A stretch of 64,000 nt of DNA from Mesotoga sp. Brook.08.105.5.1 (lineage in GTDB: Bacteria > Thermotogota > Thermotogae > Petrotogales > Kosmotogaceae): assembly GCF_002752635.1 (NCBI RefSeq), contig NZ_AYTW01000005.1:62001-126000 (forward strand), written 5' to 3'. This document shows positions 1-64,000 of this stretch, one piece after another. Within the stretch, counting starts at the first letter, position 1. Every line of letters starts with the position of its first letter. A program made the position numbers and the translations under genes. The notes beneath the pieces are model-generated. The model did not search any database. It was not told the origin of the DNA and saw only the letters and a list, made by a program, of their open reading frames with translations.

Positions 1-129
1 CATGTAGCCACTCATAGTGAATCCTGCGAACCTACCAGGTACCAGGTCAACTCTGGAGCTTCCACAGGAAGAAACCAGAATTACCAGAAACAATAGCGCT
101 ACGATGAAACGGGATTGTTTGCCTCTCAT
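1..129 (-). CDS. Lipoprotein, N-terminal part only
   Basis: The first 43 codons of a gene that runs off the left edge. The N-terminus has a basic start (MRGKQSR), a hydrophobic core (FIVALLFLVILV) and a lipobox-like SSC at about residues 21-23, so the product is probably lipidated on Cys and exported. The ATG overlaps the folK stop in an ATGA arrangement and has a GGGAGGTG ribosome site within the folK tail, so it is translationally coupled to folK. Function cannot be told from this fragment. Confidence 0.7.
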   Translation of the reverse strand, partial: MRGKQSRFIVALLFLVILVSSCGSSRVDLVPGRFAGFTMSGYM

Positions 130-656
130 TTCTTCACCTCCCGGTCGATTAATTCTCTGAAGCGTCTGGCTTTCAAGAAGGGCTTAGGCCAACTCTCCTG
201 TCCCAGCCTCTCTAAATGATCCGAAAAGAGAGTGCCGTCTCTCGGGTCCTTAAGCTCCCTATCAATTTCAAGCAAGGGGACCAGAACGAACTTCCTATTA
301 ATTATATCGCTATGAGGAACTGTAAGCTCTACTGTCTGGAGAACCGTTTTTCCGTGAAGCAAGATATCGATATCAATCTCCCTCGGACTCCATCTGAATC
401 TTTGAACTCTGCCAACAGCATTTTCAATGAACTTAATATCTCTTATGAGTAACCTGACATCTCCTGAGTAACGGAACTTGCCGACACAGTTCAGGAAATC
501 ATCCTGCTCTGTGTTTCCGTACGGTTGTGTAGTGTATACTGACGAGACCTCTAAAAGGGGCAATCCCAATTCGATGAGCTTTGTGAAAGCTTCCGCGATG
601 TAATTCAGTCTGTTGTCGATATTGCTACCAAATGCGAGAAATAGATCACTCTCCAC
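126..656 (-). CDS. folK: 2-amino-4-hydroxy-6-hydroxymethyldihydropteridine pyrophosphokinase
   Basis: Transfers pyrophosphate from ATP to 6-hydroxymethyl-dihydropterin, the step before dihydropteroate synthase in cytosolic folate synthesis. The 176-residue protein has the usual HPPK length and landmarks: LAFGSNIDNR near residue 7, VYTTQPYG near 40, DFLNCV near 53, the signature RWSPREIDIDILL at 88-100 with Mg-binding Asp95 and Asp97, and PHSDIINRKFVLVPL near 114. It overlaps the 3' end of the upstream radical SAM gene by 11 bases and the downstream lipoprotein start by 4, so it lies inside a co-transcribed minus-strand run. No other folate-synthesis gene is next to it. Confidence 0.93.
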   Translation of the reverse strand: MESDLFLAFGSNIDNRLNYIAEAFTKLIELGLPLLEVSSVYTTQPYGNTEQDDFLNCVGKFRYSGDVRLLIRDIKFIENAVGRVQRFRWSPREIDIDILLHGKTVLQTVELTVPHSDIINRKFVLVPLLEIDRELKDPRDGTLFSDHLERLGQESWPKPFLKARRFRELIDREVKK

Positions 657-1992
657 TCAACTTCCTCCGTAATGACCACGCCGCTTCTTTTAGTCTCTGC
701 ACAGTGTCCAACGAGAATCCCTGCTTCCACCAGTGCGGAATGATCGAGTTGTCAAGAAGTAGTGGGTCAATATCTTCAGCAAATGAACCTCTTTCAATTA
801 GTTCTTTCCATTGCAGAGTTCCTGGTATAGGCGTGAATTCGTTAAGACTTGGGGACAGGCCTAACTCTTCACAGATTCTCAGTGAGTCCAGTACATCTTC
901 TTCGCTCTGTCCAGGTAGATTCAGCATGATGTAGGCGCTAATCTCCTTGTAGGTGAATCCGGCCTTTGAGAGGTTATCGACGGCTCTGTAGATATCGTTA
1001 AGAAAAACTTTCCCCCCTGTGGAAGTTTGCAAGGCTCGATCTGAAGTCTCCAGTCCGATTTTAATCGTCTTGAAGTTATTAGCGTACATCAAATCTGCGG
1101 TTTCCCTGTCTACAAATCGCGCGTGCACTCCATTAGGCAGGTGAAACCTTGTTCTTATGCTACGATGTTCGATTTCTTTCATAAGTGTCTTGAAACCGCC
1201 ACCAACAAGAATCGCGTCATCAAAAAAGACAATGTCTGAGAGATTCGATGATTTAACCAGGTACTCGATATGCTCTGCAGTCTTTGTCGGATCTCTTCTT
1301 AAGAAATGGCGCCATAGATAACTACTTGCGCAGTAAACGCATCTGAAAGGGCACCCTAGACTGGTTATTACAACAGCATAATGCGGAGATTCGTAGGCCG
1401 AGTAATCGGGACTAAGCTCATCAAACCAATCAGACTGAACAGATTTGTTTATTCCGAGGAATAGCAGAGCCTTCTCTATAGGCTTCATTCCCGTTCCGGG
1501 ACAGACCAAATCTGCCCCTGCATTCCTTTTTGCGTGTTCCGGAAGCAGCGTTGCGTAGACCCCACCAAGCACAATAGGTATTGACGGCAACTCTTGGCGA
1601 ACAACCCTTATTGTGTCGCTCACTCCATAATGCCAGTACGTCATCATAGAAGTAACGAAGACACCGTCAACGTGGTCTAGTTGTTGCAGTTTGCTCCTGA
1701 ATACTTCTTCAGGAAAACCGAACCTCTTGAACCTTCTTGGGATGGAAGCTATACAGTCTGGTTTTGGAACAACGGTTTCCACGAACTTCCCGGTTCCGAA
1801 GTATTTTTCACCTGAACCGGAGGAATATGAGAGAAGGTCCGAATCGTATCGATCAAGACAGTCAACTAAGACCGGTTCAACTCCAAGGGTTTTCAGAGCA
1901 GAAGATATGTACAATAACCCCAAAGGCTTTAGCCAGTAATCGTAGGCTGATACATCTTCAATCCAAGGATTGATCAGTAATATTCTTTTCAA
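646..1992 (-). CDS. B12-binding-domain radical SAM protein
   Basis: A 448-residue radical SAM enzyme of the cobalamin-binding-domain type. The N-terminal ~170 residues form a Rossmann-like B12-binding region beginning KRILLINPW. The SAM iron-sulfur motif CPFRCVYC is at residues 214-221 (Cys214, 218, 221; CX3CX2C), followed by a TIM-barrel-like region. The start is a TTG at 1992, chosen because KRILLIN is the usual family N-terminus and a GAGTGA site precedes it inside coaX. It overlaps coaX by 35 bases and folK by 11. Substrate unknown: this family includes methyltransferases and many uncharacterised members, and the neighbours (pantothenate kinase, HPPK) do not point to one reaction. Confidence 0.85.
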   Translation of the reverse strand: MKRILLINPWIEDVSAYDYWLKPLGLLYISSALKTLGVEPVLVDCLDRYDSDLLSYSSGSGEKYFGTGKFVETVVPKPDCIASIPRRFKRFGFPEEVFRSKLQQLDHVDGVFVTSMMTYWHYGVSDTIRVVRQELPSIPIVLGGVYATLLPEHAKRNAGADLVCPGTGMKPIEKALLFLGINKSVQSDWFDELSPDYSAYESPHYAVVITSLGCPFRCVYCASSYLWRHFLRRDPTKTAEHIEYLVKSSNLSDIVFFDDAILVGGGFKTLMKEIEHRSIRTRFHLPNGVHARFVDRETADLMYANNFKTIKIGLETSDRALQTSTGGKVFLNDIYRAVDNLSKAGFTYKEISAYIMLNLPGQSEEDVLDSLRICEELGLSPSLNEFTPIPGTLQWKELIERGSFAEDIDPLLLDNSIIPHWWKQGFSLDTVQRLKEAAWSLRRKLSGE

Positions 1993-2755
1993 ATGACTTC
2001 ACTCGATTGTAATAGGATCTTATTCCCTTCAAGGTTAGATAAGGGTCGTCCATTTCTATGAACCCATCTTCAGTAATGAAGAGACGTGCTTTTCCACCCG
2101 TTCCAACGATTTTCGGCTTGACATCAAACTGCTTCTCGATTTCGCTAATAATTCCCTGCAGAGCGAAATACGTTCCGTTTACTATACCGATTCTAAGGTT
2201 GTCCTCAGTACTCGTTCCGAAGTAGTGGTCTTCAAAGAAGAGCTCGACTTCCGGCAGCTTTGCAGTCCTGGAGAAGAGAGCAGACATCGCCGTTTCAGGT
2301 CCAGGAAGAATTGCGCCACCTGCAAATGCGCCATCCATAACAATATCTATGGTAATTGCAGTCCCAACATCGACAACGATTACGTTGGCTCCGTAACATT
2401 CCTTCGCGCCCATTACGTTTGCCAGTCTATCGGCACCAATTTCCGAAGGGTTGTCTGTTTCCAGATCGACAGAAACAAACCTATCGGCCTTGACAAACAT
2501 GGCCGGTTCCAACAGATATTTTCTGGCGAAGTAATCAATTGTTGAGTTTAGTCTTGGAACAACGCTTGCCACACAAAGCCCTTTTATACTCGAAAGTGAA
2601 GCTTGTTCGTACCTCAAGAGTCCTTCAAGAATGACGAATAGTTCATCTTCCGTCTCGAGCCTCAAAGAAGGAAGCCTCCATACAGCCTCTATTTTGCTCC
2701 CACTGTCGAGACCAAAAACGGTCGTCGTGTTTCCCACGTCAGCAAGTAACAGCAT
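1958..2755 (-). CDS. coaX: Type III pantothenate kinase
   Basis: Phosphorylates pantothenate in the first step of coenzyme A synthesis. This is the CoaX (type III) form, with the ASKHA-fold phosphate motifs DVGNTTTVFG at the N-terminus and VVDVGTAITID mid-protein, plus GADRLANVMGA. The start is set at the ATG at 2755 rather than an upstream in-frame codon at 2809, because 2755 gives the standard MLLLADVGNT N-terminus and has AGGAGGT seven bases upstream. The product is 265 residues, normal for the family. First gene of the minus-strand run coaX - radical SAM - folK - lipoprotein. Confidence 0.93.
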   Translation of the reverse strand: MLLLADVGNTTTVFGLDSGSKIEAVWRLPSLRLETEDELFVILEGLLRYEQASLSSIKGLCVASVVPRLNSTIDYFARKYLLEPAMFVKADRFVSVDLETDNPSEIGADRLANVMGAKECYGANVIVVDVGTAITIDIVMDGAFAGGAILPGPETAMSALFSRTAKLPEVELFFEDHYFGTSTEDNLRIGIVNGTYFALQGIISEIEKQFDVKPKIVGTGGKARLFITEDGFIEMDDPYLTLKGIRSYYNRVKSFEKNITDQSLD

Positions 2756-2860
2756 TCTATACCTCCTAGCTAGATAGTAACATCTCATTTGGACTCTTTG
2801 TACTAGCATTGGTTCTGGCCAATCCTTGCTGTTTCACATTATCTTAATAATTCTCTCCAC

Positions 2861-2889
2861 TTGATAGGCAGATGATGTGATGATATAAT
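2861..2889 (+). promoter_or_regulatory. Sigma-70-type promoter of the tRNA cluster
   Basis: TTGATA at 2861-2866, a 17-base spacer, and a perfect TATAAT at 2884-2889. The first tRNA begins 39 bases after the -10 box. Spacing and sequence are near consensus, and no other start site is needed before the three tRNAs. Confidence 0.85.
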
Positions 2890-2927
2890 CTTTCTGCCAG
2901 CGCAGGCTGGAGACTGTAAGTGGGAGC

Positions 2928-3003
2928 GACTCGCTAGCTCAGCAGGTAGAGCACCTGACTTTTAATCAGGGGGTCGCGGGTTCGAATCCCGCGCGAGTCA
3001 CCA
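2928..3003 (+). tRNA. tRNA-Lys (anticodon TTT)
   Basis: A 76-base cloverleaf. The acceptor stem GACTCGC pairs with GCGAGTC, then A and an encoded CCA. The anticodon stem CCTGA/TCAGG holds loop CTTTTAA with TTT at 2961-2963. The T arm contains GGTTCGAATCC. First of three tRNAs transcribed together. Confidence 0.97.
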
Positions 3004-3088
3004 GCGAGAGTGGCGAAATTGGCAGACGCGCTGGACTTAGGATCCAGTGGGGAGACCTGTGAGGGTTCAAGTCCCTCCTCTCGCACCA
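3004..3088 (+). tRNA. tRNA-Leu (anticodon TAG)
   Basis: An 85-base class II tRNA starting directly after the CCA of tRNA-Lys. The acceptor GCGAGAG pairs with CTCTCGC, with encoded CCA. The anticodon stem CTGGA/TCCAG carries TAG at 3038-3040, and the long variable arm follows, as expected for leucine. Confidence 0.97.
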
Positions 3089-3106
3089 GAGAATGATTCT
3101 CTTCAT

Positions 3107-3181
3107 GCGGATGTAGCTCAGTGGTAGAGCACCTGCTTGCCAAGCAGGGGGTCGCGGGTTCGAACCCCGTCTTCCGCTCCA
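3107..3181 (+). tRNA. tRNA-Gly (anticodon GCC)
   Basis: A 75-base cloverleaf with anticodon stem CCTGC/GCAGG, GCC at 3139-3141 and encoded CCA. The acceptor stem GCGGATG/CTTCCGC has one T-T mismatch at the sixth pair; the rest is regular. It ends two bases before the terminator stem. Confidence 0.96.
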
Positions 3182-3182
3182 G

Positions 3183-3210
3183 GAAGACGCCTGAAGGCGT
3201 CTTCTTTTTT
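3183..3210 (+). terminator. Intrinsic terminator of the tRNA cluster
   Basis: Nine-base perfect stem GAAGACGCC / GGCGTCTTC around a TGAA tetraloop, followed directly by six T residues. Confidence 0.93.
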
Positions 3211-3371
3211 ATACGATCTTATCTTTCTGTTCCCGGATATCTATTCGGTCATTGAAAGAGCAGAAAGCGCTTTCTCGTAAGAAAAACTGGAAAGCAAACC
3301 TACCTCAATGAGGGTGCTTTGAGCACCACTGGTTTTCTGAATAGCTGTCCGGCTGGGTTACCGTCTTCTTC

Positions 3372-4877
3372 TCACTCCCATTCGATGGTTGCAGGAGGTT
3401 TGTCAGTTATGTCGAAAACGACCCTTCCGACTTCCTTCACCCGAGACGTAATCCTTGAAGAGACTTCTCTAAGAAGGTTATGAGGAAGCGCATGCCAGGA
3501 AGCAGTCATGCCTTCATGGCTATCTACGGCTCTAAGTGCAACTACGGAACCATATGATCTCTTGTCACCTTTAACCCCGACGCTTGAAATTGAGAGCAGC
3601 ACCGCAAAGGACTGCCAGATCCTTTCTATTTCGCCCGATTCTTCAAGCACTTCGAGAAAGATAGAGTCAACTTCCTTTAATATTCTTGCCCTTTCGGCTG
3701 TTACTTCGCCGATTATCCTCACCCCTAGGCCGGGTCCAGGAAAGGGTTGTCTGTTAATCAGGGTTTCATCTATGCCGAGAGATCTACCAAGATTCCTTAC
3801 TTCATCTTTGAAGAGTTCTCTTATTGGCTCGAGGAGCGTCAGTTTCATATTCTCAGGCAGACCACCAACATTGTGGTGACTCTTGATCTTCTCCGCACTT
3901 CTGGAGGATGCGCCGGATTCAATGACATCAGAGTAGATCGTTCCCTGCAGAAGAAAGTCTGCACTCAGTTTATTTGCTTCTCTTTCGAAGACCTTGACGA
4001 ATGTCTCTCCTATCGCTCTCCTCTTGTCCTCGGGATCAACAATCCCTTTTAGTGCAAAGAAAAACTCTTGGGACGCATCAACAGTTATAACGTTCATACC
4101 GAGACTCTTCAGAGTTCCTGGGACTTCAAGTTCCTCGTTCTTTCTCATCAAGCCATGATTTACGAAGATTCCGATGAAGTCGTCGCCTATTGCTCTGGTT
4201 GTCAATGCTGCAGCTACAGTCGAATCAACCCCTCCAGAAAGCCCGCCAACAACCTTTTTCCCTTCAACGGTTCTTCGGATCTCTCCAATCTTCTCATTCG
4301 CGAAATCAGAGATCTTCCAATCCCGAGAAGCTCCGCATATGCCAAGTACAAACTTTTCTATCAACTCCTTTCCATATTGAGTTTGATGAACCTCTGGATG
4401 AAATTGAAAGGCCAAGTCTCTACCGTTCGTGAATCCGGCAATCGTTCCATTTCTGCTTCGGGCAATGACTGAACAACTCTCAGGTAGACTGGTTACTTCG
4501 TCTCCATGACTCATCCAAACTTCTATCTCACTAGGGATTCCACGAAGATGATTAGTGTCGACAGATATCGCAGTGAGGCCATACTCGCCACGAATTCCGC
4601 GTGAGACAAACCCTCCCATTCGTTTTGCCAGCAGGTGCATTCCGTAGCATATTCCGAGGATAGGCACGGAGAGTTCATGTAGTTGTTCAGGGACATCAGC
4701 AGAGCCTTCTTCATAGACGCTTTGCGGGCCGCCAGAAAGAACAACGCCTCTTATGCTGTTGTCGAATGTGAAGCAGTCCGGAGTTGTTACGGTGCAAAGA
4801 ACACCGATTTCTCGTATTCGTCGAGCGAGAAGGAGCGTGTATTGAGATCCGTAGTCAAGAACAATAATCCTGTCCAT
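3372..4877 (-). CDS. guaA: GMP synthase (glutamine-hydrolysing)
   Basis: Converts XMP to GMP with ATP and glutamine, the last step of guanine nucleotide synthesis. The 501-residue protein has the full two-domain layout. The class I glutamine amidotransferase has nucleophile Cys78 in GICYG and the His160/Glu162 pair in FHPEV. The ATP-pyrophosphatase domain has the P-loop SGGVDS at 214-219, and the dimerisation domain ends with the typical PPATIEWE. The ATG at 4877 has GGAGGCAAA upstream. Its 5' leader carries a guanine-class riboswitch and terminator (separate entries), so expression should drop when guanine is abundant. Confidence 0.96.
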   Translation of the reverse strand: MDRIIVLDYGSQYTLLLARRIREIGVLCTVTTPDCFTFDNSIRGVVLSGGPQSVYEEGSADVPEQLHELSVPILGICYGMHLLAKRMGGFVSRGIRGEYGLTAISVDTNHLRGIPSEIEVWMSHGDEVTSLPESCSVIARSRNGTIAGFTNGRDLAFQFHPEVHQTQYGKELIEKFVLGICGASRDWKISDFANEKIGEIRRTVEGKKVVGGLSGGVDSTVAAALTTRAIGDDFIGIFVNHGLMRKNEELEVPGTLKSLGMNVITVDASQEFFFALKGIVDPEDKRRAIGETFVKVFEREANKLSADFLLQGTIYSDVIESGASSRSAEKIKSHHNVGGLPENMKLTLLEPIRELFKDEVRNLGRSLGIDETLINRQPFPGPGLGVRIIGEVTAERARILKEVDSIFLEVLEESGEIERIWQSFAVLLSISSVGVKGDKRSYGSVVALRAVDSHEGMTASWHALPHNLLREVSSRITSRVKEVGRVVFDITDKPPATIEWE

Positions 4878-4891
4878 TTTGCCTCCGAAAG

Positions 4892-4911
4892 AAAAAACCC
4901 CCAGGCGGGGT
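4892..4911 (-). terminator. Riboswitch-controlled terminator before guaA
   Basis: Read on the minus strand: five-base stem ACCCC / GGGGT with a GCCTG loop, then a T run. It lies between the aptamer and the guaA ribosome site, as in an OFF switch. GGCG just after the aptamer's P1 could pair with CGCC in the terminator's left side and act as antiterminator. That pairing is inferred, not tested. Confidence 0.75.
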
Positions 4912-4925
4912 AGTATTAATGCACG

Positions 4926-4987
4926 CCGTAGAAAGAAGGTTATGGCCTTCTGTAGAAACTCCCGCGCCGATTCGCGGGATTATACGG
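4926..4987 (-). promoter_or_regulatory. Purine (guanine-class) riboswitch aptamer
   Basis: Read on the minus strand, the leader folds as a three-way junction. P1 is CCGTA/TACGG, P2 is CCGCG/CGCGG with loop AATCGG, and P3 is AGAAGG/CCTTCT with loop CCATAA. Conserved junction bases are present: TATAATC entering P2 and AGTTTCTAC between P2 and P3. The 3' GG of loop 2 can pair with the 5' CC of loop 3, the known loop-loop contact. The base matching the ligand-pairing position (C74 in B. subtilis xpt) is C, giving guanine specificity; the preceding A73 is replaced by T. It sits about 50 bases before guaA, with a terminator in between. Confidence 0.85.
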
Positions 4988-5045
4988 GTAAATGGATTCT
5001 ATCACCTCGGAAAACGCTAGGTACTAAGGATTAGTAAATAAAGAA

Positions 5046-5873
5046 TCACCACCGGCCAAGAAGCCCCACACTCCAGGTTCTCTCGAAACTAATAGATTCG
5101 ATCTTATTAGTGAGGTTAGTACCAATTCCGGATGTAATAAGCATGTCTCCAACCCTAACCTCGATTCCTCCTCCGACAAGAAAATCCATGTTTCCGAGAA
5201 GATCCGCGTTCATCGAGACTCCTGCTCGAGCCGAAAAAAGACTGTTGTATGTATACTGTGTCGAAAGGCCAAAATACTTGATTTCCAATCCCTCTCTTGT
5301 TCCCAATTCAAGTCCTATCATGAAAGGGTCAGGAACAAATCGTATTCCTGCCAGAAGATCGATCGAATTTGCGGATGAACCGCTATTCCAAATAGAACTA
5401 CTGAAGGCTACTACGTAGTCCAGGATCTCGTAAGCCTTTCCAGTAATACCACCCTTGATTGCGACACCGTAGTTTGTTGTTGTTGCGGTGGACATGTTTA
5501 TTTGTAGATCTACGCCATAGGCAGTTAGGGGCCCAAGTTCGCCAGATATCATGTAGCTGAGAGACCTAATACTTGACGTTTTGCCAATATCCATATAGTA
5601 CTGAAGCATTCCAGCCATTCCGTCATCGGAGTCCTCAAATAACTGAACGTATAGTCCACGCTCATTTGATGAAGGGGAAGCGGTTGTGGTGAGTTCAACA
5701 AAGCTCGATGAAAATGCTGAATTGAGTACTCCATAGAGATCTGATGGACTTCCAAATCCCGAACTATACCCTTTTGCCAGTATGCCATTTCCTCCTGTTT
5801 GAAGCGAGAATGGATTCAATGCCGCAGTAACCACACCAAGAGATACGACCACTAAAATCAAGAGCTTCTTCAT
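5046..5873 (-). CDS. Exported beta-rich protein, possible outer-membrane/toga barrel
   Basis: A 275-residue protein with a clear signal peptide (MKKLLILVVVSLGVVTAAL). The mature part is rich in Gly, Ser, Thr and aromatics in alternating stretches such as FMIGLELGTREGLEIKYFG, and ends in an aromatic residue (GLLGRW), which fits a transmembrane beta-barrel. No family is recognised with certainty; surface proteins of this style are common in Thermotogota, where the outer sheath is studded with beta-barrels. It starts 4 bases after the tgt stop with GGGGTG upstream, so it is the last gene of the long minus-strand run. Confidence 0.7.
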   Translation of the reverse strand: MKKLLILVVVSLGVVTAALNPFSLQTGGNGILAKGYSSGFGSPSDLYGVLNSAFSSSFVELTTTASPSSNERGLYVQLFEDSDDGMAGMLQYYMDIGKTSSIRSLSYMISGELGPLTAYGVDLQINMSTATTTNYGVAIKGGITGKAYEILDYVVAFSSSIWNSGSSANSIDLLAGIRFVPDPFMIGLELGTREGLEIKYFGLSTQYTYNSLFSARAGVSMNADLLGNMDFLVGGGIEVRVGDMLITSGIGTNLTNKIESISFERTWSVGLLGRW

Positions 5874-5877
5874 CTTA

Positions 5878-7023
5878 TCACCCCATACGTTCTTCAGAAG
5901 TCTTTGGATTAACTGCTTGAATAAGGCCGGTTTCTAGGCAGTAGTTTTTGAATTCAGCCAGTCTATCTTCAAGTATAGCCTCTCGGATCTTCTTCACGAA
6001 CTGCATAAGAAAGCTGATGTTATGGTAACTCAACAGAGTCTTTCCAAGTATCTCATCCCTCGTAAAAAGGTGATGAATGTACGCTTTACTGTATGTTGAA
6101 CAGACTTTGCATTGACAAAATGGATCAACAGGAGATCTGTCCAACTTGTTTCTCGCCGATTTCAGGTTAACTCTTCCCCGCGATGTAAGAGCTGCCCCGT
6201 GCCTTCCTAGCCTTGTGGGGAGAACACTGTCGAACATGTCAACGCCGTTTTCGACAGCAACCATTATCAGTTCGGGTGTCCCGACTCCCATTAGATATCT
6301 AGGCCGATCCTCCGGTAGAAACTCGACAGAGCTTGAAAGCACCCTCTCGGTAGTCTCAAAATCCTCTCCGACGCTCAACCCGCCTAGTGCAAACCCGTCA
6401 AAATCCATGGCGGTTATTTGAGAAGCGCTTTCTTCTCTTAAGTCGTTGAAGAACCCTCCCTGAACTACACCGAAAAAGGACTGCTTACTGTTCCTTCTAT
6501 GTGCGATCAAAAATCTCTTTGCCCAAGCCGTTGTTCTATTCACGGAATTCCTTACGTATTCCTTTGTTGCACTTGGTTCAGTACACTCATCAAAAGCCAT
6601 TGCAATGTCTGATCCAACAGCTTCTTGTATCTCCATCGAAAGCTCTGGAGTAACGAAAAGACTCCTCCCATCAAGCGGTGAGCGAAACTTAACTCCTTCA
6701 TCGCTCACCTTTTTGTCTTTTAGCGAGAAAACCTGGAACCCCCCGCTATCCGTTAGGATTGAATGACCCCAAGACATGAACTTGTGAAGTCCACCGAAAT
6801 CTCGTAGAATATCGAGCCCCGGGCGCAAGAACAAATGAAAAGCGTTGCCAAGTATTATTCTTGCTTCGAGTTCATGGAGCTGGTCTTGCCATATTCCCTT
6901 AACTGTTCCATTGGTCCCAACCGGCATAAACACTGGCGTATCAAACTCTCCGTGAGGAGTACTAATAATGCCGGTTCTTGCCTTTGATTCGGTGCTAGAT
7001 GCTCTGATGCTCAGCTCAACCAT
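5878..7023 (-). CDS. tgt: tRNA-guanine transglycosylase (queuine tRNA-ribosyltransferase)
   Basis: Exchanges G34 of GUN-anticodon tRNAs for preQ1 during queuosine synthesis. The 381-residue protein has DSGGFQVFSL near the N-terminal third, the nucleophile-region GVVQGGFF, GGLSVGE, and LPTRLGRHGAALT. The C-terminal zinc site is seen as CQCKVC followed by a His. It overlaps the upstream cyclodeaminase-like gene by 8 bases. No queC/D/E/F genes lie nearby. Confidence 0.96.
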   Translation of the reverse strand: MVELSIRASSTESKARTGIISTPHGEFDTPVFMPVGTNGTVKGIWQDQLHELEARIILGNAFHLFLRPGLDILRDFGGLHKFMSWGHSILTDSGGFQVFSLKDKKVSDEGVKFRSPLDGRSLFVTPELSMEIQEAVGSDIAMAFDECTEPSATKEYVRNSVNRTTAWAKRFLIAHRRNSKQSFFGVVQGGFFNDLREESASQITAMDFDGFALGGLSVGEDFETTERVLSSSVEFLPEDRPRYLMGVGTPELIMVAVENGVDMFDSVLPTRLGRHGAALTSRGRVNLKSARNKLDRSPVDPFCQCKVCSTYSKAYIHHLFTRDEILGKTLLSYHNISFLMQFVKKIREAILEDRLAEFKNYCLETGLIQAVNPKTSEERMG

Positions 7024-7645
7024 TTCGCTTCCCGATTATCTCGATGATTTTCTCGTAGGAAGCGTTTATCTGTTTTTCCAACTGCTTCATTTCTTCATTT
7101 ACCCACGAGCCATAATCAGGGTCTTTAAGAGATTTCATGTTTATCATTACGTTGGCTTTAGCTATTTTGTAAACCGCATGAAGAAGGTGAGCGGCACTTT
7201 CTGCGTCCGAAAGCACATTTGAGTTCCCCCACTTGGCAAGTCGTTCGACGTTGAAAATGATATTCTTGCAGCGTCTGGCGAGATCAAAAGGCACTTCTAT
7301 TGCTGTTTTCAAAGCCTGCTGAACCTTCATCTCCCTGCTATTCTTTTCATCATCTGTGGCCTTTGACATCTTATAGGCTGACATCACCTGGTCGAACGCC
7401 TGGATATCGCGGTTCATAAGATCACATAGGTAGTTGCTTTCTGACTCAAAGACTTCTAAAGCGGACTCCATATGACCTTCAACATCTTCGTATCCCTTCT
7501 TGCCAATGGTCAAGTTCGCAACCATAGACCCTAATGACGCTGCGAGAGCAGCTACGACCGCACCTACTGCTCCGCCTCCTGGAGTTGCAGATTTCTCAGC
7601 AACTTTCTTCAAGAAGTCTTTAACTGGTAGTGTGCAGAAATCCAT
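7016..7645 (-). CDS. Cyclodeaminase/cyclohydrolase (FchA-like) family protein
   Basis: A 209-residue, mostly helical protein of the formiminotransferase-cyclodeaminase C-terminal family, which includes methenyltetrahydrofolate cyclohydrolase FchA. The glycine-rich N-terminal signature ATPGGGAVGAVVAALAASLG is followed by MVANLTIGKKGY. The start is placed at the ATG at 7645, one base after the deoC stop, because it gives the usual short N-terminus before DFLKKVAEKSATPGGG; an ATG at 7669 inside deoC is possible. It probably handles one-carbon units on folate, but the family is too broad to fix the reaction. Confidence 0.8.
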   Translation of the reverse strand: MDFCTLPVKDFLKKVAEKSATPGGGAVGAVVAALAASLGSMVANLTIGKKGYEDVEGHMESALEVFESESNYLCDLMNRDIQAFDQVMSAYKMSKATDDEKNSREMKVQQALKTAIEVPFDLARRCKNIIFNVERLAKWGNSNVLSDAESAAHLLHAVYKIAKANVMINMKSLKDPDYGSWVNEEMKQLEKQINASYEKIIEIIGKRNG

Positions 7646-7646
7646 T

Positions 7647-8396
7647 TTAATAACCCCCCCAATTATCATTTGATTCTCCAGTCACTATCTTTATACCAGA
7701 ACTTGTACCTATCCTGTTTGCGCCGGCGACTATCATTTTGAGAGCATCTTCTCTTGACTTGACACCTCCGGAGGCCTTTACTCTGCATTTGTCACCGACC
7801 ACAAATTTCATAAGCGAAACATCTTCTATAGTTGCTCCACCTGAGGAGAAACCGGTAGAAGTCTTCACGAAAGCGGAACCTGCCTCTCTCGAAATAACGC
7901 AGCCAGCGATCTTCTCTTCTACGGTCAACAAACAAGTTTCCAAAATCACCTTAACAGGTTTTCCATGAGCCGATTCTACCACTTTAACTATGTCATCAAA
8001 AACGGTTTCGTACTCTCCAGCCTTCAGAAGGCCCACGTTGATCACCATGTCAAACTCGTCTGCCCCATTGTCAGAGGCCCATGAAGCTTCGAAAACTTTT
8101 GCTTCACTTGACATCTGTCCCAAAGGAAATCCCACAACAACCGTCTTTTTTACATCACTTTCTGCGAGCAACTTAGTTGCCAAAGGAATGTATCCGCTAT
8201 TCACACAGACACTCCAGAACTCATAACGCATAGCTTCTTCACAAAGCTTTCTTACCATTTCTGGTGTTGCGTCGGCCTTCAGAAGAGTATGGTCGATGAA
8301 TCTCGAGACATTTAGTTTATCGGGCAGTTCTCTAACAACAGGGGAGTATTCTTCCTTGTATCTCCTGATTTCGTTCCTAACTGATTCTTTAATCAT
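7647..8396 (-). CDS. deoC: Deoxyribose-phosphate aldolase
   Basis: Cleaves 2-deoxyribose-5-phosphate to acetaldehyde and glyceraldehyde-3-phosphate, salvaging deoxynucleosides for energy. The 249-residue class I aldolase has the expected motifs: FIDHTLLKADAT, DMVINVGLLKAG, KVILETCLL, the Schiff-base lysine in FVKTSTGFSSGGAT, and RVKASGGV. The ATG at 8396 follows an AAAGGTG site. It sits between an HD hydrolase and the cyclodeaminase gene with short gaps, so it is probably co-transcribed. Confidence 0.95.
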   Translation of the reverse strand: MIKESVRNEIRRYKEEYSPVVRELPDKLNVSRFIDHTLLKADATPEMVRKLCEEAMRYEFWSVCVNSGYIPLATKLLAESDVKKTVVVGFPLGQMSSEAKVFEASWASDNGADEFDMVINVGLLKAGEYETVFDDIVKVVESAHGKPVKVILETCLLTVEEKIAGCVISREAGSAFVKTSTGFSSGGATIEDVSLMKFVVGDKCRVKASGGVKSREDALKMIVAGANRIGTSSGIKIVTGESNDNWGGY

Positions 8397-8432
8397 CGCA
8401 TCACCTTTCCTTCTCTCACTCTTTTTGAAATC

Positions 8433-8981
8433 TCAAAGCTCCAAATCATTTGAAATTCCCTGCATAGCTCTTAAGGAAAGAGAGAGAAACTCCGGAAGGG
8501 AAATTCCAAATTCTGAACAACTTGCCATTTGCTCCCTGCTTGCGCCCTTAGCAAACGACTTCTCCTTGAATCTGTTCAAGAGGAATTCGACATCAATATC
8601 GACAAGTTGGGTTCCTTTTCTGATAAGGACGGCAGCTACTATGAACCCTGTCACAGGGTCGGCTGCATAAATGGCTTTCTCAATAAGTGACTCCCTCTCC
8701 TTCTTATCACAGTGCGCTAGAATAGCATCTTTCACTTCGTTGGGAAGATCCTTTCCTTCAAGCATCTGCACGGACTTGTTACCGTGTTCATTGAAATTAT
8801 CCTTTGTGAATTCGTAGTCAAGATCATGGAGAAGCCCTGCCATAGCCCAAACATCTCTATCCTGTTCCAGCTTTTCAGCCAGAGCTTTCATTACCGCCTC
8901 AGTAGCAAGTACGTGCTTAATTAGATTCTTTGAATGTATGTTGTTTCTTATAAGAAGCATTGCCTCTTCTCTCGAAATCAT
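8433..8981 (-). CDS. HD-domain hydrolase
   Basis: A 182-residue HD-superfamily phosphohydrolase. It has a first His in NLIKHVLATEAV, the metal-binding LLHDLDYE motif, and later His/Asp residues in AILAHCDKKERE and YAADPVTGF. This compact type is often annotated as a predicted nucleotide phosphohydrolase; the substrate is unknown. The start is the ATG at 8981, with GGAGGTGG upstream, rather than a codon further up. It overlaps the 3' end of radC by 65 bases in another frame, which is a long overlap. Confidence 0.85.
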   Translation of the reverse strand: MISREEAMLLIRNNIHSKNLIKHVLATEAVMKALAEKLEQDRDVWAMAGLLHDLDYEFTKDNFNEHGNKSVQMLEGKDLPNEVKDAILAHCDKKERESLIEKAIYAADPVTGFIVAAVLIRKGTQLVDIDVEFLLNRFKEKSFAKGASREQMASCSEFGISLPEFLSLSLRAMQGISNDLEL

Positions 8982-9657
8982 TATGCGCCACCTCCGCTGT
9001 GAAGACCTTTCCTGCTGCAAAACTATAGTATCTGCCGCTTCCTATTATAACGTGATCCAGCATCTTAATTCCGAGAGTTTCTCCAGCGTTTCTAATCCTA
9101 GAGGTAATGCCTTCGTCCTCTTTGCTGGGAGATGGATCACCGGAGGGGTGATTATGGACGAGGATTATTGCTGCGGCAGTTCTGCTGATGGCGGGTTTGT
9201 AGACCTCTCTGGGATGAAGAAGGGAAGAATCCAGAATTCCTATGCTCACAGTGTTGAGACCTCTGTAGTTCAGTTTGGTATCTAAAGAAATCACTCTTAC
9301 TGTCTCCCTATCCATGAAGGCCATATCATGGCAAAGACAGTAGACACCCTCCGGTTCGTCAAGACGTACCCTTGTATTTTCCGACATTTCTCTGAAGATT
9401 CTCTGCCCTAGTTCAAGAGAGGCTTTCAGACACACGGCTTTTGCTGTGCCGAGGCCTTTGATATTCATGAGTTCAGATACCTCAGCAGAAAGAAGCGCAG
9501 TCAACGAACCATAGTAGTTGAGAAGCTCTTCACTCATCTGAATTACACCTTTGCCTTTGCTTCCTGTTCTCAGCAGAATTGCTATTAGTTCACTATTGGT
9601 GAGAGAGCCGGCACCGTATTCTATCAGTTTCTCCCTTGGCATCAATTGGGTGTCCAT
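8917..9657 (-). CDS. radC: RadC family JAB-domain protein
   Basis: A 246-residue RadC-type protein with an N-terminal helix-hairpin-helix-like part (LMNIKGLGTAKAVCLKAS) and a C-terminal JAB1/MPN metalloprotease-like domain whose zinc motif is HNHPSGDPSPSKED. The role in bacteria is unsettled despite the old DNA-repair name. The C-terminal ~30 residues beyond the JAB domain are basic and not recognised, and it is this tail that overlaps the HD gene. It starts one base before the maf stop. Confidence 0.9.
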   Translation of the reverse strand: MDTQLMPREKLIEYGAGSLTNSELIAILLRTGSKGKGVIQMSEELLNYYGSLTALLSAEVSELMNIKGLGTAKAVCLKASLELGQRIFREMSENTRVRLDEPEGVYCLCHDMAFMDRETVRVISLDTKLNYRGLNTVSIGILDSSLLHPREVYKPAISRTAAAIILVHNHPSGDPSPSKEDEGITSRIRNAGETLGIKMLDHVIIGSGRYYSFAAGKVFTAEVAHNDFERRGNASYKKQHTFKESN

Positions 9658-9658
9658 T

Positions 9659-10222
9659 TTATTCTACCCCCCGCGAATGAAGCTCCTGCCATAGCCTTCC
9701 AACTGGTAATCCCATCACATTGTAAAAGTCTCCTGAGATGCATTTCACGAAGAGTGCGCCGTAATCCTGTATTCCGTATGCGCCGGCTTTGTCCAGAGAG
9801 ATGCCGCTTTCCGCATACTCTCGCAAAACTCTCTCAGGTACTTCTCTGAAAGTGACTTCGGTCTCTTCAATAAACTCGAAGGCGATCTTCTCGGAAACTA
9901 CTGACAGTGATGTGTATACTGAGTGAGTTTTTCCTGTAAGGGACGAAAGCATCCTGAACGCCTCATCAACAGAACTTGGTTTTCCAAGCACAAATCCATC
10001 TAGCACAACTACTGTATCTGCTCCCACAACTATTGAATCGGGACGTCTGAGATAGACGTTTTGGGCCTTTCTGTGAGATAGCTCCGAAAGCTCAGCTTCG
10101 GAGTATCTCTCAGAGAGATTCTCTTCAACTCCTTCGGGAGGGACGATCTCAAAGGGGATTCTTAGTAGCCGAAAGAGCTCTTTTCTTCTGGGAGAAGATG
10201 AACCTAATATCAGTCTTGCCAA
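9659..10222 (-). CDS. maf: Maf-type nucleoside triphosphate pyrophosphatase
   Basis: A 187-residue Maf/YhdE protein that hydrolyses dTTP/UTP or modified nucleotides to monophosphates, for nucleotide-pool cleaning. It has LILGSSSPRRKELFRLL at the N-terminus, VVGADTVVVLDG, LGKPSSVDEA, and the C-terminal AGAYGIQDYGALFV and YNVMGLPV motifs. Overlaps the Gx-family gene upstream by 13 bases. Which subgroup (YhdE or YceF type) it belongs to is not certain. Confidence 0.93.
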   Translation of the reverse strand: MARLILGSSSPRRKELFRLLRIPFEIVPPEGVEENLSERYSEAELSELSHRKAQNVYLRRPDSIVVGADTVVVLDGFVLGKPSSVDEAFRMLSSLTGKTHSVYTSLSVVSEKIAFEFIEETEVTFREVPERVLREYAESGISLDKAGAYGIQDYGALFVKCISGDFYNVMGLPVGRLWQELHSRGVE

Positions 10223-10719
10223 AGAGTATCACCAATCCTTCGAATGACTTCAAATGCAATATAAGCATTGATTACTGCCGATATCGATCCAAGAAGCAAC
10301 ATGTAAGGGTAAAGAAAAACGATCTCAAAGCTTTTCACAACTATCGTTGAAGCAACCAGCAATTGAGTGAAATTATTGACAGAAGCACCGACAAGGCTGA
10401 TTCCTATCAAGCCGAATTTCTCTGTTTTGCTAAGTAGCCACATAACTGAGGCCGATGTAGAAGCTCCCGAAATCCCCATCAAGAATCCAGGTGTTGCTAG
10501 TCTTCCTGTTAAGAGGCTGCCTATGAAGGTTTTCCCAATAGAAATGGCGATAACGTCTTTGAATGGCATTCCTGATAGAGCTAATAACAAGACAAGATTT
10601 GAGAAGCCCCATCTTCCGCCTGGAACTGGCAAAGGAAAAGGTATGAGGGTTTCTAGAAGATAAAGTACAGAACCTATCGCTATTAACATCGATAGTGTGG
10701 TTACTCTTCTTGCCTCCAT
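10210..10719 (-). CDS. Gx-type integral membrane protein (heptaprenyl-diphosphate-synthase component I family)
   Basis: A 169-residue protein with about five hydrophobic helices and the family hallmarks VPGGRWGFSNL and LATPGFLMGISG. It is annotated variously as heptaprenyl diphosphate synthase component I or Gx transporter family. The start is the ATG at 10719 with GGAG five bases upstream; an in-frame GTG at 10803 has no good site. It lies downstream of the NusG_II and ApbE genes, an association reported for extracytosolic flavin-based redox systems. A flavin-precursor or quinone role is therefore more plausible than prenyl synthesis, but this is inference. Confidence 0.8.
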   Translation of the reverse strand: MEARRVTTLSMLIAIGSVLYLLETLIPFPLPVPGGRWGFSNLVLLLALSGMPFKDVIAISIGKTFIGSLLTGRLATPGFLMGISGASTSASVMWLLSKTEKFGLIGISLVGASVNNFTQLLVASTIVVKSFEIVFLYPYMLLLGSISAVINAYIAFEVIRRIGDTLWQD

Positions 10720-10825
10720 TACTACTCCATCTTCGTGACAGGTGACAAACCCGCGCCGAAATTTTTCTGCGGACAAATTTGCCGGTTGCACAAGGGATTT
10801 CACCTAGATATTTTGAAAAAAAGCC

Positions 10826-11176
10826 TCACTGCGTTATCACATCGATGTCGCTTATGCCTGAAGGAATTCTTATGATTATCTTGTTTGGAACGCATACAAT
10901 CGGTATATTCGGCTTGTCTATCGCACCCTGTGAAACACATAGTTTTTCTGGGCAATCGGAATCTACAACTGAGATCCTTCCGCCTTCCACTTTGACTAGC
11001 ATTCCAACATCAAGATAAACTTGTTGGTCTTCCTTAAGGTTCATGGTTCTTATCAGATTCCCATCAAAATAGATCTCAGCTACATGAGAGGAGGTTCCCC
11101 TTGGGAACAAAAGAATCACAATCACTGCTAACAGTGACACAACAAGCGCGAAGTCGTATTTTGTGAATAACTTCAT
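10826..11176 (-). CDS. NusG domain II-containing membrane-anchored protein
   Basis: A 116-residue protein: one N-terminal membrane helix (ALVVSLLAVIVILLF), then an extracytosolic beta domain with the NusG_II/DUF1312 pattern DCPEKLCVSQG and IVCVPNKIIIRI. The two conserved Cys (DCPEKLC) could bind metal or form a disulfide. Its ATG overlaps the apbE stop (ATGA). The apbE - NusG_II - Gx order is a recurring bacterial gene set linked with flavinylated proteins outside the membrane. Confidence 0.85.
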   Translation of the reverse strand: MKLFTKYDFALVVSLLAVIVILLFPRGTSSHVAEIYFDGNLIRTMNLKEDQQVYLDVGMLVKVEGGRISVVDSDCPEKLCVSQGAIDKPNIPIVCVPNKIIIRIPSGISDIDVITQ

Positions 11177-12213
11177 CGCTCCTGATAAACTTCAAAACCC
11201 GGTGACTTAAAAGTACTCATATCTTCCATTACGAGAAGAACGAGTGCTCCAAATCTCGGCAAGAATGTTACTCCCGGCTCCATACCAATCACAAAGGCGG
11301 CAGTTGCATATGCATCTGCAAGCATGGCGCTTCTGCCAATAACGGTTGCGCTAATAACTCCGTTGCGGGATGGGTATCCAGTCTCTGGATCGAGAATGTG
11401 GTGGTAACGTACGTTGTCTTCCACAAAAAATCTTTCATAGTCCCCAGAAGTAGCAACTGCACCATCATATAGATAGATATACTCGATAACGTCTTGGACA
11501 CTCTCCCCTCTCGGATCTCTCACACCGATTATCCACGGCCTGCTTCCGTACTTCGGACCGATTACCCCAATGTCTCCGCCAGCATCAATGAAGCCAGTCG
11601 CTCCCTCGTCGAGCGCTTTGATCTTCGCAATAGCCATATCTACTGCGTATCCCTTTGCAATCGCTCCAAGATCCATCATTGCACCGTCCGACAGCGAGAC
11701 ATATCCTGTCTTCTCATCGAACGTGATCCTGGAGAATCCGGTGGAACGTAGAGCGGCTTCGATTTCATCTTCTGAAGGAATTCTTCTCAACGAAGACTCA
11801 TCGTCAAAACCCCACAGTCTGGTTAGCGAATAAAGTGTAGGATCGAATGCACCGGATGTGTTTCTCGAGATCTCAAGAGCGGACTTAATAAGGAAACTTG
11901 TTTCTTTGTCGATGTCATGAAGCTCTCCACTTCTGTTTAGCTCGGCAATTATGCCATTGGTTCGGCTACCGAATTTTTCGTCAATTCGCTTGATCTCGCT
12001 TAAGGCGGCTTCTGCCAGAGCAACAGGAGACATTTTCGAGGATGAAACTCTTATGGTAACATAAGTCCCAAGAAGGTATTCGGTTCTGTCGTAGTACTCA
12101 ACAGGTTTCTGTCGAAAGAAAACGAAAATCAGCAGAACCATCGCAGAGATAAAAAGCAACGCATAGGCTACAGTACGGCTTCTCAGGAGACTACTGGAAT
12201 CTCTTCCTGGCAC
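11173..12213 (-). CDS. apbE: FAD:protein FMN transferase
   Basis: A 346-residue ApbE protein that attaches FMN to a Ser/Thr of target proteins on the outside of the membrane. An N-terminal hydrophobic helix (TVAYALLFISAMVLLIFVFF) anchors it. Family motifs include GAIAKGYAVD, FIDAGGDIGVIG, the ATSGDYERFF region and HHILDPETGYPSRN, and the metal-binding ADAYATAAFV. GTG start at 12213 with GGAAGGTG upstream. It overlaps the radical SAM gene by 31 bases. No FMN-binding target such as an Rnf or Nqr subunit lies in the window. Confidence 0.93.
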   Translation of the reverse strand: MPGRDSSSLLRSRTVAYALLFISAMVLLIFVFFRQKPVEYYDRTEYLLGTYVTIRVSSSKMSPVALAEAALSEIKRIDEKFGSRTNGIIAELNRSGELHDIDKETSFLIKSALEISRNTSGAFDPTLYSLTRLWGFDDESSLRRIPSEDEIEAALRSTGFSRITFDEKTGYVSLSDGAMMDLGAIAKGYAVDMAIAKIKALDEGATGFIDAGGDIGVIGPKYGSRPWIIGVRDPRGESVQDVIEYIYLYDGAVATSGDYERFFVEDNVRYHHILDPETGYPSRNGVISATVIGRSAMLADAYATAAFVIGMEPGVTFLPRFGALVLLVMEDMSTFKSPGFEVYQER

Positions 12214-13178
12214 TTATTGCACCTTCCTTTTTCATCTATGCCGATTACTGAACTTCGCATTCCCTTCCTCTCAATCAGAAGATTTCCACAGTGAGGGCAT
12301 GACGTATCGGAGAGACCGGGAAGACTAATGTTCCCAACATAGACATATCTCAAGTATTCTTTTGCAACATCTGCAAGCCTTACCAGCGACTCTGGAGAAG
12401 TGGGCGGGATCTCACTCCTGTAGTTAGGATAATATCTGTTTATGTGAAGGGGAATGTCTTTCGAAAGCTCTGAAATCCATTTTGCCTCTTCTCTCATTTC
12501 TTCAGTGGAATCATTCTTACCAGGAATTATTAATGTTGTCAATTCCAAATGCGTTCCTACCTTTTTTGCCGTCTCTATTGATCTTAGAACATTTCTCTTC
12601 TCTGTGCCAATTTCATTGATGTAGAAGTCATCGTTCCAACCCTTTAAATCGATATTCATTGCTCTAACCGACTGTGAAAGGAGATCCATTGGCTCCTCTT
12701 CAATCACACCGTTTGTAACAAGCACACTGTAAATTCCTTCCTTTGCCGCCGCTCTCGAGGTGTCAAGAATGAACTCGAAAGAGACTATTGGTTCATTATA
12801 CGTGAATGCGATGCCCCTAGACTCCCTTTCAAGGGCTATCTGAATCAGCTGCTGAGGCATCACACGCTTCACTGTTTTCGGTCTCTCTTTGGAGATTTCC
12901 CAGTTCTGACAGAAATTGCACTTAAGATTGCACCCCCACGAACCTACCGACAGTATTGTCTCTCCCGGATAGAAATGGTACAGAGGTTTCTTCTCGATTG
13001 GATCTATTGCTATCGAAGTAAGCTGACCGTAATTCAGCGAATACAACATTCCGTCAACGTTCTTCCTTACACCACAGAAGCCAACCTGATTTGGCTTAAT
13101 CACACAACGCATAGGACAGAGTAGGCACTGAAGAGCGTCTTCTTCACCATATTCGTCAAAATACACGGCCGATTTCAA
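12183..13178 (-). CDS. amrS: AmmeMemoRadiSam system radical SAM enzyme
   Basis: A radical SAM protein of about 331 residues of the PflA-like group that occurs with AMMECR1 and Memo proteins. Two Cys pairs (CLLCPMRC) and GFCGVRKN precede the SAM cluster motif CNLKCNFC. A C-terminal CPHCGN...CNKCQ pair resembles a zinc ribbon. The start is taken as the TTG at 13178 because GAGGTGG lies just before it; the GTG at 13187 has no site. It follows AMMECR1 by 21 bases. The function of this system is not established. Confidence 0.87.
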   Translation of the reverse strand: MKSAVYFDEYGEEDALQCLLCPMRCVIKPNQVGFCGVRKNVDGMLYSLNYGQLTSIAIDPIEKKPLYHFYPGETILSVGSWGCNLKCNFCQNWEISKERPKTVKRVMPQQLIQIALERESRGIAFTYNEPIVSFEFILDTSRAAAKEGIYSVLVTNGVIEEEPMDLLSQSVRAMNIDLKGWNDDFYINEIGTEKRNVLRSIETAKKVGTHLELTTLIIPGKNDSTEEMREEAKWISELSKDIPLHINRYYPNYRSEIPPTSPESLVRLADVAKEYLRYVYVGNISLPGLSDTSCPHCGNLLIERKGMRSSVIGIDEKGRCNKCQEEIPVVS

Positions 13179-13199
13179 AACAACCACCTCTTATCGTTG

Positions 13200-13718
13200 T
13201 CAGTAATACCTTTCAACCGCGAACCTGAATATCCTGTAGTCCTCGGATTCCCTGATGCCTGCTTTACGTAATGCTATTCTCAACTGTTGCTGAACAGTTT
13301 CGACGCCTTCCAGATCGGGTAGAAGGACACCCTTTCTGTTTCCAAGGGTGACAATAACCCCAAACATCTTTGGATTCAGTTCTGCGACAGTTGTCTCTTC
13401 AGGTAGTCCCAGAATGTCCACCGTTATATCCAGACAAGGCAATTCGCCCACGCTAATTGGTGAGAACCGAGGATCTCTAGTCGATGCTGAAATCGCATTG
13501 TTTATTATCTCAAGAGCCACGTTTTCTTCGGTGGGATATATCGTTCCTATGCACCCTCTAAGCGAGCCGTCACGAGTATGGATTGATACGAAACATCCGG
13601 CCCTTCTGGCAGTCAATTCCTCAGAAACCCATTCGGGCACAGGAATTACTGAACGCTGCTGCAAATATTCCTCCAGCGCATATTTTGCAACTCTTACAGG
13701 CTCGGAATTTGGCAACAC
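13200..13718 (-). CDS. AMMECR1 domain protein (AmmeMemoRadiSam protein A)
   Basis: A 172-residue stand-alone AMMECR1 protein. The family core is clear: GCFVSIHTRDGSLRGCIGTI with the invariant LRGCIG, then ASTRDPRFSPI and LDITVDIL. GTG start at 13718 with TGAGGGAC upstream, which overlaps the end of the phosphofructokinase gene. The radical SAM partner follows immediately. The third usual member, Memo (protein B), is not in this window. The biochemical role is unknown. Confidence 0.9.
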   Translation of the reverse strand: MLPNSEPVRVAKYALEEYLQQRSVIPVPEWVSEELTARRAGCFVSIHTRDGSLRGCIGTIYPTEENVALEIINNAISASTRDPRFSPISVGELPCLDITVDILGLPEETTVAELNPKMFGVIVTLGNRKGVLLPDLEGVETVQQQLRIALRKAGIRESEDYRIFRFAVERYY

Positions 13719-13724
13719 TGTCCC

Positions 13725-14747
13725 TCAGTCGAAGAAGATCTGAGACAACTTGTAGTATTCAAAAGGCACAAGCTTCTTCGTGGCTATTCCATACTCAAGA
13801 GGTATAGAGATAATGTCATTGCCCCTAAGTGCAACCATTCTTCCAAAATCACCTTTCATAACAAGCTCCATTGCATGTACTCCATATCTAGTTCCGAGAA
13901 TTCGGTCGAAAGCAGTTGGAGTACCTCCTCTCAGAAGATGTCCAAGAACTACTGATCTTGTGTCGTAACCGGTCCTCTCAGAAATGATGTTTGCCATATA
14001 ATGGGCGATTCCTCCCAGTTTGATATGCCCGAAAGCATCGATCTTACTTTCATCGCCCACAACGTTCTCAAGTTCTGTTGGTTTGAACCCTTCGGCAACA
14101 GCAACAATCATATAACCATAGCGATCCATCCTGTTCTTCACATAGTCAAGGATTTCATCTATTGTCATCGGGTATTCGGGAATAAGTATAAGATGAGCCC
14201 CAGCAGCCATTCCTGCTTCTAGAGTAACCCATCCTGCTTCGCGCCCCATTAGCTCCACGATGATTATCCTTCCGTGAGACTTCGCGGTTGAATGCAGCCT
14301 GTCAATAGCATCTGCTCCAACATTAACAGCCGTCTGATACCCGAAAGTATAATCTGTATTTGCAACGTCGTTGTCAATTGTTTTTGGAACCCCAATCGTT
14401 TTGTATCCCATAGAGGAAAGCTTTGCGGCGACACTTAACGTATCGTCTCCACCGATGCCGATAATTACGTCCAGTCCCAACTTCTTAATGTTTTCCTCCA
14501 TCTTGGTTCTCATATCTTCCGACTTAAAGGGGTTTGTCCTGGATGTTCCGAGAATAGTACCGCCAAGGATGTGAATTCCTTCAACATCGTTATCGGTAAG
14601 CTTCATGCTTTCTCCATTGACCAGCCCTTTCCAACCGTGCATCAAGCCGATTATTTCTACGCTTTCTGGAGCAGATTTGACAATTCCTCTAATAACCGCA
14701 TTCAACCCTGGGCAGTCCCCGCCGCCAGTCAGTATCCCAATTCGCAT
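13725..14747 (-). CDS. pfp: 6-phosphofructokinase, PPi-dependent type
   Basis: Phosphorylates fructose-6-phosphate in glycolysis. The 340-residue protein has GILTGGGDCPGLNA at the N-terminus. Two positions argue for pyrophosphate rather than ATP as donor: GIGGDDTL, where ATP enzymes have GGDGS, and PKTIDND, where ATP enzymes have PGTIDND. The PPi reaction is reversible and saves ATP, as known in Thermotoga. The ATG at 14747 has AGGAGGT. It heads the long minus-strand run ending near 5046 and is divergent from rnr. Confidence 0.92.
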   Translation of the reverse strand: MRIGILTGGGDCPGLNAVIRGIVKSAPESVEIIGLMHGWKGLVNGESMKLTDNDVEGIHILGGTILGTSRTNPFKSEDMRTKMEENIKKLGLDVIIGIGGDDTLSVAAKLSSMGYKTIGVPKTIDNDVANTDYTFGYQTAVNVGADAIDRLHSTAKSHGRIIIVELMGREAGWVTLEAGMAAGAHLILIPEYPMTIDEILDYVKNRMDRYGYMIVAVAEGFKPTELENVVGDESKIDAFGHIKLGGIAHYMANIISERTGYDTRSVVLGHLLRGGTPTAFDRILGTRYGVHAMELVMKGDFGRMVALRGNDIISIPLEYGIATKKLVPFEYYKLSQIFFD

Positions 14748-14847
14748 TACTAACCTCCTGTAAGTTCTAATAATGCTGACGCATAGACTGTATAATTATA
14801 ACATGAAGTGACGCAATCTTGTCTGACGACAGAGAGGGAAGAGGCTT

Positions 14848-17061
14848 ATGAAGCTAAGTTTGAAAACATTGAGAGAACATGTGACATCTCCGGAATACTC
14901 ACCAACTACGTTGAGAGGTCTTGCTGCCAAGCTAGAGCTAAGCGATAATGAAAGCAGGGCATTGCTCAAGAAATATCTTCAGCAATTGGTTGATTCATCG
15001 GTAATCGTTAAGGATTCCAAGGGAAGATACATCTCTCCTGGTGAGAAAACGGTGGTAGGGACAGTAGAGTTTGCTAGAAGGAACATGGGAGCCTTTATAA
15101 CTATTGAAGACGGAGAAGATATCTTCATACCGTCGGAGGATACCGGCTTCTCAATTCATGGAGACACTGTCTTCGTAGAGATAACCGGCAGATTCAGAGA
15201 GATAAGAAAAGGAAGGATAGTCAAAGTCATAAAACGGAATAAGGAAAAGGTAGTAGGTACCTTCAAGACAAGGGGAATAATGGCCTTCGTAGTAGCCGAT
15301 GACATCCGAATAAAGAACGACTTCTACATTCCACCAGAAGGATTCAACGGAGCAAAACCAGACGACAAAGTTCTTGTGAGGATTACCAAATATCCGTCAC
15401 CGGGGAGAAATCCCGAAGGAGTAGTAGAGCGAGTTCTCGGAGATGCGCTAAGTCCAGAGGTAGACCTCTTAACGGTCATATACAAGCAGGGTCTGCCGGA
15501 GCCCGGATATTTTCCCGAAGAAGTTAAGACTCAGGCCGCTAAGATGTCAAGGAAGATTAGCTCGAGAGAGATAAAAGAAAGAGAGGATCTCCGGAGTGAA
15601 CTGGTATTCACAATCGATGGCGATGATGCGATGGACTTCGACGACGCGATTTCTCTTAGAAGGAATTCCGAAGGGAATTATATGTTAGGAATTCACATAG
15701 CCGATGTCTCATACTATGTTCGCGAAGGGACGCAGATCGATTCCGAAGCCTATTCAAGAGGAACGTCTGTGTATTTGCTTGATACGGTTATTCCGATGCT
15801 CCCATTTGAGTTGTCAAACGATATTTGTTCGCTGAGACCAGAAGAAGACAGGTTGACTCTTTCTCTTTTGATTGAAATAGATCAGAGAGGACGGGTGATT
15901 GCCTCCGAGATTAAGAATTCCGTGATCAATTCAAGGAGAAGACTTACTTACTCGGAGGTAAATGGATTTCTTAATGGAGAAGCCTCTGCCGAAACGATGG
16001 AAAAGCTTAGGCCTGTTGCCGAGTCTTTGAGATTATCACATGAGTTGGCTCAGAAAATCAGAGATCTCAGAAAGAAGCGGGGCTCGGTCATGGACATTTC
16101 TTCGAGAGAAGTCAAGATCATTTTTGATGAAGAAGGCAGAGTAGCAGATATCCTGCCTCAGACCCGCGGGATTTCTGAGTGGATTATTGAAGAGTTTATG
16201 ATACTGGCCAACGAGACAGTGGCCGAGATTTTCAACAGTAGAGGATTACCATTTGTTTACAGGATTCATGAAGAGCCTGATCCTGAGTCGATGATGCAAT
16301 TGAAGAACTATCTCGAAGCTCTTGGCATGAAGGTAAAAATCCCTAGAAATGTTCATCCTAAAGCTCTTCAACAGATACTTGAGAAGACAAAGGATCATCC
16401 TCTCCACACTTCGATAGAGAGAGTTCTTGTAAGAGGTATGAAGCGAGCGGTATATTCCAGTAGGAATATCGGGCATTTTGGGCTGGCCTCAGAAGCATAC
16501 ACTCACTTCACTTCGCCTATAAGAAGATATCCAGATTTAATTGTGCACAGGCTCCTGAAGAAACTGGTGAATAACTCCGGGAGAGACCTCATTGAGGAAT
16601 CAAAGGATCTTGAAGAAGTTCTTCCCAAAATTGCTTCTTGGGCTTCTAAGAGAGAGAGAGTTGCGAATGAAGCTGAATGGGATTTGCTAGACATGAAAAA
16701 GGTCGAGTATATCGCTAACAGAATCGGTGACACCTTTGACGGCGTTATAACAGGTGTCACGAAGTTTGGGATTTTCGTAGAGCTTACGGAGAAGATGATA
16801 TCAGGTCTAATCCATATTTCAACTCTAGATGATTATTACGATTTCATAGAAAACCAGAACATTCTAGTTGGAAGGAAGAGTAAGAGGATTTTCAGAATCG
16901 GCGATCAGTTGAGAGTTCAAGTTGTAAGGGCAGACAAGACTACAATGGAGATAGATTTCAGCATAGCAAAAGAGAAGGAATCAAGAAACAACAAAAAGAA
17001 AACCGTATCATCAAACAAGTCCAGAACGAAGGAACACAACGGGAAGAAGAGAAAAAACTAG
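14848..17061 (+). CDS. rnr: Ribonuclease R
   Basis: A 3'-5' exoribonuclease of 737 residues that degrades structured RNA. The order is an N-terminal winged-helix-like part, cold-shock OB domains (VVGTVEFARRNMGAFITIE and a second repeat), the RNB catalytic domain with the metal-binding DGDDAMDFDDAISL, a C-terminal S1 domain (FDGVITGVTKFGIFVEL), and a basic Lys/Arg tail typical of RNase R. ATG at 14848 after GGGAAGAGG. Its stop overlaps the stop of the convergent rubrerythrin-like gene through a shared CTAG. Confidence 0.95.
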   Translation: MKLSLKTLREHVTSPEYSPTTLRGLAAKLELSDNESRALLKKYLQQLVDSSVIVKDSKGRYISPGEKTVVGTVEFARRNMGAFITIEDGEDIFIPSEDTGFSIHGDTVFVEITGRFREIRKGRIVKVIKRNKEKVVGTFKTRGIMAFVVADDIRIKNDFYIPPEGFNGAKPDDKVLVRITKYPSPGRNPEGVVERVLGDALSPEVDLLTVIYKQGLPEPGYFPEEVKTQAAKMSRKISSREIKEREDLRSELVFTIDGDDAMDFDDAISLRRNSEGNYMLGIHIADVSYYVREGTQIDSEAYSRGTSVYLLDTVIPMLPFELSNDICSLRPEEDRLTLSLLIEIDQRGRVIASEIKNSVINSRRRLTYSEVNGFLNGEASAETMEKLRPVAESLRLSHELAQKIRDLRKKRGSVMDISSREVKIIFDEEGRVADILPQTRGISEWIIEEFMILANETVAEIFNSRGLPFVYRIHEEPDPESMMQLKNYLEALGMKVKIPRNVHPKALQQILEKTKDHPLHTSIERVLVRGMKRAVYSSRNIGHFGLASEAYTHFTSPIRRYPDLIVHRLLKKLVNNSGRDLIEESKDLEEVLPKIASWASKRERVANEAEWDLLDMKKVEYIANRIGDTFDGVITGVTKFGIFVELTEKMISGLIHISTLDDYYDFIENQNILVGRKSKRIFRIGDQLRVQVVRADKTTMEIDFSIAKEKESRNNKKKTVSSNKSRTKEHNGKKRKN

Positions 17062-17555
17062 TACAGAGGCTCAAATCCTTGGGTGTTCCAGTATTCCTTC
17101 ATAAGAGACTCATAGAGACTGAGAAGAGCCTGCTTGTGATTTTGTTCCCATTTTGAGAGCGTACTGAATAATCTCTTGATTTCGGCTTTCGAAGATTCCT
17201 CTGATTTTTGATTATAGAAGTCTTCGAAGTCTTTCTCTATAAGATAAGCTATTCTAAGCGCGGATAAGTCTCCAGCTAGGGAGTCAACAGAAATGCCTTT
17301 CAGCTCAAGAGCCTCCCTCGAAGAGAATGTGTCCCTATCTTCGATTTCTGTGAAAGAGATTTCATCTCCTCTAGAGACTCCTTCGAACATTGCGGCGATG
17401 AAAGATACGTGATCCATTTCCATTTCCGCCAGTTCAGCGAACAATTCCCTAACTTCCGGAACGTGAATTTCCCTGGCTCTTTCTCTATAGAACTTTGCAC
17501 CCTCTCTCTCTCGGGCCAAAGCATACTTCAATATAGCCAACTCTTCATTTCCCAT
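17058..17555 (-). CDS. Rubrerythrin/ferritin-like diiron protein
   Basis: A 165-residue four-helix protein with the carboxylate/His pattern of a diiron site: Glu in AREREGAKFY, EMEMDH, EKDFEDFY and WEQNH. It lacks the C-terminal rubredoxin CxxC pair of classic rubrerythrin, so it belongs to the shorter rubrerythrin-domain group. A role in peroxide or oxygen defence or iron handling is likely but not proven. It is convergent with rnr; the two stop codons overlap. Confidence 0.82.
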   Translation of the reverse strand: MGNEELAILKYALAREREGAKFYRERAREIHVPEVRELFAELAEMEMDHVSFIAAMFEGVSRGDEISFTEIEDRDTFSSREALELKGISVDSLAGDLSALRIAYLIEKDFEDFYNQKSEESSKAEIKRLFSTLSKWEQNHKQALLSLYESLMKEYWNTQGFEPLY

Positions 17556-17706
17556 ATTGTGCCTCCTTAAGTTCTATTAAGACATTCACAAGTATTATCT
17601 CATTACTTTTCACTTCAACCAAGATATGCTTGATGTTCGGAAAGTCACTCTTATAGTGATCAAACGTGGTATATTTTCTACAAAAGACTCAGAGAAGAGG
17701 TGCCAC

Positions 17707-18777
17707 ATGGAGATTATTCGCCTCAAGTATGGGGAAAATACTTTTGCAATAACCGAGACATTGCCTTTTTCAATTGCTATTCTTGATCAAATATACGACG
17801 GAGACATTTATCTTGCAATTGATGATTTGAAGGGTAGCAAGATAGAAGGAGATCTCATTTGCATAAAGAATCTAGCCAACTTGTTCGATGATATAATCAC
17901 ACCTGAGAATTACGCGCCAATCGAGGTTGAGGAGTTCAAGGAATACCTCAGGGAGACTGACTTGACAATAAAATCATTTCCCAGGGGGACATTCTCTGGT
18001 TTTCAGGACAAGGTGCTAGCAATTGCAGATAGAGGCGATTACGAAAGCGCTCAGCAGTTTCTAGATATGCTTTTGGAAGCAAGTGTGGACAAAGCAACCG
18101 TTTGCGAGCTCAAAGGAACGGTCTTTCTTGAATCTGGAAACGAAGATGAAGGTATCAACTGGCTGCAGCGAGCCTTGAAGATCGACCCCTCATTAGTTAC
18201 AGCGTACTCTTTTCTAGGTCAAACCTTTTATAACAGAGGGGAGTTCAATGAGGCTGCGGCATACTGGGAGAAGGAAATCGCTTTGTCGCCAGATCACCTC
18301 GTCACATATTTCATGCTCACCGATGCTTACATAAATGCGGGGCGCATGGAGGAAGCCTTGAACGTTCTCAAGAGCCTTTCTGAAAGAGATCCTGACAGCA
18401 TTCTTACAAAAGTAGAAATGGCAGAGCTTTACGGTAAAATGGGCAATAGCGAAATGAGGAAGAAGATGGAAGAAGAAGTACTTAGCGCAAGACCAGTTTA
18501 CATAAATGATATGGAGCCTTGGGCAAAGGTACAGTTCAAACACTCGAATTTCGACGTAGTCGAAGAATCTGCGAAGAAGTTTCTGAATGATGACCCCGAC
18601 AGGCCGGAACTTAAGATGCTTCTTGTGGTTACTTTCATGAAGAAAGGGAAGTGTTCTGAAGCAAAGCGCCTTCTTGAGGGCTTTGAAAGTGAACAGGTAT
18701 GGTATTACTACGGAAAGAAGGAGCTTTTTGACGAATATCTTACTGAGGAAGAGAGAAGACGGTGTGGAATAATCTAG
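17707..18777 (+). CDS. Tetratricopeptide-repeat protein
   Basis: A 356-residue cytosolic protein. The first ~110 residues are not recognised. From about residue 120 on there are helical repeats of TPR type, for example GNEDEGINWLQRALKIDPS, then GEFNEAAAYWEKEIALSPDH and GRMEEALNVLKSLSERDPD. Start at the ATG at 17707 with AGAGGTG upstream; an earlier in-frame codon at 17626 has no site. The last 16 bases overlap the prepilin peptidase gene, so the two are coupled. A scaffold role in pilus or secretion assembly is possible from context only. Confidence 0.8.
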   Translation: MEIIRLKYGENTFAITETLPFSIAILDQIYDGDIYLAIDDLKGSKIEGDLICIKNLANLFDDIITPENYAPIEVEEFKEYLRETDLTIKSFPRGTFSGFQDKVLAIADRGDYESAQQFLDMLLEASVDKATVCELKGTVFLESGNEDEGINWLQRALKIDPSLVTAYSFLGQTFYNRGEFNEAAAYWEKEIALSPDHLVTYFMLTDAYINAGRMEEALNVLKSLSERDPDSILTKVEMAELYGKMGNSEMRKKMEEEVLSARPVYINDMEPWAKVQFKHSNFDVVEESAKKFLNDDPDRPELKMLLVVTFMKKGKCSEAKRLLEGFESEQVWYYYGKKELFDEYLTEEERRRCGII

Positions 18778-19532
18778 TTCTGAGAGTTCCTGCATTCTTC
18801 GTGTTTGGGCTCATATTCGGGAGCTTCTCCAATGCTCTGATATTCAGGATTCCTTCAAAAGAATACTCTATAGTAAGACCAAGAAGAAGTATCTGCCCTG
18901 GCTGCAAACATGAGCTCTCATGGAAAGACAATATTCCATTGATCAGCTATATTCTATTGGGGGGAAGATGTAGGTACTGCGGTAAACCTATTTCTATAAG
19001 ATACCCCATTGTTGAGCTTCTTACAGCATCCCTCTATGCGATAAATGCTTTGGTTTTCTCTCTTACGATGGCAACGGCCTTGTCTGTTTTGACCACGGGG
19101 CTGATTGTCTCTTCTTTCATTGATCTAGATTATTATATGATTCCTGATTCGGGAGTAATCATGGTAGGAATCGGTGCCTTCGCATGGTCAACACTAGAAG
19201 GAAGGTTTCCTGAGAACATATTGCACGCTCTTCTTGTCACAGGTGCAATGGTTGCATTCTTTCTTATTGCAAATCTCGTCAGGAAGGACAGTTTTGGCTT
19301 CGGAGATGTTGAGTTACTTGCTGCACTTTCGTTGGGAACGGGTATCATTGGATCTCTCTACACGATTATGATAGCTTCTTTCTCTGCTCTCATAGTCTAT
19401 GCAGTTACAGCTGCAGCAAAAGGAAGGCACTTTGATAGAAAGGCTCAACTTCCGTTTGGCCCATTTATTGCAATCGGAGGCTACTCTACGCTACTCTTTC
19501 TGGATTTTATCGAGGCGCTGTACAGAGTATGA
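18762..19532 (+). CDS. pilD: Prepilin peptidase (type IV leader peptidase/methylase)
   Basis: A 256-residue inner-membrane aspartyl protease that cleaves and N-methylates type IV prepilins. It has GSFSNALIFRIP at the N-terminus, a four-Cys zinc-type loop (CPGC...CRYC), and the two catalytic Asp motifs FIDLDYYMIPD and GFGDVELL, with about seven hydrophobic helices. GTG start at 18762 inside the TPR gene. Its TGA overlaps the RNase H ATG. No pilin gene lies next to it. Confidence 0.93.
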   Translation: MWNNLVLRVPAFFVFGLIFGSFSNALIFRIPSKEYSIVRPRRSICPGCKHELSWKDNIPLISYILLGGRCRYCGKPISIRYPIVELLTASLYAINALVFSLTMATALSVLTTGLIVSSFIDLDYYMIPDSGVIMVGIGAFAWSTLEGRFPENILHALLVTGAMVAFFLIANLVRKDSFGFGDVELLAALSLGTGIIGSLYTIMIASFSALIVYAVTAAAKGRHFDRKAQLPFGPFIAIGGYSTLLFLDFIEALYRV

Positions 19533-20215
19533 GAATTGGGAAGTGGACTGCCAATTTGAGAGTTGCTGCTTCTGGATTTGCAGAGTTTCTGAAGAATGAG
19601 GGACTGAACTATTCCATGGGTACTCTTGGAGAGTACTTTGTGGAATTGAAGAATGGCAAGGGTTTCAAGCTTTACACTAACCGGTCAGGTAACATCCGTC
19701 TGATTATGCCCTCAAGTTTTCCGGAAGAACTAGCGGAGCGACTGCTGTTTCTTTGGGAAGAATACAATGGCAGAGTCTATGAAGGAACTCATGTCTTTGT
19801 TGACGGGAGCTTCAAGGATAACATTGCGGGATACGGAGTGGTAGTAGTTACTGAAGGTCGAATTGAAAAGAAGATGAAGGGGTGTGCCAAGAAGAACCCG
19901 GAAATGAGGAATGTAGTGGGGGAGATCGAAGCAGTAATAGAAGGATTGTCCTACTGCCTGAAAAGGAGCTACAAAAAGGCGACTATTCATTACGATTATG
20001 AAGGATTGAGAAGCTGGTTAACAGGAGAATGGGAAGCGAAAAACGATCTTACGAGAAGGTATTCAGAACTTGCCCGCGATATGTCGAATAGAATAATAAT
20101 CGAATGGGAGAAGGTAAAGGCGCATACCGGAAATACATTCAACGAGATTGCGGATAAGCTTGCCAAGGAAGCAGTTGATGAGTGTGATTATGATCATCTC
20201 ACTCGAAGGAAGTGA
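19529..20215 (+). CDS. RNase H-like protein with an extra N-terminal domain
   Basis: A 228-residue protein. Residues from about 85 on form an RNase H fold with the acidic active-site positions visible: VFVDGSF, the Glu of GEIEAVIEG, the Asp of HYDYEGLRSWL, and the C-terminal KAHTGNTFNEIADKLAKEA with the last Asp. The first ~80 residues are not a known RNase H addition to my recognition; they look alpha/beta and may bind the hybrid. It is coupled to pilD by an ATGA overlap. Confidence 0.82.
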   Translation: MRIGKWTANLRVAASGFAEFLKNEGLNYSMGTLGEYFVELKNGKGFKLYTNRSGNIRLIMPSSFPEELAERLLFLWEEYNGRVYEGTHVFVDGSFKDNIAGYGVVVVTEGRIEKKMKGCAKKNPEMRNVVGEIEAVIEGLSYCLKRSYKKATIHYDYEGLRSWLTGEWEAKNDLTRRYSELARDMSNRIIIEWEKVKAHTGNTFNEIADKLAKEAVDECDYDHLTRRK

Positions 20216-20563
20216 GTGGCATCTGCAAAGCTATCGAAATCTTCGTTCCAGAGAAGGTTTTTTCGATCTGCTAATACGAGTAGACCTTGAAGACTTGTAT
20301 GACCTCTCTAGGAATGTGATGATTAGGTGAGCGTTTATTCACTTGCGCTGATACCGATGACCGTGAATCGGGCTCGGGTATACGTATTTTTGTTGCTTTA
20401 AGTCTTCTCTGAAACCGCTGAGGCAAATTTTGACTCTTGTTTTTGTTTCTTCTATATGGAGGAGCAAAAAACTCTGAGAGGGCTGCGTTACGAAGAGCGC
20501 TTTTGATAACATTGACGGTCAACTGAAGGAAATATCATACAAGTCAATCGAGGAGGAACGACT
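20216..20563 (+). other. Intergenic stretch before dppA
   Basis: No well-supported gene. A 46-codon frame (20190-20330) begins inside the RNase H end but lacks a ribosome site. A hairpin CCGAT/ATCGG at 20354-20371 followed later by a T run near 20386 may be a weak terminator for the plus-strand group. The dppA promoter should lie in the last ~80 bases, but no good -35/-10 pair is seen. Confidence 0.35.
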
Positions 20564-21358
20564 GTGAAAGTGTACATAAGTGCCGATATTGAAGGAACAG
20601 CTGGAATTGTTGACTGGGATGAAGCAAAAAAGGGTCACAAAGACTACGAATACTTCAGCAAGCAGATGACGGCTGAAGTGAGGGCGGCGGTTCAAGGGGC
20701 GTTGAAGGCAGGAGCCTCGGAAGTTGTCGTGAGAGATGCCCACGGAAGTGCGAGAAACATCGATCCTTCTGCTCTGCCTTCAGAGGTTCGGATTATTAGA
20801 GGATGGGCGAGAGATCCTTTGATGATGATGCAGGGCATAAACGAGGGTTTTGGAGCTGCTGTGTTTACTGGATATCATTCGCCTTCCGGGATGGGTATGA
20901 ACCCTCTTTCTCATACCATGTCTGGAGAAATATACTATCTGAAGATCAACGGTGAGTTGATGAGTGAATTCTTGATTAACGCAATGTCGGCTTCCTACTA
21001 TGAAGTACCTGTAGTCTTCGTAAGTGGCGACGAAGGAGTCTCAAAGATTGCTGAAGAATCAGTGAAGGGTATAATTACGGTCCCGACCAACAGAGGAAGC
21101 GGTTCTTCGGTTGACTCCATTCATCCAGAAAAGGCACTAAAGCTGATTGAGGAAGGTGTATACAATGCAGTTAGGAAACAAGAAGCCGTTCCTCTGGAAT
21201 TGCCGGCAGAATTTAACGTGGAGATAGCTTATATTGACCATAGAGTGGCTCACAAACTCTCTTTCTTCCCTGGGGTCAGCAGAAGAGATGACAGAACTCT
21301 AGCCTTCGAAGAAAAGAACTATTATGAGGTCCTTAGAAAGTTGCTGTTTTTGCTGTAA
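20564..21358 (+). CDS. dppA: D-aminopeptidase-type M55 metallopeptidase
   Basis: A 264-residue M55 (DppA) family zinc peptidase, which releases N-terminal D-amino acids in B. subtilis, probably for peptide or cell-wall scavenging. Metal-site motifs are present: SADIEGTAG at the N-terminus, VVRDAHGSARN, FTGYHSPSG and the later H/E segment MSGEIYYLKING. GTG start at 20564 with GGAGGAAC upstream. It stands alone, with no oligopeptide transporter beside it. Confidence 0.9.
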   Translation: MKVYISADIEGTAGIVDWDEAKKGHKDYEYFSKQMTAEVRAAVQGALKAGASEVVVRDAHGSARNIDPSALPSEVRIIRGWARDPLMMMQGINEGFGAAVFTGYHSPSGMGMNPLSHTMSGEIYYLKINGELMSEFLINAMSASYYEVPVVFVSGDEGVSKIAEESVKGIITVPTNRGSGSSVDSIHPEKALKLIEEGVYNAVRKQEAVPLELPAEFNVEIAYIDHRVAHKLSFFPGVSRRDDRTLAFEEKNYYEVLRKLLFLL

Positions 21359-21367
21359 GTGTTCTCT

Positions 21368-21396
21368 CTAGCACTACACAGGTTATGACGTGCTAG
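21368..21396. terminator. Hairpin between convergent genes
   Basis: Seven-base inverted repeat CTAGCAC / GTGCTAG with a 15-base loop between the ends of the dppA-like gene and the convergent acetyltransferase gene. There is no T tract on either side, so termination is uncertain. Confidence 0.35.
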
Positions 21397-21397
21397 A

Positions 21398-21979
21398 TTA
21401 GCGAATCGATAGACTTGGTCTTTTAAGCCGAACACTTGTCTCTAGTGGATATTCAGGAGGCAATTCGGTTTCCGGCCTGAAACCACATTTAGCGTATATA
21501 GACAATGCCTTTCTGTTTCTTCGAGACACATCAAGGACAACCTCAAACCCTGTTTTGTCAAGAGAATCAAGAATCACACGCCCATAACCCATACTTCGGA
21601 ATTCTCTTTTGACGGAGATCATACCCAGATATCTCTGACAAGTACGGATGCTCATGCTCATAGCTTTCTGTAAGACTCGATACTCTTTGAATAGTCTTAA
21701 TCCGAAAGGACCAAAAGGAAAATTCCTAAGCTCAGGTTTTTCAGAAACCAATTCATTCATTGTTTCTGGAGAGTAAAGAGCAAATATTGCAACTGGTTCC
21801 TCATTAATTGCACAAAGTGTTATGTGGCTGTGGTTTATCGGGCTATTCATTGAAGCAAGAGACACAATCCCATCTATAGCTCTTTTCCCAAAAGCCATTT
21901 CGAAGTGAGAGGGATCTGTGTCGTAAATGAGCGGAGCAATGAAATCCGTATCGCTCAGTTCACCCAATCTGAAATGCAT
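21398..21979 (-). CDS. GNAT-family acetyltransferase-like protein
   Basis: A protein of about 193 residues with the C-terminal half of a GNAT fold: LGMISVKREFRSMGYGRVIL (the acetyl-CoA pyrophosphate loop, here RSMGYG) and VSRRNRKALSIYAKCGF. The N-terminal half matches GNAT length and shape only loosely. Start probably the ATG at 21979, since MHFRLGELSD begins the fold; 21991 is also in frame. Acceptor unknown. Confidence 0.75.
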   Translation of the reverse strand: MHFRLGELSDTDFIAPLIYDTDPSHFEMAFGKRAIDGIVSLASMNSPINHSHITLCAINEEPVAIFALYSPETMNELVSEKPELRNFPFGPFGLRLFKEYRVLQKAMSMSIRTCQRYLGMISVKREFRSMGYGRVILDSLDKTGFEVVLDVSRRNRKALSIYAKCGFRPETELPPEYPLETSVRLKRPSLSIR

Positions 21980-22089
21980 CATCGTCTTCACAAGTGAATT
22001 CTATACTTCTAAAAGAAGTTCTTCAACTGTATGCTGGCATGGAATTGCATTTGATAAAATTGGTTTTAGCTGGGCGCTTAAGGAGGCTT

Positions 22090-22989
22090 ATGAATACTAA
22101 AGAGAGGAAACCAGATGAGAGTTTGAAGATTGCAGAACGTCTGCTTGGCGGATTCCCTGAACCTTCGGCAATTCTTTCCATCAAGGGTAAGATTGTCGTT
22201 AAAAACACAAGGTGGGAAGGGCTAGTTGCCGCTTACTACTGTGAAATGAGTTTCATAAGAAATGATGAATTCGATTTTCAAAGCTTTCTTTCTCTGTTGG
22301 ATGGCCCGGCAACCAGCAGATTCAGAGCAGTTATGGACGGTCATGAAGCCAATGAGTACTTCTCGCTAGAAGATGAAGGCCAACGTGGAGGTTTTTCATT
22401 GACGATTAGCATCTCTTCTTTGGGTATATCGGAAGAGCTGTCTTACTTGATTTCCATTAGGGATAACAACGAATCCAGTTGTCTTATGAATGCGCTGAAA
22501 GATATGGCCTTTTCCGATCCACTCTCGGGATTTGGAAACGAGAGCTCCATGCATTCCTTTCTGACCGAAAGGATTTTTCTTTCGAAACAAGAAGGCTCCT
22601 CATTCCATGTGATCTGTATCTTCCTCTCTGGGATAAAAGAAATCACTGCGATGTTTGGAAAGAAGACGTCGGATGGGTTTTTGCACAGATTCTGCCGGAG
22701 GCTCGCCAAAGAATCATCTGAAGAAAGGCTCTTCAGAATCATGGAGGATGTTTTCATAATCGCAATGGATTCCGGTGAAAGGTACACTGTTTCTTCTATG
22801 GTGTCTTCACTTGTTTCAAGTCTTGAGAGACCTGTTTTCATAGGCGATACAGAGATATTGCCCTCGGTGTTGATAGGAGTCTGTCAGTTCCCAGTAGATG
22901 GAGAAAGCTCGGATTCCCTCTTGAGCAATTGCTTTTCAGCCGCGTTTAACGCAAAGAGGAAAAATCTGAAGTGGAGCTTCTATTGTTGA
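22090..22989 (+). CDS. PAS-type protein with degenerate GGDEF domain
   Basis: A 299-residue protein. The N-terminal half is PAS-like (LLGGFPEPSAILSIKGKIVV). The C-terminal half aligns with a GGDEF domain: DPLSGFGNESSMHSFL matches the usual DxLTGLxNR entry, but at the active-site turn it reads RIMEDVFIIA where an active enzyme has RxGGDEFxxL. It should not make c-di-GMP; it may bind nucleotide or partners. Start at the ATG at 22090, with a perfect AGGAGG upstream, not the earlier codon at 21994. It ends exactly where the convergent propeller gene ends. Confidence 0.78.
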   Translation: MNTKERKPDESLKIAERLLGGFPEPSAILSIKGKIVVKNTRWEGLVAAYYCEMSFIRNDEFDFQSFLSLLDGPATSRFRAVMDGHEANEYFSLEDEGQRGGFSLTISISSLGISEELSYLISIRDNNESSCLMNALKDMAFSDPLSGFGNESSMHSFLTERIFLSKQEGSSFHVICIFLSGIKEITAMFGKKTSDGFLHRFCRRLAKESSEERLFRIMEDVFIIAMDSGERYTVSSMVSSLVSSLERPVFIGDTEILPSVLIGVCQFPVDGESSDSLLSNCFSAAFNAKRKNLKWSFYC

Positions 22990-25128
22990 TCAGTGGAGAT
23001 AGAAAACAACCGCATCAAACTCTCCTCTATTGGAACCCACATCGCCATCATTGGAAGCCGAATAACCCGCTACAGCAAATCCGTCGCCGCAACTCGCGAT
23101 CGAAAGACCCACATCTTCCATGTCTCCGCCCAGGAAGGTTTGCCAAAGCAGTCTTCCATTGTTATCAAGCTGCAGAATCCAGAAATCGCTGTGGGTTAAC
23201 CCGGTCTTTCTCAACGATGAACTCTCATGACCAGTTGAACTGACATTCGACTCAGAGAAACCCACCGCCTGAACTCCTCCGGAAGGTGTCAAATAGAAAT
23301 CCTTTATTACATCGTTGCCGTCACCACCGAATGTTTTTGTCCACAGGACTTCTCCTTCGGTTGAGACCTTAACAACATAACCATCATAATCTGGACTCTG
23401 CCTGTGAGAGAAGGTCCCATTAGTGGAGTTAGTAGAGCCACTGATAAAGATGTCGCCAGAAGGGTCTACCTTCACAGAAGAAGGAGAAACCTCGGTTTCT
23501 CCTGCCAGCACGCGTGACCAAATCAGGTTTCCTTCTCTTGAAACCTTCAGGACAAGAGTTGATGAGAATTCTATAGTGATTTCATTAACCGTCAGTTTAC
23601 TCCCTGAATTTCCCTCTGCGTCTCCGTCATCTGATGTGGTCTCTGCAACAATAACAATGTCACCATTAGGATCAAGATCAAAAGCTACTGCCCTATCGAA
23701 AGAGCTGCCACCAAACGATTTCCGCCAAACCTCTTTTCCAAAGTTATCTAGCTTCAAGAGCACCACATCGCTTTTGATACCATCAAGTGAAGAATTAGTT
23801 CCCAAAAGAAAGTATACATCTTCAGACTCTATCACCGAAGCAGCTTCACATAATGGCCCGTGGATCTGGAACCTCCAACTCTCATTGGCAAATCTGTCAA
23901 GTTTGATCGCAATTAGAGTAGATGATTCTCCGATCTTCATTCCCGATGATCCATGCACTCTACCTGAAACAAGAAACCCGCCGTCAGAAGTAGCGATTAC
24001 ATCACTGAACTCAGTCCAACCCAGATCGAATCTCTTCTGCCAGGCAAGGTACCCATTTCCATCTAGTCGCACAATCCACCCATCTCTTGAAGGGCTGCCG
24101 GGTGTTGCATTAGTTAGTGTGAAACTTTCCGATGATCCTGCTAGAATCAAACTTCCATCGGATAATGCCCTCACCCTTGTGAAGATATCCCTTGATTCGC
24201 TACCCATAATCCTTTTCCACAATAAGCCTGGTATTGTCTTTGTTGAGAATGACCAGATAGGACTCTTTACTGAACCGCCCTTTCCGTCATCTGCGACAAC
24301 CTGCCAGAAATACCTCACCCCGTCTTCAAGAGGGGGTAGCGAATAGTGATTCTCCGTTATGTTCTCGACCAGTTTTTCCAGCTCCGCACTCCCAAAAAAC
24401 AGATCGTACGACAGAGGGTCTCCGTCCGGGTCAGCACATTTCCACGAAAGAACGAGATCACTGAAAAAGTCTTCGATCCCATCTTCAGGAAAAGGGAAAA
24501 AAGGCTCTAGAGGCCATTGATTTTTGTCCATAATGATTATGCTGAAGGTTTCACAGTGCCACTGTTTCAACTCATCTATCGCTTTAATGGTTACTCTATG
24601 CGCTGAAGGGGCTTCGGTAAATGTAGCAGTGTAACTGTATTTGTAATCCTTTATGAAACCTACTCCACTCACCAACTCGTATTTCACATTGCCGGACTCT
24701 GAAATAGTGACCTCTCTCAAGTCGATTTCGAGGGTTTCGCCTTCAAGAAGCTTCTTGTTATCTATTCTTAGTAATGGTGGTTGAAGCGAGTTCTCTATTA
24801 AGACTTCAATCGGAATGACTGCCGTTAAGGTATCCGATTGAACAACGATTTCAACATTATCTTTGGGGAGGTTGAGTTGCCTTGAATCAATCAAAAGCAA
24901 ATCGTCAACTATTTTACCGTTTCCGCCAACCACCGAAAAAGAGAGGCTATTTCCGTTACTTTTCACGAGATCTGTAAGTGAAAGCGAAAGCTGTTCTCCG
25001 AACTTGATCCTGATTGCTTCAGTCTGAAGCAACTCGAAATCTTGTGTCTGTCGTCTCAGCAGCCCGAGACCAAGAACGGCTGCCAGGGCAGCAGAGCTTA
25101 CCAAAATTATGAAAAGCATCCTTTTCAT
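22990..25128 (-). CDS. Exported beta-propeller-repeat protein with FnIII-like domain
   Basis: A 712-residue protein with an N-terminal signal anchor (MLFIILVSSAALAAVLGLGLL). It has two or three Ig-like beta segments to about residue 210, and an FnIII-like domain near 215-300 (SDLVLSWKCADPDGDPLSYDL, ending YFWQVVADD). Then a series of ~55-residue propeller repeats of the form WxRxxGxxxxD...DGGFLVSGR, for example LLWQTFLGGDMEDVGLSI. It probably lies on the cell surface or in the periplasm. Its start is 1 base after the WD40 gene stop, so the two are coupled. A damaged gene of similar style lies at 61471-62559. Confidence 0.8.
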   Translation of the reverse strand: MKRMLFIILVSSAALAAVLGLGLLRRQTQDFELLQTEAIRIKFGEQLSLSLTDLVKSNGNSLSFSVVGGNGKIVDDLLLIDSRQLNLPKDNVEIVVQSDTLTAVIPIEVLIENSLQPPLLRIDNKKLLEGETLEIDLREVTISESGNVKYELVSGVGFIKDYKYSYTATFTEAPSAHRVTIKAIDELKQWHCETFSIIIMDKNQWPLEPFFPFPEDGIEDFFSDLVLSWKCADPDGDPLSYDLFFGSAELEKLVENITENHYSLPPLEDGVRYFWQVVADDGKGGSVKSPIWSFSTKTIPGLLWKRIMGSESRDIFTRVRALSDGSLILAGSSESFTLTNATPGSPSRDGWIVRLDGNGYLAWQKRFDLGWTEFSDVIATSDGGFLVSGRVHGSSGMKIGESSTLIAIKLDRFANESWRFQIHGPLCEAASVIESEDVYFLLGTNSSLDGIKSDVVLLKLDNFGKEVWRKSFGGSSFDRAVAFDLDPNGDIVIVAETTSDDGDAEGNSGSKLTVNEITIEFSSTLVLKVSREGNLIWSRVLAGETEVSPSSVKVDPSGDIFISGSTNSTNGTFSHRQSPDYDGYVVKVSTEGEVLWTKTFGGDGNDVIKDFYLTPSGGVQAVGFSESNVSSTGHESSSLRKTGLTHSDFWILQLDNNGRLLWQTFLGGDMEDVGLSIASCGDGFAVAGYSASNDGDVGSNRGEFDAVVFYLH

Positions 25129-25129
25129 G

Positions 25130-27373
25130 TCAAAGTCTTACCTTACGTCTCTTCTTCTTTGAGGAGTGTGTAATCTTGAGAAGGAAACCCATGGTTATTG
25201 CCAAAATTGGGATTAACCAAGCCCAGGATGTAATCGAAGCTTTCTTATCCTCAGGAGGAGCCATAAGCGTGAAACTCGCTTGAGTAGAGTTCCCTTCAAC
25301 GTCATTAACAGTAACAATGTATTCTCCGTATCCATTTACAATAATATACATTTCCCTTTCTCTTTCGTTTACCGGGTAAGCCTTTCCAGAAACGACAACC
25401 TCTTTCACATTTACGTCATCTCTGACCGTGAAAGTCAGTATTCTTTCATTGTCGGAAGCGGCAAACTGGACTGGATCGCCATAAATATCAGGATACCCTG
25501 TTGAAACTGGATTCACAGAGAGGTACATCTTCTCTAGCCATCCGTAACCTGTAACAAAGTAGCAACTCTCGCCTTCTTCAGTTGCCTGCACCTCTTGGCC
25601 CTGTCTGAGGCTCTCATGATCCTCGGAAACCCAGAATCTTCTCGGTTCTGCTTCAATAGCAAAGGTTGCGGCACTCTTGTTCCCTTCACAGTCAAAAGCA
25701 TAAACGGTATAAACACCCGTTCCTTGAACTTCAGTCTTTATTTCTTCTGAAGCAGAATTGACTTCGAGTGTTGAGACTGTGAGATCTGGTGAGACGATTT
25801 CGACGGTAGTTACGGTAGCGTTATCCGAAACGGAAAACTCAAGATACTTGGTTTCCCCTAGCGAGACTCTCTGCACTCCTTCACCTTCTATTAGGGGAGG
25901 TTCAACGTCCGGAGCAGATCTGGAGAATGAGTCCTTGTCGAGCCACTCGCCGTTCACTAGGAAGGCTGTCTCTCTTGAATCATCTATGATAACCCTGTCA
26001 CCCCTTTGATAAACTCCGATATCTTTGACAACGTACATTACTATCTCTTCAAAGCGCACCGTAAGAGTTCTTTCGTCGTAGAGCCCCGAACTATCGTAAG
26101 CTCTTATAATATAGTCACCGGCGCCATCTGGCTCAAAGACAACTTCCCTGTCCGCTCCAATTGCGACTTGCTCTCCATTTACTGTCACTTGCGTCACGGA
26201 TTGAGAGACAGAAAAACCGACAAAGGCTTCCTCTATGGTGATGTTCTGAATCGAAGGGCCGTAAATCTTTGGCAATTTGTCAAGTTGGAGAAGAAGCGAG
26301 TTGATCTGCTTTGCTACTTCCGATGGTTTTGCTCCTTCATTTGTGCTTACTCGATCAAGTGCCTTTGAAGAAGAAACCCAATTTCCAAGAGCATTGTAAG
26401 AGAAATACTCTCCGTCTCCAAAGCCTATAAGAGTCCCTATTGCTGAGCCTTTTTCGATATCCCATATCTTAATAGTCCCGTCTGTGGAAGAAGAATATAG
26501 GGCATAACCATCACTCGACAGAACAATCTCCGTTACGTCCCAGTTATGACCCGTAATCATATTTACCAGGCTGAGTGACGGAAGAGAAAGAAGTTTTATC
26601 GTTCTGTCACAAGAAGCCGTGTAGACCACAGCATCTTCGACTAGTATCTTCGTGACTCGCGCGTTGTGGGCTCTTGAAGTCTTAAGTGGAGACCACGTTT
26701 TTACATCGTAGGATTTCAAGTGACCGGCTTCGGAGCCCAGAATTAGAATCGTCCTCTCCCGATCCATGGAGACGGCAGTGAGAGATCCAACCTCGGCTCT
26801 GATAACCTTTACTTGTTGACCTGTTGAAGTATCCCAGATTCTTAGGGTCCCATCCTCTGAAGCGGAGTAAAGACGATTCTGTTCGGGCCAATCGACTATC
26901 GAGTGCACCGGTCCAGAGTGGCCTCTTAGAGTCCTTATGAAAGAGAGAGAAGAAAGCGACCAAACTTTCACCGTTGCATCAGAACTGCATGAATATAGTG
27001 TTTTACTATCATCTGTTACTATCAAGTCATTCACAGCACTTGTATGACTGCTAAGGACTTTGATCTTATTGCCAGTCTTGAGATCCCATACGATGATCAT
27101 TCCATCATCATAACCGGCAATTCCCATCTTTCCGTCAGGCGAAACGGCTACTGAAGTAACCCAAGCGCTGTTCAGTAAGAGGTTGTTTAGGAGCCTTCCA
27201 TCTAGAAGACTCCAAACTTTGACCGTATTATCGATATAACCCGAAACCAACTTCTCTCCGTCGGAACTGACAGCAACTGAAGTAACACTGAATGCCTTGC
27301 CATCAGGCAAGTAGTCTATACCAACCGCAATGAGAGAACAAAGCAAAATAACAAAGAGTGTAACTTTTCTCAA
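25130..27373 (-). CDS. Membrane-anchored WD40-repeat protein
   Basis: A protein of about 747 residues with an N-terminal signal anchor (VTLFVILLCSLIAVGIDYL). About seven WD40 repeats fill roughly residues 25-320, with units such as GHSGPVHSIVDW and LYSASEDGTLRIWDTSTG. Two or three Ig-like beta domains follow, then a C-terminal membrane helix (WLIPILAITMGFLLKI) and a basic tail. This places the propeller and Ig-like parts outside the cytoplasm. The start is taken at the TTG at 27373 with AGGGTG upstream; a TTG at 27400 has no site. Function unknown. Confidence 0.82.
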   Translation of the reverse strand: MRKVTLFVILLCSLIAVGIDYLPDGKAFSVTSVAVSSDGEKLVSGYIDNTVKVWSLLDGRLLNNLLLNSAWVTSVAVSPDGKMGIAGYDDGMIIVWDLKTGNKIKVLSSHTSAVNDLIVTDDSKTLYSCSSDATVKVWSLSSLSFIRTLRGHSGPVHSIVDWPEQNRLYSASEDGTLRIWDTSTGQQVKVIRAEVGSLTAVSMDRERTILILGSEAGHLKSYDVKTWSPLKTSRAHNARVTKILVEDAVVYTASCDRTIKLLSLPSLSLVNMITGHNWDVTEIVLSSDGYALYSSSTDGTIKIWDIEKGSAIGTLIGFGDGEYFSYNALGNWVSSSKALDRVSTNEGAKPSEVAKQINSLLLQLDKLPKIYGPSIQNITIEEAFVGFSVSQSVTQVTVNGEQVAIGADREVVFEPDGAGDYIIRAYDSSGLYDERTLTVRFEEIVMYVVKDIGVYQRGDRVIIDDSRETAFLVNGEWLDKDSFSRSAPDVEPPLIEGEGVQRVSLGETKYLEFSVSDNATVTTVEIVSPDLTVSTLEVNSASEEIKTEVQGTGVYTVYAFDCEGNKSAATFAIEAEPRRFWVSEDHESLRQGQEVQATEEGESCYFVTGYGWLEKMYLSVNPVSTGYPDIYGDPVQFAASDNERILTFTVRDDVNVKEVVVSGKAYPVNEREREMYIIVNGYGEYIVTVNDVEGNSTQASFTLMAPPEDKKASITSWAWLIPILAITMGFLLKITHSSKKKRRKVRL

Positions 27374-27439
27374 ATCTATCACCCTGACTGGAGTTCTCAA
27401 ACAATTCTACCATTCATGACCGATAAGAAACAGCTTGGA

Positions 27440-27796
27440 CTATTCTTCAAGAAATCTCTGAATCTCTAATCGATGGCCGTCCGGATCGCTTGTGAAGAAG
27501 TGATAGATATTGAACTCCTCATTAACTATCGGGTCGGTGCAAACTACTCCAGCACTGATCAATTTCCTGTGAAATTCATCAACATTTTCGGTCAATAACG
27601 TTATTATCGGATCGCCTTTTCTGGAACGATCATGAAGATGATTGCAGAACCCGAGCATGCCGCCTCCCGGGGTTGAAAAGATCAAGCATTTCCCCTGATC
27701 TTTAAACAAGTCCAGACCGATTAGGTCTTTATAGAATGTTCTCGCAGAGCCGAGATTACTTGTTCCAAAGAAGACTATGGAGTTTATCACCTTCAA
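27440..27796 (-). CDS. VOC/glyoxalase-fold protein
   Basis: A 118-residue single VOC domain. It begins INSIVFFGTSNLGSARTFYK, the usual first beta-alpha unit, and ends with FFTSDPDGHRLEIQRF, the typical DPDGxxxEI metal-site strand. The TTG start has GGGAGGG upstream. Members include glyoxalases, dioxygenases and antibiotic-binding proteins, so no reaction is assigned. Confidence 0.82.
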   Translation of the reverse strand: MKVINSIVFFGTSNLGSARTFYKDLIGLDLFKDQGKCLIFSTPGGGMLGFCNHLHDRSRKGDPIITLLTENVDEFHRKLISAGVVCTDPIVNEEFNIYHFFTSDPDGHRLEIQRFLEE

Positions 27797-27820
27797 GAAC
27801 TATCCCTCCCTTTTAAAGTA

Positions 27821-27846
27821 AAGGCCCGATCTTTGATCGGACCCTT
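27821..27846 (-). terminator. Hairpin upstream of the VOC gene
   Basis: On the minus strand, AAGGGTCCGATC pairs with GATCGGGCCTT across an AAA loop (one bulge, one G-T pair), followed by TTACTTT. It is placed only 24 bases before the VOC start codon, so it is either the end of a lost upstream gene or a 5'-leader attenuator. Confidence 0.5.
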
Positions 27847-28283
27847 CCGGTTGATCTTTCATACATTATCGGGTGCTATGAGGAGAAGTCGCACTTAAAA
27901 GGGTGTTGGTGTGCTTTGCTCTGGCGTTGCCGTCTTTCACGTAACAGTACAATCTTTCATCTCGGCTTTTCAACTTTGAGACCTTTCGATGAGACAAGTA
28001 GTTCAGGAAATATGTATATTTTCAGTTGCGGAATAGTTGCAAATGCTTTACCGGCATCGATTTCTCGGTCAAGCGGTTAGCCTTTCAAGAGTCGCAATCA
28101 CTTTCGAAAAGCAAAAAGAGATAGAGAAAGAAGCGATCTTTGGTACAACGAAAGAAGGCTCATTCTTTGCTTCTGACTCAACTACACTAAATTTGGTGCT
28201 GAAACAAATCGCAAGCACAGTCGAGTTGATCGTCTTCAGAAGTAACTTACTGTGGTAAAAGCAAACCGCGCCTCAAAACCTCC
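27847..28283. other. Intergenic stretch, no gene supported
   Basis: A 73-codon frame (28037-28258, plus) lacks a ribosome site and any recognised motif. An inverted repeat CCTCAAA/TTTGAGG at 28272-28294 spans the stop of the downstream minus gene and may be a weak terminator without a T run. Possibly the worn remains of a lost gene. Confidence 0.3.
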
Positions 28284-29549
28284 TTATTTGAGGGAAGAAC
28301 CCAGTAGTCTCCCGTGGCCTGTGGCATAGGTTATCGATCTAGTGTGTCCGCTGCAGTCACCGATGAACTTCAAATTGCTGTATCTGCCGTTGTCTATCTT
28401 ATTTGAGTAGAACTTGACCTCAACAGCATACATCAGATTGTCAGGATAAGAGATACCGGGAATAACCTCGCTCAGTTTCTCAATAAACTCAGTGATGGAA
28501 ACGGAAATTCTCCTTGGCAAGACTAGGTTGATGTCGCCAAGAATGAAATCTCTTTCGGGCAATGTAGGCTTGACTCTTCCCAGCCTCTTGGTTCTCTTGC
28601 TTTGGATGAAGTCTTCATAAGTCTGCGAAATGACTTTCCTACCTCCGGCAAGAATGTTGCTTAACCTACTTATATATGAGCCATAACCAATCGGATCGTG
28701 AAAAGGTTCCGTGAACCGTGTTGTACATAGAATGGCGAAGTTTGTGTTTTCGGAGCTTCCATCAGAATTTGAATGACCGTTAACCGTTACGAAGTCGTCG
28801 TAATTCTCTAGCACAACCTTTCCCGAGGGGTTGTTACAGAAGGTTCTTACAGTGTAGCCTGTTTTGGTCTTCAATCTGACTTTGAACTCGTACATTTCGT
28901 TGTTGATCTCTTCCACTACATGATCAGGCAGCTCGAATCTCACTCCAATATCCACAGTATTACTGGACACAACGATCTCAGGATATCGAGCGGTAACCTT
29001 TTTTATCAGAGCATGACCACTCCTTCCTACTGCAATAACCACGTAATCAAACTCGGCCTCAAATCTCTCTCCTTGAAGAACTATCTTGGAGTCTTCGATA
29101 TTTATTCCGTCGACTCTGGAGTCAAAATGGAAGTGGATGTTCTTTCTATTCGAAAACTCATCGAAGATCCTTGTCAATACTGAACCGAGTTTATCCGTAC
29201 CTATGTGCCAGAATTTCGAGTTAACGGGCTCAAAACCTTTCTCATAGAAGAGATTAAAGAAACGCGACTTTCTATCAAAAGAGATACCGGTCTTGACTTG
29301 GAGGCTGTCGTCTGAGTCCAGTTTTCCCAAATAGTAATCAACTACTTCTTTTTGAACAGAAATAGGTATTTCCATGTCGCCGCCCATGGTATCGGAAACG
29401 AAAATCTTACCGTCGGACCTGATACCGCTTATGCTTGAACCGAAAATGTCTTTGGAACGTTCCAGGATATGAATCTCATGGTTTTCACCCAATATCTCGC
29501 TTATGAACCCTATTGATGCCGCACCAAATCCAACTACTCCGATTTTCAT
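28284..29549 (-). CDS. FAD-dependent oxidoreductase (NAD(FAD)-utilising dehydrogenase type)
   Basis: A 421-residue flavoprotein with an N-terminal dinucleotide fold (KIGVVGFGAASIGFISEI, then an acidic residue in HILERS). It has a mid-protein YVVIAVGRSGHALI motif and a C-terminal FAD loop in FIGDCSGHTRSITYATGHG. It resembles the large uncharacterised FAD-dependent dehydrogenase group found in many anaerobes. No partner gene indicates the substrate. Confidence 0.82.
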   Translation of the reverse strand: MKIGVVGFGAASIGFISEILGENHEIHILERSKDIFGSSISGIRSDGKIFVSDTMGGDMEIPISVQKEVVDYYLGKLDSDDSLQVKTGISFDRKSRFFNLFYEKGFEPVNSKFWHIGTDKLGSVLTRIFDEFSNRKNIHFHFDSRVDGINIEDSKIVLQGERFEAEFDYVVIAVGRSGHALIKKVTARYPEIVVSSNTVDIGVRFELPDHVVEEINNEMYEFKVRLKTKTGYTVRTFCNNPSGKVVLENYDDFVTVNGHSNSDGSSENTNFAILCTTRFTEPFHDPIGYGSYISRLSNILAGGRKVISQTYEDFIQSKRTKRLGRVKPTLPERDFILGDINLVLPRRISVSITEFIEKLSEVIPGISYPDNLMYAVEVKFYSNKIDNGRYSNLKFIGDCSGHTRSITYATGHGRLLGSSLK

Positions 29550-29592
29550 GAAATGAGTCCCTGAAAGGACATTTCACCTCCCGGTAATTGTA

Positions 29593-30714
29593 TTATTCCC
29601 AGCTAAACTTATACTCATATAGCCCCAATTCATCACGAAGCTGTACTAGCTGCTTTCTTAGAACCGCATTCAAAGGGGCCCCTTTATCTTTTCTCGATTG
29701 CCATGCAATGTATTCCTTTTCTCCGGCAGTATAGATTCGTTCTTGATTGGGAGCCTTCCTTGATGCCCTTAGCTCTCTAAGAATATCGCCTGCCGTCTTC
29801 TTGAACTCTGCTATTGGACTGAATGGTTCGATGTTGATCGCAATGAAGAAGTGACCGATTGGGATGGGTTGCTTTTCCTGTGCTGGTCCAAATCCTGATA
29901 ACATCTTCAAGAAACTGCCCGCTTGCAGTGCCGCAGATAAAATCTCAACGACAGTTGCATAGCCATATCCCTTGTATCCTCCTGTCTCCTCACCTATTCC
30001 TCCTAGAGGGGTTAAGGCTGCCTTTCCCTTTGTCAGGTCAATAAGGATTTCCTGAGTGTCCGTCCTCGGTTTGCCGTCGAAACCAATAACCCACCCTTCA
30101 GGAATCTCCTTTCCTGCACGAGCATAGACCTCTATCTTTCCCCTTTGAGCCACAGACGTTGCACAATCAAGGACGAAAGGAAACTCTTCGTCTGTGGGTA
30201 TTCCGAAGGTCAGCGGATTGGTTCCTAGCATGTTTTCTACCCCGAAGGTTGGAGCAATTGACGGACGAGCATTTGTGCCGGTTATTCCAATCATGCCCTC
30301 ATTGATTGCCATCATTGGATAATAGCCGGCTATCCCGTAGTGCGTTGAATTGCGCGCTGCAACCATGCCCATTCCATAAGCTTTTGCCTTTTCGATAGCA
30401 AGCTTCATGGATCGATAAGCAATCACATGCCCCATTCCATTGTGCCCATCTACTACAGCCGTAGTGGGACTTTCTCTAACGATCTCGAAGTCTGTTACTG
30501 GATTCTGAACTCCATCCCTGATTCGATCGACATATATAGGCTTCAATCTACCTACGCCGTGTGAATCGATACCTCTCTTGTCCGATGCAATAAGAACATT
30601 AGCACAAATTCCGGCATCTTCATCCGGAACTCCAACGCCAACAAAGACATCTTTCATAAAGGTTTCAAGAGTATCAAAGTCGACCCAGATAACATCATCA
30701 TATATGTTTCCCAC
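29593..30714 (-). CDS. Malate/L-lactate dehydrogenase (Ldh_2) family oxidoreductase
   Basis: A 373-residue NAD(P)-dependent 2-hydroxyacid dehydrogenase of the Ldh_2 family, unrelated to classic LDH. Family motifs: DSHGVGRLKPIYVDRI with the catalytic His region, NGMGHVIAYRSM, RNSTHYGIAGYY, and MLGTNPLTFGIP. GTG start at 30714 after AGGAGGCG. Substrates in the family include malate, lactate, ureidoglycolate and delta-piperideine-2-carboxylate; the choice cannot be made here. A good promoter lies upstream. Confidence 0.9.
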   Translation of the reverse strand: MGNIYDDVIWVDFDTLETFMKDVFVGVGVPDEDAGICANVLIASDKRGIDSHGVGRLKPIYVDRIRDGVQNPVTDFEIVRESPTTAVVDGHNGMGHVIAYRSMKLAIEKAKAYGMGMVAARNSTHYGIAGYYPMMAINEGMIGITGTNARPSIAPTFGVENMLGTNPLTFGIPTDEEFPFVLDCATSVAQRGKIEVYARAGKEIPEGWVIGFDGKPRTDTQEILIDLTKGKAALTPLGGIGEETGGYKGYGYATVVEILSAALQAGSFLKMLSGFGPAQEKQPIPIGHFFIAINIEPFSPIAEFKKTAGDILRELRASRKAPNQERIYTAGEKEYIAWQSRKDKGAPLNAVLRKQLVQLRDELGLYEYKFSWE

Positions 30715-30745
30715 AAAATCGCCTCCTTGTCTTTCTTCTCAGTTA

Positions 30746-30773
30746 ATTATACATTCTGACAAAACTATGTACA
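30746..30773 (-). promoter_or_regulatory. Promoter of the Ldh_2 gene
   Basis: On the minus strand: TGTACA (4 of 6 to consensus), 16-base spacer, perfect TATAAT at 30746-30751, about 32 bases before the GTG start. Confidence 0.6.
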
Positions 30774-30973
30774 GTTTCGGTCATTAAGAGATTCATCACA
30801 TCATCTGAAGGTCTTCTTCTATTTCGATTTTCTTCTCATGCAAAGCCGGCTTTTGAATGCATATCGGCTACTTGCTTTTCGGAGGTGCAATCGAGTAGAA
30901 TGGATTGATAGCAGATTTCCCGCATTTGGTGATAGGTTGTTTGCAGTGTTATCTTCTGACGAAGGAACGGTGA

Positions 30974-31561
30974 GTGTGGTTGAAGGACAGAATTGGACCG
31001 GGAATATACCTGTACCCAATGCCTCTTGTAGTTATAGGTACGATGAATGAAGAAAGACCTAATTATACGACTGTCGCGTTTTGTGGGGTAGTGGAGGTTC
31101 AGCCGCCGATGCTTCAGATTTCTTTGGCGAAGACTAGATTGAGTTGCAATAATATTGAAGAATCTGGATGCTTTAGTGTAAATGTGCCCTCTCTTGATAT
31201 GCTTAGAGGGGTAGATTATATGGGGATCTACTCCGGAAAGACAACCGACAAGTCGGAGCTTTTCAATACTTTCATGGGAGAGACCGTGGGAGCTCCGATG
31301 ATCAGTGAAGCACCACTCAATATGGAATGCAAACTTATCGAGAGTTTCGAGTTCGGTGGAATGCATGTAACTTTTGTAGGTGAAGTTGTTCAGACATACT
31401 GCGCCGAGTCATGTCTGGTTGATGGACTCCCGGATATCAAGAAGATCAGTCCGGTTGTCTTTTCAGTATATGACAATTCATATTGGTCCATAGGTATGCA
31501 TCTCGGTAAGGCATGGAACATAGGTGTGAAATACACCCCTCCAAGAGATGGAACAGAATAG
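30974..31561 (+). CDS. Flavin reductase-domain (flavoredoxin-like) protein
   Basis: A 195-residue FMN-binding split-barrel protein. It begins GPGIYLYPMPLVVIGTMNEE, the typical flavoredoxin entry, then VQPPMLQISLAKTRLSCNNI and CFSVNVPS, and has FGGMHVTFVGEV in the C-terminal half. GTG start at 30974 with GAAGGA upstream; a TTG at 30980 is also possible. Proteins of this group shuttle electrons in sulfur- and sulfate-reducing anaerobes or reduce free flavin. Convergent with the C69 peptidase gene. Confidence 0.85.
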   Translation: MWLKDRIGPGIYLYPMPLVVIGTMNEERPNYTTVAFCGVVEVQPPMLQISLAKTRLSCNNIEESGCFSVNVPSLDMLRGVDYMGIYSGKTTDKSELFNTFMGETVGAPMISEAPLNMECKLIESFEFGGMHVTFVGEVVQTYCAESCLVDGLPDIKKISPVVFSVYDNSYWSIGMHLGKAWNIGVKYTPPRDGTE

Positions 31562-31580
31562 TTCGGAGGGGTGGTAAGTT

Positions 31581-33299
31581 TCATTTCCTGTCGTAGGAAG
31601 TTGGCCCTTCAGGCCAATTGGTCTGATCCAGCCATTCTTGTGGATACCCAACAGGTTGAGCCATGTTCCCTTTTTCGCTTATGAACCCATCGTTGTATCT
31701 TACTATCAAGTATTCCGAAAAATCCCACCATGCCCTAATGATCTCTTCGGAGTTTCTTGCGCAGAACTTCGTCAAATACTCTGAAACCTCTTGCGGACCG
31801 TTAGAAGTCATAGCGGCAACATATGCCTCAACTTCTTGAAGACGACAAAGAGAAAGAGTCTCATATTTTTCTTGCATTAATCTGATATCCTCGTGCATGT
31901 AACTGTATTTCATAGAAGCCCAGTTCGAAACGAAGTTGAATGCCCACCACGCACTGTTCCTACTGAACTCCGAAGTGTCGCACACTTCCAAAGAATCAGG
32001 AAGAGCATTCACCCCTGCGTAGAATGGAATGAAACAAGTGTCTGCGGGCTTGTCGAGCCCTATCCACATCAACCCTCCTATTGGATCGGGAAGCCAGTCC
32101 CTTCCCTGGCAAACGAAAGTATAACCGCAATACGTAACCGATACGGGTCTTTCCCAAGCTCCGTCAAGTTTACGGGAGGGATCCCCTACATCTCCCTGGC
32201 CATCATATGGACCATAGAATCTGTCAGGATTACCAAATGGGCCGGCGGCAATTCCTTTTGTGAGGTCGAACTCCGTTCCTTCATAGTGATCTCTGTAAAG
32301 GTTCATTACATCTCTTGCAGAAAGCTTCTTGTCGGGTTTCACAGAGAAGGGATACTCTCTTGTGAATCCATCCTCAACCCATGGGGAGAAGTTCATGCTG
32401 GGAGCAATCAGAGAGAACAAGCGCCACACTCTTCTCAAAGAGTAATAGGGATGGTTGTACTCGCCTAGACTAACAGTCCTCAGCCAGTCAAGAAGCCCCT
32501 CTTCTGGGTTCCACCAGCCGTGTTTCTCAGCAATATCGTGAAGAGTTTTCCCAAAGAGTATATCGGGATCTTCAGGATCGATTTCCCTTATTCGAAACTG
32601 ATTAGCGGCCACAAAAACCTCTCCATCGGGAACTCTCTTTGCTACCCATAATCCTCCAGTGCCCTCAGGCGAAGGAGCCATCTCGATAATCCAAGCTTCG
32701 TTTGGGTCAGCAACCGGAAGGGTCTCTCCTGTGCCGTAGTAGCCATATTCTTCAATGAGGAAACCAATCAGGTCAACTGCTTCACGTGCAGTTTTGCAAC
32801 GCTCGAGAGCAACGCGAGAAAGCTCAGAGGAATAGAATATCCTTCTGCCTGGCTCAGGTCCGATCTGTATCTTTGCTCCATCAGTGCATTCTCCGAACAT
32901 CAACTGATGTTCGTTCATGATTCCGTATGATCCGTCAAAGTAAGCATAAGTATGTAATACTTGGGGAATCATTCCGATAGGAATCGATGGAGGATATTGC
33001 GGTGTATCATAGGCCGATGCTCTTGCAGATACAATTCGCGGATAGATGAAGCTGTTGTACTGAGGAAACTCCCCAATTGCGACTGCAGTGCAGTATACAG
33101 GTCTGAACGAGCCTGGTTCATGGTCTCTAGCAGGCACGTAGACGATTCTTTGATCGGCAAGGTCGTTGTCGTCTGAATGAGCAACAATCATAGATCCATC
33201 GACACTCGCACCCTTTGTCACAATAAGAGTAGTACAGGCAAAGGAAGCTGATGCCAAAGTCAGAACAAGAATTGCACCAAAGACACTCAAGACTTTCAA
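31581..33299 (-). CDS. Exported C69-family dipeptidase
   Basis: A 572-residue N-terminal-nucleophile peptidase of family C69. It has a signal peptide (VFGAILVLTLASASFA) cut just before CTTLIVTKGASVDGS, so the catalytic Cys would become the new N-terminus outside the membrane. Further family motifs: AHSDDNDLADQR, GIMNEHQLMFGECT, EEYGYYGTGETLPVADPNEAWIIE (quoted in part as EEYGYYGTGE and DPNEAWIIE). TTG start at 33299 with GAGGTG upstream. Probably degrades peptides for nutrition. Confidence 0.9.
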   Translation of the reverse strand: MKVLSVFGAILVLTLASASFACTTLIVTKGASVDGSMIVAHSDDNDLADQRIVYVPARDHEPGSFRPVYCTAVAIGEFPQYNSFIYPRIVSARASAYDTPQYPPSIPIGMIPQVLHTYAYFDGSYGIMNEHQLMFGECTDGAKIQIGPEPGRRIFYSSELSRVALERCKTAREAVDLIGFLIEEYGYYGTGETLPVADPNEAWIIEMAPSPEGTGGLWVAKRVPDGEVFVAANQFRIREIDPEDPDILFGKTLHDIAEKHGWWNPEEGLLDWLRTVSLGEYNHPYYSLRRVWRLFSLIAPSMNFSPWVEDGFTREYPFSVKPDKKLSARDVMNLYRDHYEGTEFDLTKGIAAGPFGNPDRFYGPYDGQGDVGDPSRKLDGAWERPVSVTYCGYTFVCQGRDWLPDPIGGLMWIGLDKPADTCFIPFYAGVNALPDSLEVCDTSEFSRNSAWWAFNFVSNWASMKYSYMHEDIRLMQEKYETLSLCRLQEVEAYVAAMTSNGPQEVSEYLTKFCARNSEEIIRAWWDFSEYLIVRYNDGFISEKGNMAQPVGYPQEWLDQTNWPEGPTSYDRK

Positions 33300-33458
33300 A
33301 GCTATTCACCTCACTTGGTTTGAAAGGCAAGTACTGAATCTTGGTTTCTGCCAACCATCAAATATACTCCTACAGCAGAAGATAAAGGAACTTCTTTTCT
33401 TGTCTCTTTTTTGGTAGACTTAGACGGCTTGTAAGAAATCAATTCAGACAGTCAGTGC

Positions 33459-33484
33459 TAGAATCAAAGGGAAAAAACCCTTTG
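33459..33484 (+). promoter_or_regulatory. -10 box and operator-like palindrome before corA
   Basis: TAGAAT at 33459-33464, followed at once by a perfect inverted repeat CAAAGGG-AAAAAA-CCCTTTG (33465-33484) that would cover the transcription start. No clear -35 box. It may be a repressor site or a 5'-end hairpin of the corA mRNA. Confidence 0.45.
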
Positions 33485-33521
33485 CAATGAGTGGATGTTT
33501 CTGTCATCAAGGAGGTATGCA

Positions 33522-34586
33522 ATGAATCAGAAAGGTCTCTTCAGTAAGAGGAAACCCCCATTGGGTTCAGTTCCGGGAACTCTAAGTATAGATGAAGAAT
33601 CGCCTTTCCCAAGAATAAGACTTATCGAATTTGATTCGAATTCATTGAGAGAAGAGGTTGTTGATGATTTGACCGGGCTTCAGTCCGTTGTATTAGAGAA
33701 AGAGAAGATTCACTGGATCGATGTACAGGGATTGGGAGATGAGTCAACTATTCGGAAGCTTGGTGACATTTTTTCTCTTCATCCGCTTGCACTTGAAGAT
33801 ATCACGAACGTCCCGCAGATCCCCAAAGTTGAAGAGTATGATAACTGTGTCTTTCTATGCCTTCCCATGCTGAGGATGGAAGATGTGAATCTGATTTCGG
33901 AGCAGGTGAGTCTCTTCGTAGGCGAAACTTTCGTACTTACATTCCAAGAAAGATACGGAGATGTTCTTGATCCTGTTAGGAATAGGATTCGAAGGAAGGC
34001 CCAGATAAGACAAATGAACAACGATTACACAGCTTACGCAATAGTCGATACAATCGTCGATAATTACTTTCCGGTGTTGCAGAATCTCGGAAATGAACTC
34101 GAAAACCTTGAAGATCAGTTGGTGGAAACGATGGCAAAAGAGAGTCTTAAAGAGCTTTACTTCATCAAGCACAGACTGGCTCACTTGAAAAGGTTGTTAT
34201 GGCCTACTAGAGAAGCAATTGGGCGCATTGCTAGAGATGGAAGTCTGTACTTCGGAAGTCGGACTATGCTTTACTTCCGAGATGTCTACGACCATGTGAT
34301 GCAGTCAATTGATATGCTAGATCTGAGTCGAGACCTCGCGTCAGAGCTTATGAGCCTTTACCTTTCTTCTACAAGCAACAGGTTGAACGAAATCATGAAA
34401 GTATTGACTATCATATCGACGATTTTCATCCCTCTCTCTTTTATTGCGAGTCTATACGGAATGAATTTCCATTTCATGCCAGAACTGACTCTAAAGTGGG
34501 CATATCCTGTAGTTCTGGTCATAATGGGAGTTGTGGCAACGATCATGTTGTTTCTGGTGCACAAGAAAGGTTGGTTCAGGAAATGA
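33522..34586 (+). CDS. corA: CorA-family magnesium/cobalt transporter
   Basis: A pentameric Mg2+/Co2+ channel. The 354-residue protein has a long cytosolic funnel domain and two C-terminal membrane helices. The pore motif YGMNF follows the first helix (IFIPLSFIASLYGMNF), and a short basic tail KKGWFRK ends the protein. Start at the ATG at 33522 with AAGGAGGT upstream, not the codon at 33495. Fits closely the CorA of Thermotoga in length and order. Together with the mgtE remnant at 55.3 kb it suggests magnesium uptake now rests on CorA. Confidence 0.95.
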   Translation: MNQKGLFSKRKPPLGSVPGTLSIDEESPFPRIRLIEFDSNSLREEVVDDLTGLQSVVLEKEKIHWIDVQGLGDESTIRKLGDIFSLHPLALEDITNVPQIPKVEEYDNCVFLCLPMLRMEDVNLISEQVSLFVGETFVLTFQERYGDVLDPVRNRIRRKAQIRQMNNDYTAYAIVDTIVDNYFPVLQNLGNELENLEDQLVETMAKESLKELYFIKHRLAHLKRLLWPTREAIGRIARDGSLYFGSRTMLYFRDVYDHVMQSIDMLDLSRDLASELMSLYLSSTSNRLNEIMKVLTIISTIFIPLSFIASLYGMNFHFMPELTLKWAYPVVLVIMGVVATIMLFLVHKKGWFRK

Positions 34587-34770
34587 CTTCTACATTAAAT
34601 GTTTTGAGCTTCAGTTAAGTTCTGTCGTAAATATCGCAAGAAGAGTGTTGGAAAAACCACAGAAACGAAGAAATCGGTATGATGTCTCTTTCGGCTGAAT
34701 CTGAATTCAATTGAGGTTTACCGGAGCTTCTGGTTGAATAAAGCAGAGCTCATCGCTCACTTCCGAAAAA

Positions 34771-36453
34771 TCAGTCAAGGGAAAAGCCTCTGTTGACTAG
34801 AGAAAGGCAGCAATCCACCACATCTGCGTCATAAATCCTGCCTGCTCCCTGCGTCAACTCAGTGATTGCGGCAAGTCTTTCATGAGCTGGCCTGTAGGGT
34901 CTGTGAGAGACGATCGCTTCAAATACGTCCGCGACCGAAACTATTCTGGTCTCAAATGGGATCTCTCTTCCTTTCAATCCCTGGGGATATCCTGAGCCGT
35001 CCAGTCTTTCATGATGTTGACGTACGATGCATGATATTGGCCACGGTAACTCAATTCTCTCAAGCATCCTGAAACCGGCTTCACTGTGGTTCTGAATAAG
35101 GGACCATTCATTCTCCGTCAATCTGCCCGGCTTGCTCAGAATTTCTGTTGGCACGGAGATCTTCCCGATGTCGTGCAGAAGAGCACCTTCTCTGACCGAG
35201 TCCAGTCGATCTGGGCTGAGCCCCATTTCAATGGCAATTGCAGTAGCAAGTTTGCTGACCCGCCTCTGATGACCGGCCGTGTAGGGATCCCTTACCTCTA
35301 CCACTGTTGAAAGTGTCTCAATTAAGCTCCTGATAGTTCTTTCCGCAGACTCCGGAATCAAATTCTGATCTTCGTGATCAGCAAATGAATAGATGACTAG
35401 CGCTATGTCTGCCCCTTCGTGGGAATCTCTTATCGTTCTCACGAGAGCCGTGACTTGCAAGGTAGAGCCATCTTCTTTATGAATATTTAGAAGCCGTTTT
35501 TCACCAATACTTGATTTGAGAAAGGGAATCTCTCTGATTTGATCTCCTGAGTCCCTTATGAATCTGAACACCTTTTCGCCGAGTAATTGCTCTCTCCTTC
35601 TTCCAAAAAGCTTCTCGGCAGATTTACTAAAGAAGATTATCCTGCCCTGTTCGTCAGTCGAGAGTGTGGCTTCACTAGATGAATCTAGGATGCACTTTGC
35701 AGTGTGAAGCTCCGCTATTGCTCTAGCTTCCGTCGTCTTCTCTCTGTGGATACTGACCAGCTGCCGGTCTGAAAGAAGCCTAATCAGAACTTCTTCGAAG
35801 TATTCCCCTTCCGAAAGCGATATAATCTCTTCTCTTCCCGTTTTTGCAACCCTTCTCAACGCCCCAAGAAAAAGGTGATCGGCCTTGCTAATGGGTCTGC
35901 CAAGCGGAATGCCTTCCAGTACTGGGAGACGTGCAAGACGGTCTGTTTCGAAAGCAAGGTTCTTCAAAACCGGGACTATTGTCTCACAAGTTCTGTCAAA
36001 GGAGAAGATTGCAATGCCTGAAGTCTGTTCTTCAAAACTCTTTTCGAAAACTGTGCTTCGATAATTCTCACCGTCCTGAGAATAATTCCTACTTGAGAAC
36101 TGCGAGGAACCTTTTCTTGGGATTGCTTCACTGTATGAGGGAATTGTATTTGTCCTTACTTCTGTGACCGTTGGATCAAGATAAACCTTCTTTGCTTTTT
36201 TCAGAATCTTCACTTCGCCTTGTTCGTTATTGTCGTGGTGAGAGAGAACGCTCCAGATTCCTCCATTATCATCTACGCAGATATCGTCAGAACCAAAAAG
36301 TGTTTCAAAAATCCTTCCAATTACATCTCCAAAGTGCCGTTGCGAAGCAGAGTTTTGAAAGGTGATCTTCCCAAATTCATCAACGAATATGACCGCTTCA
36401 TCAATAAGGTCAAGGTAAGACCTTTTTAAACCATATGCAGACAAGGTATTCAT
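34771..36453 (-). CDS. PAS/HD-GYP cyclic-di-GMP phosphodiesterase-type protein
   Basis: A 560-residue cytosolic protein without membrane helices. Two PAS domains lie near residues 10-50 and 250-350 (ATLSTDEQGRIIFFSKSAEK). A complete HD-GYP domain fills about 385-555, with DPYTAGHQRRVSKLA, the HD pair in LLHDIGKISVP, HHERLDGSGYPQGL carrying GYP, and a closing VADVFEAIVSHRPYRP. All key residues are present, so it should hydrolyse c-di-GMP. Upstream on the minus strand, TTCAAA-17-TAGAAT is a candidate promoter. It is the intact counterpart of the broken HD-GYP gene at 57.7-60.4 kb. Confidence 0.9.
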   Translation of the reverse strand: MNTLSAYGLKRSYLDLIDEAVIFVDEFGKITFQNSASQRHFGDVIGRIFETLFGSDDICVDDNGGIWSVLSHHDNNEQGEVKILKKAKKVYLDPTVTEVRTNTIPSYSEAIPRKGSSQFSSRNYSQDGENYRSTVFEKSFEEQTSGIAIFSFDRTCETIVPVLKNLAFETDRLARLPVLEGIPLGRPISKADHLFLGALRRVAKTGREEIISLSEGEYFEEVLIRLLSDRQLVSIHREKTTEARAIAELHTAKCILDSSSEATLSTDEQGRIIFFSKSAEKLFGRRREQLLGEKVFRFIRDSGDQIREIPFLKSSIGEKRLLNIHKEDGSTLQVTALVRTIRDSHEGADIALVIYSFADHEDQNLIPESAERTIRSLIETLSTVVEVRDPYTAGHQRRVSKLATAIAIEMGLSPDRLDSVREGALLHDIGKISVPTEILSKPGRLTENEWSLIQNHSEAGFRMLERIELPWPISCIVRQHHERLDGSGYPQGLKGREIPFETRIVSVADVFEAIVSHRPYRPAHERLAAITELTQGAGRIYDADVVDCCLSLVNRGFSLD

Positions 36454-36781
36454 CCCTCATTCTCATAATAATAAGTTCGAGCGTTGGTTTGAACATCAAG
36501 CGCGTTTCGTGGTGCTTCTCTATCACTTTAGATTCTAACACCATTTGCGTTACTTTTGAAATCTCTTTCCAGTGTAATCCTTCATCTTTATCCTACGAGG
36601 AATGCAGCGCACGTTTGATTAGTAATTTCGCAAAAGAAAAACTTGATAGGAACACAGAAGGGTCCTCTGAATAATGTCATCGCAGTATTAGAGATCCCTT
36701 TGAGTCTCCAAGCAGAATGCGTTCAAATCAAGAGTTATTGCCTGAACCGGCCATAATTGACTTCTTGTCCAGTTGCCTTGC
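36454..36781. other. Intergenic stretch, promoter region of the HD-GYP gene
   Basis: No gene supported: the 79-codon plus-strand frame here has no ribosome site or motif. On the minus strand TTCAAA, a 17-base spacer and TAGAAT (-10 box at about 36531-36536) could drive the PAS/HD-GYP gene. Confidence 0.4.
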
Positions 36782-37297
36782 TCAATACTCTATCCCCTTT
36801 CTAGCTTCAACTCCCCTATGGTAATAATGCTTGATCTCTCTCATTTCAGTGACGAGGTCTGCCTTCTCAAAAATCTCGGCCGGAGCATTTCTGCCAGTCA
36901 GAACAAGTTCGACGTTTGAGGGCTTCATCTCAAAAAGCTTCGTAATATCCTCTACTGTTACCAATCTGTAATGGCAAGCAATGAATATCTCGTCAAGAAT
37001 AACGAGACCGAACCGTTCACTGCGCAAAACATCTCGGGATCTTGCAAGACCAGTGCGAGCAGCTTCAAGATCCTCTACTTCAGGATTTTCTCTAATGAAG
37101 CATTTCCTTCCAAACTGTTCAATGGTTATTCCGTCGATATAATTCGATAGCGCTTGTTCACTGTATTTCATACCCTTTATGAACTGACCGATGAAGACCC
37201 TCTCGCCCGCCATACATGCTCTTATCGCAAGACCAATAGCTGCAGTGGTCTTTCCTTTACCATTTCCGGTATAGATATGAATGTAACCCTTTTCCAT
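36782..37297 (-). CDS. cobO: Corrinoid (cob(I)yrinate) adenosyltransferase, CobA/CobO type
   Basis: Adds the 5'-deoxyadenosyl group to Co(I) corrinoids. The 171-residue protein has the P-loop GNGKGKTTAAIGLA at the N-terminus, VFIGQFIKGM, the Walker-B-like FGLVILDEI and LVLTGRNAP. It ends REIKHYYHRGVEARKGIEY, standard for the CobA family. ATG at 37297. No other corrinoid gene or cobalamin riboswitch is seen around it; it could support salvage for the B12-type radical SAM enzyme or other B12 enzymes. Confidence 0.93.
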   Translation of the reverse strand: MEKGYIHIYTGNGKGKTTAAIGLAIRACMAGERVFIGQFIKGMKYSEQALSNYIDGITIEQFGRKCFIRENPEVEDLEAARTGLARSRDVLRSERFGLVILDEIFIACHYRLVTVEDITKLFEMKPSNVELVLTGRNAPAEIFEKADLVTEMREIKHYYHRGVEARKGIEY

Positions 37298-37502
37298 AGT
37301 GACCCCCCGATCGTGAGTTAGTGTTATTCTACTTCGAAAGCAATGAGAGTTTGTGAATGTTTTGCGAACGAGTTGGTAACCAAGTTGGAATGGAATGATA
37401 AATTAATCGACATTAGTAGCATTTATGATTCTAGTGAAGTTCCGCTTTTCAAATAGTAGATTTGGCTTGAAATTCATGATGAGCAGCTGCAGAGTTACTA
37501 AG

Positions 37503-37529
37503 TTGACCAATATGTGAAATAAATCACAT
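37503..37529 (+). promoter_or_regulatory. Perfect inverted repeat (Crp/Fnr-like) before the sulfur operon
   Basis: ATGTGA-AATAAA-TCACAT at 37512-37529, a perfect palindrome that contains TGTGA-N6-TCACA, the consensus for Crp/Fnr-family dimers. TTGACC at 37503-37508 looks like a -35 box; a -10 box is not clear. The repeat ends 3 bases before the AGGAGGT of the tusA-like gene, so a bound protein would most simply act as repressor. Which protein binds is unknown; no Crp/Fnr gene is in the window, while an HTH-TusA protein is encoded in the same cluster. Confidence 0.65.
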
Positions 37530-37545
37530 TACAGGAGGTATGAAA

Positions 37546-37785
37546 ATGGCGAAGTATGAAGTAACTAAGTCTGTTGACGTAAGAGGAGAAGTCTGTCCAG
37601 TACCGGATGTTGAAACCAAGAGGGCTCTGAAGAAGATGAAAGCCGGAGAGATACTCGAGGTTTGGATTGACTATGCCATGTCGAAAGAGAGAATTCCCGA
37701 GGCAGTCAAGGGAATGGGACACGAAGTTCTCGAAATCGAGGAAGTCGGGAACAGCGAGTGGAAGATCTATATCAAAGTAAAGTGA
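37546..37785 (+). CDS. tusA: TusA-family sulfur carrier protein
   Basis: A 79-residue TusA protein that carries a persulfide on a conserved Cys. The signature RGEVCPVPDVETKRAL gives the active Cys, followed by GEILEVWIDY and SKERIPEAVKGMGHEV. Start at the ATG at 37546, seven bases after AGGAGGT; the ATG at 37540 is too close to it. First gene of the run tusA - yeeE - dsrE - dsrF - dsrH. Its sequence closely resembles the C-terminal domain of the regulator at 39870-40448. Confidence 0.93.
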   Translation: MAKYEVTKSVDVRGEVCPVPDVETKRALKKMKAGEILEVWIDYAMSKERIPEAVKGMGHEVLEIEEVGNSEWKIYIKVK

Positions 37786-37803
37786 AAAAAGGGGTGAGAT
37801 GAC

Positions 37804-38793
37804 ATGGCCTGGACGGGTCTATTAGTTGGTCTCGTTTTTGGAATCATTCTTCAAAGAGGCAGAGTGTGTTTCAACTCGGCTTTTAGGGATGTTTTGTTAT
37901 TTAAGGATAATTACCTTTGGAAACTGGGTTTTCTTGCAGTCGGGTTACAGATGATCACCGTTCTCTTTGTGGCTCAGATGGGCTGGATAAGGATTGCTCC
38001 TCCGACGCTTAATCTGTTTGGGAATATTGTTGGTGCCTATGTATTTGGGCTGGGAATGGTTCTCGCCGGTGGATGTGCGTCAGGTGTTACTTATAGGTCC
38101 GGAGAGGGAATGACAACCGCAATGATAGCCGCGGTCTTTTACGGTATAGGAGCTATGGCAATGAGAGGAGGAGTATTTTCACCCATAAGGACTTGGGCGG
38201 CGCAATTTAACATAACAGTTGATGGGAATTCTTCCGTATATTTTGACAAGGTAGGGCCCACACTCGCGACAGTCCTGAATGTTAATCCCTGGATCCCTGC
38301 AGTAATACTAGCAGCTGTCTTACTTTGGTACACGCTTGGCACGAAGACCACGGAGAGAAAGACTAAGTTCAACTGGAAAGTTGCTGCGGTATCTCTCGCT
38401 GTTCTTTCTCCCATTGCATGGATAACAAGCGAGGCTGCTGGTCGAAATTACGGACTTGGTATCACCGGTGGTTGGGTCTCGATATTTGACTCCTACATCA
38501 GTAATCAGCCACTGAGATGGGATGGGTACGAAATAATCGGAATAATTCTGGGAGCACTCATCGCGTCAGTAATCGCCAAAGAATTCAAGTTGAGGATGCC
38601 GAAGAATCCGAAGACTTATCTCGTGGTTATGATAGGTGGAACAATGATGGGAGCAGGAGCTAACCTTGCCGGTGGATGTAATATCGGGCATTTCCTTTCC
38701 GGACTTCCAACTCTTGCCATTTCGTCAATAATCGCAAGTGTCTTCCTTATTCTCGGCAACTGGACAATGGCTTACATACTTTACAGAAAGTGA
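37804..38793 (+). CDS. YeeE/YedE-family sulfur (thiosulfate) transporter
   Basis: A 329-residue multi-helix membrane protein of the YeeE/YedE (TsuA) family, whose studied members import thiosulfate. Conserved Cys-bearing loops are present: RGRVCFNSAFRD, LAGGCASGVTYR and LAGGCNIGHFLSGL, the Cys residues thought to pass the substrate through the pore. ATG at 37804, 18 bases after tusA. Linked YeeE and TusA genes are common, and the transported sulfur is presumably handed to TusA. Confidence 0.92.
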   Translation: MAWTGLLVGLVFGIILQRGRVCFNSAFRDVLLFKDNYLWKLGFLAVGLQMITVLFVAQMGWIRIAPPTLNLFGNIVGAYVFGLGMVLAGGCASGVTYRSGEGMTTAMIAAVFYGIGAMAMRGGVFSPIRTWAAQFNITVDGNSSVYFDKVGPTLATVLNVNPWIPAVILAAVLLWYTLGTKTTERKTKFNWKVAAVSLAVLSPIAWITSEAAGRNYGLGITGGWVSIFDSYISNQPLRWDGYEIIGIILGALIASVIAKEFKLRMPKNPKTYLVVMIGGTMMGAGANLAGGCNIGHFLSGLPTLAISSIIASVFLILGNWTMAYILYRK

Positions 38794-38803
38794 GGCGTCT
38801 GAT

Positions 38804-39160
38804 TTGAAGATTACAATCCAGGTTTTTGCACCACCGTATTCATATGAGGATCTTGACACAGCAATTAAGATCGCGGAAGCAGGACTTGATAAAGGCCACG
38901 AAGTGACGGTTTTCCTCTTTGCCGATTCAATACTATCCGTTAACAGCAAAGTCAAACCGATAAGGATAGATAGAGACATTCCACGAAAACTCGAATCGCT
39001 AATACAAGAGAAGGGTTTGAAAGTGGAGATCTGCGGAATCTGTATGGACTACAGAGGTGTAACCAAGGATATGATTATCGAAGGTTCAAATCCAAGTGGT
39101 CTTCCCGAACTGGCTTCATTGATTTACAACAGCGACAGGTTTGTTAACCTGATGGCATGA
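38804..39160 (+). CDS. DsrE-family sulfur-relay protein (TusD/DsrE-like)
   Basis: A 118-residue DsrE-fold protein. It has ITIQVFAPPYSYEDLDTAIK at the start, KGHEVTVFLFADS, and a likely active Cys in EICGICMDYRGV, the site used by DsrE/TusD to accept persulfide. It begins at the TTG at 38804 with GAGG upstream, 10 bases after the transporter stop; an in-frame ATG at 38738 would lie inside the transporter gene. Overlaps the next frame's upstream ATG in an ATGA manner. Confidence 0.85.
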   Translation: MKITIQVFAPPYSYEDLDTAIKIAEAGLDKGHEVTVFLFADSILSVNSKVKPIRIDRDIPRKLESLIQEKGLKVEICGICMDYRGVTKDMIIEGSNPSGLPELASLIYNSDRFVNLMA

Positions 39161-39168
39161 GGTGCTGT

Positions 39169-39525
39169 ATGGATAAGAAGATACTGTTTGTTGTTTATCA
39201 GGCTCCAGCAGGCTCTATTTGGGTCAATGAAGCCTTTAGGACTGCATTTGGAATGTATGGCGAAGATATTGAGCCATCTGTTCTTTTGATGGAAGAGGCA
39301 AGTGTTGCTTTTTCAAAGAAGACTAAGCCTGAATGTCTTGGCCTGCTCTCGATCTCCATGTGTTTTAGGTTTATCAAGAGGTACGAGACAGCAGTTTATG
39401 GTGTCAAAGAACATGTGGAAAAACTGAAAGTAAATGAAATCGAAGAGAGTTTCAGTGCACAATTAATAGCTGAAGCCGATATCGGAGAGTTCTTCCACAA
39501 GTTTGACAATGTAATCTTCATGTGA
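39169..39525 (+). CDS. DsrF/TusC-like protein
   Basis: A 118-residue protein starting KKILFVVYQAPAGSIWVNEA, with the small alpha/beta shape of TusC/DsrF. The Cys seen (PECLGLL, MCFRF) are not in the DsrE active position, consistent with the structural role of TusC. Start at the ATG at 39169 with GAGGTG; the ATG at 39157 lacks one. The family call rests on size, fold pattern and place between DsrE-like and DsrH-like genes. Confidence 0.75.
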   Translation: MDKKILFVVYQAPAGSIWVNEAFRTAFGMYGEDIEPSVLLMEEASVAFSKKTKPECLGLLSISMCFRFIKRYETAVYGVKEHVEKLKVNEIEESFSAQLIAEADIGEFFHKFDNVIFM

Positions 39526-39535
39526 GGTGTCTGGT

Positions 39536-39799
39536 ATGTATTTAATAGTAGTGAAAAACGGGCCCAATAATTCTGCCGATAGAATCAAGATCAGTGCGGC
39601 GAAAGATGGGGACAAGGTTGTCCTAATTCAGGACGGTGTTTTTTGGGGACTAAACGAATTGACCACAAAGGCGGAGGTCTTTGCTATTAAGGACGATGTT
39701 GAGGCCAGGGGATACTCAGCTGATGACGTTACCGTGCCTCTGATAACTTATGAAGGCTTCATTGACATAGTTGAGGAATGTGAGAAGTCAATAGGTTAG
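39536..39799 (+). CDS. DsrH/TusB-like protein
   Basis: An 87-residue protein beginning MYLIVVKNG, with DKVVLIQDGVFWGL and a short C-terminus, the TusB/DsrH pattern. Only one Cys, near the C-terminus (EECEKS). Start at the ATG at 39536 after GAGGTG. Completes a TusBCD/DsrEFH-like trio, which in other bacteria is a hexameric sulfur-transfer hub for TusA. Confidence 0.8.
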   Translation: MYLIVVKNGPNNSADRIKISAAKDGDKVVLIQDGVFWGLNELTTKAEVFAIKDDVEARGYSADDVTVPLITYEGFIDIVEECEKSIG

Positions 39800-39819
39800 G
39801 CTATTATAGCGTGATGTGG

Positions 39820-39853
39820 GAGGTGCACTTCGTTCAGACGTGCACCTCTTTCT
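39820..39853 (+). terminator. Hairpin between the Dsr-like trio and the regulator
   Basis: Nine-base perfect stem GAGGTGCAC / GTGCACCTC with an 11-base loop, followed by TTTCT. It is a weak terminator or attenuator that would let the regulator and flavoenzyme be made at a different level from the genes before. Confidence 0.65.
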
Positions 39854-39869
39854 ACGGGAGGGATTTTAG

Positions 39870-40448
39870 ATGCCATTAAAGCTTCCGGATTTGTTTCGCA
39901 CTTTCTCAAATCAGACAAGAATTGAAATAGTTACGATGCTGATGGACAACTTCCTAACTGCTTCAGAAATTGCGTCGCTACTTCAAATAGATTTGTCAAC
40001 TGTATACAGACATCTGCAGCAAATGAAGAAGCTTGGGATACTTACTTCAAGACATTTGCATGGCGTTGAGAGATTCGACTTCAGTTCTCCACACATTTTC
40101 AGAATGCTTGATGAGGCAATCTCCTTCATAACGGAACTTAAGGGATTCAAGCCAATTTCCTGCTCTGAGGGAATATGCAGTTATTATCTGGGGGGCGAGC
40201 TTGATGTCATCGAGCCTGACCAGCTTCTCGATATGAGAGGCGAATCTTGTCCAATTCCGGATATTCAAGCAAGAAAGACTCTGGAAAACATGAATCCTGG
40301 AGAGGTACTGATTGTTATTGTAGACTATCCGCTCTCGGGGGAGAGAATTCCTGTGTCTATTCAGAAAGAAGGCCATGAGGTAATCAAAAAGATAGTTGAT
40401 AAATACGGTGATATAAAGATTTATATAAGGAGGAGAGAAAATGCTTGA
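39870..40448 (+). CDS. ArsR-like HTH regulator fused to a TusA domain
   Basis: A 192-residue two-domain protein. Residues ~1-90 are a winged helix of ArsR type (TRIEIVTMLMDN, then TASEIASLLQIDLSTVYRHL as recognition unit). A linker holds Cys98 and Cys103 (CSEGIC). Residues ~117-192 are a full TusA domain with active Cys127 in RGESCPIPD and the same DYPLSGERIP...GHEV pattern as the tusA product at 37546. The ATG is preceded by GGGAGGG. It overlaps the flavoenzyme start by 8 bases. It most likely senses persulfide or sulfur-carrier state and controls this cluster; that is inference, as is binding to the palindrome at 37512. Confidence 0.88.
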   Translation: MPLKLPDLFRTFSNQTRIEIVTMLMDNFLTASEIASLLQIDLSTVYRHLQQMKKLGILTSRHLHGVERFDFSSPHIFRMLDEAISFITELKGFKPISCSEGICSYYLGGELDVIEPDQLLDMRGESCPIPDIQARKTLENMNPGEVLIVIVDYPLSGERIPVSIQKEGHEVIKKIVDKYGDIKIYIRRRENA

Positions 40449-41802
40449 TGCGGTTGTAATTGGTGGTGGGCCTGGCGGTTATGTTTGTGCAATAAGAATT
40501 GCTCAGCTGGGTAAGAGAGTTGCGCTCGTTGAAAAGGAACATCTCGGTGGGACGTGCACAAACTGGGGCTGCATTCCAACAAAAGCGATGCTGACTTCGG
40601 CCCATTTGTATACCGAAATAGCTGACAAGTCAAAGAGACTTGGAATCGAAATATCCGATCTTGATTATGATCTGAAGAAAATCATGGCTCACATGAATAG
40701 AACGATCACGATGTCTAGAAAAGGGATTGAACACCTCTTGAAGAAAAACGAAGTTGATTTCTTCAATGACACGGCTGTGATTAAGGATGCAAAGCACGTC
40801 CTCCTGGAGCAGAGAGGGGAGATTCTGGATACGAATAATATTGTTATCGCAAGTGGATCTGAACCCTCCATGTTTAGGCCATTCAGTGAAGTCGAAGGAA
40901 TCTGGACAAGCAACGACGTTTTTCGAATGGAAGAAATGCCAGAAAGTCTAGTAATTGTTGGCGGTGGTGTTATAGGAGTTGAGTTTGCAACATTCTTCAG
41001 TTCATTCGGAGTGAAGACTACTATCGTCGAACTTGCAGACCATATCCTTCCATACGAGGATAGAGATGTTGCCGACGATATTCGAAAGTCATTGACAAGG
41101 CAAGGAGTAGAGATAATAGAGAGAACAAAGGTGACAGAGGTGGAGAAGGAGGAATGTACCTTCATTCTGAATGCCGAAGGTGAACAGGAGCTCTCACTCC
41201 AGGCTGAGAAAGTTCTTGTCGCAGTCGGTAGGCGACCGAGCATTAGCGAAGACGTAAGAAATCTTGGCCTCGAAATTGAAAGAGGAGTCATTACGAACAG
41301 CCGAATGCAGACAAACATTAAGGGCATTTATGCTATTGGCGACATAAGAGCCGGAACAATGCTTGCTCACGTGGCCAGCTACGAGGGGATAGTAGCGGCT
41401 CACAACATTGCTGGAGAAGAGATCGAAATGGATTACTCGGCAGTTCCCTCGATTATTTTCTCCAGCCCAGAGGTAGGATCAACCGGGATAAGGGAAGACG
41501 ACATCGAAGACATGGAGAAAGTAAGTATCGCAAAATTCCCTTTGAGCGCAAATGGTAGAGCAAGAACTGTACTAGAAAACACTGGGTTTGTGAAGGTAAT
41601 AGCAGATAAGGAAAGTGGAAAGGTTCTTGGTATGAGTATAGTTTCTCCTTCAGCTACAGAGCTAATAATGGAAGGGGTAATTGCGGTCAAGAACGGTTTA
41701 ACGGTAGAAGAACTTGAGAACTCAATACATCCTCATCCTACGCTATCAGAGACAGTACTTGGTGCCCTAGAGGGTATTGATGGAATGAGCATCCATATCT
41801 AA
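40441..41802 (+). CDS. Dihydrolipoamide dehydrogenase-type flavoprotein disulfide reductase
   Basis: A 453-residue pyridine-nucleotide disulfide oxidoreductase. It has an FAD fold DAVVIGGGPGGYVCAIRIAQ, redox disulfide GGTCTNWGCIPTK, NAD fold LVIVGGGVIGVEFATFFSSF, and the interface His-Glu motif HPHPTLSE typical of E3 (usually HAHPTLSE). No lipoyl enzyme (E1/E2) is nearby. In this sulfur operon it may reduce a lipoyl-, CoA- or protein-bound persulfide, using NADH. It shares an 8-base overlap with the regulator gene. Confidence 0.88.
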   Translation: MLDAVVIGGGPGGYVCAIRIAQLGKRVALVEKEHLGGTCTNWGCIPTKAMLTSAHLYTEIADKSKRLGIEISDLDYDLKKIMAHMNRTITMSRKGIEHLLKKNEVDFFNDTAVIKDAKHVLLEQRGEILDTNNIVIASGSEPSMFRPFSEVEGIWTSNDVFRMEEMPESLVIVGGGVIGVEFATFFSSFGVKTTIVELADHILPYEDRDVADDIRKSLTRQGVEIIERTKVTEVEKEECTFILNAEGEQELSLQAEKVLVAVGRRPSISEDVRNLGLEIERGVITNSRMQTNIKGIYAIGDIRAGTMLAHVASYEGIVAAHNIAGEEIEMDYSAVPSIIFSSPEVGSTGIREDDIEDMEKVSIAKFPLSANGRARTVLENTGFVKVIADKESGKVLGMSIVSPSATELIMEGVIAVKNGLTVEELENSIHPHPTLSETVLGALEGIDGMSIHI

Positions 41803-41819
41803 AGTAGTTCCTTAGTTAA

Positions 41820-41854
41820 GGGCATCCCTTTACAGTCAATGCTTTGGGATGCCC
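41820..41854 (+). terminator. Terminator-like hairpin after the sulfur operon
   Basis: Nine-base perfect inverted repeat GGGCATCCC / GGGATGCCC with a 17-base loop, 18 bases after the flavoenzyme stop, followed by ACATTTGCTTTTC. Confidence 0.7.
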
Positions 41855-42003
41855 ACATTTGCTTTTCTAATGCTGGAAATTCTATGCTCTTCTCTACAAC
41901 CTTGATTTCTTGATTATGGCTCTTCAGCCTTTTCGTAAGGTTCCTTTCTCTAAATCTTTAAGCAGTAACTAGATGAATATTATCAAAAGGATTCTGAACA
42001 GTC

Positions 42004-43674
42004 TTAGAAGTCTTTCGAATAAATATTCTTCGTCTGGCTGAAGACCTCTGTCTTAGCAAAAGTATGCTTGTAAAACTTCAGATCCAGCTTAATCATTATA
42101 TGGCCCTCAGTCTCAAAATCGAGTTCAGCCTTAGTTTCGTTTACTCTTGCAGAGAAACCGACTGGCATCTCCATCTCCGGACGAAGGACACAGGCAATAG
42201 TTACTCCCGGATAAAACTTGAAGCCAAACTTTCCTTCTATCTCAGGGGATCCGTCAAATTCGATCTTATCAACAAAGGTTGCATTGTGGTCAATAGAGCC
42301 CCTTGAATAGCATCTGTCATGAACGCCGTAGAAGTCGATCTTTGCCTCGACTTCATAATGAAATTTCGGAGAAATCCGAATCTCGGGACCGAATTGAAGA
42401 TCAATGCTTGCGACTTTTGCTTCCATTCCATAGAACAGCTTAATCGGTACGCTGATTTTTACGGGGATTCCGCATACGCTAATGCTTACCTGTGGTTCAG
42501 CAATTTTCTCCGTTTGTCCAGTCTTAAACCCTTCCTCTCCAACTATCTCGAGTATCGAAGAGAGTGTTGCCGGAAAGCGAAACGTTCCATTAGAGCTGAA
42601 TTTGTTCAAAGAAAGATGAAAATCAAGGCTGATATTTGCGTCAAGGATCAGTTTGTTCTTGATTGCAGCCTTCATCTCATCCTCGTCAATGATTGATACA
42701 TCCCATTCTTTTGTGATCAGGTTTGTTGTTACACTCTCTGCAAAGGCACGATCTCCTTCAGTTCCAAATTTCTGTATGATTTCTGATACATCACCCTCAA
42801 TGTTCAGTATCAAAGTGCCCAGCGCCTCTTCTACAAAAGCTTCTTCAGTTCCTAGTGTTACTTTTGAAGGGTCGGTATCATTCACGGAAATAACTCTTCC
42901 GAAAGAGTCGTTCATTGTGTCAAAAATGTAATCACCGAGAGAGAAGTGAGGGATAGAAGACGTCTTCGAAAACACTATTTGGTTTTCCGATTCACAGGGC
43001 TCTTGTAAAAGAAGAGAAGAGTTGATCACAAGCGATCTGGGCACAGAATTGCTAATTGCAATGACGCCTCTTGGAAATCTGGTTGAAGAAACCATTGGCG
43101 GTTGCTGGACTCTGAAAAGAACTTTTCTGAAGGAATGAGGGCCGGAGTTCTCTTCATCTGGTATATCGTGTCTAAAGGTTAGAAGATATCCATCGCTAAT
43201 ATTTGGATTGTGCACGCCGGCACCAGACTGATATAAGGCACCGGAGAACAAATCAGTATCAGATAAACTCGAGAAATCCTGAGATCCTTCAGAAACCGGG
43301 TGAAAAACAGAGTCAACGCGCTTGATGATTGTACCTTTTGAATCGTAAATCAGATACTCATATTCAATGCCTGTCACATCTATGGATTTGATATAGAGGT
43401 AACCAAAGTTTCTCTCTGCAATAGAAGAACCTTCTTCAGGTGTCCACTCCATTCTAAGATCCTGAAACGCAATCAGAGTTCCTTTTCCCAAATGTGAGAT
43501 CGACATGTCTGAAGGCGAAAAGAGGAGACCACCTCCATAATAAGCACCGTCGTTAAGTTCTTCAAAGGGGACCCTAACGACAACCGGATTATCCACAACA
43601 ATGCACGAAGAAATAGAAAAGACAACGAAAAATGCTGCTACAAACAACAAAATCGTTTTTGTTAAGCTCTTCAC
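42004..43674 (-). CDS. Large lipoprotein of unknown function
   Basis: A 556-residue protein with a signal peptide and lipobox (FFVVFSISSC), so probably lipid-anchored outside the membrane. The body is beta-rich with many Ser/Thr/Asp; the last ~200 residues read as long amphipathic strands (such as KISVPIKLFYGMEAKVASID). No family recognised. GTG start at 43674 with GGAGGTGGGCT upstream. The ~170 bases before it (43680-43850) are very AT-rich and probably hold its promoter, but no unambiguous -35/-10 pair stands out. Confidence 0.72.
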   Translation of the reverse strand: MKSLTKTILLFVAAFFVVFSISSCIVVDNPVVVRVPFEELNDGAYYGGGLLFSPSDMSISHLGKGTLIAFQDLRMEWTPEEGSSIAERNFGYLYIKSIDVTGIEYEYLIYDSKGTIIKRVDSVFHPVSEGSQDFSSLSDTDLFSGALYQSGAGVHNPNISDGYLLTFRHDIPDEENSGPHSFRKVLFRVQQPPMVSSTRFPRGVIAISNSVPRSLVINSSLLLQEPCESENQIVFSKTSSIPHFSLGDYIFDTMNDSFGRVISVNDTDPSKVTLGTEEAFVEEALGTLILNIEGDVSEIIQKFGTEGDRAFAESVTTNLITKEWDVSIIDEDEMKAAIKNKLILDANISLDFHLSLNKFSSNGTFRFPATLSSILEIVGEEGFKTGQTEKIAEPQVSISVCGIPVKISVPIKLFYGMEAKVASIDLQFGPEIRISPKFHYEVEAKIDFYGVHDRCYSRGSIDHNATFVDKIEFDGSPEIEGKFGFKFYPGVTIACVLRPEMEMPVGFSARVNETKAELDFETEGHIMIKLDLKFYKHTFAKTEVFSQTKNIYSKDF

Positions 43675-43885
43675 AGCCCACCTCCAGGAAACAAATAAGT
43701 CAATGATAAGCTTAAATTCCGCAAGATTAAAAAATAAAGATAATGAAAAAACTATACTATTTGATCAAAAAATATCTCGGTAAGAACCAAGAACATTTAT
43801 TCACAAAATTACAATATATATTTTAACACATTTTCAAGCCCACGATGAGAATAAAGATAGTCCGAATACTCAAATTAGAAAGCCT

Positions 43886-44290
43886 TTATTGCCAGCTCTT
43901 GCTCTCGAAGTCGCTTACTCCCTTTTCCGCAAGATCCTTGTCAGGAAATTCCTCGATTGCCTTCGCTTCATCGCGTGTATCGGTTGTGAAATATTGTTCC
44001 GCAGGAGCAAATACACAGATCTGGGCGGCTCTATATGTTCTAAACCTCATTCCACACTTATCGCAAAGCCCTATGTCCTCAACGTCTCTCCTGAAATTCA
44101 CTTCCCTATTGTACCTTCTGCAGAAGGATTTGTTCCTTTCGTCGGCAAAGAAATACAAGGCTTGAGGTTGCCTCGAATTCTCCCCTCCGGACAATTCCGC
44201 TTCTTCTGAATTCAACCATTTCCAGGACGTTGCGTGAAGCCTTTCAAGATCAAGATCACTCTTTCTCAAAATATTCACCTCTCGTGGCAC
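43886..44290 (-). CDS. Small hypothetical protein with one CxxC
   Basis: Up to 134 residues, charged, with LERLHATSWKWLNSEE and a single CDKCGMRFRTYRAAQ segment. A start at a TTG near 44267 (after GAGAGGTG) is more likely than the GTG at 44290. No family is recognised, and a lone CxxC is not enough for a zinc ribbon. The frame lies alone between two divergent genes, so it is kept with modest confidence. Confidence 0.45.
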   Translation of the reverse strand: MPREVNILRKSDLDLERLHATSWKWLNSEEAELSGGENSRQPQALYFFADERNKSFCRRYNREVNFRRDVEDIGLCDKCGMRFRTYRAAQICVFAPAEQYFTTDTRDEAKAIEEFPDKDLAEKGVSDFESKSWQ

Positions 44291-44340
44291 ACCATTTCCT
44301 ATGAAATGTTATCATGAATGTACCTAATACACGAGGGGGA

Positions 44341-45990
44341 ATGATTTTGAAGAAGTTACTACTAGTTTTCCTGATGGCGATTTTCTCACTGACCCTGTTC
44401 GGAACAGAGTACGCCGTTAGGATTACCAAAGATGGGGAAGACGTTCCAGAAGAGTTTTGGATAACCAGAGAAGAAATCGAACAGGCATTTGGCGCGACCG
44501 TTGCGAACGCAAGTAGCCAGGGGATAACTCTTGATCCGTATTTCGATAGCTATTACATCCCTAGCGAGATCGGTCTAAAAACGATGATAATACCATACAT
44601 AGTTGACCAGAAGCTCATCGATTTCTATGCAGAGGAAAACAATCTTCTTCCTTCTGATGAAGAAGTTGAGGCCGAAACGGATACAATGATGGAGATGTAC
44701 ACATCGAATCCTGGGCTGATCGAGCAAATTGAGACTATCTACGGCTCGCTTGAGACCTTCAAAGATGAAATGAGGAGTTACGTATATGCTGCCCTCAAGG
44801 CCGAACTCGTTCAGAATTCGGTTGCTCCGCTTACTGAAGAAGCTCTAGCGGTTTACTTTGAGGAGTTCAGGACCGAAATCAAGAACCAGTATGAAACGAT
44901 TAGGGCACGACACATTCTTGTGACCGATGAATCCACTGCTACTGAGCTCATGAGTAGAATCGAAAGTGGAGAAATCACTTTTGGCGAAGCTGCCCTTCAT
45001 TACTCCATTGATTCAGGAACGGCTGCCAATGGTGGGGAGCTTGGATCGCTGCAAAGAGGGCAAACTGTGCCGGAGTTTGAAGAAGCTATCCTTACCGCAC
45101 CAATAGGTAAGCTTTACGGTCCTGTAAAAAGCGAGTTTGGTTTTCACTTAATAATCGTTGAAGAGAGAACAGAGATTAACAGTCTGGCCGATATGGTGAG
45201 CTCTCGCAGATATAATGATTTCGTTTCAGGTTATCAGAACGATTCTTACAATCGTTGGTTAGAGAGGTACATAAGCGAAAACAACTTTGACTATGTGATT
45301 CTTGATGGTGAACTGCTGTTCTACAAGGAATACGCGGAAGCAATAGGGACAGAAGAGACGGCTAATGAATTCTTCGTCGAAGTTGCCGCAAAAGTCTTCG
45401 GTGAAGGAGACTCATCTGCGCAGGTCTCACCCGTGGAGTATGCTGTCTACATCGAGTTGTCTCAAATGTTGGGATACACCGAGAGCATTGACTACGAAGT
45501 GGCCGTAAGGTCCTTGTTTGAGATAGGAGAGAAGCGAGGCATGATTGTCCAGATGATGTATGAGCTTGATAGCAACGTTCCTGAAGTTGCAGCTGCTTAT
45601 TACAACTCCTGGCTAGAGGAACTAGAAATGACGTTCATGAATCAACAGCTTCTTCAGCAGCAGCTGAGCAACTACGGGCAAAGTTTCGTAGATTATGTCT
45701 TCAGTACAATTGATGAAATCGAATCGGGACTGGAAGCCACGTTAGAAAGGGAAATGTCTCAGGAAGTCAGAGCAGATATTCTTTACGTTTTGATAAGGAA
45801 CAACTCTCTATCTCTAGATCTTGACTACAGCCCAGACTGGATTGAAGAGAAGCTCAGTAAAAGGCTCACTTACATGGAAGCGCTAATGGAAGTCGATCCT
45901 TCTGAAGAGGCTCAGTTAGAGATCGATTCAATAATCTCAGAACTGGAATACCTTGCTGCAGAAAGGGATAGCCAGAGCGCAACAGACTAA
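44341..45990 (+). CDS. Exported parvulin-type peptidyl-prolyl isomerase (SurA/PrsA-like)
   Basis: A 549-residue periplasmic or envelope foldase. Signal peptide KKLLLVFLMAIFSLTLFG; an N-terminal chaperone region; and a parvulin domain around residues 190-285 starting IRARHILVTDE and holding GELGSLQRGQTVPEFEEA and FGFHLIIVEER. The long C-terminal helical part (~260 residues) exceeds typical PrsA and is rich in Glu/Gln. Start at the ATG at 44341, close behind GAGGGGG; the in-frame TTG six bases on is an alternative. It probably helps fold the many beta-rich exported proteins of this genome. Confidence 0.88.
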   Translation: MILKKLLLVFLMAIFSLTLFGTEYAVRITKDGEDVPEEFWITREEIEQAFGATVANASSQGITLDPYFDSYYIPSEIGLKTMIIPYIVDQKLIDFYAEENNLLPSDEEVEAETDTMMEMYTSNPGLIEQIETIYGSLETFKDEMRSYVYAALKAELVQNSVAPLTEEALAVYFEEFRTEIKNQYETIRARHILVTDESTATELMSRIESGEITFGEAALHYSIDSGTAANGGELGSLQRGQTVPEFEEAILTAPIGKLYGPVKSEFGFHLIIVEERTEINSLADMVSSRRYNDFVSGYQNDSYNRWLERYISENNFDYVILDGELLFYKEYAEAIGTEETANEFFVEVAAKVFGEGDSSAQVSPVEYAVYIELSQMLGYTESIDYEVAVRSLFEIGEKRGMIVQMMYELDSNVPEVAAAYYNSWLEELEMTFMNQQLLQQQLSNYGQSFVDYVFSTIDEIESGLEATLEREMSQEVRADILYVLIRNNSLSLDLDYSPDWIEEKLSKRLTYMEALMEVDPSEEAQLEIDSIISELEYLAAERDSQSATD

Positions 45991-46011
45991 GTTTTCATCA
46001 ATATGAGTGAA

Positions 46012-46043
46012 GAACCGGAGAATCAAGCTCCGGTTCTTCTTTT
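46012..46043 (+). terminator. Intrinsic terminator of the parvulin gene
   Basis: Nine-base stem GAACCGGAG / CTCCGGTTC, 7-base loop, then TTCTTTT, 22 bases after the stop. Confidence 0.9.
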
Positions 46044-46110
46044 ACCGATTTTGCTTCAGCCTGTCAAGCGCAGAGGAATCTGGGGAGGGCTACGATGATA
46101 CTTGAGGAAC

Positions 46111-47415
46111 CTATGCACCAATTCCTTCTCTCACAGGCTCGACGGCCTTTCTCTTTGAGCCATTGCTGTTATCTGTTCTCTTTTCTTCGAAGAGTCTCGA
46201 CATGCCCTTCATCAGAAATACGATAGTTAGAATAGCGTTGCCAATGCATGACAAGAGCACAAGATAATGGACAGGGAATCGATCAACAGCAAAACCAAAG
46301 ATCGCAGAACCTAAAGGAGTTGCAATCTGAGAGAGAATTGAGATCACGGAGAACACCCTGGATCTGTAGCTAGTAGGAACAATCCGGTGAAACAGAGTTT
46401 GAAGCGGGGTGTTAACAAATGCATTAAATACTCCCATCACGAGAATCGGCACTCCAAGTGCTGCAAAATACAACCATGAAGCGCCGCCAAAAAGATTCAT
46501 GAAGTAGGGAAAGAAGAAAGCTGCCAGAACGAAATTGATGACTGTTTCCGTTGCTAGACCTCCAGCAAAGAGACTTCCCTGTCTTCTCTTAGAAAGAACA
46601 GTCCCCAGGAGAATGTTTCCTATAAGAACTCCGACCACCCATCCAGACTGAAGGAACCCATATTGTTGGCTGGAAAAACCGACCACAGTTCGCGCGAAAA
46701 ACGGGAACACAACCGTAAACACCGGTGCCAAAAGGAAATTCGATACCATAGCAAATATCAGAACCATCATCAGTCCCTTTATTCTTCTGAGATAGCTGAT
46801 TCCCTCAACAATATCGACAAAGACACTCTTTACGGAGACTCTAGATTTCTCAGTTGTTTGTTCGTAAACTATGAAGATCTCACTGATTGCGGATGCGACG
46901 AAAGACACTCCGTTCAGAATGAACACTACTTCGATTCCGAAAAGTCCGTAGAGCACTCCACCCAGCGCCGGTCCCACAATATAAGAGATTGAATTTACTG
47001 CTCCAAGGATAGAATTTCCTCTCAAGAGCTTGTCTTCTTCGATAATATCCGGAAGCATTGCCGCAGTTGCGGGATCGAAAGAAATATCAAGTGTCGAAAT
47101 CAACAGCTGAAATATGAAAAGGATAGATATTGTAAGGGTTTCTGCATTTGCCATATAGGCCATGGCGAGAATAGCTGCCCCTCTGGCAAAATCCATGTAG
47201 ATCATTATTAGTTTCCTGTTGAACCTGTCACCAACTACGCCTGCAATTGGTCCGAAGATAATCCTGGGTATCATAGTAATCACTGCGAACGTGCCCATAA
47301 TTGCTCCGGAACCAGTTAGGTCAAGGATGTATAGGGGAATTGCCAAAGCCTGAACGCCGCTTCCTATGAGAGAAACTAACCTTCCAACTGAAAAGAGCCA
47401 GAAATTCCTTCCCAT
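46111..47415 (-). CDS. MFS transporter (MFS_3/enterobactin-exporter-like)
   Basis: A 434-residue protein with about 12 hydrophobic helices. It begins MGRNFWLFSVGRLVSLIGSG and has the MFS loop GVVGDRFNRKLIMIYMDFAR after helix 2 and a later GPALGGVLYGLFG. It belongs to the group of drug and siderophore exporters; the substrate is unknown. The C-terminal ~25 residues are charged. Upstream is a 700-base gene-free stretch. Confidence 0.87.
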   Translation of the reverse strand: MGRNFWLFSVGRLVSLIGSGVQALAIPLYILDLTGSGAIMGTFAVITMIPRIIFGPIAGVVGDRFNRKLIMIYMDFARGAAILAMAYMANAETLTISILFIFQLLISTLDISFDPATAAMLPDIIEEDKLLRGNSILGAVNSISYIVGPALGGVLYGLFGIEVVFILNGVSFVASAISEIFIVYEQTTEKSRVSVKSVFVDIVEGISYLRRIKGLMMVLIFAMVSNFLLAPVFTVVFPFFARTVVGFSSQQYGFLQSGWVVGVLIGNILLGTVLSKRRQGSLFAGGLATETVINFVLAAFFFPYFMNLFGGASWLYFAALGVPILVMGVFNAFVNTPLQTLFHRIVPTSYRSRVFSVISILSQIATPLGSAIFGFAVDRFPVHYLVLLSCIGNAILTIVFLMKGMSRLFEEKRTDNSNGSKRKAVEPVREGIGA

Positions 47416-48120
47416 ATCTTTCGCCGCACCACCTTGAATTTATTAAATTATTAGTACATATTATCACATACAGTGCAACAAAATCAAGCTGTAATTTAAT
47501 AAATATCATTACAAGTAAAAACAATACTAATTATAGTTCAAATTCAGTTATGATTATCAAATGAGTATGAAGATGTCTGCTTTCGGACAGTGCTAAAGTC
47601 TGGATGGTCTAAGAGACCGGTGTGGCAGTCGTCACAACACATTAGCCAAATGACTTCACACATTGTATATGTGTTCTGCATCGAAGAGGTTATACCAATA
47701 TGTCCGCGATTCTGTCGTGTTCTTGTATAATAAAGGCGTTCGAGTGATTTCAGGGTTTGCCTGGAAGAACAATTGAATTTTGAGGATCTGTGAAGTGCGC
47801 TTCAATACGAAAGAGATGCGATTACGAACGAAATCAACTCCAGATAAGGATTTCATTCACTACTGGCGAACAGTATGTTTGGAAGAGAATCGTAATTGTG
47901 CTGACGAAGTGAGTTCTTAGACCAATTCTTTCGACGGATCTCTGTGAAGATCAAAAGAATACAACAGGCTTTCAGGACAGAATCACTTTTGTTAGACCGA
48001 CTAAGCAACAGTAACTCTTTAAATCACGTCACTTCGGACGATTCTTTTTCATATAATAGTGGAGAAAAGGCATCGGCAATTACCGCGAAATGATAAGTTT
48101 ATCCATGAGAGGTGATAAAC
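47416..48120. other. 700-base stretch without a gene
   Basis: No frame with a ribosome site or recognisable motif on either strand. The first 130 bases are very AT-rich and should hold the MFS promoter. A TATAAT at 47726-47731 has no clear -35 partner; a second, at 48053-48058, lies about 60 bases before the DUF427 gene and may be its -10 box. Could hold an unrecognised small RNA or a worn-out gene. Confidence 0.35.
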
Positions 48121-48399
48121 GTGAAAGCGCTTTGGAAGGGAAAAGTCATTGCAGAGAGCAACCAGACAATCGTAATTGAGGGTAATCACTACTTTCCTCC
48201 CGGGACAGTAAACAGAGCTCTTCTTGAACACAGCGATTTAACTACCATATGCCACTGGAAGGGTGAAGCTCACTATTACAACATCATTGTTGACAGCGAG
48301 AAGAACGAGAACGCTGCCTGGTACTACCCCGAACCACTTGAAGGAGCATCAAACATCAAGGATTTCGTTGCGTTTTGGAAAGGTGTAAGAGTTGAGTAG
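48121..48399 (+). CDS. DUF427 domain protein
   Basis: A 92-residue DUF427 protein (VKALWKGKVIAES, IEGNHYFPPGTV, the core CHWKGEAHYYNIIV, and WYYPEP). The family has a conserved Trp/Lys/Glu pocket and no settled function. GTG start at 48121 after GAGAGGTG. Followed by a strong terminator. Confidence 0.9.
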   Translation: MKALWKGKVIAESNQTIVIEGNHYFPPGTVNRALLEHSDLTTICHWKGEAHYYNIIVDSEKNENAAWYYPEPLEGASNIKDFVAFWKGVRVE

Positions 48400-48413
48400 A
48401 CTCTTTGGAGAAG

Positions 48414-48443
48414 AAAAGCGATGCTCATAGGCATCGCTTTTTT
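48414..48443 (+). terminator. Intrinsic terminator of the DUF427 gene
   Basis: Stem AAAAGCGATGC / GCATCGCTTTT around TCATAG, ending in six T. The A run on the other side makes it usable from the minus strand too, for the tctA remnant ending at 48460. Confidence 0.9.
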
Positions 48444-48459
48444 GTTCTTCCTTACAAGA

Positions 48460-49356
48460 CTATTCTTCTGTTTTGTGTTTGGAAAAGCCCTTCTTTAAGA
48501 GGTTCAAGGCGGGACCGCCCAGAAAGACCAACACTATCAGAATAAACAGAACTAGTGAAATCGGTCTTGTGAAAAACTGACCCATGCTTCCTCCGGTCTT
48601 TATAAGGCCAACTCTTAGATTATCTTCGACCATCGGTCCAAGAATCAAGCCTAGTATCATTGGAGCTAAAGGAACTGATAACCTTTCAAAAAGGAATCCA
48701 ATCAGACCAAAGATAAGCATTACATAAATATCAAAATAGCTGTTTCTTATTGCAAAAGAACCTATCATTGAAAAGAGGACTACTGCTGTTAAGACTACGC
48801 TAGTTTTCATTTTCAGAACGAAGGCGAAAGCCTTTATTCCAAGGTAGCCAATCGGAATTAGCAGAATATTCGCAAGAATCGCAATACTGAAAACGCCATT
48901 CACCAAATCGGGGGATTCCGTGAATATTAGTGGTCCAGGCTTCAGACCGTACATGAGCATAGCCCCGAGGACTATAGCGGTTATTGTGTCTCCGGGAACG
49001 CCGAAAACCAGCGCGGGAATCCATGTTCCTCCGAGAGCCGCATTGTTCGCGCTTGTTGGAGCAATTACTCCCTTGATATTTCCCTTACCAAAGTCTTCAC
49101 TGTTTCTTGAAGTCTTTTTCTCTACGCCATAGGCTACCCACGACGCAATATCTGCTCCAGCTCCAGGAAGCGCTCCCACAAAAGTGCCGACAAATGCAGA
49201 CTTAATAAGCGTCCACTTGTTTTGCCAGATTATTCGAAGAGCTTCGAGCGGAGATATCTTCACCTTCTCTGTAATTGGAGGTAGCTGCAGCTTTGAAGCG
49301 CCTTGTTGAACACGCTTCAATACTTCAGAAATGCCGAAGAGCTCAATCATAACTGG
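48460..49356 (-). pseudogene. Truncated TctA-type tricarboxylate transporter subunit
   Basis: The C-terminal ~298 residues of a TctA permease: PVMIELFGISEVLKRV, then ALPGAGADIASWVAYG and GVPGDTITAIVLGAMLMYGL. Full TctA is ~500 residues, so the first ~200 are gone. Reading further upstream in this frame gives only out-of-frame codons of the dapA-like gene, so the two are joined by a deletion near 49350. No TctB or TctC gene is nearby; the transporter cannot be functional. Confidence 0.88.
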
Positions 49357-50089
49357 GCATAATGCTGAACATCTCGTAACTTGTTGACTCTTAACTGGAG
49401 CTCCAGGGCTTTCTTGAATTCTCCTTTTATCGTCTCGTTGTACAGTTCGACTACCGGTTTGGGAAGGGCGTTCGCCAGACCGCAAATCGCGGCATCAGCA
49501 CCTAACGGCACTGAAGGGATAATGAAGGCTTCGGTACCGCTTATAACAGAAGTCATTCACATCCATGCTAAATTTCGCCGTAGAAGTATAGAAGATCAAA
49601 CGTGCTGTCTTTTATACCGTAAAGCCCTGCCTCTTTAAGGTTCTTCAGTGTCTCGACATCGATTGTTACACCGGTCGCCTTTGGGTTGTTGTAAATGAAG
49701 ACGGGAAGTTCAGACACCTCTATCAGTCTCTTGAAAAACCTGATTATGTCTGCCTGAGAATAGGGAAAGTAGAATGGAACAACTGTGGCTACCGCTTTTG
49801 CTCCTACATGATTGGCATGTCTAGCGAGTTCGAAAATGTCAGCGAGATTGCTTGCTCCTAATATGAGAAATAACCGGAACTCTTTTGGCAGCTCCTCTTA
49901 CTGAAAGTTCCGTAACTTTCTTTCATTTACTGTCATGAGTGGACATGATCCATAGGTTCCACAAACTAAAAGGCCTTGAATCTTCTTGGAAAGAAAGTCT
50001 ATGAGATTGAGATATCTCTTCTCGTCAATCTTTCCCTCTGAGTCAAATGTTGTTAGTACTGGTGGAATAATGCCTTTAAAAGCTCCCAT
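49345..50089 (-). pseudogene. Broken DapA/KDG-aldolase-family gene
   Basis: Three pieces of one aldolase of the dihydrodipicolinate synthase family in different frames. The N-terminus (GAFKGIIPPVLTTFDSEGK, then VCGTYGSCPLMTVNERK) ends at about 49900. The middle holds VPFYFPYSQADIIRFF, FIYNNPKATGV and the Schiff-base Lys in GIKDST, but needs a frameshift near 49868 and ends in a stop near 49567. The C-terminal part (FIIPSVPLGADAAICGLANA) follows in a third frame, and the true end is lost at the tctA junction. Confidence 0.88.
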
Positions 50090-50104
50090 GTTGAACCTCC
50101 GAGA

Positions 50105-50962
50105 TTAGAATTTTAGGTATGATAATGATCTTCTAGATAATGAAAGTGTATCGAGTGATTTTTCACCCTCTCTTACCGCAAGGCAAGCGAAGAGCGAATC
50201 AACAACCACCATCTGAACACATCTGGAGACAATTGCGTCGGTACGCAAATTCATTTCTTCTGGTACAGATGCAATAATGCTAAGATCTGCTATTTTGGCT
50301 AATGTTGAATCCCCAAATCCCGTCAAGGCGATGATTCTTACAGAGTTTTCCACTTTCTGCAACGGTAAAACCACGTCTTTGCTTTCTCCCGAATGAGATA
50401 TTGCGAAGACACAGTCGTTTTTCTTGAGCTTAGAAAGAGTGACAGCATTCGTATGTGAATCGGGGCAATAAATAGCATCCTTACCGAGAAGATTCAATTT
50501 GAAAGACAGATTGTTTGCTATCGATCCCGATACTCCGTAACCGATGCAGATTATTCTTCTGCATTGTTCGATCAGATCGACTGCATCGGGTATCATTTTT
50601 CCGATAGAGCTTTTGGTGTTTGCTCTTAAAGCCATAATGCAGCCGTTGAAGATTTTTCTCACGACATCTGACGGTGAATCTTCTATTGTGATGTCTTCGT
50701 AAGGGTGATAGAAGGACGACCCAGCGATTTCCGAGGCAAGAGTGACTTTGAATTCATGAAAGCTTTCATATCCTAGCTGTCTGTAAAACCTCACTACTGT
50801 TGATTCACTTCCCACTTTCGATCTATTCATTAGCTGAGTTATCGAAAGATTTACTGTTTCGGAGGGATTTTGAAGAATCGCATCCGCTATCCTCTTCATT
50901 GTTGGAGTGAAATCAACACTTTCCCTTGCAATTCTGTCAAGAAGATTTCCCAATTGAATCAC
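50105..50962 (-). CDS. RpiR-family regulator (HTH + SIS)
   Basis: A 285-residue transcription factor. The N-terminal HTH_6 (RIADAILQNPSETVNLSITQ, STVVRFYRQLGYESFHEFK) is followed by a SIS sugar-phosphate-binding domain (IICIGYGVSGSIANNL, CVFAISHSGESKDVV, RIIALTGFGDSTLA). It is divergent from kdgK and adjacent to the broken aldolase/transporter genes, which it probably once controlled together with kdgK. Confidence 0.92.
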   Translation of the reverse strand: MIQLGNLLDRIARESVDFTPTMKRIADAILQNPSETVNLSITQLMNRSKVGSESTVVRFYRQLGYESFHEFKVTLASEIAGSSFYHPYEDITIEDSPSDVVRKIFNGCIMALRANTKSSIGKMIPDAVDLIEQCRRIICIGYGVSGSIANNLSFKLNLLGKDAIYCPDSHTNAVTLSKLKKNDCVFAISHSGESKDVVLPLQKVENSVRIIALTGFGDSTLAKIADLSIIASVPEEMNLRTDAIVSRCVQMVVVDSLFACLAVREGEKSLDTLSLSRRSLSYLKF

Positions 50963-51301
50963 CCTACATAGAAAAAATTTCTACTATAATCTATCACGAT
51001 CCTTAGATTTGCCCAAGTCGATTAAGAGAATGTTATTGACGTTTATGAGTAATTATGAGTAATAAGGAGCAAATAATGCCACTTTTGCTCGCCAGGTTGA
51101 ATTTGATGGGGCGCAATCATCAGAAAAAATTTTTTTTATGATCCGAGATTCTGGCGATTTTTGCACAGTTCTTCCAAAACTGTCGTGCTATTATCTTTGT
51201 AGGAATCGATTGCCAACTTTCCCTGGTTGTAGTGATGGACAGGTTAGGCGTTGAAATCTGTAGATTCATATAGTCATGTATTGATAGGAGGAGGATTGAC
51301 A
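50963..51301. promoter_or_regulatory. Divergent rpiR-kdgK regulatory region
   Basis: No full gene. It contains a tandem 10-base repeat TTATGAGTAA twice (51043-51062), TTGACG at 51036-51041, and a possible 21-codon leader frame at 51076-51141 with AAGGAG six bases before its ATG. An A6T8 block lies near 51124-51137, and a perfect inverted repeat ACAGTT-N7-AACTGT at 51165-51183 is followed by TATTAT at 51189. The inverted repeat is a candidate RpiR operator. Confidence 0.45.
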
Positions 51302-52324
51302 GTGTCTACTGTTGTGACTTTTGGGGAAATAATGATGCGACTTGCAACTCCATTAGGAGAGAGGTTTGAGCAAACTAAGAACTTCGAGGTTGTCTATGGG
51401 GGGGCGGAGGCTAATGTTGCTGTCGCGATTGCGCGTTATGGAGGTAAGAGCTGCTTCGTCTCGAAAGTATCGGACGATCAGTTTGGAGATGCGGCCAAGG
51501 GAAACATTTCGATTCATGGGGTGGACACCAGTCATGTTCTGAAAGGCAGCGGTAGATTAGGCAAGTACTTCTACGAACCCGGTTACTCTCAAAGGCCTTC
51601 AAAAGTGATCTACGACCGCGACGACTCGGTTTTTTCGAACTCCAAACCCGAAGATTTCTCGTGGGAAGAGATCTTCGATGGAGCGTCTTGGTTCCACTTT
51701 ACTGGTATCACTCCGGCTTTAAGCGACCGGTTGATCGCCATCTGTGAGATTGCCCTAAAGGAGGCAAAGTTAAGAGGACTAACCGTTTCATGCGATCTAA
51801 ACTACAGAGCGAGGCTTTGGACCAAGGAAAAGGCGAAGAAAGTGATGACTGAGCTGATGAAATATGTCGATGTTCTCTTTGCGAATGAAGAGGACAGCGA
51901 ATCTGTCTTCGGTATTAGAGCCGAAGACTCAGACGTGAGCGATGGTCGCCTGAGTGTTGAAGGTTACAAAGATGTCGCAAAGAAACTCAAGAAAAGGTTC
52001 GATCTGAAGGCTGTTGCGATTTCTCTTAGGGAGAGTGTTAACGCAAATTTCAACAGATGGTCGGCTTCTCTTCTTTACGGTGAGGAATTCTTGCTTTCAA
52101 CGAAATACGACATAAACATAATTGACCGTGTCGGAGGAGGAGACGCATTTGCTGCGGGACTTATCTTTGGACTTGATAGCTTGTGGGAGCCAAAGAAAGC
52201 GCTTGAATTTGGTGTGGCCGCTTCCTGTCTGAAGCACACGATAAAGGGAGACTTTAACATCGTTTCCAGAGATGAGGTTGAGAAACTACTTGGAGGAAAT
52301 ACCTCGGGAAGAGTAGTCAGATAG
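51302..52324 (+). CDS. kdgK: PfkB-family sugar kinase, probably 2-keto-3-deoxygluconate kinase
   Basis: A 340-residue ribokinase-fold enzyme: TVVTFGEIMMRLATP at the start, YGGAEANVAVAIARYGGKS, and the catalytic GGGDAFAAGLIFGL near the end. The early FGEIMMRLATP and YGGAEANVA fit KDG kinases. GTG start at 51302 behind AGGAGGAGG; the ATG at 51251 has no site. The next, broken gene follows within two bases. The KDG substrate is inferred from similarity and from the aldolase remnant next door. Confidence 0.82.
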   Translation: MSTVVTFGEIMMRLATPLGERFEQTKNFEVVYGGAEANVAVAIARYGGKSCFVSKVSDDQFGDAAKGNISIHGVDTSHVLKGSGRLGKYFYEPGYSQRPSKVIYDRDDSVFSNSKPEDFSWEEIFDGASWFHFTGITPALSDRLIAICEIALKEAKLRGLTVSCDLNYRARLWTKEKAKKVMTELMKYVDVLFANEEDSESVFGIRAEDSDVSDGRLSVEGYKDVAKKLKKRFDLKAVAISLRESVNANFNRWSASLLYGEEFLLSTKYDINIIDRVGGGDAFAAGLIFGLDSLWEPKKALEFGVAASCLKHTIKGDFNIVSRDEVEKLLGGNTSGRVVR

Positions 52325-52325
52325 G

Positions 52326-53568
52326 ATGGAGACCCAAGACTACCTGCAAAGGTACGACAGATGTGGTTTTGAGCACAGTAATTCGAAGGGGTTAGCACGC
52401 TGTCCGGAGTGTAGAAGAATGCTCAAATATATGTACGAAAGAGTTGGAGGGGTAGCTCCTTCTGATTTTTCCGACAGGGGTATCCGTGGACTCTGGAGGT
52501 TCATCGATTGCTGCCAGTTAGTGATCTGCGATCTATTGTGACCCTCGGATAGGATGGTTCTCCGTTGGATGAAAGTCAAAGACTCCCTAGGACGCTTGGC
52601 TTTTCGGGAAGACTCTCCCTGAAGGATGAAACACAGAATTGCACGGGTACTTACAAAGATCGCCCGGCTACCCTTGAAGTCACCAAAGCTCTTGAGAGCG
52701 GAGTTGAAGCTATCGATGTTGCTTCAGATGGCAATGCGGGGCCGCCAGTTGCCACATATTCCGCTAGAGCAGGTCTCGAGTGTATTGTAGTAATGCCGGA
52801 CAACACACACCCGTCGAAAGAAATACTCAGGTGATGTTATTTGGCGCGAGACTTGTTCTGGTTAGGGATAGTAGTGTGAGTGAATGCATAGATCTGATAG
52901 AAGAGCTCACAGCTTCTTCCAACTGGGAAAACCTGACAACGGCGACTTCGGTAAACCCATACCATATCGAAGGAACAAAAACCGCCGCCTTTGAAATAGC
53001 AGAGGACTTTGGGTAATACACCCCCGATTGGGTGATAGTTCTGGCAGGCGGCGCCAGTTTGGCAGCCGCAACCTGGAAAGGCTTCACGGAATTGAGGAGC
53101 GCTGGGATTATTGACAAGGTTCCGAGAATCTTGATCGTTCAGGCGGAAGGATGCGCACCGGTAGTTAGGGCATTCGGAGGAGGAAGCGACAGGACCGAGA
53201 GGTGAGAGCACCCGAATACGAGTGCAACTGCGATAGGTGTGCCTTATTCTCTCGACGGCCATTTGGCACTCGAGGCCATATTTAGCTCTAACGGATTTGC
53301 ACTCTCTGTGTCTGATGAAGAGATGGTAAAGGCAGTTAAGCTGTTGGCGAAGTACGAAGGCCTGTTTGCCGAACCAACCGGAGCCGCGTCTGTTGCAGGA
53401 TTTATCAAAGCCCATCGAGCTGGAATAGTTGGTAAAGATTATTCTGCCGTTGCAATAATAACTGGGACTGGGCTGAAAACCATTTTGGCTTTCAAATCAG
53501 TCCTTGCTCATTCGAAGATTGTCGGAAGAGACAGTTCTGAGCTTAAAAGGGCCATAGATGAGAATTAA
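52326..53568 (+). pseudogene. Decayed threonine-synthase-like gene
   Basis: A PLP fold-type II gene read in several frames. The N-terminus has DRCGFEHSNSKGLARCPEC and GLWRFID, then a frameshift near 52512 and an in-frame TAG near 52550. The PLP lysine segment is TGTYKDRPA, with ASDGNAGPPVATYSARAGL. A frameshift near 52820 leads to LFGARLVLVRDSSVSECIDL, a TAA at 53014-53016, LAGGASLAAATWKGFTEL, a TGA near 53203, and the C-terminus GLFAEPTGAASVAGFIKA. Both stops and frameshifts are present, so this is true decay rather than one sequencing slip. Confidence 0.88.
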
Positions 53569-53822
53569 GAAAGTCGTAAAGACGGAACTCTCATGGAAGT
53601 CTGGAGTAGCCTGGACAATGAGCTGAAACAGTTATCGTACATTCTCGAGCAAAGGAGACCAGGGAATCGTGGTTTCATGAAGGAGTCGCGAAATAACGCT
53701 CCAGAGTCCTGGCTCTCGAAGAATCATCGCTTTGGGGCGGGAGGTTCACTGGTATTTTCCCGCAAGAAGTCTAGTTGATTTATTTCCATACGAAAATCGA
53801 CCTGAGTGAACTGTCGGTGCTA

Positions 53823-55064
53823 TCACATCCTATTCTTTCTGTTTTCAAGAACCTCGACTATTGCGGAATCGATGTTCGACATCCCTTTGGAGAGCAGAAG
53901 CTGAATATTCTCAATAGATCTGTCTAGAGTTGGAGCTATGAAACCCTGATCTGAGTCGATTCCAAGGTTGTTCAGTGAAAGCATCGCGGAACAATAGGCT
54001 TCATGTCCTCCAAGGCCTGCCTTCAGGGCGCAGCCTTCTTTGGCACCATCACACATTATTCCCGTTGTGCTCGAAAGGATTGTAAGCATTGCCTGTTCAA
54101 TGTGCTGTCTTGATCCTCCAAGAAGATATACTATGCCCGCTGTTGCCCCCGTTCCGGCAGCTGTTACACATCCACAGATCGGGGCTACCCTTCCCAACTT
54201 CTTCTTGATATAGCCGGAAAACAGGTGGCTTATGGCAACTGCTTTAGCGATATCCTCCTTCCTTTTCTCAAAGTGCAGACCCGTGAGCGCAACAGGGAGA
54301 GTCGTAACTATTCCCTGATTCCCGCTTCCTCCGCTACTCATTACTGGAAGCGGAGCACCGGACATTCTCGCTGCCGATGCTGCAAGACAGTATCTTCGAA
54401 TCTTATATCCAAGACCTTCTTCGTTGTAACTACTGCCTTCTCTTGAAGACAGGATTTTATCAAGTCCAAATCTTGCGATATCAAGATTCATATCTATCCC
54501 TTCAAAGATCTTACCTATCTCTCTGTTGTTGATTGCTTCGACCGAATCAAAAACTTCATCAGGAGTGAAATCAATTGTGGCAGAAGGTATTGCCTGCTCC
54601 TCAATTGGGAGAGGCATTCCATCGATCTCGATCATCGAGACATTGGTGTGACTACCGGATATCGTGCACCGCACTACATGGTTCTCATCTTCTACGACCG
54701 CTTGTATAAACACCCCAGTACGATCAGGATCGCACCTAACGGAGATTGCGCCGTCCTCAATCAACTTTCTGGCAGACTCCACTGACTCAATTCGGCACGG
54801 CTTAAGCGCTTCCAGCTGGAGAGCAGCATCTCCACAAATAGCTCCCAACGCAGCCGCAAACTCATTTCCCTTCTCGTTGGTCCCAGGTATTCCAACATAC
54901 ATCCCGTTCTTGTAGATACTCACACTTGTTACAACGCTAATTCTTCTAATGCTACCTTTCAGTTTGCTTGCCGCTGTTGCTGTGCAGAAGGCGACCGCGC
55001 CGGGCTCAGTGCATCCGAGTGCAGGCTTCACCTCAGTTTCAAGGTACTCTTCGAGAAAACGCAT
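53823..55064 (-). CDS. L-cysteine desulfidase/L-serine dehydratase-alpha family (CyuA/UPF0597)
   Basis: A 413-residue protein with the conserved Cys of the iron-sulfur desulfidase group: ALGCTEPGAVAF, APICGCVTAAGTGATAG and MCDGAKEGCALKAG. The sequence VMSSGGSGNQGI marks the substrate loop. It probably releases sulfide or ammonia with pyruvate from cysteine or serine, so it could feed the sulfur operon with sulfide. It is intact although its neighbours are broken. The 250 bases between it and the thrC-like remnant hold only an unrecognised 61-codon frame. Confidence 0.88.
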   Translation of the reverse strand: MRFLEEYLETEVKPALGCTEPGAVAFCTATAASKLKGSIRRISVVTSVSIYKNGMYVGIPGTNEKGNEFAAALGAICGDAALQLEALKPCRIESVESARKLIEDGAISVRCDPDRTGVFIQAVVEDENHVVRCTISGSHTNVSMIEIDGMPLPIEEQAIPSATIDFTPDEVFDSVEAINNREIGKIFEGIDMNLDIARFGLDKILSSREGSSYNEEGLGYKIRRYCLAASAARMSGAPLPVMSSGGSGNQGIVTTLPVALTGLHFEKRKEDIAKAVAISHLFSGYIKKKLGRVAPICGCVTAAGTGATAGIVYLLGGSRQHIEQAMLTILSSTTGIMCDGAKEGCALKAGLGGHEAYCSAMLSLNNLGIDSDQGFIAPTLDRSIENIQLLLSKGMSNIDSAIVEVLENRKNRM

Positions 55065-55215
55065 TCAACACCTCCTCGTCCAGATAATCAAGTCTATCAC
55101 CGCCCTCAAGTCTAAGGTGACACGATGATCCTTTCATGTTATTACCTACAGAGCAATATACGTATTGTGATCATTGGATCGTAGAGGATCTGAAGCCTTC
55201 TCATCCAAGCGGAAG

Positions 55216-55341
55216 CTATAGAAGAAGCTTTACAACGCTGAAGTAGATGAAAAGTCCAGTTGCATCGACAACGGTTGTAATGAGAGGACTACTGGCGACC
55301 GCAGGATCAAGAGATTTATTTGGTCTTAGAGTTGCGATGAT
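55216..55341 (-). pseudogene. 3' remnant of an mgtE magnesium transporter gene
   Basis: Read on the minus strand, about 38 codons match the MgtE C-terminus: SLDPAVASSPLITTVVDATG, then LFIYFSVVKLLL and a TAG at 55216-55218. Upstream of about 55341 the sequence is AT-rich and no longer MgtE-like. Only the last membrane helices of the gene remain. Confidence 0.75.
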
Positions 55342-55392
55342 ATATAATTAATTAATGACGATCAACCGTCTTTTCTGTACTTGGTGGAAGCT

Positions 55393-57729
55393 ATGAGAGC
55401 CAATTTCTCTGATCTTTTCACTTCATTAGAGCAGATCACTGAGATCATTACTTCTGGCGGGAGACGCTTCGAGGCTCTTATGATAGCGGGCAGATCCATA
55501 TCTGCGGATAGTCTGCACCTTTTTAAGGTCGAAAGCTCCCCAAAGGGCTCATATTCTATCGAGCCAGTCTGCGAATGGAGAAGTGAAGCCTCTGATGTTA
55601 TTAGAGTGGGGAACGGAAGAGTAGAGAGTGGCGAGATCTATAACCTTAAGAAGGCCATCGAAGCAAAGCTTCCCGGCAATACTTCGGAGATCACAGAGAA
55701 CTCTATGACGATAGATTATTCTGCAGGACAATGTAGATTAATTCTTGTATGCAGAGCTGATTCAAAGAGCAGAGAGTGGAAGGAAGAGGAGAAGAGGTTC
55801 CTCAAATTAGTACTTTGTTCAATTCTACTAGAGGCAAGAGGGCGTATCACTGAAAATCATCATGAAGACTGTGAGTTGGCTCTTCAAGAGAGGCTTTTGA
55901 GAAGCGATGAACTGCTTAAAAACTTCGAGGGAAATGTTCTTGACATTCTAGCAGTTGCGGATCAACGCTTGATTTTCAAGTATGTGTCACCTTCCGTTTT
56001 AAGTACTATGGAGTACTCCCCAGAAGAGCTTTTAGGTACCAATGCGCTTAATCTTGTCGAAAAGAACGATGTTGAAAGGGTTATTGCAGAATCGAAAGCA
56101 CTTTTTCGAGAGAAGAGACACGGTTCGTTCAGGTACAGAGCAAGAACGAAGAGTGGTCAGGTAATTTGGATGGAGACGGCAGTAAGCCCGTTGTTCGAGG
56201 GGGAAAATATCGCAGGTTGGACCATGTCGTCAAGAGAAGTTACGGACGAGATGAAGCTTCAAGCGGAGCTGAAAGCAAGAGACAGTATGATGCTTTTCAT
56301 GAACGACTTGTACGTTCTCGTCCTGAGCGGAGATAACCTTCAGGAAGCTGCCTCTAAGATTGCAAACCGAGCCTACGAAGAAAAGGGAGTTGTAGGTTGT
56401 CGGATTACCTTTAGCGAAGAAGAGCCCTTTGATCTCGAGGTTTCACGAGGAGACACCGAAGTCTTTCCGACAAACGTGAGAACGGACGAAAGAGTGTTCG
56501 GTAAGCTTATCAGCAACCACATCTTCGTAGATAATCTGATAGTTGAAGGGAAGGAGTCAAGATACGTCTGCATTGCTCTTGAGTCAAACGATGAAATTGT
56601 AGGAACTTTTGAGAGTCTTACAGAAAGAGTAACTGGTCTCACAGAGGAAAGCATAGACCTTTACAGATTGGTCGGCACAACGATGTCGCTCTCACTTAGC
56701 AAAATTAAGAACCTTGTTATCACAAAGAGGAATCACATCACCTCAGAGTCCTTAAGAAAGGCAACAGAGGCGATTACAAGGGACTTGAACATGAGGACAG
56801 TAATTGAATCTATCGTTGAAGGTCTTAGGCAAGTTATTCCGTTTTACAGCGCCGCAGTTGAACTTGTCGACGGGGACGAGCTTCTCATAGTAGGAGGCAG
56901 CTGGCCGGGCAGAGACTGTTTTGTTGGTACAAGATTCACTATGGAGGAGGGAAGTCCAGGTTTCGACGTAGTGAAGAACAAACTGATAGTTCTTGCTGCT
57001 GACGCTCAGAAGAAATACCCGCAGTTCAACAAACCGGATTTCTTCTTTATCAAATCGTGGATGGGTGTACCTCTGATTATTGAAGATGAGCCAATCGGGA
57101 TGATCGCAGTGGACAGTGAGGAAGCGGAGGCCTTCAAGATCCGTCATCTGGAGGCCTTGAAGGCCTTTGCAGATATTGCCGCGATAGGGATAAACAACGC
57201 TCGACTCCATGAAGAGGTAAGAGAGCTCTCAATAAGGGACTACCTCACCGGTATTTATAATAGGCGTGGGTTGTTCGAGCTTGGAGAGAGAGAAATCGAA
57301 AAATCTAAGCGATACGGAACAGATATGGGGCTCATAATGTTCGATATAGATAATTTCAAGAAATTGAATGACAACCTCGGTCATTTAGCAGGAGACTTTG
57401 TTTTGAAGAGAGTGGCGCAGATTTGCAGCAGGATTCTTCGGGCAGCCGACATTTTCGGTAGATACGGCGGCGACGAATTCATTGTTCTCTTGCCGATGAC
57501 GGATGCGCAAAGAACAGAAGAGGCAGCACTTAGGATATGTCATTCACTTGAAGAATCGGAAATCGTTTTCAACGGTACGCCTATCAATGTGAAAGCAAGC
57601 CTTGGAACAGCCTCTCTGAAAGAACACGAAAACGAACTCGAAGATATGATTAAGAGGGCGGACAGGAATCTGTATACATCAAAGGGGCGCGGAGGAAATC
57701 GAGTAACCGGGGAACCGGGCAATGGCTAG
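55393..57729 (+). CDS. PAS/GAF diguanylate cyclase
   Basis: A 778-residue cytosolic c-di-GMP synthase. Region 1-170 is not recognised; PAS lies at about 175-290 (YVSPSVLSTMEYSPEELLG); two GAF-like domains lie at about 300-455 and 465-610. The GGDEF domain (610-775) has the entry motif DYLTGIYNRRG, the active GGDEF at 692-696 in RYGGDEFIVLL, and an inhibitory I-site RAAD at 683-686, five residues before. It should therefore be active and product-inhibited. The ATG at 55393 follows GGTGG. A damaged HD-GYP gene follows 16 bases after its stop. Confidence 0.9.
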   Translation: MRANFSDLFTSLEQITEIITSGGRRFEALMIAGRSISADSLHLFKVESSPKGSYSIEPVCEWRSEASDVIRVGNGRVESGEIYNLKKAIEAKLPGNTSEITENSMTIDYSAGQCRLILVCRADSKSREWKEEEKRFLKLVLCSILLEARGRITENHHEDCELALQERLLRSDELLKNFEGNVLDILAVADQRLIFKYVSPSVLSTMEYSPEELLGTNALNLVEKNDVERVIAESKALFREKRHGSFRYRARTKSGQVIWMETAVSPLFEGENIAGWTMSSREVTDEMKLQAELKARDSMMLFMNDLYVLVLSGDNLQEAASKIANRAYEEKGVVGCRITFSEEEPFDLEVSRGDTEVFPTNVRTDERVFGKLISNHIFVDNLIVEGKESRYVCIALESNDEIVGTFESLTERVTGLTEESIDLYRLVGTTMSLSLSKIKNLVITKRNHITSESLRKATEAITRDLNMRTVIESIVEGLRQVIPFYSAAVELVDGDELLIVGGSWPGRDCFVGTRFTMEEGSPGFDVVKNKLIVLAADAQKKYPQFNKPDFFFIKSWMGVPLIIEDEPIGMIAVDSEEAEAFKIRHLEALKAFADIAAIGINNARLHEEVRELSIRDYLTGIYNRRGLFELGEREIEKSKRYGTDMGLIMFDIDNFKKLNDNLGHLAGDFVLKRVAQICSRILRAADIFGRYGGDEFIVLLPMTDAQRTEEAALRICHSLEESEIVFNGTPINVKASLGTASLKEHENELEDMIKRADRNLYTSKGRGGNRVTGEPGNG

Positions 57730-57745
57730 CAGGGAATGGTAGACT

Positions 57746-60378
57746 ATGAGTGAAAAGCTTAGTGTCGAAGCGCAGTTAAGAGAGAGGAAGAAAGAACTGA
57801 GTCTCCTACACAACTTCTCGCGACTTGTGAATGAAGCAGAGGATTCACCTGAGCAAATACTGAAGGGACTTCTAAGGATGTTACCCGACGCATTTCTTGA
57901 ACCAGAAAATACTTGTGCGGTGATTCTCTTAGAGATAGGGTCTTCGTATCAGAGGTCTTCATGAAGAGCGAACGTTTCATTCGCGAACCAATAAGGATGA
58001 GAGGAAAAGAGGTTGGAAGCATCTCTGTATTCTATCGCGGAGAGGGAGAGATAGCTTTTCTTTATGAAGAGGGTCAGATCGTACTTTCGTTGGCGGAACG
58101 ACTCGGGAAGATTCTTCAAAGAATAGAATCGATGAGAGCTCTTCGTGAAAGCGAAGAACGTTATAGAGTTACGCTTTCAAGTATAGGAAATGCTGTCCTT
58201 TCGACAGACGAGTTCAAAATAGTGACATTTGCAAATGATGTTGCATGTGACCTAATCGGTCTGAATGAAGACAAGATAGTCGGCAAGAGGGTTGGAGAGA
58301 TCATGGATATCTTCAGTGAAGATACTGGAGAACCTGCGAGATTCCCGTGGAGTTCGTTCTGAAAACAGGTAAGAAAATAGGGTTGGTAAATCACACAGGA
58401 CTAAGATCCAAGAATGGGAAGATTTATTCAATCGCTGATTCGGCAGCACCCATAACAAGGAAAGATGGGGAGACTGCCGGGATAATACTGATCTTTAGAG
58501 ATATCACTGAGGATAAGAAAGATAGAAGATCAGATCATTCAGAGCGAAGCCAGATATCGCGAACTGATAGAGAAGATGGATGGTGGTCTTCTGATTCTAA
58601 CAAGTGTAGATGGCGAGACTTTCTTCCTGAAAGACTTCAAATCTCCAAGTAGCGAGAGGAAAGAAGATAATTTGAAACCCATTGGCAGAGAATTGAAGGC
58701 CGTCTTTCAAGGTATCGAAAGAACCAAACTGTTTGAAGCTCTTAAGAGAGCCTGGGAGACCGGTATACCAGAGAAGGTTGAAGCTGAGAAGTATCACATG
58801 GAAGAGAGCGAGGGCTGGTGGACGAATTACATATATAGACTATCTTCAGGATAGGTTGTACGCTTTGTTACGTCGTAACTGAAGCCATGAGACTTCAGGA
58901 ATTCAAGGACGAAGGGCACAGTCATCTTTTGAAGTCTTCGAAAGCAGCAGGCGGGAAGGATTTTTCGCTTGATGAATTCATGAAGAAAGTTTTTGAGATT
59001 GTGGGTTCTTTTCTGCAGGTTGATCGAGTAGGGGTGTATATGCTGACCGATCTCGGTGAAATTCAACTTGCAATCAGCTTTGACGTCAAGAAAGATAAAG
59101 TCAATACAGAGAAATACCGCGCAATGAACAGAGAGTATGCAAATGAATATCTAGATCTGATTAGACAAGACAGAATTCTGAGTGTGTCAAATCTTGAGAT
59201 TGAGGGAATTAGCCCGTTCATCGATGGTCTTAAGAAAGTCAGAGTACGATCATTGATCGACATTCCTTTGAAGAGAAGGGGTAATATAATCGGCTCTCTA
59301 TTTTGTGACATGAATACGAATAGAGAATGGACTCCTGATGAGAAGCAATTTGTTGCATCCGTCGGGGATATTCTTACGCTTGCACTTGAAGAAGACGAGC
59401 TGATTACCAGCGAGCAGCGTTATGGAGACTTCTTCAGAATGAACGAAGCACTTATACTGCTTCTAGATGCACCTACGGGAGCCATTATCGATGCAAATGC
59501 TGCAGCCTGCGAGTTTTACGAGTTCTCAATTGACGAACTGAAAAAGTTTTCCATTGGGGATCTCGCAACGGATAGCAAGGCGTTGGCAGAAGTAGAAAGA
59601 CTAGCCACTGGAGAGACGCTTCATGCGGTTACCCGACAAAGACAAGCAAGCGGTACTGTCATAGATGTTGAGATCTTTGCCTCGCCTCTAGGTTCTCCTG
59701 GGTTGGAAATGCTTATCCTGATTGTTGTGGACATTACAGAAGCGCTCGCCGCAAAGAGCAAACTGGCTGAAGCTCTTAGACAGGTAAACGTTGCTCTGGA
59801 GGAGCAGTTGAGTTGGTTAGCAAAGTAGTAGAAGTAAGAGATCCCTATACTGCCGGTCACCAGGAGAATGTTAGACGATTGGCAACCGAAATAGCAGAGA
59901 GACTAAGGCTTGGAGAAGATTCCGTCAGAGCTGTAAGAATCGTCGGTCTGCTTCACGATGTGGGAAAGGTTTCTATTCCGGCTGAGATTCTATCTGAGCC
60001 TGGAAATCTAACCGATCTGGAGTGGTCTTTGATAAAACGCCATCCAGTGATGGGTTACAAAATCCTTCGCGATGTGAAGTTGGGAGGTCCAATAGCCGAT
60101 ATCGTTAAGCATCATCACGAGAGGGTCACGGAACCAGTTATCCTGAAGGCCTCGCAGGATCTGAACTCTCGTTGGAATCCAAAATCGAGGCTGTCGCCTA
60201 TTTGGTGGAAGTTATGGTGTCACGCAGACCATATAGGGCATCAAAAGGTTTTGGGGAAGCAATCGAAGAGATAATGAAGAACTCAGGGATACTCTACGAC
60301 AAAGAGGTAGTAGCAGCCTGTATTGATTTAATAGAAGCCGGGTTCAACATTAAAAGGTCTAACTACAGTAAACTCTAG
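57746..60378 (+). pseudogene. Frameshifted PAS/GAF/HD-GYP sensor gene
   Basis: One long gene split into seven frames by about six frameshifts (near 57935, 58340, 58520, 58856, 59805 and 60128). Pieces in order: a GAF-like part; PAS (VTLSSIGNAVLSTDEFKIV); a second PAS-like part (RDITEDKK, SEARYRELIEKMDGG); GAF (VGVYMLTDLGEIQLAISFD); PAS (LLLDAPTGAIIDANAAACEF); then HD-GYP with LLHDVGKVSIPAEIL and HHERV, the GYP box read as GTSYPEGL in another frame. Sequence between shifts is well preserved, so loss is recent or the shifts are sequencing errors. It lies directly behind the diguanylate cyclase. Confidence 0.88.
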
Positions 60379-60397
60379 GTGATATGGAGGTAATGGC

Positions 60398-60565
60398 ATG
60401 GATGTAGCGATACTGATTCTTGCGATTTTCGTAGGGTTGGTTTTTTTAGGTCTTGCTGTGAAGCTTGCTTTGTTTGGTCTGCGTGTTATCTTCAGCCTTG
60501 CTTTTGTCGGGCTCTTGGTCTTTGCTGTGATATGGCTGCTTTCAAAGATCCTTACACTGTTTTAG
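60398..60565 (+). CDS. Small two-helix membrane protein
   Basis: A 55-residue frame starting MDVAILILAIFVGLVFLGLA, then FGLRVIFSLAFVGLLVFAVI and ending LLSKILTLF. Two strong membrane helices with a single Arg between them. The ATG at 60398 has GGAGG seven bases upstream. It starts 19 bases after the HD-GYP remnant and is probably in the same transcript. No family recognised. Confidence 0.7.
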   Translation: MDVAILILAIFVGLVFLGLAVKLALFGLRVIFSLAFVGLLVFAVIWLLSKILTLF

Positions 60566-61470
60566 AAATGATCGTAGCCACAAGAGTTCTATAGATCTTC
60601 ATCCGTCCTGAAGAGGTTACTCTCCTTCATGAGTAACCCTTTGGCTAGCAGGCCACGAAACTTTTCCATCCGGTTTTTCTTAGAATAGGTATGCGAATTG
60701 GTCTTACTTTTCCTTTTTTCAGGGATCATTCAGGAACCCCATTTTGATGATCGTTTTGTTGAAGGCCGTGAATAACCGAGAAGTAGATGCAACTCCTGAT
60801 GCCCTCCGTTTCATATGAGTTGGGTACTGTATCTCTGGTGACTGGACCATGCTAGAAGATAGTAGGAAAATGTTGAGAAGAAAGGGAAGAGCAAATACCT
60901 GTTTGATCATTCCTGGAATTATAGCTGCGAGTTACACAGCTGGTACCGCGTATTTCTTAATGCCCTATGAGGCAGTGGGGAGAGTCACAAGAGCCTCTCG
61001 TGAGTTCCGATGGTTTTGAATGCAGATTTGACAATAAGATTTCTATTGACAAAGTGGCAGGTCGAGACTGGGACTGTTTTCTATCTTGGCGGTCGGAGGT
61101 AAGAACCGTTGTCTCAGCTTCTGAATAGGCTCAAGTTGAAGGTATCGTAAGCTTTCTTGTAGAGATGCCGCCAAGTCTGGCTGTTCTTTCTTTGAACATG
61201 ACTAAGAAAGTTCTTGATAGGAGTTTCCGGATCAACTTTAATTTCGACAGGCCGTTCTCTCGACGGTTCGATGACTTTGGTCTGCGAGTAATGGGGAATC
61301 TTTACAGAGCCGACGAATCCTAAAGTAACTTGAACCGAAAACATCTTTGTAAGCAATTCAGTGCGAGTTATCTGTAATCCACTACCGTGGTTCAGAATTC
61401 GTCGTTAGTCCCTGTTCTCACAATAAGGATGTGAAACCATCTCTGGTTAAACCTTGCCGACCCTCAGCGA
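60566..61470. other. Decayed or non-coding stretch
   Basis: Short frames with protein-like character but no agreement: plus strand from 60850 (RANTCLIIPGIIAASYTAGT, a membrane-like start ending at a TGA near 61020) and minus strand 61114-61356 (GFVGSVKIPHYSQTK and further). A signal-peptide-like minus frame starts at 60910. None has a recognised family; the region is probably the remains of one or two lost genes. Confidence 0.35.
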
Positions 61471-62559
61471 TCAAAAGTCAACGGATGTCCAGTTTGCTTG
61501 TCTTCCGTTAATTTCTTCTGATATCACGCCCACAACTAGAAGCGTATCCGAATCGATCTCCGTAAATGATCGTGGTTCGAACAACCTAGTACTGAATGCA
61601 TACTCATCAACTACTTAGCCATTTCCGTCTATCCTAAGCAATCCATAACCTTCATCATTAAGTGCATTATATAAGAGCAGAGCCACGTAGCTCTCATTGC
61701 TTTTGAAGAGTGAGATCTTCGCGGGAAATCTCTCATCAAGAACAGTTTCTCTTATCATTTCTCCAGTTGTGTCTATCCATGCGAGAAATCTAACTCCAGC
61801 TAAGTCGCTTGCAACTCCCACTACAAGAACAGCGTTTTCAAATTCGATAATTGCCTTTCGTTCAAGATTCAGATACTCAGCACTCACGATCGATTTCTCC
61901 AGACAGTCTTTCCAGACTGATCCAGGAGCGCTAACCAGAGTGATTGACTGTCATCCTTCCAGGAATAACTTGTAAGGAAAATGCTTCTGCTTGAATCTGT
62001 GCTAACATCGAGAGCCGCATCGAAATTTTTCTTTCGGAAGTCTCTTTCCCACAAAAGCTTCCCCGAACTGTCGGTCTTGATCAGAAAGGCTTGGAAGTAA
62101 TTCTTGTCGGTCAAGCATTGATCGGCAATCAAGAAGTCATCTCTCGTGGTACATGCCTTCCTTGGCAAATAGTCTCTGTTCTTACCATAGAATGTCTGTC
62201 AAATTTGATCCCGTCTTTCTCGACAAGAGTTGCCATAAGCCTTTCACTGCCTGCATTTTCGACACGCGAAACCAGAAGAATACTGCCTTCGTCAGTGACG
62301 GTTAGGCATCTGCCGATATCATCTCCGGGAGTTCCGTACTTCTTTACCCACAAGACTTCACCCGAGAAATCGATCTTCAAAACAAGAGTCTCTATATATG
62401 GCTCATCGTATTTCTCGAAAGACCGATCATGACTAATCTTTCAGATACTCTGATAACACCGTTGATTTCTTCGGTTCTTGCCGTCTCAAAACTTCCCGAA
62501 AAAGCGAGAGTTGTGCGAACAACCGCTGTTGCGTACATAAGCAAAGCGAGTATTCTCAT
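61471..62559 (-). pseudogene. Broken exported beta-propeller gene
   Basis: Minus-strand gene starting with a signal peptide (MRILALLMYATAVVRTTLAF) at 62559. Frameshift near 62430 leads to propeller units such as KIDFSGEVLWVKKYGTPGDD and LTVTDEGSILLVSR; another shift near 62160 to KTDSSGKLLWERDF; another near 61885 to VLVVGVASDLAGVRFLAWID; an in-frame TAA at 61615-61617; then LLVVGVISEEINGRQANW and the end at 61471. The style matches the intact propeller protein at 22990-25128, so they may be paralogues. Confidence 0.82.
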
Positions 62560-62864
62560 CTTTCGCCTCTCATCAAAGATAGATTACACGCCACATGACT
62601 CTTTCTATCTAGAGGTAGTAAAGAACAGCCTCATTATCGGATTGTGATGACTTCTCGTTTGCAGTGAGAAAAACCAGTATGGTAGCGACCTAGAAGCGGC
62701 TCTTGCTTATGTATCAAAAGTGGAGTTTTGTTCGCAAAAAAGAAGATATCTGGAGCCGGTAACAAGAATTTCAGGTCTTTGGTAAAGAGTTTCTTGGATT
62801 GGGTTAATGAGTAATATAATGGGTCTATAGCCTGTTGATTCCATTTTGAGAGGGTGATTCTCAA
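62560..62864 (+). promoter_or_regulatory. Promoter region of the ABC transporter gene
   Basis: No gene seen. A perfect TATAAT at 62816-62821 lies about 44 bases before the ATG; a weak -35 (TCTTGG) is 17 bases upstream of it. The first part should also have carried the promoter of the divergent broken propeller gene. Confidence 0.5.
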
Positions 62865-64000
62865 TGCTTCAGCTGAAGGAAGTATCAAAAATCTACGAAA
62901 CCGGTGAACTCAAACAAGAAGCACTGAGTGAAGTCTCAGTTTGTTTCCCAAAAAGTGAGTTCGTTGCCATACTCGGTCCCAGCGGTTCAGGCAAAACTAC
63001 ATTACTGAATATTATTGGAGGTTTAGATAGATGTGACTCGGGTGATCTGGTTGTAGAAGGCAAATCAACCAAGGAGTTCAAGGATTGGGAACTTGATTCA
63101 TATAGAAACAAAAGCGTTGGGTTCATTTTTCAGAGTTTTGGCTTGATTCCTCACCTTTCCATCCTTGACAATGTTGGGTTGGCTATGACTCTCGGTGGAG
63201 TGTCGTCTTCAGAGCGAAAGAAGAGGGCTCTCGGTTTGCTTGAAAGAGTAGGCTTGAGCGATCAGGTTCACAAGAAGCCAAGTCAGCTCTCAAATGGGCA
63301 GATGCAGAGAGTGGCTATTGCAAGGGCTCTGGCAAACGACCCTGAGATAATCCTGGCCGACGAACCTACTGGATCTCTAGATTCTGTGACTGGCGAACGG
63401 ACGATTAGGCTAATAAAGGAAGTAGCCAGTGACAAGTTGGTAATCATGGTTACTCATAACGAACAGATTGCAGAGGATTTTGCTGACAGAATCATCGCGC
63501 TTCAGGATGGTCGAATTGTTTCAGACACAAGACCATGCTCGGAAGATGATCCCAAGTCAGAACTCAAACTTAAGAAGACGAGTATGGGTTTCTCGACAGC
63601 TCTCAAGCTTTCCGCAACCAATATTCTCACTAAGAAGTGGCGAACGGGGCTCACGGTTCTAGCTTCAAGCATTGGAATTATCGGAATTTTTCTTGTTCTT
63701 TCGCTTTCAAGCGGTTTTGGAAAACAGCTATCGGGTTTTGAAGCTCAGACTCTATCTACGTTTCCAATAATGATTAGTCAGACAACTATTGACATTGAGT
63801 CCCAGAAGCCCCAATTGCTAGAGTATGACGGTCGGTTCGTCTATCCGTATGATCCAAGCGATGAGATCTTGATTCACAACAACGATCTGTCCGAAGAGTA
63901 TTTGAACTACGTTGAGAGCATAGATCCAAAGCTTCTTTCGGGGTTCACTTACACGCGGCACGTTAACATGAATCTGGTTGCGAGATTCGGAGATATGGCG
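62865..64000 (+). CDS. MacB-like ABC transporter, ATPase fused to permease (3' end outside window)
   Basis: At least 378 residues, open to the right edge. Residues 1-~225 are an ABC ATPase of the LolD/MacB group: Walker A GPSGSGKTT, FIFQSFGLIPHLSILDNV, signature LSNGQMQRVAIARAL and Walker B IILADEPTGSLD. The signature has Asn where most have Gly (LSGGQ). A linker leads to a first membrane helix (GLTVLASSIGIIGIFLVLSL) and the start of an extracytosolic domain. GAGGGTG lies seven bases before the ATG. Likely exports a peptide or lipoprotein, or works in envelope stress. Confidence 0.88.

Follow-up and report, generated by a model that had tools for sequence, protein, structure and literature searches.

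A predicted Rex operator precedes the thiosulfate uptake and sulfur-relay operon of Mesotoga

The repressor Rex senses NAD(H): it binds DNA with NAD+ and leaves it with NADH (PMC8836258). Rex operators are palindromes of 18-20 bp with the published consensus TTGTGAANNNNTTCACAA (PMC6391272), and a study of S. aureus gives the site in that organism as TTGTGAAW4TTCACAA (PMC2883068). In T. maritima, which belongs to the same phylum as Mesotoga, Rex was crystallised on a 22-bp operator of TM0201, ATTTGAGAAATTTATCACAAAA, in which Gua5 and Ade8 are conserved; genes for hydrogen production are reportedly under the control of this Rex (PMC8836258), and PMC3561251 lists TM0201 as a gene for a hydrogenase. 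T. maritima also possesses a yeeE/dsrE/tusA cluster (TM0983 region) that is induced 42.6-fold by thiosulfate, and for which the accessible portion of the report names no regulator (PMC9431562). A third point of comparison is provided by SoxR and sHdrR of Hyphomicrobium, ArsR-type sulfane-sulfur repressors of thiosulfate oxidation. Neither is known to have a fused TusA domain.

The window considered here, that is, the whole 64-kb stretch of DNA that was analysed, contains a gene cluster of the same kind as that at TM0983. It is preceded by an exact inverted repeat with the TTGTGA-N6-TCACAA geometry of the T. maritima Rex operators (TM0201 and others; ternary structure 7WB3). The site here is predicted, and its target differs from those of the T. 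maritima operators, being an operon for thiosulfate uptake and sulfur relay:

37377..37390, + strand: second conserved promoter element, TAACCAAGTTGGAA (TWACCAA box), a candidate HTH-TusA site (conservation; operon-specific in the genome of the window, G000)
37424..37429, + strand: probable -10 box, TATGAT, 47 bp after the start of the TWACCAA box
37512..37529, + strand: predicted Rex operator, ATGTGAAATAAATCACAT (exact inverted repeat, conservation, shared redox targets, fit to the Rex consensus)
37533..37538, + strand: ribosome-binding site AGGAGG of tusA (sequence; GGAG invariant in the upstream alignment)
37546..37785, + strand: tusA, TusA/YeeD-like sulfur carrier (Pfam TusA, 2.1e-24; start by comparison)
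37804..38793, + strand: tsuA/yeeE thiosulfate transporter (NCBIfam NF052577 'thiosulfate transporter TsuA', 5.5e-166, above cut-off)
38738..39160 (ORF as listed), + strand: DsrE/TusD-like protein (Pfam DsrE, 2.8e-20)
39157..39525, + strand: DsrF/TusC-position protein (conserved in the operon; without a family match)
39527..39799, + strand: DsrH/TusB-like protein (Pfam DsrH, 4.2e-12; TIGR03011)
39870..40448, + strand: HTH-TusA, an ArsR-type HTH fused to TusA, candidate pathway-specific regulator (Pfam HTH_5, 1.4e-10; TusA, 3.9e-18)
40441..41802, + strand: dihydrolipoyl dehydrogenase-like flavoprotein (TIGR01350, 2e-163)

The TusA encoded here is closest to TM0983, which is also the nearest solved protein (1.8e-41). 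Its start is most likely ATG 37546, replacing ATG 37540, because the ATG at 37540 has no counterpart in genomes G001 and G002 and the spacing at 37546, 7 bases 3' of AGGAGG, is right. The true start of the DsrE/TusD-like protein may be further in, since the listed ORF overlaps yeeE. Orthologues of HTH-TusA are found in same-genus and in distant genomes, with the gene inside or beside the tusA operon in those that we read. In Thermotogaceae MAGs (L317, L318, L319), an HTH-TusA-like gene lies immediately 5' of tusA and not behind dsrH, and in G030, G032, and G035 (L043, L044, L045) a small stand-alone ArsR-type gene lies immediately 5' of HTH-TusA, beyond a convergent operon.

Reading of the sequence bore out the exact palindrome at 37512-37529 described in the earlier note, as well as its distance from the ribosome-binding site, which is the three bases 37530-37532; the spacer of this copy is not itself palindromic. 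A pattern scan found TGTGA-N6-TCACA only once as an exact match in the window, against a mean of 0.03 expected from 100 dinucleotide shuffles, so that the repeat is more than would arise by chance. Three exact matches occur in the whole genome (G000), versus one for the reversed control pattern. When two mismatches were allowed, the window held 41 matches against 34.6 expected, and loose matches within it are therefore uninformative. The notion that the repeat is a chance occurrence without function, for which it can be said that 3 of the 100 shuffles also yielded one such site per 64 kb, is extremely improbable, given that the repeat is a conserved island within a diverged upstream region in eight genomes and recurs before three other gene sets.

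Conservation was followed in the orthologous operons of close relatives, a check that the earlier note had proposed, and the site was present: each of the eight Mesotoga-type genomes whose tusA operon start is intact (G000-G005, G007, and G009) has it upstream of tusA. In G008 (L041, G008:C295), tusA and the start of yeeE are lost and the operator is degraded (TTGTAGTAAATCACAT). An alignment of nine genus members showed an upstream region that has diverged except for islands, namely the TWACCAA box, a TTTAT stretch, the repeat, and GGAGG. The repeat has the form TGTGAACTAAATCACA in most genus members, whilst in G003 and G007 (TGTGAATTATTTCACA) the match extends to 6-bp arms (TGTGAA-TTAT-TTCACA); its two outer bases vary among the Mesotoga-type genomes. 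More distant genomes have AAGTGAATAAAATCAC-type sites before tusA, with two such sites in G030 and G035. One GTGA-type site follows TATAAT by no more than about 15 bp in G026, G030, G035, and G054, and a second one lies 5' of the ribosome-binding site.

The same site is found before three other sets of genes, all with redox or NADH-linked products (nuoE/nuoF operon, 2Fe-2S protein, osmC). The second exact site of the genome lies 5' of a gene for an 85-aa 2Fe-2S protein, between TATAAT and the ribosome-binding site; six genus genomes retain it, and G001 has a degraded copy. The osmC site (TTGTGAAAGATATAACAA and variants) is present in nine genus genomes and in G011 and G012. An operon for a NuoE/NuoF-type NADH enzyme (genes assigned by Pfam) has GTGTGAAATAAATAACAT right after TATAAT, identical in all genus members read, including G006. 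Together with the conservation before tusA, this recurrence makes it very likely that the repeat is the binding site of a regulator, as the earlier note had supposed. The sites before osmC, the 2Fe-2S gene, and the NuoE/NuoF operon all lie 5' of the ribosome-binding site and usually just past a TATAAT box, where they would overlap the expected start of transcription, a position that looks repressor-like.

Several further matches appear in genome-wide lists with one or two mismatches, most of them without a clear gene partner. At G000:C16:4939-4956 (L136), two convergent genes flank a perfect Rex-consensus repeat, TTGTGAAGCGTTTCACAA, for which no target gene is obvious; G002, G004, G008, and G009 contain similar sequences in which one half has drifted. 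In the window itself, TTGTTAAGCTCTTCACAG at 43659-43676 is one mismatch from the Rex consensus and falls at the start codon of a minus-strand gene (42004-43674); it may be a coding coincidence. The osmC upstream regions (L145, L151, L152, L155, L159, L160) contain a further conserved palindrome-like element of the CCGAgTAATaTAaTCGG type, which is found in genus members, other Kosmotogaceae, and f3 genomes.

The earlier note had suggested that a repeat so close to the gene would suit either repression or blocking at the level of the mRNA. A repressor-type position remains plausible, whereas the mRNA part found no support. The arms can pair as RNA, 3 bases 5' of AGGAGG, and such a hairpin might hide or frame the ribosome-binding site. 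However, the folding energy of the leader is no better than that of shuffles (z = +1.0), and a role in the mRNA is therefore unsupported; an Rfam search of the leader gave no match, and the mismatched halves of other members of the site family (TGTGA...TAACA) would weaken a hairpin. We regard this reading as very improbable.

We consider it likely that the repeat is an operator of Rex, with Rex-NAD+ repressing the tusA operon and NADH releasing it. Taken together, the sites agree with the Rex consensus TTGTGAAnnnnTTCACAA, and in our own alignment Gua5 and Ade8 of the T. maritima operator correspond to positions 3 and 6 of the present sites. Among 28 distinct sites, G3 is found in 28, A6 in 26, T13 in 28, and C16 in 24. 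At the four positions that separate Rex sites from E. coli Crp sites, the same 28 sites have Rex letters in 69 and Crp letters in 34 of 112 cases, a count that is not a probability because the sites are related by descent. The Rex protein encoded in G000 scores above the cut-off of NF003993 (6.6e-76), and among solved structures is closest to T. maritima Rex (5zz5/7wb3, 8.7e-62). It shares 11 of the 12 DNA-contact residues listed for that protein, the one difference being at Glu34, which is listed as variable (PMC8836258); both systems, moreover, have targets of the redox/hydrogenase type. Of 61 genomes, 60 encode a Rex family protein, whose presence cannot discriminate between readings because it is nearly universal among the genomes compared.

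Upstream regions were also scored by their best match to TTGTKAAnnnnTTMACAA (14 scored positions, P by shuffles). All nine Mesotoga-type osmC regions have their best match at -33 to -34 from the start (P <= 0.007), and the eight Mesotoga-type tusA regions have theirs at -27 to -30, most of them beating the shuffles. In G044 and G038, neither of which encodes a protein with PF00027 (cNMP-binding, Crp/Fnr), the best match before tusA scores 12/14 at -28 (P 0.002 and 0.008, respectively); the two sites, TTGAGTAATTTTTCACAA in G038 and TTGATACTTTTTTCACAA in G044, are of the TTCACAA type and have the same offset. The window copy is a weaker match (11/14, P 0.049) and agrees with Crp at three of the four discriminating positions (1, 12, and 18), and the Rex assignment therefore rests on the family of sites and not on this copy alone. 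At position 12, most sites have A rather than T (16 versus 6). The tusA match in G004 has a P of 0.10, and those in G026, G035, G031, G043, G058, and G054, taken singly, are not above shuffles. The osmC genes of G013, G014, G033, and others are without such a site, though Rex is encoded. Unlike the osmC, 2Fe-2S, and nuoE sites, the Mesotoga tusA site has no clear -10 adjoining it. From these computed results (the site, its conservation, its sharing among genes, and the intact contact residues of Rex) we infer binding by Rex, the direction of its effect, and the physiological link.

The outer pentamers of the repeat are identical to those of the E. coli Crp site, TGTGA-N6-TCACA, and the earlier note had likened it to the Crp/Fnr consensus, whilst remarking that a Crp/Fnr gene is absent from the window; with respect to the tusA operon, we agree on the latter point. 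We initially favoured a Crp/Fnr protein, acting at a repressor operator, on account of an RPSLSR-type member of this family (G000:C41:63620-64294) that is encoded throughout the genus (10 of 10 genomes) as well as in G011 and G012; furthermore, G013 and G014, whose osmC genes are without the site, are also without this protein. This candidate was dropped because the Crp-less genomes G038 and G044 keep the TTCACAA-type site before tusA, and because the Rex consensus explains the irregular halves of the sites: the interior A and the TAACA-type halves match binding by the Rex family and not by Crp. In E. coli Crp, Glu181 reads TGTGA. The RPSLSR-type protein, the sole Crp/Fnr protein kept throughout the genus, has Pro in place of Glu181 and is without the Crp-type recognition helix R-E-x-x-x-R (RETVGR in E. 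coli Crp). No protein of the REVVSR type, with residues that would suit TGTGA, was found in G007, a genome with three such sites. The sites also overlap or follow the promoter, unlike those of Crp as an activator, so that interior bases, the genes that share the site, and its position all point away from Crp. A Crp/Fnr protein thus appears an unlikely binder.

HcpR-type regulators were considered as well. The RPSLSR-type Crp/Fnr gene is immediately preceded by GTAACA-N2-TGTTAC in many families (L190, L192-L195, L198, L200, L205), and its product may therefore recognise another site; the element, which was not seen in Mesotoga, is probably that regulator's own control site.

The earlier note had named HTH-TusA as a possible binder, which would then repress its own operon. 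Its gene lies in or beside the tusA operon, and in other organisms thiosulfate genes are under the control of ArsR-type sulfane-sulfur repressors (PMC12423496, PMC10451225). SoxR and sHdrR resemble the present case in that an ArsR-type HTH is linked to thiosulfate genes, but they serve oxidation whereas the present operon would serve reduction, and we saw no sign that such a protein binds the repeat. Three genomes without HTH-TusA retain the site, G011 and G012 upstream of osmC and G006 upstream of nuoE, and we therefore rejected HTH-TusA as the binder, a role that we judge highly unlikely. In addition, no such site was found near the separately transcribed HTH-TusA genes of G026, G030, G032, G054, and G060, and the TWACCAA box tracks the tusA operon better than the repeat does.

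T[TA]ACCAA, for which the expectation in any one region is 4%, is present upstream of tusA in 17 of 18 genomes and is conserved across families. In 13 of the 18 genomes, a hexamer that matches TATAAT at four or more of its six positions starts exactly 47 bp after the start of T[TA]ACCAA (46 bp in G030), and of all distances, 47 has the highest mean -10 score. The combined pattern of box and -10 occurs once per genome in G000, G001, G005, and G009, at the tusA operon. The Crp-less G038 and G044 keep the box, without a good -10 at 47. A sigma-70 scan gave no + strand promoter in the 37424-37429 region of the window because there is no good -35. TATGAT at 37424-37429 is nevertheless the best promoter candidate for the tusA of the window, and would probably place the repeat about 85 bp into the transcript. 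As judged from its distribution, the TWACCAA box resembles a binding site for a local regulator, perhaps an activator, and is a better candidate than the repeat for the site of HTH-TusA, although separately transcribed HTH-TusA genes are mostly without it.

If Rex does bind the repeat, then, when electrons are scarce, an NAD+-bound dimer would sit on TTGTGA-N6-TCACAA between the promoter and the ribosome-binding site and keep the tusA-tsuA/yeeE-dsrEFH-HTH-TusA-lpd operon low, probably as a roadblock about 85 bp past the predicted start, or by acting on a second start near the repeat. A build-up of NADH would release Rex, thiosulfate uptake and sulfur-relay proteins would be made, and sulfur would serve as an electron sink. 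A separate sulfur signal would probably enter via another regulator, perhaps HTH-TusA, at the TWACCAA box. More tentatively, the promoter may have two inputs. Rex would read NADH via the repeat, whilst the ArsR-TusA fusion would act at the TWACCAA box as a sensor derived from a sulfur carrier, receiving its sulfur from the pathway to which it belongs; the operon would then be on only when there are both excess electrons and usable sulfur.

Rex operators are already well known, also in the Thermotogota; the new part is the target operon, which may itself already be in the published Thermotogales Rex regulon. Several Thermotogota dispose of electrons via sulfur or thiosulfate. A Rex site at tusA, if true, would mean that a known sensor explains how uptake of this acceptor is matched to NADH, and would bring thiosulfate uptake, osmC, and NuoE/NuoF-type enzymes into one regulon. 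It would also separate the redox signal from the sulfur signal, and give HTH-TusA a specific candidate site.
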